DNA of 34,275 bases, taken from positions 1-34,275 of the IMG/VR virus record IMGVR_UViG_3300005441_000021; one strand, 5' to 3'. The notes beneath the pieces were generated by a model. The model saw only the letters and a program-made list of their open reading frames with translations. It was not told where the DNA came from and did no database searches. The position numbers and the translations under genes were made by a program. Positions 1-34,275 of the stretch are shown piece after piece (within the stretch, counting starts at the first letter, position 1; the number at the start of each line of letters is the position of its first letter). Source of the DNA: a virus.

Positions 1-263
1 ACCGCGCTCATCCGCGAACGGGTTTTCTGAATCGCCTTGGCACAATGGTTGGTACAAAGCGGGCCCAGTGGATATTTATGGGCCCCTTTCCCTGCATAGG
101 GTGGCAAGTTTGACCGTTTGGCTACTGGCGCAAACGCGAACCCGTATCGTGATTCCGCCGGGCGGATATGCACGCTGAGCTGATCGCGAGTCTTCAAAGT
201 TCGGGTGTCCGGCGCGCCGATTATGCACCGGGAACGCTTGCTGTGGCGTGAAGGGTTGAGTGC
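1..263. other. Left edge: hairpin and leader, no gene seen
   Basis: No convincing gene. In frame 1 the first 30 bases read as nine codons ending in TGA (30), which could be the tail of a gene cut by the window edge. An inverted repeat GGGCCCA (61-67) / TGGGCCC (79-85) with an AT-rich loop could be its terminator. The rest is the leader of the methyltransferase gene; a TTGACC at 111-116 could be a -35 box, but I see no good -10 behind it. Confidence 0.3.
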
Positions 264-1409
264 ATGGACTCTCTACGGGTCGGATCGTTGTGTTCCGGTT
301 ATGGTGGTCTGGAAATGGGCGCGGAAGCGGTATTCGGTCCGCTGGAGTACGTCTGGCACGGTGAGAACGACCCGGCGCCAGCGAAGGTGCTCGCCGCCCA
401 TTGGCCTGGTGTGCCGAATCTGGGCGACATCGCCGCGATCACGGCAGGCAGCAGCGACCACGGCACCTGGTCAGACCAGGCGCCGATCGACTTCCTCTGT
501 GCCGGCTATCCGTGTCAGGGTGAATCCAATATCGGACTTCGGCGAGGTGAAGATGATCCCCGATGGCGCTGGCCCGATGTATGGGCGGCCATTCGCGCGT
601 TACGACCCCGACTCGTCTTCTTGGAGAATGTTCGCGGCCATCTCAACCGGTCTTTTCCCCGGGTCGCCGCCGATCTTTCCGCCATCGGGTATGTGTTCCG
701 GTGGCTGTGCGTGCGAGCTTCCGACGTGGGGGCGGCTCACCAGCGTGAACGTCTCTTCATTGTTGGCTGGCCCGAGGAAGAAGCCGCTCCGTGGCTGCGA
801 GGAACGGACGCTCTGGGACTGGTCGACGATCTGACCTTGCTGCCGACGCCGCGCACTTCAGATGCCAACGGGATGGGGCGGCACGACGATGGCGGGCTGG
901 ACCTGCGGACGGCTGTGACGTTGCTGCCCACTCCCATCGCGCGCGACGCGACACGTGGGGCTGGCTGGGGCGACCAGCCGGGTCGGCCACTGTCCGAAAC
1001 CGTCCACCGACTGTTGCCCACCCTGCGCGCCAGTGACGGCGACAACAAGGGCGGACCGAACCAGCGCGGCAGTGCCGGGGATCTCGCGTTGTCGGCCGCC
1101 GTGCAACCCGGCCGGTGGGGCGCCTACGCGCCCGCCATCGCTCGCTGGGAACATGTGATCGGGCGGTCTGCTCCCGAGCCGACCATCCCCGGCCGTAACC
1201 GTCGGCAGCTTTCGCCCCGGTTTGCCGAGTGGCTGATGGGCTTGCCTACTGGGTGGGTCACCGACGTACTCGGCAAGCGCATCGACGCGCTGCGGGTGCT
1301 TGGCAACGGCGTGGTGCCTCAGGCTGCGGCTCTCGCGCTTCGGCAGTTGCTCATTGAGCCAGTCGCAGTAGATTTCGTGCAGCCTGAACTATTCGACGCT
1401 TTCACGTAG
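264..1409 (+). CDS. DNA (cytosine-C5) methyltransferase, solitary
   Basis: A 381-residue enzyme that would methylate the C5 of cytosine in DNA using S-adenosylmethionine. The motifs appear in order: motif I (SGYGGLEMG, residues 11-19), the PCQ catalytic loop with Cys84, ENV at 121-123, QRER at 160-163, and motif X (GNGVVP, 347-352). Between motifs VIII and X, in the target-recognition region, three copies of an LLPT[P/L]...D phrase occur (about 192, 220, 250); this arrangement is familiar from actinomycete and actinophage enzymes. No restriction endonuclease is recognisable nearby, so it is probably an orphan methylase protecting phage DNA from host restriction. The start is the first ATG giving an intact motif I. 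It converges with, and overlaps by 8 bases, the leftward gene that follows. Confidence 0.93.
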   Translation: MDSLRVGSLCSGYGGLEMGAEAVFGPLEYVWHGENDPAPAKVLAAHWPGVPNLGDIAAITAGSSDHGTWSDQAPIDFLCAGYPCQGESNIGLRRGEDDPRWRWPDVWAAIRALRPRLVFLENVRGHLNRSFPRVAADLSAIGYVFRWLCVRASDVGAAHQRERLFIVGWPEEEAAPWLRGTDALGLVDDLTLLPTPRTSDANGMGRHDDGGLDLRTAVTLLPTPIARDATRGAGWGDQPGRPLSETVHRLLPTLRASDGDNKGGPNQRGSAGDLALSAAVQPGRWGAYAPAIARWEHVIGRSAPEPTIPGRNRRQLSPRFAEWLMGLPTGWVTDVLGKRIDALRVLGNGVVPQAAALALRQLLIEPVAVDFVQPELFDAFT

Positions 1410-1743
1410 AGGGCTCATAATTTATCGGCGCCGTTCGTAAAGCTTCTTTCAGGATCATCGAGCTGTAGCTGCTTTGTGCCAACGTTTTGGTGACGGCCAG
1501 GACGAGATGCCCAATCCCCGCGGGCCGTTTAGAGGCGTCCGCCACGGTGCTACCGGTGTGAGCCTTGATCGCTTGTGAGCCCCACAGGTAGGCCACCTGA
1601 GCGAGACTGCCTGCCCGGTCCTGGTAGTCGTCGGTGTCGATGAGGGGTTCGAGGCTTGCCGTGTCGGGTCGTTGCCGGTCGATCAGGAGTTTGATCAGGT
1701 CGCGGCCTGGCGGTGCGGATTGTTGGTCGTCTGTGTCGGTCAT
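1402..1743 (-). CDS. Hypothetical protein in the leftward repressor group
   Basis: A 113-residue protein, not recognised. The N-terminal third is acidic and hydrophilic (starting MTDTDD); the rest contains hydrophobic helices around residues 55-70 and 85-105. The open frame runs further upstream to 1902, but that would overlap the convincing small gene at 1820-2053 on the same strand, so I chose the ATG at 1743. No good Shine-Dalgarno precedes it. It is the last of three leftward genes below the XRE repressor, which suggests co-expression in the lysogen. Its last codons contain a second copy of the repressor operator core (1412-1425). Confidence 0.55.
   Translation of the reverse strand: MTDTDDQQSAPPGRDLIKLLIDRQRPDTASLEPLIDTDDYQDRAGSLAQVAYLWGSQAIKAHTGSTVADASKRPAGIGHLVLAVTKTLAQSSYSSMILKEALRTAPINYEPST
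1411..1425. promoter_or_regulatory. Second copy of operator core sequence
   Basis: GGGCTCATAATTTAT matches 14 bases of the operator at 2373-2386 exactly, but the right arm here is TTATCGGC instead of TTATGAGC, so the palindrome is broken. It lies inside the last codons of the 1402-1743 gene, next to the methyltransferase stop. It could be an auxiliary repressor site or the remnant of a duplicated control region. Confidence 0.4.
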
Positions 1744-1819
1744 GTCGATCAGTGTCCCGGAGATCTGGTGGTGTCCGCTAACCACGATCGGGTGAGTCGC
1801 TGGGGCCCCGGGGCGGCAC

Positions 1820-2053
1820 TCACCGTTCTTGAGTACGCCGGAAAGTCTCGATCGCTTCCCCACCAACAGCACCCGGACCAGGGCGAACCGTGCCACGCTC
1901 AAGCGCGGCTAACAGTTCGGCACCATGCAAGACGCAGCCGGCTACTTCCGTGCCGTGCTGGTCATCGATCAGTACGGCATTTTGGGTCCCTTCGCATGGC
2001 CGGTCATCTTCCGGATGTGCGGCCTGACACCGCATAGAAACAAGCTTCAACAA
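1820..2053 (-). CDS. Small cysteine-containing protein beside the repressor
   Basis: About 77 residues. The sequence begins near MRCQAAHPEDDRPCEG and continues with a histidine/cysteine pair (CVLHGAELL). I recognise the general style of short actinomycete proteins encoded next to XRE-type regulators, but know no function. Start choice: GTG at 2059 lies only 1 base from a GGAG, while TTG at 2053 sits about 7 bases from the same GGAG and is preferred; ATG at 2035 is also possible. It lies between the repressor and the 1402-1743 gene, all leftward. Confidence 0.6.
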   Translation of the reverse strand: MLKLVSMRCQAAHPEDDRPCEGTQNAVLIDDQHGTEVAGCVLHGAELLAALERGTVRPGPGAVGGEAIETFRRTQER

Positions 2054-2085
2054 ACCCACACTCCTTCACCATCAGTCATGTCAAG

Positions 2086-2355
2086 TCATTTGTCCTTGTT
2101 GTCTACAGGGGATCCGATGCTGTGCAGGGCGGCGGCAAGTGCGGCTGTCCGGCCGGAGAGTAGCTGTGGCACGGTGATCCCGTAGTGCGCGGCTATCCGG
2201 TCGCAGTCGGCGAGCGTCCAGTCAGATTTCCCGGCTTGTTTGCGCGAGATTTGGCCCTGGGTGAGATTCAGCGCGGTGCCGAGGGTGGTCTGGTTGTCGC
2301 CTCCGGTGCGCATCAGTATGGCGACTGTTGCTCTTAGCTCGTGTTGGGTGCCCAT
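2086..2355 (-). CDS. XRE-family (Cro/CI-like) transcriptional repressor
   Basis: An 89-residue, single-domain helix-turn-helix protein. The XRE signature covers about residues 20-65: NQTTLGTALNLTQGQISRK is the helix-turn-helix, followed by WTLADCDRIAAHYGI and a PQLL end typical of this fold. It is short for a CI repressor because no cleavage or multimerisation domain is present, so it resembles Cro or a compact immunity repressor. The chosen ATG at 2355 stands 6 bases after a TATACT -10 box, making the mRNA leaderless. A perfect 17-bp palindrome overlaps the promoter and is its likely operator, so it should control itself and the rightward genes. Confidence 0.85.
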   Translation of the reverse strand: MGTQHELRATVAILMRTGGDNQTTLGTALNLTQGQISRKQAGKSDWTLADCDRIAAHYGITVPQLLSGRTAALAAALHSIGSPVDNKDK

Positions 2356-2400
2356 CCGGACAGTATACCAGAGGCTCATAATTTATGAGCTGGGCTCATG
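2356..2400. promoter_or_regulatory. Repressor promoter and 17-bp palindromic operator
   Basis: Leftward -10 box TATACT is the complement of 2362-2367; transcription starting 7 bases on would begin at the A of the repressor ATG (2355). The palindrome GCTCATAA-T-TTATGAGC occupies 2374-2390 and covers the place of a -35 box; a third half-site GGCTCAT follows at 2393-2399. A 14-base copy of the left part (GGCTCATAATTTAT) recurs at 1412-1425. Binding of the XRE protein is inference. Confidence 0.65.
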
Positions 2401-2428
2401 GCCCCTGAGAATGGGGAGGGATCATCCC

Positions 2429-2665
2429 ATGAAGGCCGCGAAGCGTAACAAGTTGAAAGCGAGTTCGTTTGCCTATCCGAAGACGCGTACGTATCCGATT
2501 GACACGAAAGGGCGCGCTAAGAATGCGCTGTCGCGTGCCGCGCAGTCGGGTACGGCCGGTAGTTACACCCATGTTGCTAAGGCGGTGCGCGCCAAGTGGG
2601 GTGACGCGGTGGCGAGTGTGGGCCGTAAGCGTGGCACTGTCAGCGCGCCGGGCTACCGCCACTGA
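2429..2665 (+). CDS. Small basic phage protein (DUF6582-like style)
   Basis: A 78-residue Lys/Arg-rich protein with the phrase SSFAYPKTRTYPIDTKGRAKNALSRAAQ followed, after a gap, by VAKAVRAKWGD, in two pieces. The pattern of FA(Y/L)P, YPI and N(A)L(S/A)R is one I associate with small phage and actinobacterial proteins of the DUF6582 type; the function is not known. The start is set by GGGGAGGG (2413-2420), 8 bases before the ATG. It is divergent from the repressor, so its promoter probably lies under the palindromic operator and it may be repressed in the lysogen. Its stop codon lies in the loop of a perfect 10-bp hairpin. Confidence 0.7.
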   Translation: MKAAKRNKLKASSFAYPKTRTYPIDTKGRAKNALSRAAQSGTAGSYTHVAKAVRAKWGDAVASVGRKRGTVSAPGYRH

Positions 2666-2679
2666 TTCAGGCGGTAGCC
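2651..2679. terminator. 10-bp stem hairpin around the stop codon
   Basis: GGCTACCGCC (2651-2660), loop of 9 bases holding the TGA stop of the preceding gene, then GGCGGTAGCC (2670-2679). No T-run follows, as is common in actinobacteria. It lies between convergent genes (2429-2665 rightward, 2737-2976 leftward) and could serve both. Confidence 0.6.
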
Positions 2680-2736
2680 TCCGTCCTGCGGACTCCCTGG
2701 CTGAATTTGCGAAGGGTGCGAAATCGGGCCGGTCCT

Positions 2737-2976
2737 CTAAAGCGGGGGATATGGGACCTGGTCGGCGGTCGGGTCGGCGACCCGTTGAAGGGGAAGCACC
2801 CCGTCGACCCGGGGGCCGTTGCATCGCACGCACGGGTCTTGCAGCCGCCACAGTGCGAGGATCACCCCTCCGCGCTTGATCAAGCTGTGTAGATGCTGGG
2901 CCACAAAGTGTTCCTCGTGTAGCACGTTCCGGAGGGTCTTGCCGTCCGGGCCCCGGTACTCAATCACATACGCCAT
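2737..2976 (-). CDS. Hypothetical small protein, leftward
   Basis: A 79-residue protein starting MAYVIEYRGPDGKTLRNVL, with a likely beta-hairpin then a helix (EEHFVAQHLHSLIKRG) and a strand (GVILALWRL). The second half (PCVRCNG) has one Cys pair. The amino-acid composition is protein-like, while the opposite frames are Arg-rich shadows, so I accept it although its neighbours on both sides run rightward. A GTG at 2985 is an alternative start; neither has a clear Shine-Dalgarno. No function recognised. Confidence 0.5.
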   Translation of the reverse strand: MAYVIEYRGPDGKTLRNVLHEEHFVAQHLHSLIKRGGVILALWRLQDPCVRCNGPRVDGVLPLQRVADPTADQVPYPPL

Positions 2977-3005
2977 GATGGACACCGTAAACGACTGGGC
3001 TCCGC

Positions 3006-3089
3006 ATGCGTAGGGCCTACGCCTGGTGGGGTGGGGTCATCGGCGCCATCTCCTCGATGATTATCGCGATGACGTTTGCGCCAGCGTGA
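3006..3089 (+). CDS. Possible 27-residue membrane peptide
   Basis: An ATG-to-TGA frame giving a peptide with basic N-terminus (MRRAYAWW) followed by one hydrophobic segment (GGVIGAISSMIIAMTFA). The charge pattern fits a single-span membrane peptide. There is no Shine-Dalgarno and it could be chance; it is 42 bases upstream of the next gene on the same strand. Confidence 0.25.
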   Translation: MRRAYAWWGGVIGAISSMIIAMTFAPA

Positions 3090-3131
3090 AGATCGGGCAG
3101 GAGATTAGCAGAGCAGGAAAGGCGATGGCCT

Positions 3132-3311
3132 ATGACCAGGAGACCGAAGCCGGAGGCCGACCCTGGGGCGTTTATCACCGCACTAGCCGCGGGCATGATC
3201 GAACTCCATGAGATGTTCCGCGCGGCTGTCGGCGCAGGGTTCAGCGAAGAACAGGCGATGAAGATCGTTCTAGAGGCGATCCGCGGTGCTACGGCGAACG
3301 GCCCGCCGTGA
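3132..3311 (+). CDS. Small hypothetical helical protein
   Basis: A 59-residue protein beginning MTRRPKPEADPGAFITALAA. A basic, proline-containing start is followed by two predicted helices (FITALAAGMIELHEMFRAAV and SEEQAMKIVLEAIRGA). AGGAAAGG at 3115-3122 gives a ribosome site about 9 bases upstream. The stop overlaps the GTG start of the next gene (GTGA), so the pair is translationally coupled. The style matches short accessory proteins of actinophages that contain an EEQAM..V-type helix; no function is known to me. Confidence 0.65.
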   Translation: MTRRPKPEADPGAFITALAAGMIELHEMFRAAVGAGFSEEQAMKIVLEAIRGATANGPP

Positions 3312-3505
3312 TCTGCCCTAGCTGCGCTCAAGCGGCCGACAGGCGATCGTCTAGGCCACCGCGCGGGTTCTGGCGGTCCATCCTGGGCCCCATCGACCTC
3401 GAGGTGCCGCCGACCGCCCACCAGTGCGCGTGGAACGGATGCACATGCCAGCACCGGGGCACCGCCACTCCTCAAACAGCAGCGCACAGGGAGGGCGGGA
3501 AGTAA
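3308..3505 (+). CDS. Small zinc-ribbon-like protein
   Basis: A 65-residue protein with Cys/His clusters: CPSC at residues 3-6 and HQCAWNGCTCQHRG near residues 38-51. The spacing suggests one zinc site made from the two clusters. The GTG start overlaps the previous stop by 4 bases. Its TAA stop is the first base group of a 17-bp hairpin that ends the transcript. Many actinophages carry such tiny Cys-rich proteins upstream of the terminase; the role is unknown. Confidence 0.65.
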   Translation: MICPSCAQAADRRSSRPPRGFWRSILGPIDLEVPPTAHQCAWNGCTCQHRGTATPQTAAHREGGK

Positions 3506-3540
3506 GTCACCCCTCACGGATTCCCGTGAGGGGTGACTTA
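3503..3540. terminator. 17-bp perfect hairpin upstream of the terminase genes
   Basis: TAAGTCACCCCTCACGG (3503-3519), tetraloop ATTC, CCGTGAGGGGTGACTTA (3524-3540): every base of the stem pairs. The left arm begins with the stop codon of the previous gene. It separates the small left genes from the packaging operon and is the strongest terminator-like signal in the window. Confidence 0.8.
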
Positions 3541-3644
3541 TGTCGCCAGGGCTGGCGTTCAGCCTAATCCCTTTATCGTCGCCGCGTGGTCGAAAGGCTC
3601 ACTATCACGACACCCCACCACCATCTGAGAGGGAGGCCGCTGTC

Positions 3645-4109
3645 ATGGGCAAACGAGGACCAGCACCCAAACCCACCGTGCTACGGCTATTGCACGGTGA
3701 CCGGCCTAATCGCATCAACCATGACGAGCCGACCCCGGCCGACGGTCCACCCGACTGCCCCGACGACGCGTCGGACGACGTGCGCGAAGTGTGGGAATAC
3801 ACCCTGTCACAGCTCATCGTCATGGGCATCGCCACCGCGGCGGACCGGGATGCGCTCCGCTGCTACTGCGAGGCAGTAGTCACCCATCGGAAAGCCTCAG
3901 CGCTACTGAAGACGCCAGCATCGGTGCTCATCCCCGGGGCGATCAAAGGCACCGTTGTCACCAACCCCGCCGTCCGTGTCCAACGTGACGCCGCAACTCT
4001 TGTTCGGGCGTTTGCGCAAGAGTTCGGCTTCACGCCATCGGCGCGCAGCGAGATCCATAAAGGCGGGGCTAGCCATGGCCCGGCAACCGCGCGTTACCTC
4101 AACGGATAA
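3645..4109 (+). CDS. terS: Phage terminase small subunit, P27 family
   Basis: A 154-residue DNA-recognition subunit of the packaging motor. The N-terminus MGKRGPAPKPTVLRLLHG is the P27-family signature (GRPP.PT.L..L.G). A helical middle follows, with LSQLIVMGIATAADRDALRCYCEAV (in two stretches) and a C-terminal ...REFGFTPSAR-type end (here FAQEFGFTPSARSEI). The open frame extends upstream to 3540, but GGGAGG at 3631-3636 sits 8-9 bases before the ATG at 3645 and fixes the start. It overlaps the large subunit by 35 bases. A cos or pac site is expected nearby but cannot be identified by eye. Confidence 0.93.
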   Translation: MGKRGPAPKPTVLRLLHGDRPNRINHDEPTPADGPPDCPDDASDDVREVWEYTLSQLIVMGIATAADRDALRCYCEAVVTHRKASALLKTPASVLIPGAIKGTVVTNPAVRVQRDAATLVRAFAQEFGFTPSARSEIHKGGASHGPATARYLNG

Positions 4110-5793
4110 CGGTCCACCCGGCTGTGACTACACCTTTGACGGCATCCAATGCGGCGAGCGGGGCGAGCATTGGTGCCTGCCTCGTGTTGTCAAGGTTGTC
4201 GGGTTCTTCCGCGAAGTCCTGTGCCACACCAAGGGAACATGGGCGCGTAAGCCCTTCGAACTGGCCGACTGGCAAGCGGACGACATTGTCGGCCCGGTGT
4301 TCGGTACCGTCCGATGGGACCCGGAACACCAGACTTACGTGCGTCGATACCGCATTGTCTTCATCGAGCTCGGTAGGAAAAACGGGAAGTCAGAAATCCT
4401 CGCCGGCATAGCCATCTACTTGCTCATTGCCGACGACGGTGAGGAGGGCGCGGAAATCTATGGATGCGCGCTCGACCGCGACCAGGCGCGCAAAGTGTTC
4501 GACGTGGCGGAACGCATGGTGCGGCTCTCCCCGGTGCTACGGAAACGACTGAAGATATACACGCAAGCTAAGCGCATCGTTGACGAACGCACCGGGTCGT
4601 ATTACGAGATTGTGGCTGCGGACGCGGCCGGCAACTTGGGTCATAATCCACATGGGATCGTCTTCGACGAACTGATCACCCAAAAGGACGGCAAACTGTG
4701 GTCCGCGATGCGCACCGCCATGGGCGCACGGCTGCAACCCCTCATGGTGGCCGCCACCACCGCCGGCGCCGATGAGCGGTCATTCGCCGCTACCGAACAC
4801 GCGGAAATGGAGAAGATCGCGGAAGACCCGGACCGGGCACCGCACGTATTCGCCTACATCCGCAACACACCCCGGGGCGCGGACCCCTGGCTAGAGAAGA
4901 ACTGGTATCACGCCAACCCGGCGCTAGGCACGTTCCTATCCATTCAGGCACTCCGGGATGAAGCCCTCGAGGCACGCAACGACCCGGGGAAAGAAAACGC
5001 GTTCCGGCAATTCCGCCTCAACCAATGGGTGTCCCAGTCGCACCGGTGGATGCCGATGCATCTGTGGCATGCATCCACCGGGAACCTCTGGCTCAACCCC
5101 CATGCTGGGCGGCGCCAGCTCGCCGGCCGAGTCGCCTATGCGGGCCTCGACCTAGCGGCGAAATTCGACCTCAGCGCGTTTTGCCTGCTGTTCCCCGGGG
5201 ATGACGATGCCGACCCCGTGGAGGTACTGTGGCGCTTTTGGCTACCCGAGGGCGGAGTCGAAAGGCTCGACAAATTCCACGACGGCGTCTTTACACAATG
5301 GGCATCGCAAGGATGGCTCACCGTCACCCCCGGCGGCGTCATCGACTACGACCGCGTGATAGAGGACATCGGCATCGACGGCGCCGAATTCCGCATTGCC
5401 GCGCTCGACTCCGACGAATGGTCCATGTGGCCGATCATCAACCGGGTCGCGGCAGCATGCGGCCTGGACGAATCCAGCGGCGCCGTGACCGCATACAGAA
5501 ACACGTACGACCGGATGAGCCCCGGCCTCGATGACATCATGGCGCTGGTTCGCGACAAACGGTTGCATCACCACGGGAACCCGATAGCCCGGTTCTGTTT
5601 CGAATCCTGTGAGGTGCGTAGCGCACCCTACGACGCCAACCTCAAACGACCCGACAAACCGGACCGGGCGACGTCGCGGAAACGGATCGACGCCGTACCG
5701 ACAACAGCCATGGCAGCGAACGCGTGGCGCGCCGCCATCGAAAACGAACGTCTCGGGTCGGCCTACGACGACCATCCACTCATCGTTGTATAA
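4075..5793 (+). CDS. terL: Phage terminase large subunit
   Basis: A 572-residue ATPase-nuclease that pumps and cuts DNA at the portal. Walker A is GRKNGKS at residues 100-106, Walker B is IVFDE at 195-199, and the C-terminal nuclease half carries acidic clusters in AGLDLAAKFDLSAF, ALDSDEW and GLDDIMAL. The length suits the family. The frame is open from 3955, but the ATG at 4075 with AAAGGCGGGG upstream gives the expected N-terminus and a modest overlap with the small subunit. It is followed after 14 bases by a small Sm-like gene, then the portal. Confidence 0.95.
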   Translation: MARQPRVTSTDNGPPGCDYTFDGIQCGERGEHWCLPRVVKVVGFFREVLCHTKGTWARKPFELADWQADDIVGPVFGTVRWDPEHQTYVRRYRIVFIELGRKNGKSEILAGIAIYLLIADDGEEGAEIYGCALDRDQARKVFDVAERMVRLSPVLRKRLKIYTQAKRIVDERTGSYYEIVAADAAGNLGHNPHGIVFDELITQKDGKLWSAMRTAMGARLQPLMVAATTAGADERSFAATEHAEMEKIAEDPDRAPHVFAYIRNTPRGADPWLEKNWYHANPALGTFLSIQALRDEALEARNDPGKENAFRQFRLNQWVSQSHRWMPMHLWHASTGNLWLNPHAGRRQLAGRVAYAGLDLAAKFDLSAFCLLFPGDDDADPVEVLWRFWLPEGGVERLDKFHDGVFTQWASQGWLTVTPGGVIDYDRVIEDIGIDGAEFRIAALDSDEWSMWPIINRVAAACGLDESSGAVTAYRNTYDRMSPGLDDIMALVRDKRLHHHGNPIARFCFESCEVRSAPYDANLKRPDKPDRATSRKRIDAVPTTAMAANAWRAAIENERLGSAYDDHPLIVV

Positions 5794-5807
5794 AGGGGAG
5801 GCCCGCT

Positions 5808-6017
5808 GTGGGATGGCGACGATGGCCTATCTGCAAACACGTGCTTGTCAACCTGGACGACGGGCGCGCATTCTCGGGCATTCTGTACAGCCGGCGTGGG
5901 CCGCTGCTCATCCTCCGTCAGGCGCAACTGATCGAGCCGGGAAGTGCCCCGGTCGCGGTGGATGGTGAGGTCATTGTCGAACGCTGCCGGGTGTCGTTCA
6001 TCCAAGTGCAGCCGTAG
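5808..6017 (+). CDS. Small Sm-like (LSm/Hfq-fold-like) protein
   Basis: A 69-residue protein placed between large terminase and portal. It reads as a small beta barrel: LVNLDDGRAFSGILYSR resembles the Sm1 pattern (strand, D-G, x-G-x-L), GPLLILRQAQLI the third strand, and EVIVERCRVSFIQV an Sm2-like end. Similar small ORFs sit at this spot in other actinobacterial siphoviruses as far as I recall; the Sm-fold reading is my inference. GTG start at 5808 is set by AAAGGGGAGG (5792-5801). Hfq-like RNA binding or a packaging role are both unproven. Confidence 0.75.
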   Translation: MGWRRWPICKHVLVNLDDGRAFSGILYSRRGPLLILRQAQLIEPGSAPVAVDGEVIVERCRVSFIQVQP

Positions 6018-6041
6018 CGGATGGCGGGGAGCGGGTGAATC

Positions 6042-7418
6042 ATGGCTTTTGTTGTTACAGCCGGGCAGATGACCGCCATCCAGCGCGCCGACTATTACAC
6101 CGGACAGTGGTGGGGGCCGCGCCAGGCGGTGGCACTGGCACCCAACTACTCGATGACGTACCAGCAGATATGGCGGGCGCAACCTCAGCTACGCACGGTG
6201 GTGGCGTTCCTGGCCCGTAACGTGGCTCAGCTTGGCGTCGATGTGTACCGGCGGGTGTCGGACACCGATCGAGTCAAGCTGACGGACCATCCTGTCGCCC
6301 GGATGCTGGAACGCCCCATGCCGGAAACCAAGCTGACCAAATACCGGCTCTTGAACGGCATCATGCACGACCTGTGTATCTACGACGACGCGTATCTGTT
6401 GAAGCTGAGACTCACCGATGGGCTTGGGTTGGCGCCGATCTGTCCGGCGTACGTCAGCCCTGTCGGCTCGTCGTGGGCGAATGCCGAGAAATACCGCATC
6501 CGCGGTGACAGCAAAGATCTCACCGTCGGCGCCGACGACATCGTCCACATCTTTGGCTACAACCCCGACGACATGCGCCAGGGATCATCGCCGATCGAAA
6601 CGCTCCGGCAAATCCTGGCAGAGGAATACTCGGCCACAATGTACCGCGAGCAGTTATGGCGTAATGGTGCCCGGGTCGCCGGATATCTCAAGCGCCCGAA
6701 AGACTCGCCTCGCTGGACCGACCCCGCCCGGGAACGGTTCACCGCAGCGTGGCAGGCCCAATACGCCGGGGAAGGACCGCAGACGGGCGGGACACCCATC
6801 CTCGAGGATGGGATGGAGTTCGTGGCGTCGGGGGTGTCACCGAAAGACGCACAGTACGTCGAGAGTCGGCGCCTCACCCGGGAAGAGGTCGCAGTCGCCT
6901 ATCATGTATCTCCATCAATGGTTGGCATGACCGAGGGCACCAACTTTTCCAGCATCCAAGAGATCCACCGGATGCTGTACCAGGACACCCTCGCCCCGTA
7001 TCTGGCGCAGATCTCGCAGGACATCGAAAACCAGGTCCTCAACGACGTGGACCCGACATCGCGTGACGGCTCCACGTACATTGAGTTCAACCTGGCCGAA
7101 AAGCTGCGCGGTAGTTTCGCCGAGCAAACCGCCGCACTACAAAGTGCTGTGGGCGCCCCGTGGATGACCCGCAACGAGGCACGTGGCGCGCTCAACCTGA
7201 CGTCGCTGCCCGAGGGCGACGATCTGATCGTGCCACTCAACGTGGTCGCTGGCGGGCTAGCCGCCCCGAACGACACGGCGCCGATCAACCCGAGCCACGA
7301 GGGCAACCCCAAAGCACGGGAGACCCGAATCAGCATCGATCCCCCAACGGCATTCGATGCGCTATTCGCCGAACGTCTCGAACGTCTCGCCCGCAACGGT
7401 CACGATCTTTCGCTATAG
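6042..7418 (+). CDS. Phage portal protein, HK97-type
   Basis: A 458-residue portal subunit; twelve copies form the DNA entry ring at one capsid vertex. Characteristic parts are PQLRTVVAFLARNVAQL near residues 48-64, HPVARML, the stem/wing region with DDIVHIFGYNPDD...G.SPIETLRQIL, and VAYHVSPSMVG followed by TNFSSIQEIHRMLYQDTLAPYLAQI in two stretches, all typical of HK97-family portals. GGGGAGCGGG precedes the ATG. It follows the terminases and precedes the prohead protease, the standard order. Confidence 0.95.
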   Translation: MAFVVTAGQMTAIQRADYYTGQWWGPRQAVALAPNYSMTYQQIWRAQPQLRTVVAFLARNVAQLGVDVYRRVSDTDRVKLTDHPVARMLERPMPETKLTKYRLLNGIMHDLCIYDDAYLLKLRLTDGLGLAPICPAYVSPVGSSWANAEKYRIRGDSKDLTVGADDIVHIFGYNPDDMRQGSSPIETLRQILAEEYSATMYREQLWRNGARVAGYLKRPKDSPRWTDPARERFTAAWQAQYAGEGPQTGGTPILEDGMEFVASGVSPKDAQYVESRRLTREEVAVAYHVSPSMVGMTEGTNFSSIQEIHRMLYQDTLAPYLAQISQDIENQVLNDVDPTSRDGSTYIEFNLAEKLRGSFAEQTAALQSAVGAPWMTRNEARGALNLTSLPEGDDLIVPLNVVAGGLAAPNDTAPINPSHEGNPKARETRISIDPPTAFDALFAERLERLARNGHDLSL

Positions 7419-7427
7419 GGAGGCAGC

Positions 7428-8201
7428 GTGAAAGTCAAAAGCGCACCCGCCCGCCTCAAGGCGGACGGCATGGATATCGATGCCTCCGGCGAATTTGAGG
7501 CGATCGTTAGCGTGTTCGGCAACGTCGATAGCTGGGGGGACGTCGTTCAGCCCGGCGCTTTCGCCGACTCCATCGACCATTGGAAGACATCCGCTAACAC
7601 CCTGCCGGTTCTGTGGTCGCACCGCATGGACGATCCCACCTTCAACATCGGCGAAGTCCTGGACATCGCCGAACTCGAACCGGGAAGGCAATTGCCGGAA
7701 TGGGTGGATCCGCATGTCACGCAGCACGGAGGGCTGTGGGTCAAGGGTCGCATCGACACCGGCGACGACGCCTCACCGGTGGCGAAACAGGCGCTGCGTT
7801 TGATGAAAGCTCGCCGCGTCACACAGTTCTCTTACGCCTATGACGAACTTGAGTCCGGGTGGGCCAAAGTCGACGGACGCGAAGTGTGGGAACTGCGGAA
7901 GCTGAAACTGTACGAGATCAGCCCCACCCAGATCGGCGCCAACGAATTGACCGAGCTTTTGGCAGCTAAAGCCCTCGGGACAAAGGCGGGCCGCGCGCTG
8001 TCCCAGCAAAACGAGGACCGCATCCGGCAAGCGTCCGACCTGCTCGATGAGGTATTGCAGTCCATCACCAGCGACGACGACGGAAGCGACAAAGCCAAAA
8101 GTGACGGAACCCAGGTCCCGCCGCTGCGGACATCGCCGGAGTCCAGTCGCCTACTTGGGAGGGCAGTGCGCGCAGCTATCGCTCTCCGGTTCATCGATTG
8201 A
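7428..8201 (+). CDS. HK97-family prohead protease
   Basis: A 257-residue serine protease of the assembly-protease fold that trims the capsid scaffold. Conserved pieces are FGNVDSWGDVVQPGAF (30-45), the catalytic His65 in LWSHRMDDP and the catalytic Ser135 in TQFSYAYDE. The C-terminal third (after about 190) is charged and linker-like. GTG start at 7428 follows TAGGGAGG. The major capsid gene follows after 19 bases, and its N-terminal delta domain is the expected substrate. Confidence 0.95.
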   Translation: MKVKSAPARLKADGMDIDASGEFEAIVSVFGNVDSWGDVVQPGAFADSIDHWKTSANTLPVLWSHRMDDPTFNIGEVLDIAELEPGRQLPEWVDPHVTQHGGLWVKGRIDTGDDASPVAKQALRLMKARRVTQFSYAYDELESGWAKVDGREVWELRKLKLYEISPTQIGANELTELLAAKALGTKAGRALSQQNEDRIRQASDLLDEVLQSITSDDDGSDKAKSDGTQVPPLRTSPESSRLLGRAVRAAIALRFID

Positions 8202-8220
8202 CAAAGGGAGAGTAAGGATC

Positions 8221-9525
8221 ATGAGGCGAAGCACACGGGACGCCATCCTGGTTGAACTTAAGGCCGCCGAAGCGATCGCTGATGCCGCTGAGAAGCAAGA
8301 CCGGGACCTCACCGGCGAGGAACGGGGGAAGATCACCGCGCACCTCGACAAGGCCGACACGTTGCAGAAACAAGCCGAAGAGGCGGGCGCCGCACTCAAG
8401 ATGCTCGCCGACCTCGGGCATGGTGTCCAGACGCCGGCCGGCGACGACGACCAGGAACGGGAAACGCCATCACAGTTTCACCCCGTGAAGCGCGGCACAA
8501 CGGTGGGGCAAGCCTACGTGGGCAGTCCCGAATACAAGGCGATGCTGGCGGCCGTGCCCGATGGCCGGTTCGGTGAGAAGAGCCGGGTGACATCGGCGCC
8601 GTATGGTGTGAAGTCTCTTATCACCGGCCTGGCCGATAGCAGCGCGGGCGCCCTGGTGGCGCCGGAGGCGTACGGCATCGTGCCGCAGCCCGAACCGTTC
8701 CCGGCCCGGCCGCTGACGGTCCGGCAACTCTTTTCGCCGGGCACGACAGGCAGCGACAGTGTCGAATACGTTCGGGTTTTGGCGCAGACGAACAACGCCA
8801 AAGCGGTACCGGAGGCACTGTCTAGCGCGACCGTCGGTGACGGCACCGGAGGCACGGCAACAATTACCACGGGCGGGGTGAAGCCCGAATCCGGGTTCAC
8901 CTTCGAGAAGCAATCGACGACGGTAAAGACCATCGCCCACTGGATCCCGGCGACGAAGCGATCCCTATCCGACGCCGCGCAAGTGCGGACCCTGATCGAC
9001 ACGTTCCTCCGCTACGGCCTCGAAGAGGAATTCGAGGACCAATTGATCACCGGCGATGGCACCGGTGAAAATTTCCTTGGGCTGAATGCCACGAGCGGCA
9101 TACAGCTACAAGCGGGCCCGATCGCGGGTGAGGATAACTTCACGGTGACGCGCCGGGGGCGCCGGAAGGTGCGCATCGGTGGGCGGGCCATGCCCACCGC
9201 GTACGTCCTCAACCCTATCGATTGGGAAAACATTGAGCTCAAGCGTGATGGCAATGAACGATTCTACGGAGGCGGTCCGTTCGCGCTGACGCCTAACACG
9301 CTATGGGGCCTTCCCGTTGTCGAATCGGAGGCGGTACCGCAGGGTACCGGATGGGTGGCCGATTGGCGTATGGGCATCGTCTGGGACCGCGAGCAGGCGT
9401 CGATACAGGCCACCGATGCCCACGCCGATTTCTTCATCCGTAACCTTGTTGCCATTCTGGCCGAAATGCGCGCCGCTTTCGCCGTCCTGCGCCCAGCGGC
9501 GTTCGTCAAGATCACGCTTGCCTGA
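8221..9525 (+). CDS. Major capsid protein, HK97 fold
   Basis: A 434-residue capsid subunit. Residues 1-75 form a charged helical delta domain (KAAEAIADAAEKQDRDL...) that the protease would remove. The HK97 body begins around SRVTSAPYGVKSLI and includes ALVAPEAYG, the spine helix region VKTIAHWIPATKRSLSDA, LEEEFEDQLITGDGTG and AYVLNPIDWENIELKRD. The final part (AVLRPAAFVKITL) is the usual C-terminus. The open frame starts at 8047, but AAAGGGAGAGTAAGG before the ATG at 8221 fixes the start. Confidence 0.95.
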   Translation: MRRSTRDAILVELKAAEAIADAAEKQDRDLTGEERGKITAHLDKADTLQKQAEEAGAALKMLADLGHGVQTPAGDDDQERETPSQFHPVKRGTTVGQAYVGSPEYKAMLAAVPDGRFGEKSRVTSAPYGVKSLITGLADSSAGALVAPEAYGIVPQPEPFPARPLTVRQLFSPGTTGSDSVEYVRVLAQTNNAKAVPEALSSATVGDGTGGTATITTGGVKPESGFTFEKQSTTVKTIAHWIPATKRSLSDAAQVRTLIDTFLRYGLEEEFEDQLITGDGTGENFLGLNATSGIQLQAGPIAGEDNFTVTRRGRRKVRIGGRAMPTAYVLNPIDWENIELKRDGNERFYGGGPFALTPNTLWGLPVVESEAVPQGTGWVADWRMGIVWDREQASIQATDAHADFFIRNLVAILAEMRAAFAVLRPAAFVKITLA

Positions 9526-9552
9526 CTTCCGGCAACGTGACACAGCCGGAGG

Positions 9553-9599
9553 GGGAGCCGCCCGCCCATCTGGGGGGGCCATGAAGCGCGGGCGCTCCC
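9553..9599. terminator. Hairpin after the capsid gene
   Basis: GGGAGCCGCCCGC (9553-9565) pairs with GCGGGCGCTCCC (9588-9599) with one bulged C and a 22-base loop. No T-run. It may partly terminate or stabilise the abundant capsid mRNA before the smaller genes downstream. Confidence 0.5.
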
Positions 9600-9628
9600 T
9601 CTCCCCCGCGAAGAAAGGGATGAGAACC

Positions 9629-9856
9629 ATGCCCCACCTGAACGAATACGAGATCACCGGAGAAAACGGCATCGTCACCAGGGTCCAGATGACCGACGAC
9701 GACGCCAAAAAGTTTCCGAACGCGAAGAAGGTCGGCAGCGGCGAACACGACGCCCCGAAGGCCACCGAAACCAAAGCCGACGCCCCGGCCGCCGACGCAC
9801 CCGTCACCGGTCACCAGCACGACCAGGTGTCGAACCGGTCTCGCAAAACGGGATAA
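9629..9856 (+). CDS. Small acidic/Ala-rich virion-type protein
   Basis: A 75-residue protein: a short beta start (HLNEYEITGENGIVTRVQM), DDDAKKFPNAKKV, then a low-complexity Ala/Asp/Lys tail. Genes of this form commonly follow the capsid gene in actinophages; the function is unknown. The ATG at 9629 is preferred over 9620 because the GAAAGGG (9614-9620) is then correctly spaced. Confidence 0.65.
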   Translation: MPHLNEYEITGENGIVTRVQMTDDDAKKFPNAKKVGSGEHDAPKATETKADAPAADAPVTGHQHDQVSNRSRKTG

Positions 9857-9862
9857 GGTCCC

Positions 9863-10297
9863 ATGGTCGACAATGTGCAAATCGGGCCCATGTCCGGGGG
9901 CGACGTCATCGCCGCCGATGACATTGCCGGGGTCAAAGTGCAGCGCGTCAAGGTCGGCTACGGCACAGATGGTTCCTTTACCGATGTGCACGAGGGGGTG
10001 CCGCTACCCACTTCGGTGGTCAGTGGCACCATTGTCGGCAGTGACCGGGTAACAGTGCTGACTGCCGGGGTACCCGTCGCGTTGCCCGCACATTCACGCG
10101 TCTGCGGGCTGACCGTTCGGGCCCTGATCGGAAACGACAGCCTGATCTATGTGGGCGGACCGTTCGTGTCGGCTGAAACCGGGTTCGAGCTAGCCCCGGG
10201 CGAAGCGGTCAGCCTCGATGTCGCGAATAGCGCCAACGTTTGTATCGACGCCGCAGCATCCGGCGATGGCGTCTGTCTGTTATGGGTGAGCGCATGA
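9863..10297 (+). CDS. Putative virion protein (decoration or fibre-base like)
   Basis: A 144-residue, mostly beta protein. The segment [21 protein letters not shown] then PLP is a module I associate with phage virion proteins near the capsid gene. The second half ([31 protein letters not shown]) looks like a beta sandwich similar to small capsid-attached domains. It ends 4 bases inside the next gene (ATGA overlap), whose collagen repeats would project from a capsid-bound base. Assignment to the virion is by context. Confidence 0.7.
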
Positions 10298-11427
10298 GGA
10301 CATCATTTGCAGGTACCGCGTTACGAGGACCCCAGGGTGTCCCCGGCCCACCGGGGTCCTCGTCGTCGGTCTACGAATACACGTTCAGCACCGCGAATGA
10401 ACCTCCGCCCAGCTCGGGACAGATCCGCGCGGACGCGACAGCCATAGACACCACCCGGATCTGGCTGTCCTACGACACCGTCGCGGGTTCGATGGTGCCG
10501 CTACTGCGCAACATCACCCAGGGCGACGGGCTGACGGTCCAGGACAAAACCGATCCGACCCAATACGTGGAGTACGTTGCCGTCGATAACGCCATCGACT
10601 ACCCGGACCAGTCGTACGTGGAGATTCCGGTAGCGTTCGTAGCCAAGAATGGGGCGGCGGCGAAGTCGAATCAGCGCATCCTTGTTTTCCATTCGATGGT
10701 GGGTGCCGCCGGACCGCCGGGTCCCCCTGGGCTCAAGGGCGACCCCGGTGTCCCCGGGCCCCCTGGGCTCAAGGGCGATCCTGGGGACCCTGGGCTCAAG
10801 GGCGACCCCGGCCTCAAGGGCGACCCTGGCTTGAAAGGCGACCCCGGCGTCCAGGGTGTGCCACCCGTCGGCTACCAGCACTACTACACACCCGGCCGCT
10901 ACTACGACCAGGCGCTGACCGGCGGAGGATTGGGAACCCTGGCTACCGCCCTTAACCGGCTCTACCTGGTCCCGGCCATCATCTACTCACCGATCACCGT
11001 GCAAAGCTTCCACGTCAACGTGACAACGGCGGCCGGCGCCGGCGGAGTGGGACGTATCGGGGTGTGGACCGTCGACACCGCCACCGGACTCCCCGCCAAC
11101 CTTGTCTACGGTTCAGGCCCCTTCGTCACTACAGCACTCGGCCTTGCCGGACCCACCGGTCTCACGGCGGCCCTGCCTACAGGGCAGTACTACTTCGGCT
11201 ACGTGTCACAGGTGGCGGTGGCAACCGTGTCCGGGCACAACGGCACCTACCGATTCGCCGGATACCGCCGTGCCCCGACCTGGACAACAACCGGCGCGGA
11301 AACCGGAGAGATCGTCGACAACGTTGCTGGCGCACTCACCTCTAACCCCGTGCCATTGGCGACAAGCCCATTCTTCGGCACCACATTGGCTGTCATCTTC
11401 CGGACCGCCGTTCAGCTCGGAGAGTAG
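10294..11427 (+). CDS. Collagen-repeat virion protein
   Basis: A 377-residue protein with two collagen-type Gly-X-Y tracts: a short one near residues 11-21 ([10 protein letters not shown]) and a longer one about residues 137-188 that contains five GLKGDP units. Between them is a beta-rich domain (about 25-135), and after them a C-terminal beta domain ([15 protein letters not shown] onward) that looks like a receptor-contact or fibre knob domain. Collagen tracts should make it a trimeric rod. The frame is open from 10240, but the ATG at 10294 overlaps the previous stop (ATGA). A small hairpin overlaps its stop codon. Position before the connectors suggests a capsid fibre instead of a tail fibre. 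Confidence 0.85.
10702..10857 (+). repeat. Collagen-coding direct repeats
   Basis: About 156 bases coding GXY triplets; the 18-base unit around GGGCTCAAGGGCGACCC recurs five times with small changes. Such near-identical DNA repeats favour slippage or recombination and so length changes of the rod. Confidence 0.8.
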
Positions 11428-11440
11428 GGCGGCGCGCCCT
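11426..11440. terminator. Short hairpin at the stop codon
   Basis: AGGGCG (11426-11431), loop GCG, CGCCCT (11435-11440), then TAAGTTT. It overlaps the TAG stop of the collagen-repeat gene. Weak but GC-rich; may terminate head-gene transcription partly. Confidence 0.4.
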
Positions 11441-11471
11441 TAAGTTTCTGCGACCAGGACGGGGTCCGACG

Positions 11472-11645
11472 ATGCTCCTGCTTTTCGTCTCCGGCGTACG
11501 CACCTTCACGACCACCGTTACTCGCCCGGGGTTCGCTGTCACTGTGCCGCGCCCCGCTGACGCTCCTGACACCGTGCCACGTCCTGGTGGCGGCACCGTG
11601 CCCCGTCCCGATGCCGCGGTGATGGGGGTGCCATGGAGCCGCTGA
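11472..11645 (+). CDS. Possible small protein with TVPRP repeats
   Basis: A 57-residue frame: a hydrophobic start (MLLLFVSGVRTF), then three TVPRP units (about residues 28-46). It fills the 200-base gap between the collagen-repeat gene and the connector and overlaps the connector start by 13 bases, as coupled genes do. AGGACGGGG lies upstream. It may be real and structural, but repetitive Pro/Arg frames also arise by chance in GC-rich DNA. Confidence 0.45.
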   Translation: MLLLFVSGVRTFTTTVTRPGFAVTVPRPADAPDTVPRPGGGTVPRPDAAVMGVPWSR

Positions 11646-12139
11646 CCACCCCGGAGGAACTGGCCGGATATCTCCAACGCGAAATCGACCGCTACTCGGC
11701 AGAGCTGGCGGTGCGCGGCGCCTCCGGCATCATCCGGAGCATCTGCGGATGGGACCTCACCAGGGTCACCGAGACATTGACCGTCGACTCCAACGGCGCC
11801 GCCGCCGTCAAGCTGCCCACTCTGAAGATCAACGACATCATGTCGGTCACCCTTGACGGAACAACGGTCGTCGACACTGCCGAATACCTGTGGAGCCCGA
11901 ACGGGATCCTCGTGGCACGCTCTTACTGGCCAACAGGGCGGCTGATAGCCGCTGAGGTTGATCACGGATACGAGCCCATTCCCGATGATGTTCGCATCAT
12001 CGCGTGTGCCATCGCTTCCCGCCTGTACGGCAACCCCGAGGGGCTAGCTATGCGCGTCGCTGGCGATTCCACGCGAACATTCGGCCAACTGCTATCCCCA
12101 GTGGAGATGCGCATCATCTCCCGGTATGCGCTCACCTAA
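11633..12139 (+). CDS. Head-tail connector (gp6/gp15-like adaptor)
   Basis: A 168-residue connector that would dock under the portal. Typical parts are the N-terminal [15 protein letters not shown], an [10 protein letters not shown] helix, the beta region with [16 protein letters not shown], the loop with [26 protein letters not shown], and a C-terminal [19 protein letters not shown]. This is the usual plan of HK97 gp6-type DNA-packaging adaptors. GGGGGTGCC lies before the ATG. Confidence 0.85.
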
Positions 12140-12156
12140 TCCCGGATTGGCGGATC

Positions 12157-12663
12157 GTGGGCAAGCGCGTGTTGATCACGGGGTCACGGACATGGACGGA
12201 CCGGCAGGCCATCCAAGCCGCACTGATCGCGGTGTGGGAGCCGAGTGCCGTCCTGGTGTCCGGGGCATGCCCAACGGGGGCCGACAGGCTGTGCGAGGAA
12301 TGCTGGCAACTTTGGGGTGGCGCAGTCGAGCGATACCCGGCGGACTGGCGCCAGTTTGGGCGTAGTGCGGGCCCCCGGCGGAATGCGGAGATGGTGCGGA
12401 CCGGCGCCGATGTGTGCTTGGCATTCATCCGAGACGGCTCGATCGGGGCACGCCAGACTGCCGAGCTAGCGCGACGTGCCGGTATCCCGACGAGAAGAAC
12501 GGAGGGACGTAGCCATGGGCCGATTGAAAGAAGTTCGGGCGAAACTCATGACCGATCTAGCGGTGCTCGACATCCCCGTGATGGACGACTGGTCAATCCG
12601 AGCCGACCCGCCATGCATCTTTCTGGCACCCCCACAGGGGACCGACTACTTGACTGCCGGTGA
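12157..12663 (+). CDS. SLOG-family (DUF2493) nucleotide-binding protein
   Basis: A 168-residue frame whose first 118 residues are a clear DUF2493/SLOG Rossmann domain: [48 protein letters not shown], and [28 protein letters not shown]. The family binds nucleotides or nucleotide-derived ligands; phage roles are unproven. It has no structural features and sits between connector genes, so it looks like an added gene. The reading frame runs 149 bases into the next gene; a one-base shift near the end would meet a TAG at 12510-12512 just before that gene. GTG start at 12157 is the first before the fold; the ribosome site is weak. Confidence 0.85.
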
Positions 12664-12892
12664 TGAATTCGCGCTGTGTTTCGTCATGAACCTTGACGTG
12701 GTCATCCTGGTCGAGGCGCGCCCACCGAACGAGGGCCGCGAGGAACTCGAAGATCTGCTAGAAGACGTGCTTCGGAACACCGTCGACTGGGCTTTCGAGG
12801 GCGCTGACTCGCCCGGCATAGCGTCAAAAAGCGACAGCACCGTTGAGTTCTTGGGAACCGTTGTCCACCTCGCCAAAAAGCTATACCTGTAA
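12515..12892 (+). CDS. Head-tail or tail-completion protein
   Basis: A 125-residue protein located between the connector and tail tube. The helix [18 protein letters not shown], a beta stretch ([34 protein letters not shown]), then [24 protein letters not shown] resemble neck or tail-terminator proteins of mycobacterial and Streptomyces siphoviruses. GGAGGG 8 bases upstream fixes the ATG at 12515, which lies within the preceding frame. The exact joining role is inferred from position. Confidence 0.75.
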
Positions 12893-12916
12893 ACGCTGCA
12901 AGGGGAAAGGGGCACC

Positions 12917-13348
12917 ATGGCCGCCATCGGCACACGCAAGTTGAAGATTCAGGTGGGCACCCCGCCTATTGAGTACAACACCGACGTATCCCGGGTAGAG
13001 GTCACCTCCGGCGAGACAGATTCGGATTTCGTTTCGTTCGCCGATGCGGCGGCCGGAGGCGGCCGGGACTATACGCTGGAATTCACTGCGGTACAGGACG
13101 CCTCGAATGCGTCGCTGTGGGATGAGGTGTGGACCAATGCGGGCGGGGAACTAGACGTGACCGTTGTGCCATACGGCAACGAGGTCCCCACCGTCATGGA
13201 GCCGCATTTCACCATGACCGCCGTGGTATCCGAACCGGACGGCACCCTGCTCGGTGGCGAAGCCGACGCCAGCACCACCGCGAAATTCACGTTCGAATGT
13301 GCATGGAAGCTGACGGAAAAGCCGACCCGAGTGACGACCGGGACATGA
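12917..13348 (+). CDS. Major tail tube protein
   Basis: A 143-residue beta-rich protein in the place of the tail tube gene. The segments SRVEVTSGETDSDFVSFAD, RDYTLEFTAVQDASNASLWD and FTMTAVVSEPDGTLLGGEAD..TTAKFTFECAWKLTEKP (in pieces) follow the common tube plan of strands, an aspartate-rich loop and a final edge strand. AAGGGGAAAGGGG gives a strong ribosome site, expected for an abundant protein. The stop overlaps the next ATG. Confidence 0.8.
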   Translation: MAAIGTRKLKIQVGTPPIEYNTDVSRVEVTSGETDSDFVSFADAAAGGGRDYTLEFTAVQDASNASLWDEVWTNAGGELDVTVVPYGNEVPTVMEPHFTMTAVVSEPDGTLLGGEADASTTAKFTFECAWKLTEKPTRVTTGT

Positions 13349-13716
13349 CCATCCGAATAACCGGGCTCTCCGAACTGAGGCGCGACCTCAAAACACTCGG
13401 CGTTGACCTGGAAGACCTCAAAGTGGCAATGGCGAAGCTCGCCGACATGGGGGCGCAAGCTGCGATCGGGCACGTCCCTAAACGCTCCGGCGCTCTGGCC
13501 GGATCAATCCGTGGTAACCGTGCTAAGTCGAAAGCGGTCGTTACCGCCGGCCGGGGTCGAACTAGCCAGTACGCGGGCATCATTAACTACGGCAGTCCCG
13601 GGCGTGGCATTGCCGCGCAACCCTTCATGCAACAAGCCGATCGGGACGTGGCACCTAAAGTGGTGCCCACACTGACCGCCGACATTGACAGGCTCATCCG
13701 GCAGAGGGGGCTGTGA
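13345..13716 (+). CDS. HK97 gp10-like neck/tail-completion protein
   Basis: A 123-residue member of the HK97 gp10 family: N-terminal ITGLSELRRDLKTLG, a helix ending in AAIGHVPKRSGALAGSIRGN, strand AVVTAGRGRTSQYAGIINYGS, then QPFMQQADRDVAPKVV. The VP..TGxLxxSI-like and YA..x.YG pattern is diagnostic. Family members normally sit before the tail tube gene; here it follows the tube gene. ATGA overlap with the tube stop. Confidence 0.85.
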   Translation: MTIRITGLSELRRDLKTLGVDLEDLKVAMAKLADMGAQAAIGHVPKRSGALAGSIRGNRAKSKAVVTAGRGRTSQYAGIINYGSPGRGIAAQPFMQQADRDVAPKVVPTLTADIDRLIRQRGL

Positions 13717-14084
13717 TGACTCCATCGCGCTACCAGCCGCGCTCACCGCTAACCCAGCAAGAGGCCATCGAATCGATCACCCGGCGTGAGCTGCGAGCGG
13801 TCAAGGAGAAGTTTGGCGTCGCGCTTGTTCAGGACTTCTCGGATTCGTCCAAATTGGAAGAGTGTATGTGGGCCATGGTGTGGCTCTTCGAACGCCGGGC
13901 AGACCGGACATTCTCCGATGACCAGCTCGACAATTTCGAGCTCGGCACTGTGATGAACTATTTCACCGAGCCGCCGTTCACCGGAGACGAAACCGAAGCG
14001 GGAAAAGCGCCCGGATCGAAGCCGACGAACTCGCCGAATGGTGCGTTGTCACCGGGTTTGGGCCAGCCATCCGTGACGACCTGA
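13716..14084 (+). CDS. Tail assembly chaperone G (short form)
   Basis: A 122-residue protein between the gp10-like gene and the tape measure gene, the position of lambda G. Residues 14-85 are helical (LTQQEAIESITRRELRAV, VWLFERRADRTFSDDQLD). The zero-frame C-terminus after the slippery site is Ser/Pro/Gly-rich and less protein-like. The ATG at 13716 overlaps the previous stop; GTG at 13713 is possible but too close to AGAGGGGG. The chaperone would hold the tape measure during tail assembly. Confidence 0.85.
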   Translation: MTPSRYQPRSPLTQQEAIESITRRELRAVKEKFGVALVQDFSDSSKLEECMWAMVWLFERRADRTFSDDQLDNFELGTVMNYFTEPPFTGDETEAGKAPGSKPTNSPNGALSPGLGQPSVTT

Positions 14085-14149
14085 CACTCCGCGAAGCGGA
14101 GGCCTTCTACAAAGCGGCGATCCGCGTCAAGGGACTCAAACTTAAGTAG
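13716..14149 (+). CDS. Tail assembly chaperone GT (-1 frameshift product)
   Basis: Product of a -1 slip at GGGAAAA (14000-14006), which is phased G GGA AAA as required. The first 97 residues are shared with G; the new frame (from 14006) adds 47 residues, containing IEADELAEWC, then AIRDDLTLREAEAFYKAA and a basic KGLKLK end, and stops with TAG at 14147-14149. The extension is far more protein-like than the zero frame there, and LTLREAEAFY fits the T domain of such chaperones. It ends 10 bases before the tape measure gene. Confidence 0.85.
14000..14006 (+). promoter_or_regulatory. Programmed -1 ribosomal slippery site
   Basis: GGGAAAA in the phase X XXY YYZ of the G reading frame. Lambda uses the very similar GGGAAAG at the same place in its tail operon. 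After slippage the ribosome reads AGC GCC CGG ATC and so on to 14149. Confidence 0.85.
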
Positions 14150-14159
14150 AGGGGCGGTC

Positions 14160-17100
14160 ATGGCCGGACCTATCCGCATTTCGATCCTGGCGAACGCCGC
14201 ACCCGCCATGCAGGGCATGAGGCAAGTCGAAAGCGCGGCCGGCAGCATGGGTCAGCGCGTGAGCGGTGTCGGCCGAAGGATGGCGGGCGCCTTCGCTGTC
14301 GTTGGCCCGGCCATAGCCGTCGGTGTTGGTGCCGGGTTCAAGGTGGCTATCGACCAGGCTGCCTCATTATCCGCAGCCATCGGCACCACTAAGTCGATCT
14401 TTGGTTCGGCCGCTCAGGGCATGCTCGACTGGTCAAAGACGGCATCGACCACGCTAGGCCTGTCGCAGTCTGAGGCCTTGAACGCGACCAAAGTGTTCGG
14501 CGGGTTCTTCACTGGCGTGGGGATCGGCAGTCAGAAGGCCGCAGACATGTCGAAGAACTGGACAACCATGGCGGCCAACATGGCTGCTTTCGGTGACATA
14601 CCTGTCGCGGACTCCCTAGAGGCTGTCAAGAGTGCGCTGATCGGTGAATACGATCCGATTCAGAAACTGATCCCTACGCTATCGGCGGCGTCGTTGCAGC
14701 AGAAGGCGATGGAGCTGTCCGGGAAGAAGAACGCCAAAGCGCTCACCGACCAGGACAAAGCCGCCGCACTCAACGCCATCATGATGGACTCGATGGCCAA
14801 CAAGGTCGGCGCAGCCGAGCGCTCACAAGGCGGCTACGCAGTCCAGATGGACCGGCTGAAAGCACAGATGAAGGATGGGGCAGCGGCGATCGGCGGGCTG
14901 TTCCTCCCGGCACTCACTACCGGCATGTCCTTCATCAACAGCACCGCCATCCCGGCGATCAAAGGACTGGCAGAAAAGTTCGGGCCAAAGCTGAAGGAAT
15001 TCTTCGGCAGTATCGGCGGGTTCAAACCACCGAAAGCGATCGTCGACCTTGCCCAATCCGCACAGGTCGGATCGATAATCACGAACCTCAAAACCGGGGT
15101 GATGTCGCTAGGCCCTCTCTTCTCCGGCGCCATCGCCGCCATCGCGCCGATCCTCTCATCGATCGGAACCACCCTGTCGGGGGCATTTACCAAGGCGCTA
15201 CCTCAGATCCAAGCTATTCTTGGCACGCTCGGAACAATCGTCGGGCAGGCCTTTGAGTACGTCAAGCTGGTATGGACTGGTGCAATTGCGTTCCTCCAAA
15301 TGGCGTGGCAGCAATTCGGCGGAAACATCCTCGCATTCATTTCGTCTGCATTCGCGTCAGTTGTGAGCGCCCTGCAAGGCGCCTTTACGATGATAAAGGG
15401 TGCGTGGGACGTCATAATCGGCCTGCTCACCGGCGATTGGGGCCGGGCATGGGACGGCGTGAAATCAATTGTGTCCGGCGCCTGGCAATTCCTGTCCGGC
15501 ATCTTCGGCCTGATCAGCGCCAACGTGACCCTGCTCGGTCAATTTGTAGTCGGCGCCCTATCGATGGCGTGGAACGCGGTCAAAGCAGCAACGGCGGCAA
15601 TATGGTCCGGCATTGTCTCACTCCTTTCATCTGCATGGGCCGGGATACGCTCGGCAATATCGGCCGGAGTATCCGGGGTAACGTCGTTCGTGGCGTCCGG
15701 ATGGAATGCGGTAAAGTCCGCCACATCGGCCGCCTGGAATGCGGTGAGATCTGCTACATCGGATGCCTGGAATGCGCTTAAGGCTCTCGTATCGTCTGCG
15801 ATAAGCGGCGTGAGAAGCGCCGTCAGCTCCGGCGCATCCGCTGTCGTCAGCGCCCTTTCCTCAGCATGGAATGCTGCCAAATCGGCAACAGCCACAGCAT
15901 GGGCCGCGCTCAAATCCGCCGTCACCACCGGCGTATCAAACGTGATCAGCACCGTGAAAGGCATGCCCGGCAAAATCCTCAGCGCCCTATCGAACCTAGG
16001 CGGGCTACTCCGTAGCGCTGGCGCCGACCTCATCCGGGGCATGATAGGCGGTATCAGTGACATGGCCGGTGAGCTTGCAGCGAAAGCCAAGGCCGTTGTC
16101 TCCGGCGCTATCAACGCCGCGAAAGGCGTGCTAGGGATTGGCTCCCCTTCGAAAGTGTTCATGCGGCTAGGCGAACAAAGCGTAGCGGGCCTCATCGACG
16201 GATTGGAAACTGGCAAGGACGACATCAAACGCACTGTTGACAACCTGATTGGCTCCGTTGTCAAGGCATTCCCCGAATCGATAAAGAAGACCTTTGCCAA
16301 GGGGACCAAGCTTTCCGTCATCGAGAAATGGAAAGAAGCCGAACAGGCCGCAGGCAAGAAGCGAGCCCAAACCAAGAACGAGTTGCTTACCCGGATCAAG
16401 GGCGACAACGCCAAGCTGCTCGAACTCGCGGCAGAGCGGGATACTGTCGCCGACAAATACAAGGCTGCAAACGACCACCTCACCGAACTTCAACAGGCGC
16501 GAGCCAACGTCGTGTCGTCGGTGGCGGGAGTGTTCGAAAGCAGCTTCAAGCTGATCAACGATGCTGCGGACGCTGGCGTGGCATCCATCTATGACGTGCT
16601 ACAGCGATCCCGCGACGCGGTACTCCAGGCGCAAGACTTCGCCGACCAACTCAAAGCACTCGCCACGAAAGGCGTCGACCCGAAAATCCTCCAAGAGCTC
16701 GCCATGGCCGGGCCGAAAGCAGGCCTGGACACCGCGCGCGCCCTCATGGAAAGCAGCGCCGACCAGGTCAAAGAACTCAACGAGAACTACAAGAAGATTG
16801 CGGAGATGGGCAAGGCTGCCGGTGAGCTCGTCGCCGGCCACATGCACGACGTAGGTATAGCTGAAGCAAAATCCATCGCTGCGGGATTCGCCAGCGAACA
16901 GGCCAACCTAGAGGCGTCCATACTCCAGATGATCGACGACCTCAACAAGAAGATCGCCGGTGCGGTGAAAGCGGTCACCCCGAAGAAGCCGACCGTCGAG
17001 CTCAACAAACCGATCCCGATCGCTAAACCCAAACCCGTCAAGGGCGTCAAGGGCGGCAAAGCGGTCCCGCCTCAAAAAGCGATGCCACCGATCACGGCGG

Positions 17101-17231
17101 CACCGGTCACCGTCACCGTCAATACCGGTGCGGTCGTCGATAAGCGCGGCATGGTCGACGCCATCAGTAGCGCGTTTAACGAAGTCAGCACCGCACTCGG
17201 ACGGCCCATCTCGATGAATGTGGCGAAGTGA
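14160..17231 (+). CDS. Tape measure protein
   Basis: A 1023-residue tail-length protein. The N-terminus has a helical start, a hydrophobic stretch (AFAVVGPAIAVGVGAGF, about 44-60), then a TP901-type tape measure region (AASLSAAIGTTKSIFGSAAQ; FGGFFTGVG). The centre contains hydrophobic membrane-like segments and Trp-spaced repeats of the form SAWNAVKSATSAAW (about 450-590). Then GIGSPSKVFMRLGEQSVAGL (about 656-675) and a long coiled coil, with a Lys/Pro-rich region near the C-terminus. At the usual rule of about 0.15 nm per residue the tail would be near 150 nm. AGAGGGGCGG precedes the ATG. Confidence 0.95.
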   Translation: MAGPIRISILANAAPAMQGMRQVESAAGSMGQRVSGVGRRMAGAFAVVGPAIAVGVGAGFKVAIDQAASLSAAIGTTKSIFGSAAQGMLDWSKTASTTLGLSQSEALNATKVFGGFFTGVGIGSQKAADMSKNWTTMAANMAAFGDIPVADSLEAVKSALIGEYDPIQKLIPTLSAASLQQKAMELSGKKNAKALTDQDKAAALNAIMMDSMANKVGAAERSQGGYAVQMDRLKAQMKDGAAAIGGLFLPALTTGMSFINSTAIPAIKGLAEKFGPKLKEFFGSIGGFKPPKAIVDLAQSAQVGSIITNLKTGVMSLGPLFSGAIAAIAPILSSIGTTLSGAFTKALPQIQAILGTLGTIVGQAFEYVKLVWTGAIAFLQMAWQQFGGNILAFISSAFASVVSALQGAFTMIKGAWDVIIGLLTGDWGRAWDGVKSIVSGAWQFLSGIFGLISANVTLLGQFVVGALSMAWNAVKAATAAIWSGIVSLLSSAWAGIRSAISAGVSGVTSFVASGWNAVKSATSAAWNAVRSATSDAWNALKALVSSAISGVRSAVSSGASAVVSALSSAWNAAKSATATAWAALKSAVTTGVSNVISTVKGMPGKILSALSNLGGLLRSAGADLIRGMIGGISDMAGELAAKAKAVVSGAINAAKGVLGIGSPSKVFMRLGEQSVAGLIDGLETGKDDIKRTVDNLIGSVVKAFPESIKKTFAKGTKLSVIEKWKEAEQAAGKKRAQTKNELLTRIKGDNAKLLELAAERDTVADKYKAANDHLTELQQARANVVSSVAGVFESSFKLINDAADAGVASIYDVLQRSRDAVLQAQDFADQLKALATKGVDPKILQELAMAGPKAGLDTARALMESSADQVKELNENYKKIAEMGKAAGELVAGHMHDVGIAEAKSIAAGFASEQANLEASILQMIDDLNKKIAGAVKAVTPKKPTVELNKPIPIAKPKPVKGVKGGKAVPPQKAMPPITAAPVTVTVNTGAVVDKRGMVDAISSAFNEVSTALGRPISMNVAK

Positions 17232-18313
17232 TGACTTACGATCCGAAGCTACTGGAATTCATGAGGGTGATCCCCGGGTCGGTGATCGGGCTCACCCTCG
17301 TTGTCGGTAGGTCCCTGCTCGGCGAAGACCGGCGCGACCTGGAAGACGTCCCCGGCATCTCCTCGATCGAGCTCACCGACGGCTACAACATCGGGCAGGG
17401 CGGCGAGCTCAGCATTGACCCACTCACCGGGACAGCGCATTTCGCCGAACGGATCCGCGCCACCCCCGGAACCCCCGTACAGGCGATGACGCAGCAACAC
17501 GAGCTGTACACCGGGACAGCGTGGGAACTGCGGTACAGCGGCACTATCGTGGCACAGGGGAGGGTCACCCGGGTCGAGTCGTCCGTTACCGCGGAGGGCC
17601 CGTACTGGACCAAGAAAACGCAGTACATCCTCGCCGGGGTCGCGTCGACCATGCTCGATACGTCGGTGACATGGACGGGTACGCTTCCCGAAGAGGGCGC
17701 CTTGACGCGGCTCCGACGTTTTTTCGCGGTGGACACGTCGCCATGCCGATCGATCCACGTCACGTATTTCGATGCTGTCAAGGCGCCCTCCACGCTGGCC
17801 GGCACGTCCACCCTGTTGGACATCGCCCGCAATTTCACCGCGCAAACCCGGTTTCCGGTGCGGACGGAGAACACCCATGCGAGCCTGCCCGGGCTCACCG
17901 TGATCCCCGCGGTCACGTTCCAGGGGAGTCCGCCGCCCCCGCTCATCCTCCCACCGGCGGAGCAATGGACCAGCGCGGCCGACTTCCTATCCGATGCTCT
18001 CAAACCCGCCTTCTCCGTCCCGGCCGAGAAGACCCAAAGCGTGGACGTCATCAAAGATTTCGATACGTTCATTGCCGGGGTCGGGAAGCGGGCACTCGAA
18101 ACAGGCACCCTCGGATCGACATTCCGCCTCAGCCAATCCCGACTAGCGTGGACCGACGAGGCGGGCGGCCCGTTGGATGTCGGCGTTCGTGCCCCCGTGG
18201 CCATCGACTTCTTCGGTGATATCAAAATCGTCGCCCAGATCAACCATGCGTTCACCGGCCCCCATTACCGGAGCTCGCTCGAACTCGCGACCCCGGCGGA
18301 GGTGACACCCTAA
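17231..18313 (+). CDS. Minor tail / tail-tip hub protein
   Basis: A 360-residue protein directly after the tape measure, where the tail hub or distal-tail gene lies. It is beta-rich (SIELTDGYNIGQGGELSIDPLTG in two parts; ELRYSGTIVAQGRVTRVES) with a Pro-rich linker at about 229-240 and a C-terminal beta domain. The style matches actinophage minor tail proteins that form the tip ring. It is the only recognisable tip gene between tape measure and fibres. The ATG at 17231 overlaps the tape measure stop; GTG at 17228 is the alternative. Confidence 0.75.
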   Translation: MTYDPKLLEFMRVIPGSVIGLTLVVGRSLLGEDRRDLEDVPGISSIELTDGYNIGQGGELSIDPLTGTAHFAERIRATPGTPVQAMTQQHELYTGTAWELRYSGTIVAQGRVTRVESSVTAEGPYWTKKTQYILAGVASTMLDTSVTWTGTLPEEGALTRLRRFFAVDTSPCRSIHVTYFDAVKAPSTLAGTSTLLDIARNFTAQTRFPVRTENTHASLPGLTVIPAVTFQGSPPPPLILPPAEQWTSAADFLSDALKPAFSVPAEKTQSVDVIKDFDTFIAGVGKRALETGTLGSTFRLSQSRLAWTDEAGGPLDVGVRAPVAIDFFGDIKIVAQINHAFTGPHYRSSLELATPAEVTP

Positions 18314-18963
18314 TGGTAAAAGCATTCACCAACGGGCAAGTGTTCTACTCCGAAGATATGGACAGCCTGGTTCTCTCATCGAACATGCGATTCCCCACCG
18401 CCGCAGCCCGCGATGCAACACTGACCGGGTCACTTGCCCCCGCGAATGGCATCGTATCGGTCCTAGCCGACGAGCAGGTGACATATCGCTATCGGTCCGG
18501 GTGGCAGCCACAACCCGGCACGGTCATGTTCAGCTACGCCCGCACCTCTACGGTATCTATTAGCCCAAGTTCCGTTCAAGACATCACCGGGTTCAACGTC
18601 GATCAGCTAGGTTCACGCAATTTTGGCAACCGATTCGATCCAGTAACGGGACTATTCACACCGCCTGTCAACGGCTACTACGAATTCAGCGGCAGTGCTT
18701 GCTTTGCACAAGTCTCCGACACCGGCGGGTATCGCGTCGCTGGAACTCGATGCGGCTCCGCGGGCACGTACTTTCATCCGGAGCAATGCCAGATGTGGAG
18801 CGGCACCTATGGCGTTAACTCAACCCTACTGTTCGCCGTTTTCACCGGCGTTGTGTCACTACAGACCACTCAGAAGGCGTCGCTATTCGTGTTCCTAAGC
18901 GGCTCTTCCGCCGTGAATGTCGGACCGTGCTACTTCAGCGCTAGATTCATGGGGGCCACCTAA
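18313..18963 (+). CDS. Tail fibre / receptor-binding paralogue 1 (C1q-like)
   Basis: A 216-residue protein, first of three tandem paralogues. N-terminal module: TNGQVFYSEDMDSLVLSSN, then MRFPTAAARDATLTG and a GIVSVLADEQVTYRY strand pair, probably the particle anchor. C-terminal module: DPVTGLFTPPVNGYYEFSG is the classic C1q/TNF jelly-roll phrase (F.P...G.Y.F), ending with CYFSARFMG. Jelly rolls of this type trimerise and bind host surface sugars. GGAGGTGA upstream is the best ribosome site in the tail region, and the ATG overlaps the previous stop. Confidence 0.85.
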   Translation: MVKAFTNGQVFYSEDMDSLVLSSNMRFPTAAARDATLTGSLAPANGIVSVLADEQVTYRYRSGWQPQPGTVMFSYARTSTVSISPSSVQDITGFNVDQLGSRNFGNRFDPVTGLFTPPVNGYYEFSGSACFAQVSDTGGYRVAGTRCGSAGTYFHPEQCQMWSGTYGVNSTLLFAVFTGVVSLQTTQKASLFVFLSGSSAVNVGPCYFSARFMGAT

Positions 18964-19628
18964 TGGCAATCAGGGATTGGTCCGATGGCGAACTACTCAC
19001 CGCTGCTGCCATGACTGAACTTACCGGCAGCATGAACATGCGATTCCCTAACGCCGCCGCCCGCGACGCGACACTTACCGGAGGGCTATCCCCGGTCCCC
19101 GGCATGACCGTCTTCATGCTGGACTCTAACATCGCGCTGACGTACACCGCCGCTGGCTATTGGGCGCCGCCCGCCGAAAGCCTGTGCTTCTTCGGCAATC
19201 AGGCGGCTACTCAATCACTTGCACTTAACACCTTCACGGCGATAACCGGGTTTACGCTGACGAACCACGGCAACCGAAATCTCAACGGTTGGTTCGATCC
19301 GGTGACAGGCCGATTCACACCCAAGGTGCCCGGCATATACGAGTTCTTTGGCGGACTCAGCATGACCTCTGGGCCGGTAGGCTTGACCTATTCCCACCGG
19401 GGTGGCTTCCGCGCTAACGGCACCGGAAACACCACGTACATTGCCGCAACCGAATACCGGCATACGATCACCACGAACGTTTCCGCCAGTTTCAATCTGC
19501 GCCGATTCTGGTATGCCATGAACGGGACGACCGATTACATGGAAATTGTGGCATGGGCGGCCAATGCCACCAACACCGGTACCGGCGCCCAAGCGCCCAC
19601 ATTCGGCGCCAAATACGTGGGCCCATGA
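18963..19628 (+). CDS. Tail fibre / receptor-binding paralogue 2 (C1q-like)
   Basis: A 221-residue paralogue. N-terminal anchor: SDGELLTAAAMTELTGSMN, then MRFPNAAARDATLTGGL, nearly identical to paralogue 1. C-terminal jelly roll: DPVTGRFTPKVPGIYEFFGG and the end FGAKYVGP. The middle and the strand loops differ strongly from the neighbours, as expected if they contact different receptors. The start overlaps the previous TAA (TAATG). Confidence 0.85.
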   Translation: MAIRDWSDGELLTAAAMTELTGSMNMRFPNAAARDATLTGGLSPVPGMTVFMLDSNIALTYTAAGYWAPPAESLCFFGNQAATQSLALNTFTAITGFTLTNHGNRNLNGWFDPVTGRFTPKVPGIYEFFGGLSMTSGPVGLTYSHRGGFRANGTGNTTYIAATEYRHTITTNVSASFNLRRFWYAMNGTTDYMEIVAWAANATNTGTGAQAPTFGAKYVGP

Positions 19629-19640
19629 AAGGCGCACATT

Positions 19641-20333
19641 ATGAAACAATGGGCTGACGGTGACAAGATTTACGCGTCCGACCTTAACGAACTAGTGTCA
19701 TCCGGAAATCTAGTGTTCGCCAACGCCGCCGCGCGAGACGCATTCCTGGTCAACGAACTGGCGCCCACCCCCGGCGTAACTGTAAACATGCAAGACGATC
19801 AGATCACCTATCGGCGCATCGCCGTAGCAGGCACAAACTACTGGGCCCCGGTCTCCGGCACCCATTTGGTATGCGTCACCATGCAAACCGCCGTCAACAT
19901 GACCAACAATACGGCCACTCAAATAACCAACATGACAACGATCAAGACGCGTAACACGGGGAACATGTGGGCAAACAACCGGTTCACCCCCACCATCCCC
20001 GGATGGTACGAATTCGACGCACACGTCATTTACTCTAATAACCTAGCAGGAGACGGATACAGGGCCGCATGGCTATCGCTTAACGGGGCCAGCACAGCTA
20101 CCGCCATCCCCGGATCCTGGAATCAGATCTATCCCGTCAATGCGCCGGGCTCGGCTCTTACCGTAGCCACCCGCAATATTAGCTACTACTTCACTGGCAT
20201 CGATGGCGCGTACGTCACCCTCATGGGGATGCACAACTCGACTACCGCATCGTTCCCCTTGTCTGTGTACGCCGGGACCAGCACAAACCCCGCTTATGCG
20301 ACGTCGTTCTCCGCCAAATACCTAGGCACGTGA
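19641..20333 (+). CDS. Tail fibre / receptor-binding paralogue 3 (C1q-like)
   Basis: A 230-residue paralogue, the most diverged of the three. Anchor: ADGDKIYASDLNELVSSGN, then FANAAARDAFLVNEL and PGVTVNMQDDQITYRR. Jelly roll: NNRFTPTIPGWYEFDAHV and the end SFSAKYLGT. The centre is rich in Asn and Thr with fewer GC-rich codons than the early genes. GAAAGG lies 9-10 bases before the ATG. It is followed by the holin gene after 9 bases. Confidence 0.85.
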   Translation: MKQWADGDKIYASDLNELVSSGNLVFANAAARDAFLVNELAPTPGVTVNMQDDQITYRRIAVAGTNYWAPVSGTHLVCVTMQTAVNMTNNTATQITNMTTIKTRNTGNMWANNRFTPTIPGWYEFDAHVIYSNNLAGDGYRAAWLSLNGASTATAIPGSWNQIYPVNAPGSALTVATRNISYYFTGIDGAYVTLMGMHNSTTASFPLSVYAGTSTNPAYATSFSAKYLGT

Positions 20334-20342
20334 AGGGCGAAG

Positions 20343-20729
20343 ATGGATGCAATCGGCCCGGTCAACGCCAACGACATGACATTCGCGTTCCTGATACTTC
20401 CGCCGATCATCGCCGTCATCAACCAAAAGACCTGGTCGCGTGAAGTCCGCGGCCTGGTGGCGCTCGGTGTCTGCCTGCTGTACTCAACCCTGATAGCGGT
20501 GCTGGTCGCCGACCTGGATTGGCACCAATGGCGCAACGTCGTGCTTCAAGTCCTGGTAGTGACATTCGCCGCGCACAAACTCTTTTGGCAACCAAGTCAC
20601 CTCACCGGCAAGATCGAGGATGCCACACAGCTCACGCATCCGAAACCGCCGGACAGCGAAGCGAACCCTGCCGACGAGAGCCCGGAGCAGTACGACACCG
20701 GACCGCCAAAGGTGGCACCACCACCCTGA
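20343..20729 (+). CDS. Putative holin
   Basis: A 128-residue membrane protein with three hydrophobic segments: about residues 12-26 (MTFAFLILPPIIAVI), 36-57 (RGLVALGVCLLYSTLIAV...) and 66-82 (VVLQVLVVTFAAHKLFW). The C-terminal tail is hydrophilic and Pro/Asp-rich. Size, topology and position after the tail fibres suit a holin, which would open the membrane for the endolysin. The endolysin itself lies 2.7 kb further on, after the integrase. AAGGGCGA precedes the ATG. Confidence 0.75.
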   Translation: MDAIGPVNANDMTFAFLILPPIIAVINQKTWSREVRGLVALGVCLLYSTLIAVLVADLDWHQWRNVVLQVLVVTFAAHKLFWQPSHLTGKIEDATQLTHPKPPDSEANPADESPEQYDTGPPKVAPPP

Positions 20730-20758
20730 ACGACCATGCCTGAACAGCACGACACGCG

Positions 20759-20798
20759 CGGGGGCCGACTCCTCACCCGGGGAGCTGGCCCCCGTTTT
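20759..20798 (+). terminator. Strong terminator after the late operon
   Basis: CGGGGGCC (20759-20766) pairs with GGCCCCCG (20787-20794), with an inner CTCC/GGAG pair, followed by TTTT (20795-20798). This is a factor-independent terminator in the textbook form and closes the structural operon. Confidence 0.85.
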
Positions 20799-21116
20799 CG
20801 TGTTGAGTCCGCCGCCGTTGGGCCCCCCGGCAGCGCGGTAGGTCGCCTAGTAGGGACTCTCAGACAGTGAAATGTGTCACTGAATGCCCGTAATAATTCG
20901 AGATTTTCAGACAATGGGGCATATCCGGGCATACCGGATGCGCCTTCGCCGTGACCTGGGTAAACGCATGTGTCCTCTGTGACTGGAGTAAACGGTCATA
21001 ATGGGGTGGCGGCGTTGATATCTCCACGTTGATGACCGCTGTCGAGCGGGTAAAACAGCAGGTCAGACATGGTGTACCCGGTTGCAACCCTCCCACTCCC
21101 GTAATATTCTCGCCCA
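20799..21116. promoter_or_regulatory. Non-coding stretch: integrase promoter, arm-site repeats, likely attP zone
   Basis: No gene seen in about 320 bases. It contains the inverted repeat CAGTGA-6-TCACTG (20865-20882), the direct repeat GTGACCTGGGTAAACG (20951-20966) / GTGACTGGAGTAAACG (20979-20994), 28 bases apart, with a weaker GCGGGTAAAAC near 21043-21053. These look like integrase arm-type sites. TAATAT at 21102-21107 is a -10 box placed so that the integrase mRNA has almost no leader. The attP core cannot be identified without the host att sites. Confidence 0.5.
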
Positions 21117-22037
21117 ATGGCGAAGCGCAAGGAACCAATAACGCTCGATCACGTGACACTCCCACCCCTCGCGGTGTCATGGCTCCTGAACGTCGAAGCC
21201 GCGGGGAGGTCGGCCAACACTCTCCGGGCCTACAGCGCCGCACTCCGGCAGTTCTTCGGACACCTGGGGCACGACGACATCGAGTCCCTGGACGGGGACA
21301 CGATCCGCAGATGGATCATCGCGATGCGCAAAGAAGGGTACGGCGAGCTTTCGCAGCGCATCGGATACCGCGTGGTTCGTCGATTCCTGAAGTGGTGCAC
21401 CGCGGAGAAGGCGATCCCGGCCAACCCGACGGACAACGTCGACCCTCCGGCGGTCGGGAAAGTCCGGGTTATCAGAACGCTGTCCACTGATCAGATACGA
21501 GACCTGCTCAACATTCCCGGGCGCGACTTCCAGTCGCTGCGAGACCTGTCAATCCTCTCGGTCCTGCTCGACACCGGGATCCGTCGGATGGAGTGCGCCA
21601 ACCTCAGCATCTCCGCCGTGAATCTGTCCCTGGGCACGGTGACTGTCATCGGTAAGGGCCATGGGCGGTCGCGGACAGTGCCGATCGGGGTCAAGACTCG
21701 TGTGACTGTCGACCGCTATCTGAGGGCCCGCGCGCGGCACAACTACGCCCATAGAGAAGACATATGGCTAGGGCAACAGGGCGCGCTCACGTACTCAGGG
21801 TACGAATGGGTATTCCACAGGCACGGACTTCGTATCGGGGTGCCGGGGCTGCACCCGCACATGCTCCGCCACACATGGGCTTCCCGGGCACGGATGGCTG
21901 GCATGTCCGAAGGCAATTTGATGATCCTGGGCGGATGGGAGTCTCGGGACATGCTCGATTTATACGGGGCTTTTGAAGCTGCGGACCGTGCCGAAGAGGC
22001 GTACCGGAAAAACAGCGTGCTCGACAGTATGAGGTAA
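21117..22037 (+). CDS. int: Tyrosine-family site-specific integrase
   Basis: A 306-residue recombinase that would join phage attP to a host attB. The N-terminal core-binding (SAM-like) domain covers about 12-100 (NTLRAYSAALRQFF, GYRVVRRFLKWC). The catalytic set is Arg156 (DTGIRRME), Lys180 (GKGHGRSR), His248/Arg251 (HMLRH), Trp274 (GGWES) and nucleophile Tyr283 (LDLYG). The protein lacks the extra N-terminal arm-binding domain of longer integrases, although arm-like repeats lie upstream. No Shine-Dalgarno precedes the ATG; the nearby TAATAT suggests leaderless expression. Confidence 0.95.
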   Translation: MAKRKEPITLDHVTLPPLAVSWLLNVEAAGRSANTLRAYSAALRQFFGHLGHDDIESLDGDTIRRWIIAMRKEGYGELSQRIGYRVVRRFLKWCTAEKAIPANPTDNVDPPAVGKVRVIRTLSTDQIRDLLNIPGRDFQSLRDLSILSVLLDTGIRRMECANLSISAVNLSLGTVTVIGKGHGRSRTVPIGVKTRVTVDRYLRARARHNYAHREDIWLGQQGALTYSGYEWVFHRHGLRIGVPGLHPHMLRHTWASRARMAGMSEGNLMILGGWESRDMLDLYGAFEAADRAEEAYRKNSVLDSMR

Positions 22038-22111
22038 AGAGGCGGGCTGCGGGGGTGGTTGCCGACCCGGCAGCGGTACAGATAGAACGGGTGCCCCTAG
22101 TGTCGTAAAGC

Positions 22112-22423
22112 ATGGGTAGGCATCGTGGGGGGCGAGGGGGCCGGAGGCGCTATGAAGCGCCGTCCGGCCCTCTCTTGCATATAGAGGTTCGGTTCGTCTG
22201 CACGGGCCGTGGAGCACATCCGGCCATGCTCCTCTGCCGGGTGGGGGTGTTGCCGACGGTGGCGCCGCCGATGCTCCCGATGGTGGCCTATCCCGGCCGG
22301 AGCCGGTGGCTGTGCCGCGGGTGTGGCAGAGATTTTCAGCTTGGCGAATCGGCAATTGCGAAACTCGCGGTGGGCGCGTACTTGTCCTGTCATGCGTCGG
22401 CGGACGTCAGCGAGGTTTGCTAG
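22112..22423 (+). CDS. Small zinc-ribbon protein, start uncertain
   Basis: The frame gives 103 residues, of which the last 77 look genuine: VRFVCTGRGAHPAMLLC, then WLCRGCGRDFQLGESA, a paired-cysteine ribbon style seen in small actinomycete and actinophage proteins. The first 25 residues (Arg/Gly-rich) are encoded across a terminator-like hairpin and may be untranslated. Starts possible are ATG 22112 (after a weak TAGTGT -10, so leaderless) and TTG 22175, right after the hairpin. Function unknown. Confidence 0.5.
   Translation: MGRHRGGRGGRRRYEAPSGPLLHIEVRFVCTGRGAHPAMLLCRVGVLPTVAPPMLPMVAYPGRSRWLCRGCGRDFQLGESAIAKLAVGAYLSCHASADVSEVC
22134..22174. terminator. Two-part hairpin after the integrase
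   Basis: GAGGGGGCCGGA (22134-22145) pairs with TCCGGCCCTCTC (22163-22174), one G-T wobble, and continues into an inner GGCGC / GCGCC stem with a 6-base loop. Followed by TTGCATAT. It probably terminates integrase transcription, but lies in the 5' part of the frame called at 22112. Confidence 0.65.
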
Positions 22424-22582
22424 CGTCCTAAGCAATAGCCGGGCACCGAACCGCGCGGGGTTGAGCTACCCGTCAGAAGTCGGAACTTGTCAAGGCCGGT
22501 CCGCCGCGTGGGGCCGCAGACTTGATGCGCGGGTAGAGGCACCTCAGCCGGGTGCAGAATGCTCTACTCGGAAGCCGACCTC
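22424..22582. other. Gap without a recognisable gene
   Basis: I looked for a tRNA or promoter here because parts resemble tRNA arms (GGGTAGAGGCACC near 22532), but no cloverleaf or GTTCGA-type T loop can be drawn. Nothing firm is seen. Confidence 0.3.
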
Positions 22583-22786
22583 ATGAGTTGGACTGTTACG
22601 CGCGCCCAGTTGGCCGCGACCCGCCGCCATTACCCGGACACCGACACCAGCGACCTGAAACGCCGGCTGTGTGTCGAGTGCCTGGCCGAATCCATTACCC
22701 GGACCCTCGCCAAGTCTCCGCCCCTTACCGGCGACGAGCGGCGCCGACTGGCGGCCATGTTCGGTATGCCGGGTGATGCCGCATGA
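22583..22786 (+). CDS. Small hypothetical protein with LTxDE motif
   Basis: A 67-residue protein starting MSWTVTRAQLAATRRHYP. It has one CVEC pair and the end LTGDERRRLAAMFGM. The same final motif occurs in the next gene (LTADELTWLAPLW), suggesting related helices. ATG 22559 is an alternative start; the one at 22583 has GGAAG about 9 bases upstream. The stop overlaps the next ATG by 4 bases. No known function; such genes precede lysins in several actinophages. Confidence 0.65.
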   Translation: MSWTVTRAQLAATRRHYPDTDTSDLKRRLCVECLAESITRTLAKSPPLTGDERRRLAAMFGMPGDAA

Positions 22787-23028
22787 ACGCCGACCAGCAC
22801 ACCGGGGGAAAGGCGGTGGCGGAGGCGCGGGTCGACGCGTATGTGCGCCAGCTCGTCGGCCGGTTCCGGCCGCTCACCGCCGACGAACTGACCTGGCTTG
22901 CCCCGCTGTGGCGCCCCGGTGTTATCAGCGTGGCACGGCGCCGCCAAGGACTCCCGCCACCGTCCCCGGGATTGCGCCAGGACGGTCACCGGGAATTGCC
23001 GCGCCCCGCCGCGGGAGCGACCCTATGA
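22783..23028 (+). CDS. Small hypothetical protein, related to its neighbour
   Basis: An 81-residue protein; helix AEARVDAYVRQLVGRFRPLTADELTWLAPLW, in two stretches, then an Arg/Pro-rich tail. The LTADE..WLAPLW phrase matches the end of the preceding protein, so the two may be relatives or share a partner. ATGA overlaps on both sides place it in one operon with the endolysin. Confidence 0.6.
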   Translation: MNADQHTGGKAVAEARVDAYVRQLVGRFRPLTADELTWLAPLWRPGVISVARRRQGLPPPSPGLRQDGHRELPRPAAGATL

Positions 23029-23387
23029 CCGCCGACAACACCGACCCGGTCCTCGTCGACCCGGAGGATTTGGCCGCCGAACTGGACGACGACCCGGACC
23101 CTGATCTGATCGAGGACGACAGCGGCGCCGACGATTACCAGACGTTTGACGGGCCAGTACACGGCGGCCCCTGGGATGGCCGGCATGTGCAGAGCCGCTA
23201 CCCGAGCGGGTTCCTGCTCGTCGACAGACCACACCAGCAAGTCTGGATCTATGACCGGGTGGCTGACGGGTCATTCATCGCCCGCGGTGATAGTCCGAAG
23301 GGACTTGACGACGGCAAACGCTGGATAACGGCGGACCAGGGGGATTACGACATCCTGGTGCCGGGTGCTGAAATGGGCCAGCCATGA
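23025..23387 (+). CDS. Hypothetical acidic protein next to the endolysin
   Basis: A 120-residue protein. The first 40 residues are highly acidic (DPEDLAAELDDDPDPDLIED); the rest is a compact beta domain (GPVHGGPWDGRHVQSRYP, QQVWIYDRVADGSFIARGD). The GGPWDG phrase is familiar from small actinobacterial and phage proteins of unknown function. ATGA overlaps with both neighbours tie it to the lysin; it might be a lysin partner, but this is position only. Confidence 0.65.
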   Translation: MTADNTDPVLVDPEDLAAELDDDPDPDLIEDDSGADDYQTFDGPVHGGPWDGRHVQSRYPSGFLLVDRPHQQVWIYDRVADGSFIARGDSPKGLDDGKRWITADQGDYDILVPGAEMGQP

Positions 23388-24205
23388 GCGGCACCGTCAG
23401 CTATCGGGAGATGCGGGAGTTCGCTGAGGGCATCGAGAAGATATTCCCGTCCGCCGTGTGCAGCGGAATAGTGGGGGACGCCCGGCATCGCGGTGGCTAT
23501 CACATCGGCCGCGAGTTTCAGCCGCCGACGAATTACAGCGTGGTCCGCCCCGACGACCGGGCCGGGCAAGGGCCCGACGATGGTGCTAGCGCCGTTGATA
23601 TGACCATGAACGCCCGGGACATGAGGCTGGCGACAGCCCGCCTAGCCATTGCCTACCGGGACAAAGCCGACCCGCGCCGCAAATACATTAACGCTTTCAA
23701 CGGGTGGGACGGTGGCCCGGACGCCACCCGATACGACTGTTACGCATGCAAGGCCTACCGGGCGACACCGGACCATAAAAGCCATCTCCATTTAGAGCAG
23801 CGGCGCCGATACATCACGGATCCCATCGCCAACGAGGCGATCTGGTCCATTCTGCGCGGCGAATCGGTGGCTGCATGGTTGAAGAGCCGGGGCATCGCAG
23901 TGAAGCTCCATCCGGCAGCGGGGAAGCGACCGGAGCCAGCAGTGGTGACGCTGAAGCCACCGCCGTACCCGGGGCGGGTCCTGCGCCGCAACGACCAGGC
24001 GACGAGACCCGATCCTGCGGTACGCCAATGGCAGCAGCGGATGCGTGAGCGGGGCTGGACATCGATCGGGAAAGCGGATGGATTGCCTGACCGGGACTTT
24101 GAACGGGTCGTGAAGGCATGGCAGAAAACAATCGGATTGAAGGTGGACGGGCTGGTCGGGCCGAAGACGTGGCCGACACCCTGGACGCGACGCATCGTCG
24201 GGTAA
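23384..24205 (+). CDS. Endolysin: M15-like peptidase with PG-binding domain
   Basis: A 273-residue wall lysin without signal peptide, so it would need the holin. N-terminal domain (about 1-160): zinc-peptidase ligands His40 (GGYHIGRE), Asp72 (SAVDMTM) and the HLH pair His134/His136 (KSHLHLE), in the spacing style of D-Ala-D-Ala/L-Ala-D-Glu peptidases with a long insert between the first two ligands. C-terminal domain (about 205-265): PG_binding_1 (VRQWQQRMRERGW ... VDGLVGPKTW). It would cut peptide stems of peptidoglycan. The ligand assignment is by analogy. Confidence 0.85.
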   Translation: MSGTVSYREMREFAEGIEKIFPSAVCSGIVGDARHRGGYHIGREFQPPTNYSVVRPDDRAGQGPDDGASAVDMTMNARDMRLATARLAIAYRDKADPRRKYINAFNGWDGGPDATRYDCYACKAYRATPDHKSHLHLEQRRRYITDPIANEAIWSILRGESVAAWLKSRGIAVKLHPAAGKRPEPAVVTLKPPPYPGRVLRRNDQATRPDPAVRQWQQRMRERGWTSIGKADGLPDRDFERVVKAWQKTIGLKVDGLVGPKTWPTPWTRRIVG

Positions 24206-24218
24206 AAACGCCGGAGGG

Positions 24219-24270
24219 GTGCGGGCCGGAAAGAGACAGGTTCGTTCCGGAAACTCTCTCCGACCCGCAC
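24219..24270 (+). terminator. Hairpin after the endolysin
   Basis: GTGCGGG (24219-24225) pairs with CCCGCAC (24264-24270); inside, CCGGAA/TTCCGG (24226-24231 / 24245-24250) can form an alternative stem. It ends the lysis operon. A second small hairpin, GTCACCC-ATTC-GGGTGAC, follows at 24322-24339. Confidence 0.6.
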
Positions 24271-24321
24271 AACCCGACGTTAGTCAATCGCCTCACAGAG
24301 CCGTTTACACAGCCTCACCCT

Positions 24322-24339
24322 GTCACCCATTCGGGTGAC
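24322..24339. terminator. Small perfect hairpin before the early operon
   Basis: GTCACCC (24322-24328), loop ATTC, GGGTGAC (24333-24339). Same ATTC loop and GTCACCC core as the big hairpin at 3503-3540. The 90 bases after it should hold the early promoter, but no clear -35/-10 pair is visible. Confidence 0.45.
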
Positions 24340-24431
24340 GCCAATGTTTCACGTTTCGCCGGAAAACCCCTCCGAAATCTTCGCAACATGCCTAAGTTCG
24401 GCGTAACCCGATTTATCCACCGGGGACTCTC

Positions 24432-24626
24432 ATGCACGTTCTGCTAGAGGCCGTCCGGGCCACCTGGAAAGCGATCCTGTCGTTTTACTGGGGACCCGTC
24501 ACGCCCTCTCAACCGGCACCATCCGACCAGCCGGCCGAAATCGCCGGGCTGTCGATTTTCGGCGCCCGGAAACAGTGCGCCCACCCCACTCTTCGGCCCC
24601 ATCGACGTATCAGGGAGAAGCAATGA
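24432..24626 (+). CDS. Small hypothetical protein leading the early operon
   Basis: A 64-residue protein with an amphipathic start (MHVLLEAVRATWKAILSFYWGP) and a polar, basic tail. A GGGGA lies a few bases upstream, and the stop overlaps the start of the RecB-like gene by 4 bases, which supports translation. It may mostly serve to couple ribosomes to the nuclease gene. Not recognised. Confidence 0.45.
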   Translation: MHVLLEAVRATWKAILSFYWGPVTPSQPAPSDQPAEIAGLSIFGARKQCAHPTLRPHRRIREKQ

Positions 24627-25426
24627 CCCTCGTTCGGCGCAACTGCGGTACCGGGCACACGTACACCCTGGACGACAAGAAGGTTAAGGGCGTCACCACC
24701 CTGATCAAGCTGGGCTATCCGGCGCCCGGGCTGATCGGCTGGACCGGCAAGGTCGTCGCCCAGTTCGTGGCCGACACCGATGAATCCGAGCTTGCCGCAC
24801 TGCGCACCCTCGGACGCGACCCGATGATCGCCGCATTGCGGGCACTCCCGTTCGCTGACCGCAACAAGGCTGCCCGGCGGGGGAGCACCGTCCACACTCT
24901 CGCCGAACGTCTCGCCCGGGGCGAACAGTTGGTCTATGGCGTCGACATCGACCCGGAACTAGAGGGCCACGTCGAATCGGTGGCTGCGTTCCTGGACCAG
25001 TGGCACCCGCGGCCCGTGCTCACCGAAACGGTGATCGGTAACCGGTGGGTTCCATACGCGGGGACCCTGGACATGGTCGCTGACGTTCCTGGGCATGGCC
25101 GGGTCCTGCTCGACTACAAGACCGGTGACTCTGGCATCTGGCCGGAAACGGTGCTCCAGCTAGCCGCGTATCGGTACGCCGATTTCTACGTCGGCACCGA
25201 CGGCACCACCGAGATACCCATGACTGAGGTCGGGATCGAGCGCACCTACGCGGTATGGGTCCGCGCCGACGGATACGACGTGATCCCGCTCGACACCGGC
25301 CCGGACCGCGATACCTCGCCAGCGTTCACGGCGTTCCGCGGCGCGGCGTATACCGCCCGGCGCGTCGATGACATCCCCGGTCTCATCGGGCCGCCGCTGT
25401 TAACGCCGACGGTGGTAGCGGCATGA
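24623..25426 (+). CDS. RecB-like PD-(D/E)XK exonuclease
   Basis: A 267-residue nuclease of the RecB/Cas4-like superfamily. The motif set is complete: His91 (GSTVHTLAE), Asp150 (AGTLDMVAD), Asp164-x-Lys166 (LLDYKTG), and Gln179-xxx-Tyr183 (QLAAYRY). It is followed, with a 4-base overlap, by a RecT-like annealing protein. Such pairs do phage recombination: the nuclease resects double-strand ends and the annealer pairs the strands. CAGGGAGAA gives the ribosome site. Orthologues in actinophages are annotated exonuclease or Cas4-like. Confidence 0.9.
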   Translation: MTLVRRNCGTGHTYTLDDKKVKGVTTLIKLGYPAPGLIGWTGKVVAQFVADTDESELAALRTLGRDPMIAALRALPFADRNKAARRGSTVHTLAERLARGEQLVYGVDIDPELEGHVESVAAFLDQWHPRPVLTETVIGNRWVPYAGTLDMVADVPGHGRVLLDYKTGDSGIWPETVLQLAAYRYADFYVGTDGTTEIPMTEVGIERTYAVWVRADGYDVIPLDTGPDRDTSPAFTAFRGAAYTARRVDDIPGLIGPPLLTPTVVAA

Positions 25427-26688
25427 GCGCAGACATCGAATTGCGCGGCGATACGGCCAGCATGGCGCCGGTTGTTGACCGGGGGTGGGCGGACGGGTTG
25501 ATGGCGTGGGCCGCCGCCGCGCAGAAAGCGCACGAGATCGCCAGCATCTTGTGTGAAACATCGTTCGTGCCGAAGAGCATGGCGCACCGGCCAGGCGAGG
25601 TGACCGGAGCGATCCTCACCGGCATGGAATTGGGTGTACCGATCATGTGGGCGCTCAACAATATCGATCTCATCGATGGCAGCCCAGCGATCCGGGCGAA
25701 AGGCCTGCGGGCACTCGCGCTCCGCCACGGGCACGAGATGTGGACCGAAGAAACGACATCCACCAGGGCCATCGTCTGTGGGCGCCGCAAAGGAACCGCG
25801 CGCGTTGAACGGTCCACCTGGACCATGGACCGAGCCAAGAAAGCAGGACTGGCCGGCAAGAAAACATGGCTGGCCTACCCGAACGACATGCTCCTCAACC
25901 GGGCCACCGCCGAAGTCGTCCGGCTGATCGCCCCCGACGCCCTGATCGGGGTCTCCCACACCATCGATGAGATGGGCGGCGACGAAACCCCCGGCCCCCT
26001 GCTCGCGTCAGCGGAGGAACGCGAGGAAGCATCCCCGCCGGCGAAACGGCGCACCGTGCAACGGCGCCCCGAACCGGCTGAGGTTGCCCCGCCACCCGAC
26101 ATGCCCGACCCGCCGATAGACCCGCCCCCGGACACCTGCGATACGAACATGCCGCACGACCCGCAGTACGGATCGCCGTACGGCTGTCCCCCCCGCTGTC
26201 CCACCCGCCTAGTCCCGCGAGTCGTCACGGAAGCGGATGCGGCGGCCATCATGGGCGCGGCCGGGTTCGAGGTCATGGACGTCATGGACGTCATCGACAA
26301 CCTGGGCGAGCCGGCCGACCAACAGCAGGACGACCAGCAAGAGGCCACCACGCCGCCCGAGCCCACCCCGGATGCCAACGCCGAACCAGCACCACCCAAC
26401 GGCGACGACGACCCATCCGACCCGGGCGGACAACCCATGACAATGCCGCAACGTAAACGCATCGGCGCCGAAATGCGCCGCGCCGGGCTCACCGAACGCG
26501 GCGAACGACTGTCCTTCGTCGTCGACGCCATCGGCCGGCACATCGAATCATCCAACGAACTGACAGTGCGGGAAGCCTCCGCCGTCATCCAAGCACTCGC
26601 CGATCTCGACAACACGATCAACGAAGGCCTCCGCCGCGCGGAAGCCGCGAAACATCAAAGGAGTACCGATGTCGGTGACATCGAGTAA
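25423..26688 (+). CDS. RecT-like single-strand annealing protein
   Basis: A 421-residue protein. The first 190 residues follow the actinophage RecT-like pattern: ILCETSFVPKSMAHRPGEVTGAI, in two runs, MELGVPIMWALNNIDLIDGSP, TWTMDRAKKAGLAGKKTWLAYP, and ATAEVVRLIAPDAL. A long Pro/Asp/Glu-rich linker (about 200-340) follows, then a small helical C-terminal domain (QRKRIGAEMRRAGL...LTVREASAVIQAL) seen fused to phage annealing proteins. Acidic, Pro-rich linkers often bind partners. It overlaps the nuclease before it by 4 bases and the resolvase-like gene after it by 20. Confidence 0.85.
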   Translation: MSADIELRGDTASMAPVVDRGWADGLMAWAAAAQKAHEIASILCETSFVPKSMAHRPGEVTGAILTGMELGVPIMWALNNIDLIDGSPAIRAKGLRALALRHGHEMWTEETTSTRAIVCGRRKGTARVERSTWTMDRAKKAGLAGKKTWLAYPNDMLLNRATAEVVRLIAPDALIGVSHTIDEMGGDETPGPLLASAEEREEASPPAKRRTVQRRPEPAEVAPPPDMPDPPIDPPPDTCDTNMPHDPQYGSPYGCPPRCPTRLVPRVVTEADAAAIMGAAGFEVMDVMDVIDNLGEPADQQQDDQQEATTPPEPTPDANAEPAPPNGDDDPSDPGGQPMTMPQRKRIGAEMRRAGLTERGERLSFVVDAIGRHIESSNELTVREASAVIQALADLDNTINEGLRRAEAAKHQRSTDVGDIE

Positions 26689-27007
26689 GCGCAGAGGTGC
26701 CGCGACACAACAAGCCGTTGCCGGATATCTCGCCCAGCACGGGTGGCCGTATGCCTGTGACGCCGGGGCAGGCCGCAACGGTGCCGACATCCTCAACACC
26801 CCCGGCCTGTCGTGGGAAGTCAAGGCACGCGCCGACTTTTCCCCCCTCGCCTGGATACGCGAAGCGGCAAGCCGGGGCGGGGTGCCGATGTGCGTTCACC
26901 GGCCGAAGGGCATGGGAGTGATGACCGTCGGGATGTGGCCGGTCACGATGCGCCTGGAAGACCTGGTGATCGTCCTCCGCCAAGCTGGCTACGGAGACCC
27001 GCTGTGA
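26669..27007 (+). CDS. Resolvase-like PD-(D/E)XK nuclease
   Basis: A 112-residue small nuclease. Asp40 in GRNGADILNTPG and Glu50-Val-Lys52 in LSWEVKARADF make the PD-(D/E)XK active site; an N-terminal helix with KRRGAATQQAVAGYL and the end WPVTMRLEDLVIVLR complete the fold. The form matches small phage nucleases often labelled Holliday junction resolvase. AAAGGAG gives the ribosome site. It completes a recombination module with the exonuclease and annealer. Confidence 0.8.
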   Translation: MSVTSSKRRGAATQQAVAGYLAQHGWPYACDAGAGRNGADILNTPGLSWEVKARADFSPLAWIREAASRGGVPMCVHRPKGMGVMTVGMWPVTMRLEDLVIVLRQAGYGDPL

Positions 27008-27282
27008 TGGACCGTCAACTTCCCCTCTTTGACTCGCCGGCCTCCCCGGTGCGTCGTACCTTTCCCGCGCCCCGCTCGTCACCCGTGCAATACACGCGCA
27101 TCGCCCGAGCCCGGACACGGCGGCGAAGCATGTGCGACGACTGCTGCCGCGACATCTATGAACTGGGCCAGCTACTCGCATTCCCTCCCCGGATTGCAAC
27201 ATGGCGGCGCACCGACGACACCACCACCGTCATGCTCTGCCAAGCCCATAAAGACAAAAGACACAACAATGACAGCCCGTAG
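27007..27282 (+). CDS. Small Cys/His-rich protein
   Basis: A 91-residue protein starting MDRQLPLFDSP. The centre carries CDDCCRDIYELGQL and later CQAHKD, plausible ligands of a zinc knuckle. It starts at TGATG with the previous stop. The MDRQLPLFD start resembles short linear motifs (QLPLF is close to the beta-clamp binding consensus QxxLxF), so docking to the host sliding clamp is a possible role. Confidence 0.6.
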   Translation: MDRQLPLFDSPASPVRRTFPAPRSSPVQYTRIARARTRRRSMCDDCCRDIYELGQLLAFPPRIATWRRTDDTTTVMLCQAHKDKRHNNDSP

Positions 27283-27472
27283 ATGGTGTCCCGGCTGCCG
27301 CATGGTCAGATCACCCCGGGGTGACCCGTGCCGGGAATGCTGGGAACGGATACCACCATCGATCAAACGCTCCTATACCAACGCTTACCGGGCGCGAGTG
27401 CAACAGCCTTTGCGCTACCAGGAAGAGACGATCAACCTCCTGCAATGGTGCCGTAACCACCGATTCGGGTGA
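27269..27472 (+). CDS. Small zinc-ribbon protein
   Basis: A 67-residue protein with one zinc ribbon: CPGC (8-11) and CREC (21-24), followed by basic helices (IKRSYTNAYRARV, INLLQWCRNH). It overlaps the preceding gene by 14 bases. Probable nucleic-acid or protein binder; unrecognised beyond that. Confidence 0.6.
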   Translation: MTARRWCPGCRMVRSPRGDPCRECWERIPPSIKRSYTNAYRARVQQPLRYQEETINLLQWCRNHRFG

Positions 27473-27478
27473 TCGACA

Positions 27479-27745
27479 ATGGGCAGCGAAGATACCGACG
27501 GACTGTGGTCGTCAATGACATACGGCGGCCACATCCGGGACGACCGTTGGAAACGCGCCGCTGCCACCGGTGAGGTTGTCGGCACCTGCTTTGTGTGCGG
27601 CGGCTATCTCATCCCGGACGACCCGGGGTGGGCTCGCGCGTCGGTGATTCAATGGTTTGTCGCCCGATGTTTGGACTGCGGGCATGAGGTGGCCGCCCCC
27701 GGCGGAAGGCTTAACGTCCGCAAGCGGGGCCGCTATGGGCCATGA
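27479..27745 (+). CDS. Small zinc-ribbon protein
   Basis: An 88-residue protein with a clear ribbon: CFVCGGYL (38-45) and CLDCGHEV (65-72). Flanks are basic at the C-terminus (RLNVRKRGRYG). The GGGTGA before the ATG is a weak ribosome site. It overlaps the replication initiator start by 11 bases, so it may act with it. Confidence 0.65.
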   Translation: MGSEDTDGLWSSMTYGGHIRDDRWKRAAATGEVVGTCFVCGGYLIPDDPGWARASVIQWFVARCLDCGHEVAAPGGRLNVRKRGRYGP

Positions 27746-28442
27746 GAAATACACGCCCACCTGGGCGCAACGGTTTGTCGACCGGGTGTGGGCGGCGCCG
27801 CCCGGTGAGCTGACGTCGGTGGAAATGCTGATCTTGCTCGCGTATGCCCGGCATGCCCGGCGCGGTGACAGTGCTTGGGTGACCCAACGCCGGTTGATGG
27901 ATCAATGCAAGGTGGTGAGTATGTCGACGCTCGTTGCCGCCCGCCGGGCGGTGGTCAAAAAGGGGTGGTTGGAGCCGATCGGGACGGTGTCGCTCCGGGG
28001 TGGGAAGGCCACCGTTTACCGCCTGTGTCTCCCTTTCGGCGATATGACTGACGTTTCACCGGGGGGCGAAAGCGATACAGCTACCGTATCGCTTTCGTCG
28101 GAAAGCGATACAGAGCGCGTATCGCTTGCAGATGCAAGCGATACAGAGCGCGTATCGCTTTCGCCCGGAAAGCGATACACCGTCCACAGTGAAGCGATAC
28201 AGTTGAAACGTTCAAGCGATACAGCAGCTGTATCGGGACCCTTAGACTCTGCATCCCCCGGAGGGGGGATGCATGCGGGTGCCCGCGCGGACGCAGGCGC
28301 GCGCGAGCGCACACGCGAGGCCGCCACCCTCCGGGCGGCCTCGAACAACCCCGCATCGACAGACGAAAGATCCGCCCGGGCTGAGGCACTCGCCTCGATG
28401 CGGGAAACCGCCGAACGCGCCGAACGGTGGTACCGGACATGA
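27735..28442 (+). CDS. Replication initiator-like HTH protein
   Basis: A 235-residue protein. The N-terminal 100 residues are a winged helix of the HTH_36/DnaD/lambda O type: LTSVEMLILLAYARHA, WVTQRRLMDQCKVVSMSTLVAARRAVVKKGWL (in two runs), LRGGKATVYRL. The middle (about 108-170) is low-complexity (SDT..VSLS units) because the DNA beneath is an iteron array; the end is an Ala/Arg helix. As in lambda O, the origin would lie in the initiator gene itself. The ATG at 27735 is the only start before the domain. Confidence 0.75.
   Translation: MGHEKYTPTWAQRFVDRVWAAPPGELTSVEMLILLAYARHARRGDSAWVTQRRLMDQCKVVSMSTLVAARRAVVKKGWLEPIGTVSLRGGKATVYRLCLPFGDMTDVSPGGESDTATVSLSSESDTERVSLADASDTERVSLSPGKRYTVHSEAIQLKRSSDTAAVSGPLDSASPGGGMHAGARADAGARERTREAATLRAASNNPASTDERSARAEALASMRETAERAERWYRT
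28068..28235. repeat. Iteron/dyad array, putative replication origin
   Basis: Six forward half-sites AAGCGATAC at 28070, 28103, 28136, 28170, 28192 and 28214, and three complements GTATCGCTT at 28086, 28119 and 28152 plus a broken one (GTATCG) at 28230. Forward and reverse sites pair as dyads with a fixed 7-base spacer; dyads repeat every 33 bases, and the later forward sites every 22. The motif falls in all three reading frames of the gene, so it is kept as DNA. A 10-bp hairpin follows at 28250-28273. Confidence 0.85.
28250..28273. repeat. 10-bp hairpin beside the iterons
   Basis: TGCATCCCCC (28250-28259), loop GGAG, GGGGGATGCA (28264-28273). It lies 15 bases past the last iteron within the initiator gene and may be an origin element such as a priming or single-strand site, or only a pause site. 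Confidence 0.5.
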
Positions 28443-29086
28443 CCCGGTGCGCCTGGTGCCCCCGGCCGGCCGACGACGACGGGCCGCTGTGCGCGGACTG
28501 CCGATGGCTGACCCGGCAGGAACTCGCCGCACTCGCGTACGACGTCCGGGACCTGGCCCTGCTCGCGCCCCCGATGCTCGGCCCGCGACAGCGGGTGTCC
28601 GGCACCCATGCCCCCTCGGTGCCGATCGATTTGGGCGCGGACGCGCTGATCCGGGCCATCGTGTGGCGGCTCGGTGTCTGGGAGCCCCCGGTCCGCGAGG
28701 CCGCTGGTCTGCCCCCGGCGCCCGAGTCCGGGATCCGGCCGGTGCGTCTCGCTGACAGGGCCGCAAAGGTCCTCAGCAACCACGTAGGCGAGTTTTTGGG
28801 GCTAGGCCCGATAGAGGGGTACCCCGACGGCCCCGAGGCGCCCTGCGTGGCCCGTAGCGGCCTCTACGGGGCTGCGAGCCTGCGACGCCTCCACACCCGG
28901 TCGCTGGCCGCCCTGGACCGGGCCCCCGCCGCGATCTGCCTCCCGGGCCTGTGCGGATCCTGCGGCGCCCCCGCGCTAACCCAATTGCCAGGAACCGCCC
29001 GAATTGACTGCGGTCACTGCGGGGCGGCTATCTCCAGGCAGGATTACCAAGACAACATTCTCCTGTGTAATCACCTAATCGAGTGA
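28439..29086 (+). CDS. Protein with two zinc ribbons
   Basis: A 215-residue protein. The N-terminal ribbon is CAWC (4-7) and CADC (19-22); a helical middle follows (QELAALAYDVRDLALLAPP, ADALIRAIVWRLGVW, RAAKVLSNHVGEFL), and the C-terminal ribbon is CGSCGAP plus CGHCGAA. Related genes are common in replication regions of Streptomyces and mycobacterial phages, without known function; a helicase-loader or primase-accessory role can only be guessed. ATGA overlap with the initiator indicates co-expression. Confidence 0.65.
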   Translation: MTRCAWCPRPADDDGPLCADCRWLTRQELAALAYDVRDLALLAPPMLGPRQRVSGTHAPSVPIDLGADALIRAIVWRLGVWEPPVREAAGLPPAPESGIRPVRLADRAAKVLSNHVGEFLGLGPIEGYPDGPEAPCVARSGLYGAASLRRLHTRSLAALDRAPAAICLPGLCGSCGAPALTQLPGTARIDCGHCGAAISRQDYQDNILLCNHLIE

Positions 29087-29158
29087 AACCCGATGCGTGG
29101 CACCCCGCCATATCATCACGCACATGTCACAGTCCAGACCCGACCCCAGAAAGGACAC

Positions 29159-29398
29159 ATGATGCCATTCCTGAAAGACCACGTACTCATACCGAGCAGG
29201 CACCCTAACACGCCGATCTACCGCAGCATCCACACCCCCGCCGCAATCCACCAACCGCAATGGACCCTGCACCGGACCGACTGCTTTTACGCCGCCCGCA
29301 CCCTCACATTCGCCAAAACGAACGCACCACTCCGGCAATCCCCGAACACCGTCCCCTGCACCACTTGCCAACCCGACTACCAGGAAGCGAAACCATGA
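29159..29398 (+). CDS. Small hypothetical protein
   Basis: A 79-residue protein starting MMPFLKDHVLIPSRHPN, with WTLHRTDCFYAARTL and VPCTTCQPDY, so His/Cys residues could hold a metal. AAAGGA lies 4-7 bases before the paired ATGs (29159 and 29162). The stop overlaps the next start by 4 bases. Function not recognised. Confidence 0.6.
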   Translation: MMPFLKDHVLIPSRHPNTPIYRSIHTPAAIHQPQWTLHRTDCFYAARTLTFAKTNAPLRQSPNTVPCTTCQPDYQEAKP

Positions 29399-30633
29399 CC
29401 ACCAGCGCCAGCCACCGAAAGCAAACCCTCATCGCCGGCCGAGCCCGCCGCATCGGATGGGGTGTCGAAACCGACGACCAAGGCCGTGAATGGCTGTACC
29501 GCATCCGCCGCCCCGACGGTAAACGCGTCATCCTCACCAAAAGCCCGTCCGACGTGAACTGGGAGGCGGCCGTACTGAAGCGGCTCAACGGCCCCGAACG
29601 GCTCTTCGACCAGGCCGAAGCCGCATGGCAGGAACAACGCCAGGCAACACGCCGGAGAAAACTCGCCGCCGACAAAGCCGCCGCCGACAAAGCCGTTGCC
29701 AAAGCCACCCGAGCCGCGGAAGCCATCACCAGGGCCGCCGGACCCTACGCCATCCGAGACGCCGACCCGGCATGGCTACTCACCCCCCACAACCAACCCG
29801 AAACAAAACTCGTCATCATCGGCCCCGAACTCGCACAGAAAACGCTCGATGCGGTCAACGGCGGCAACCGTCCCTTCCGGCAGCACCGCGCCGACGAATT
29901 CGCCCAGATCATCCGCGATGGCGAATGGGCGGTAACCCACCAGGGTGCGGCGATCGACAACACCGGGACACTTCAAGACGGACAACACCGCTTCGCGGCA
30001 ATCGCTCAAACCGGGGAGCCGCAACACATCCTCGTCAGCGTCGGCATGCCCCCCGAAAACTTCACCCGCCTCGACACCCCCCTTGTCCGGACCGCCCGGG
30101 ACGCACTCGGCATGCGCGGCGAAAAAGACGTCACCACCCTCACGTCCACCGCCCGGCTCATCATCAACTTCGATCGCAACGGCAGAGACCTATACGCACG
30201 CAAAGGCCAAACAAAGATCACCATCGCAACCATCGACAAATTCGTCACCGCCGACGCCGACAACCTCCGCCACGCCGTCCGCCGAACCCGCGAAATCCGC
30301 AACGAAATCAAAATCATCGCATCGCCACTCGCCGCCAGCATCTACCTCATCGGCCGCGCCGCCGGCCACCAACACCCCGACGTCCACCGCTACTTCGACC
30401 ACCTCGCCACCGGAATCGGCATCGACAAAGACGACCCGATCTATCTCCTCCGGCGCCACCTCCTGCGCCGCGACGCCAGCCGCCCCCGGCAATACGCAAC
30501 CCTCGCCTACATCCTCAAAACCTGGAACTACCGCGCCGCCGGACGCAAACCCAAACACCTCACCTGGGGCCCCGACGACGGATTCCCCGCAACCATCATC
30601 GTGCCCCCGCCCACAGACACCCCCCGACGATGA
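29395..30633 (+). CDS. DGQHR-motif (ParB-like style) protein
   Basis: A 412-residue protein. Residues 20-60 form a basic beta unit; 80-115 is an Ala/Lys coiled stretch; the main domain contains NRPFRQHRADEFAQIIRDG, then IDNTGTLQDGQHRFAAIAQTG (in two runs), and VSVGMPPENFTRLDTP..RTARDALGM. The GxLxDGQHRhxA pattern is found in many actinophage and actinobacterial proteins and resembles ParB/sulfiredoxin-like nuclease domains, where the DGxHR loop binds a nucleotide or DNA. The precise activity is unknown. It is linked by ATGA overlaps on both sides. Confidence 0.7.
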   Translation: MTTSASHRKQTLIAGRARRIGWGVETDDQGREWLYRIRRPDGKRVILTKSPSDVNWEAAVLKRLNGPERLFDQAEAAWQEQRQATRRRKLAADKAAADKAVAKATRAAEAITRAAGPYAIRDADPAWLLTPHNQPETKLVIIGPELAQKTLDAVNGGNRPFRQHRADEFAQIIRDGEWAVTHQGAAIDNTGTLQDGQHRFAAIAQTGEPQHILVSVGMPPENFTRLDTPLVRTARDALGMRGEKDVTTLTSTARLIINFDRNGRDLYARKGQTKITIATIDKFVTADADNLRHAVRRTREIRNEIKIIASPLAASIYLIGRAAGHQHPDVHRYFDHLATGIGIDKDDPIYLLRRHLLRRDASRPRQYATLAYILKTWNYRAAGRKPKHLTWGPDDGFPATIIVPPPTDTPRR

Positions 30634-30905
30634 CCACTGAGCCCACCCGGTGCGACAACACCGACACCGGACCCTGCCCCCAGCAAGCCGCCGCCACCCT
30701 CGCCGTACACATCGGCACCCGCCCCGACGCCACGATCGTCACCATGATGAGTCTCTGCATATCCCACCTGCTGACCACATTGATAAGTAACGGCACACCC
30801 CCACACAAAGCCGCGATTATCATCGGTGAAATCGGGCAAAGCATCGCCCGGGACATTCTGGACGACCAGCGACGCGAAAGGTCCGCAGAAAGGCCACCAG
30901 CATGA
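30630..30905 (+). CDS. Small hypothetical protein before Lsr2
   Basis: A 91-residue protein. The N-terminus has two Cys (RCDNTDTGPCPQQAAATL), a possible hydrophobic core (ATIVTMMSLCISHLLTTLI) and a helical end rich in Arg/Glu. The C-x(7)-C...C pattern recalls small actinobacterial proteins of unknown function. ATGA overlaps with both neighbours. Confidence 0.6.
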   Translation: MTTEPTRCDNTDTGPCPQQAAATLAVHIGTRPDATIVTMMSLCISHLLTTLISNGTPPHKAAIIIGEIGQSIARDILDDQRRERSAERPPA

Positions 30906-31243
30906 AAACGGTCACCACCCTCATCACCGACGATTTCACCGGGGCGTCCGGCGCTCAAACCCTGACATTCGCCGTTGACGGACAGACATACGAAATCGAC
31001 CTGTGTGAACCCAACGCAGAGAAGATGCTCGCCGTTCTCACCCCCTACATGGAGAAAGGACGCCGCATCCGGGCCGACAACCACCCCACCCCCCGCAAAC
31101 GCGCCACAACGGCGGCCTCCCACGGCACCCCCACCGACGTACGCCAATGGTGGAAAGACCACCCCGACACCCTGCCCCCCTGGCAAACCCGCGGCGCCAT
31201 CCCCCACGCCGTACTCCGCGCCTACCAACAGGCCACCGGATGA
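30902..31243 (+). CDS. lsr2: Lsr2-family nucleoid protein
   Basis: A 113-residue Lsr2-like protein, slightly below the host length range I know for the family. The dimerisation domain (1-58) has ITDDFTGASGAQTLTFAVDG and YEIDLCEPNAEKM, the family pattern. The C-terminal DNA-binding domain (80-113) has VRQWWKDHPDTLPPWQTRGAIP and HAVLRAYQ, in two stretches. The central R-G-R that inserts in the AT minor groove in host Lsr2 is R-G-A here (97-99). It may silence AT-rich host or phage genes, or act as a dominant-negative partner of host Lsr2. Confidence 0.85.
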   Translation: MKTVTTLITDDFTGASGAQTLTFAVDGQTYEIDLCEPNAEKMLAVLTPYMEKGRRIRADNHPTPRKRATTAASHGTPTDVRQWWKDHPDTLPPWQTRGAIPHAVLRAYQQATG

Positions 31244-31626
31244 CCTGGATCTACCCCGGAGACTCCCAGGTCGTCATCGCGCGCCGGGTCGCCTGGGCAT
31301 ACCGCCAACGACTCGCCGAACTCGCCCCGAAACACTGCGAACAACTCGACACCGTCATGCGCCAACTCGGACAACACTGGGCCGTACCCCGCCCCATCCC
31401 ACCCGACCCCGACACCTGGATAACCGCCACCGACGCCGCCAACCTCGCCGGCGTCAACATCAAAACCATCGGCGAACTCCGCCGCGCCGGGCGCCTCACC
31501 GGACGACGCAAATCCCCCGGCCGATGGGAATACCAGATCTGGGAGATCATGAATCTCGCCACGCGACCCCGCCGCCGACACCGGAAAACCCCGGAAACGG
31601 TAGAAACACCAAAACGCCAGGGATAG
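31240..31626 (+). CDS. HTH (MerR/excisionase-like) DNA-binding protein
   Basis: A 128-residue protein. The N-terminal half is helical (VVIARRVAWAYRQRLAEL, CEQLDTVMRQLG). Residues 66-105 form a winged helix-turn-helix: WITATDAANLAGVNIKTI, ELRRAGRLTGRRKSPGRWEY, of the excisionase/MerR type. The basic tail could add DNA contacts. It overlaps Lsr2 by 4 bases. It could be the excisionase or an early regulator; the position far from the integrase leaves this open. Confidence 0.7.
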   Translation: MTWIYPGDSQVVIARRVAWAYRQRLAELAPKHCEQLDTVMRQLGQHWAVPRPIPPDPDTWITATDAANLAGVNIKTIGELRRAGRLTGRRKSPGRWEYQIWEIMNLATRPRRRHRKTPETVETPKRQG

Positions 31627-31639
31627 ACTTTCGACCGTT

Positions 31640-31803
31640 GGCAGGGGTGCGCCCCCGAGAAGAACCGGGCACGCGCCATCCTCCGCCCGGCTGGCCGGAG
31701 AATGCACAGCCCCGGACAACCCCGGAAACACGCACCCCTGCCACCCCGCCGGAATTGAGGGCACCGGCCCGCGCCGCCCCGCACCCGTAATGCGGGGCGG
31801 CGC
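31640..31803 (+). ncRNA. Structured intergenic region (candidate RNA)
   Basis: GGCAGGGGTGCG (31640-31651) pairs perfectly with CGCACCCCTGCC (31731-31742), enclosing about 80 bases that include a CTCCG...CGGAG stem. Then GCGCCGCCCCGCA (31771-31783), 7-base loop, TGCGGGGCGGCGC (31791-31803). The last hairpin is 20 bases before the HNH start. It may be a terminator or a regulated leader or small RNA. A 47-codon GTG frame (31648-31791) exists but is Pro/Arg-rich and has no ribosome site. Confidence 0.5.
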
Positions 31804-31822
31804 CATTCCCGAAGGAGGACAC

Positions 31823-32197
31823 ATGCCCTCCCACCCCCTCCAACCCTGCGCCACCCCCGGATGCCCCCGCCGCACCACCACCGGCCGATGCGACCAATGC
31901 CGCGACACCCGGCAAACCAACCCGCGACTACGCGTCGAAACCACCGCCGAACGCGGATACGGCTCCCCCTGGCGGCGCCGCCGGCTCGACTACCTCGAAC
32001 AGCACCCGTACTGCACCCTCTGCCCCCGCCTCGCCGACATCCCCGACCACTACCCGATCAGTCGACGCCAACTCGTCGCCCAGGGCGACCCCGACCCCGA
32101 CGCCGGCGAGCACCTCCGCCCGCTGTGCCGACGCTGCCACGACCGGGAAACAGCCCGCCACCAACCCGGCGGATGGTGGCAACAAACCATGCCATAA
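31823..32197 (+). CDS. HNH endonuclease
   Basis: A 124-residue HNH protein. Cys64/Cys67 (YCTLC) and Cys102/Cys105 (LCRRCH) bind structural zinc; the active site has Asp75-His76 (PDHYPISRR) and His106; at the usual Asn position stands His97 (GEHLRPLC). An extra N-terminal Cys set (CATPGCPRR, CDQC) may bind another zinc. In many phages an HNH protein helps the terminase cut DNA and lies near it; here it is in the right arm. GAAGGAGG gives a strong ribosome site. Confidence 0.85.
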   Translation: MPSHPLQPCATPGCPRRTTTGRCDQCRDTRQTNPRLRVETTAERGYGSPWRRRRLDYLEQHPYCTLCPRLADIPDHYPISRRQLVAQGDPDPDAGEHLRPLCRRCHDRETARHQPGGWWQQTMP

Positions 32198-32221
32198 CCG
32201 CAGCACGGGTAAAGGATGACA

Positions 32222-32428
32222 ATGCAAAACCCCGCAGACATTGCCACCATCGTCCGGCAGCTAGAAGAGACCACCCAACGTCTCGACGCGCTACTCCTCA
32301 CCGCATGCCCCGGACCGCACAAGTTCATACAACACCGCGACAACCGGCCACCCTGGTGCAACACCTGTCGATACCAAATCAACGGCCAACCCGTCGGACC
32401 CCCGCAGAACCAAGGCCGGACACCATGA
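32222..32428 (+). CDS. Small hypothetical protein with Cys/His end
   Basis: A 68-residue protein: a helix (DIATIVRQLEETTQRLDALL) followed by CPGPHKFIQHRDNRPPWCNTC, in parts, which could bind one zinc. AAAGG at 32211-32215 favours ATG 32222 over 32216. It overlaps the next start by 4 bases. Confidence 0.6.
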   Translation: MQNPADIATIVRQLEETTQRLDALLLTACPGPHKFIQHRDNRPPWCNTCRYQINGQPVGPPQNQGRTP

Positions 32429-32751
32429 CGACAGACCACATCACCCCCAGTCAAATCCACCAATACGACCAAGGCCACGCCACACGCAGCCACCAAATCG
32501 ATACCCTCGTGGACGCCCTCCGGACCAGCGCCGCCACATGCCGGCCAGAATGCGCCGTCATCGGCATCGCCCACTACCTCGCCGAAGAAATAGACATCGG
32601 CACATGCTCGGAACTACTGGCCTGCGCACTCGAACGCATCGCCACCACCACCCCCGAACCACCCCGATACATCCCCCTCCGCGACGTCCCCCTCACCCCA
32701 CCGAGCGACACCCCCAGCGAGCCACCCCCCACCAGCGACCACACCCCCTAG
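32425..32751 (+). CDS. Small hypothetical protein
   Basis: A 108-residue protein. A polar N-terminus (TPSQIHQYDQGHATRSHQI) leads to a helical unit with two cysteines in AATCRPECAVIGIAHYLAEE and CSELLACAL, then a Pro/Ser/Thr-rich tail. Not recognised. It is the last gene before a strongly structured gap. Confidence 0.6.
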   Translation: MTTDHITPSQIHQYDQGHATRSHQIDTLVDALRTSAATCRPECAVIGIAHYLAEEIDIGTCSELLACALERIATTTPEPPRYIPLRDVPLTPPSDTPSEPPPTSDHTP

Positions 32752-32768
32752 CATCGGCAAACGCAATG

Positions 32769-32878
32769 CGAAGGTTCCCCGGGCACGGAACCCAACACCT
32801 TCGGCACCCATGCCCGAGAACCCGAGCCCACCCGCGTGAGGCGCCCCAACGGAGGGGTACCGGACGGGCGCCTCACGC
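32769..32878 (+). promoter_or_regulatory. Structured leader with alternative hairpins
   Basis: Hairpin A: GGTTCC (32773-32778) / GGAACC (32787-32792). Alternative C: GGTTC..CGGGCA (32773-32785) / TGCCCGAGAACC (32811-32822). They share bases, so only one can form. Then hairpin D, 13 perfect pairs: GCGTGAGGCGCCC (32834-32846) / GGGCGCCTCACGC (32866-32878). The YkgJ-type gene starts 25 bases on. The design recalls an attenuator, but it may simply be terminators. Confidence 0.5.
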
Positions 32879-32903
32879 CACCCCACCCGGCGGAGACCAG
32901 CCC

Positions 32904-33380
32904 GTGAATCGACACCACGACGCACGCCGCAAACTCGCCGACCTGTACGCGCAGATCCCCGACGTCGGATGCCGCGGAAAATGCACAGAATTCTGCACCA
33001 GCTTCGCCCTGCCGCGCCTAGAGAAACGACTCATCCGCCGCGCCACCGGCGTCGACCTCGGACCCACACACAACAAACCCGGCACCCCATGCCCGCTCCT
33101 TACCGCCGACGGCCAATGCAGCGCCTACGACGTGCGGCCCCTCATCTGCCGCATCTGGGGAGCCTCACGCCTCTACCCCTGCCCCCACGGATGCCGGCCG
33201 GCCGGGCCACCCCTCAGCCTGCGCGACACATACCGCCTATTAGCAGAGGCCTACAGCATCAGCGGGCAAGGCGTCACCGCACGCATCGTCGGTGCCGTAG
33301 CAGGCCTAGACGACGACACCCTAGAACGCATCGCTCCAACCGTCCTCGGATTCATCTACGGGACAACTCACCGACGATGA
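32904..33380 (+). CDS. YkgJ-type cysteine-cluster protein
   Basis: A 158-residue protein with eight conserved-looking cysteines: 23, 27 and 31 (CRGKCTEFC), 63, 72 and 82 (CPLL, CSAYDVRPLIC) and 93, 97 (CPHGC). The phrase CSAYDVRPLICR is the family hallmark. The family binds zinc or an iron-sulfur cluster; functions are little known. GTG start with CGGAGA upstream. It stands alone behind a structured leader, at the end of the early operon. Confidence 0.8.
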   Translation: MNRHHDARRKLADLYAQIPDVGCRGKCTEFCTSFALPRLEKRLIRRATGVDLGPTHNKPGTPCPLLTADGQCSAYDVRPLICRIWGASRLYPCPHGCRPAGPPLSLRDTYRLLAEAYSISGQGVTARIVGAVAGLDDDTLERIAPTVLGFIYGTTHRR

Positions 33381-33437
33381 GGCACGGCGACGAATCGCGA
33401 TAGAAGCGATCGATAAGTAAGCAACCCCCGTAAGCCG

Positions 33438-33599
33438 CTAACGACCCCGCTTACCTCTGCCCTTGCCTTTCCCTTTGCCCTTGCCCACAGCGGCGTTACT
33501 GATCTTCGCCGCCCTGGTCTTACTCATCCCCTCACGCTTCAACGCCTCATACACGCGCGGATTCTTAATGCTGCTCCCATGCTGATGACCAGGCACCAT
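33438..33599 (-). CDS. Small basic protein with GK tail
   Basis: A 53-residue protein: SSIKNPRVYEALKREGMSKTRAAKISN, in two runs, followed by a repetitive GKGKGKGRGKRG tail. The IKNP..YEALK..GMSK..AA.I.N pattern occurs in small bacterial and phage proteins (DUF7218-like); the function is unknown. The tail could bind nucleic acid. The frame is open upstream to 33776, but GAGGGGGTGG before the ATG at 33599 and the Gly/Leu-rich upstream part favour the short form. It is leftward, opposite to the early operon. Confidence 0.65.
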   Translation of the reverse strand: MVPGHQHGSSIKNPRVYEALKREGMSKTRAAKISNAAVGKGKGKGKGRGKRGR

Positions 33600-33793
33600 C
33601 ACCACCCCCTCACCCTTTGAACCATGCCGCGCCAACAGCCGGCACAACAACAAGGGGTAGGGGGTATCCCCGCGCCGCACACCCCCCAAAAGAGAAGGGG
33701 TGGGGGGTAGCAGACGTCCCCAACCCCCGCAACCCCACACCCCCCGGCACCGGGGCGGTAGACCCTCCCCCAACACTCGGGCCTACCGCCCCC
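33600..33793. other. GC-rich gap with terminator hairpins
   Basis: No gene accepted. GGGGCGGTAG (33752-33761) pairs with CTACCGCCCC (33783-33792) just behind the stop of the winged-helix gene and should terminate it. ACCCCCC...GGGGGGT also pairs near 33684-33712. The strong C/G runs make chance pairing likely for the latter. Confidence 0.5.
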
Positions 33794-34102
33794 TCACCCC
33801 GGGTGCTCCTCCGCCTCCGCCCGCCACAACTCCCGCAACGCCACACCCGCCGACGTCAACCGGTAATACCGGCGCCGCGCCCGCGCCCCCTGATGCCGAC
33901 TCGTCTCCCTCGTCGGCCCCATCTCCGCCTCGCCGCGCTCCTCAAGCTGTGACACCGCACACCCCTCACCCGCCAACGCGCGCAAGATCTTCGATACAGT
34001 GCTCGAATCCAATCCAGTCGCCGCGGTCACGTCAGAGCCACAACGCCAACGCGTCTCATCCAAAAAAGACAACACAAAAACAGCGCGATTCGTACGACGC
34101 AC
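33794..34102 (-). CDS. Winged-helix transcriptional regulator
   Basis: A 102-residue PadR/MarR-like protein. AVFVLSFLDE is the first helix, DVTAATGLDSSTVSKILRAL the helix-turn-helix, and RARRRYYRLTSAGVALRELW the wing and the next helix (Y-x-L-T-x-x-G is the family mark). A Glu-rich loop lies between. GTG start at 34102 with GGGGGT upstream. It is divergent to a short ORF, so the 34103-34155 gap probably holds both promoters. Could control lysogeny or sense host state. Confidence 0.8.
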   Translation of the reverse strand: MRRTNRAVFVLSFLDETRWRCGSDVTAATGLDSSTVSKILRALAGEGCAVSQLEERGEAEMGPTRETSRHQGARARRRYYRLTSAGVALRELWRAEAEEHPG

Positions 34103-34155
34103 AACACACCCCCAATACCCTCACGCCTCCTACTCTGGCGCACTGATCCGCGCTG

Positions 34156-34274
34156 TGACGCGCATGACAGGCGCAACACGCGCCGATCAACCGATCGAGG
34201 ACGGGGAAACGCGGCGCGTCGTTCGGATTGACGGTAAGGGTGTCAAGATCTGTCGATGTCAGGCCGCTCCGTGA
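34156..34274 (+). CDS. Possible small protein at the right edge
   Basis: A 39-codon frame from GTG 34156 (or ATG 34165) to TGA 34272-34274, with EDGETRRVVRIDGKGVKICR as its clear part. The strand-like VVRIDGKGVKI is protein-like, but there is no good ribosome site and the GGCGC-5-GCGCC hairpin lies at its start. Low certainty. Confidence 0.35.
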
Positions 34275-34275
34275 C

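Follow-up and report, generated by a model that had tools for sequence, protein, structure and literature searches.

We identified an array of short, mixed-orientation sites inside an initiator-like gene of a virus. This array is very probably a phage replication origin, lambda-like in lying within its own initiator gene and built of the sites of the protein which that gene encodes. This reading builds on the array itself, on the conservation of its DNA across three codon frames in one relative (the viral locus L152) and on the gene neighbourhood. The stretch of DNA that was analysed, here called the window, comprises all 34,275 nucleotides of IMG/VR virus record IMGVR_UViG_3300005441_000021.

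A phased array of sites within an initiator-like gene

A word search of the window recovered nine exact AAGCGATAC/GTATCGCTT sites and one broken arm at 28070-28238, and a search of the whole 34,275-base record found no further exact AAGCGATAC copies outside the array. Plus-strand copies of AAGCGATAC start at 28070, 28103, 28136, 28170, 28192 and 28214, minus-strand copies lie at 28086, 28119 and 28152, and the tenth, broken arm reads GTATCGGGA (28230-28238). An inverted-repeat test resolved these sites into three perfect dyads, one dyad with a broken arm and two unpaired sites. The dyads take the form AAGCGATAC-N7-GTATCGCTT, with a constant 7-base spacer and a period of 33 bp, and after the third dyad the forward sites step by +34, +22 and +22 bp. 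The six-base cores at 28173 and 28195 fall in codon frames 0 and 1, respectively, and all remaining forward cores are in frame 2. The array and the gene that holds it are laid out as follows.

27735..28442, plus strand: initiator-like gene (235 amino acids) that holds the array; PHROG matches, L152 orthologue 46% identical
27762..28034, plus strand: predicted winged-helix DNA-binding domain, residues 10-100 (AlphaFold2 model)
28070..28094, unstranded: dyad 1, AAGCGATAC-N7-GTATCGCTT
28103..28127, unstranded: dyad 2, 33 bp past dyad 1
28136..28160, unstranded: dyad 3, 33 bp past dyad 2; opens the conserved right block; L152 counterpart core at 13392
28170..28178, plus strand: unpaired site, +34; core in frame 0 (KRYT); L152 counterpart core at 13426, frame 0 (KRYG)
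28192..28200, plus strand: unpaired site, +22; core in frame 1 (EAIQ); L152 counterpart core TGATAC at 13448, frame 1 (DLIR)
28214..28238, unstranded: final dyad, +22; core in frame 2, right arm broken (GTATCGGGA); L152 counterpart core at 13470, right arm also degenerate (GAATCAGGA)

An earlier, sequence-only reading of this DNA had described ten copies, nine full and one broken, arranged with a 7-base spacer, a 33-base dyad period and 22-base steps between the last three forward sites, and had placed the sites at 28170 and 28192 (KRYT, EAIQ) in codon frames different from the rest. Our recount and measurements agree with it on each of these points. The forward sites share an 11-bp phase that is strong in the window (R 0.96) and lesser in L152 (R 0.76), and a 10.5-bp phase is absent from the forward sites of both. 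The 11-bp phase is a mere restatement of the 33/34/22 steps, and in real DNA the sites may lie on one face of the helix.

The array exceeds chance and coding demands

In 200 dinucleotide shuffles, no 170-bp stretch contained more than one AAGCGATAC, and across 30 shuffles the densest clustering reached by any 9-mer was three copies, against the nine observed. When the peptide was held fixed and codons were re-drawn from the phage's own usage (5,000 trials), the mean was 0.17 copies and the maximum three. The array therefore exceeds both chance and what the peptide demands, and, given the codon re-drawing, is no by-product of the peptide.

A relative retains the DNA while the peptide changes

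L152 was reached through a profile built from the nearby RecT gene, which found 80 viral loci. Its replication/recombination module has the same gene order as that of the window. Core dyads of the form CGATAC-N7-GTATCG, several with changed bases, lie at 13230, 13263, 13296, 13329, 13359 and 13392, mostly at a spacing of 33 bp, and are followed by sites at 13426, 13448 and 13470 (+34, +22 and +22, in frames 0, 1 and 2). This layout is identical to that of the window cores at 28139, 28173, 28195 and 28217 (frames 2, 0, 1 and 2), and with at most one mismatch allowed per core each sequence has a single instance of this four-site layout, located at the array. The number of dyads varies, from three in the window to six in L152, and the right block is constant.

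The two sequences have in common a core of some six bases, (C/T)GATAC. Several forward sites also retain the outer AAG, and most L152 right arms read GTATCGGGT rather than GTATCGCTT. At the second unpaired site the peptide EAIQ is replaced by DLIR in L152, whereas the DNA core is kept bar one change. L152 thus keeps the word and its geometry while the peptide changes, which identifies the DNA as the conserved feature in this single orthologue. The sequence-only reading had proposed that the peptide is not what is kept, and had named a relative that keeps the peptide and loses the motif as the finding that would count against it. The comparison with L152 came out the opposite way, with motif, spacing and all three frames kept and the peptide not, and together with the codon re-drawing it bears out that proposal.

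Whole-gene protein searches of phages, plasmids and IMG/VR found nothing, nor did a search of phages with the L152 initiator protein, and a profile built from the window and L152 initiators recovered L152 again and nothing else. Array DNA had no match in plasmids and phages. Dyad-pattern scans of IMG/VR and genomes returned mostly single dyads, with no other array of the same word among the matches listed. A scan for the 22-bp row (GCGATAC / YGATAC / GCGATAC) gave no match with a pattern that demands 7-base outer cores and perhaps excludes the window's own record. Locus L244, which has a 77%-identical exonuclease, gave no initiator match; its contig stops soon past the exonuclease.

The gene that carries the array and its neighbourhood

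The protein encoded at 27735-28442 weakly matches phrog_391 'replication initiation O-like' (E 2.4e-5) and phrog_270 'replication initiation protein' (E 0.0013), and its Pfam HTH_36 match is below cut-off. The L152 initiator has no PHROG match at 0.01. An AlphaFold2 model of modest confidence, built from two sequences (mean pLDDT 56), places helices at residues 10-19, 28-43, 47-57 and 63-75, the last of them the predicted recognition helix, and strands at 79-88 and 91-100, with pLDDT mostly 60-80, and shows one winged helix. The stretch encoded by the array (residues ~109-174) is mostly modelled at very low confidence, and helices are predicted at the C-terminus. Foldseek gave no significant match to the model, and a structural second look with VIA returned generic winged helices, all below Z 8, including one for RctB initiator domain 1, whose Z of 6.6 is within the range of a merely common arrangement. 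The placement of an initiator winged helix ahead of the array, which the sequence-only reading had suggested, is thus favoured by a predicted domain at residues 10-100 and by weak replication-initiation PHROG matches.

The neighbours of the initiator gene encode an exonuclease, a RecT-like annealing protein, a RusA-like resolvase, an HNH nuclease and an Lsr2-like protein. Immediately downstream lies a candidate partner of the initiator, of which L152 has a 53%-identical counterpart after its own initiator. In a lambda O-type origin this position belongs to a P-like helicase-loader gene, a role that the candidate partner may share.

28427..29086, plus strand: next gene, candidate initiator partner; phrog_1568 'DNA binding protein', E 2.4e-14

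The record also encodes a tyrosine integrase, a large terminase and a portal protein, and a small terminase gene (phrog_83) lies beside the large terminase gene at 3642-4106, distant from the array. The neighbouring genes that were scanned include no ParB-type Pfam match. The RecT relatives include many from actinophages, besides a group from Salinibacter phages; the Lsr2-like protein and the many actinophage RecT relatives suggest that the host is actinobacterial.

Two further genes were noted in the window. A 457-residue protein encoded at 29260-30633 matches PHROG 5931 (unknown function; E 8e-50) and has no Pfam match at 0.1, and a C-5 cytosine DNA methylase gene (Pfam DNA_methylase, E 4e-34) lies at 264-1409, close to the record's left end.

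Flanks, stability and skew

No AT-rich tract adjoins the array in the window by stability and GC profiles, and GC content reaches 80-85% in the right flank. The least stable segment near the array lies inside its right block and would be the best candidate for first melting. In L152, an AT-rich 40-mer lies at 13583, about 90 bp beyond the array.

28195..28234, unstranded: 40-mer of lowest stability up to 200 bp from the array (nearest-neighbour profile)
28250..28273, plus strand: strong C/G hairpin immediately past the array, then a GC-rich tract; both also in L152 at ~13505-13533

The cumulative GC skew, which had been expected to turn at the array, shows no turn there and steepens about 0.7-1 kb downstream. 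An abrupt strand asymmetry occupies about 28900-34000 of the window, where GC skew is about -0.2 to -0.4 and AT skew mostly +0.3 to +0.5; L152 does not show a comparable skew.

A probable origin within the initiator gene and its alternatives

Several lines of evidence favour the interpretation of the array as a replication origin. It goes beyond both chance and peptide needs, and in L152 the core word and its +34/+22/+22 spacing persist although the peptide has changed. The gene has replication-initiation family matches and a predicted winged helix, and it sits in a replication/recombination module whose order is the same in L152. Arrays of other words lie within replication-initiation-family genes of further phages that have similar modules, lambda provides an embedding of the same kind, and helical phasing matters in iteron plasmids (PMC4980987). 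The interpretation is weakened by its reliance on one orthologue, by weak family matches, the L152 initiator without a PHROG match and a mean pLDDT of 56, and by a window with no AT-rich tract, no turn of the GC skew and no detected homology to lambda O.

In the mechanism that we propose, initiator molecules would bind CGATAC-type half sites, pairwise on the dyads of 33-bp period and, along the 34/22/22 block, as a row in phase with the helix. The bound initiators would form a complex resembling the lambda O-some, which would melt DNA close by; the likeliest place is the less stable right-hand portion of the array (~28195-28234). Helicase could then be recruited by the C-terminal part of the initiator and/or by the product of the next gene. 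The protein stretch encoded by the array would presumably serve as a flexible linker that tolerates any peptide the DNA dictates.

An array of binding sites could instead act solely in regulation, with the sites serving as operators or a repressor sink for the protein's own operon and replication starting elsewhere. The protein resembles a generic winged-helix DNA-binding protein and dyads are a typical operator shape, but the array starts more than 330 bp inside the gene, which is not a promoter position, and nine or ten phased sites are more than an operator requires. The matched families are moreover replication initiators, and similar embedded arrays elsewhere also lie in initiator genes, so that regulation as the sole function is improbable; autoregulation may accompany origin function. 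Partition (parS-like) and packaging (pac/cos-like) sites can likewise be repeat arrays, and one of these could lie in the gene by happenstance. We regard this as very improbable: an encoded tyrosine integrase makes partition of a free prophage unnecessary, the ParB-type scan of the neighbouring genes was negative, and the small terminase gene is far off the array.

Two other explanations place selection on the gene's products rather than on protein-binding DNA. The array transcript folds strongly (-89 kcal/mol) and every dyad could form a stem, as would be expected if the dyads acted in mRNA through attenuation, stability or translation control. Yet the sites at 28170 and 28192 lack a partner to pair with and are conserved in position in L152, and the outer three bases of the L152 right arms do not pair with the left arms (GGGT versus AAG). 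The word is retained and compensating pairs are not, which makes RNA hairpins a highly improbable basis for the array. A selected or duplicated peptide repeat (SDT...VSL), with the DNA word as by-product, would fit the in-frame 33-bp units, which encode 11-residue repeats that slippage or duplication could spread, and the differing copy number of dyads in the window and L152. However, codon re-drawing never approached the observed count, the frame 0 and frame 1 sites encode unrelated peptides (KRYT and EAIQ) at which L152 retains the DNA and not the peptide, and the region is modelled with the very low confidence of a disordered linker. The chance that the peptide is the selected feature is close to negligible.

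Comparison with lambda and iteron plasmids

As a probable replication origin, the array shares several properties with that of lambda, where iterons with dyad symmetry also lie within the initiator gene and an N-terminal DNA-binding part (predicted in the window protein) also precedes the array. The annotated lambda iterons start at 39034, 39054, 39078 and 39101, which places them in gene O frames 0, 2, 2 and 1. Lambda thus already provides an origin whose sites disregard the codon frame of the initiator gene around them, and the three-frame embedding that the sequence-only reading had singled out, although confirmed, is not special. Iteron number is also variable in this group, as the lambda and Stx origins combine four and six inverted-repeat iterons, respectively, with an AT-rich tract (PMC7466680).

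The differences concern word, spacing and flanks. Lambda iterons have another word and are spaced by 20, 24 and 23 bp, in contrast to 33, 33, 34, 22 and 22 bp in the window, which in addition has separate unpaired sites. The AT-rich tract beside the lambda iterons has no counterpart beside the window array. BLASTP detected no homology between the window initiator and lambda O, and the two proteins both match PHROG 391 through different halves. Because the AT-rich tract is missing and O homology was undetected, we do not file the array as a lambda O-type origin, although it would presumably function much as lambda ori does. The proposed match to a lambda O-type arrangement therefore holds for an array of dyads inside an initiator gene and fails for the tract, and BLASTP does not extend it to the protein. 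What differs from lambda is a variable number of 33-bp dyads joined to a fixed 34/22/22 block, without an adjoining AT-rich tract.

The R6K and pPS10 iterons are 22 bp long, and cooperative binding to plasmid iterons is lost when they are displaced by half a helical turn (PMC4980987). Iteron plasmid origins carry direct repeats of 17-22 bp, located outside or beside rep. The likeness in length is confined to the 22-bp steps of three sites in the window. The plasmid Rep proteins have two winged-helix domains (PMC4980987), whereas our model shows one, and iteron plasmid origins have a DUE and in several cases DnaA boxes, whereas a DUE was not found beside the window array.

Arrays in initiator genes of other phages

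Other loci of the RecT set, and named phages, also have arrays of mixed orientation, located within genes with replication-initiation PHROG matches. Gordonia phage Wizard, Thermobifida phage P1312 and the Streptomyces phage SV1 group likewise carry an array in an initiator-family gene within a similar module, of the exonuclease/RecT or ERF type. Their words differ from that of the window (AACCCTTC or ACCCTTCC in the Wizard and P1312 types, GGGCCGGA in the SV1 type, and TGGACCGC in locus L006), their spacing is mostly different, and tblastn found no homology to the window initiator.

Closer geometries occur with unrelated words in initiator-type winged-helix genes of three IMG/VR contigs, L202, L190 and L155 (TGGGGGTC, TGGGGATC and GTGCTGCA, respectively). 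L202 combines dyads with 22- and 22-bp steps as in the window, L190 has steps of 31, 22, 22 and 21 bp, and L155 has steps of 33 and 22 bp. The L190 and L202 arrays differ in occupying the final part of the initiator gene and extending past it. The arrays span 11097-11343 in L202, 9718-9895 in L190 and 8869-9064 in L155, and some cross codon frames. These cases indicate that the design is not unique to the window phage. The sequence-only reading knew of no described phage origin that combines dyads with a 22-bp row; a search of the open literature, which covered few subscription journals and is weak evidence, found no paper describing this layout, but L202 has it with another word.

This survey was informal, using a simple k-mer counter, examples picked after inspection and geometry without a null comparison, so the recurrence of 22- and 33-bp steps is suggestive only. 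It hints that the pairing of 33-bp dyads with a 22-bp row reappears elsewhere under other words. It is conceivable, though rather doubtful, that many phages share a two-part origin of 33-bp in-frame dyads and a fixed 22-bp row, in which the word is swapped along with the winged helix and the spacing is kept. The dyad row could in that case grow or shrink without breaking the gene, and the helix-phased 22-bp row would ignore the reading frame. If this recurrence is true, origins could be predicted across many actinophage genomes that are unannotated, and the word inside an initiator gene could reveal the specificity of the winged helix which that gene encodes. The window array is itself a clear natural case of DNA geometry overriding coding, with the same word and spacing in three frames and a protein that changes.

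Another array came from loci L241 (6006-6213) and L248 (IMGVR_UViG_3300029305_004462, 380-2926), where TGATACC-N5-GGTATCA dyads recur every 33 bp; the same array is present in L242. We rejected a small-terminase identity for the L241 array gene, as its full frame encodes an 848-residue protein with weak DUF5906 and DNA-primase matches. The dyads (core GATACC-N5-GGTATC) lie near the start of this protein, just past its N-terminal helix-turn-helix-like start, and apparently represent an independent case of dyads within a replication-type gene.
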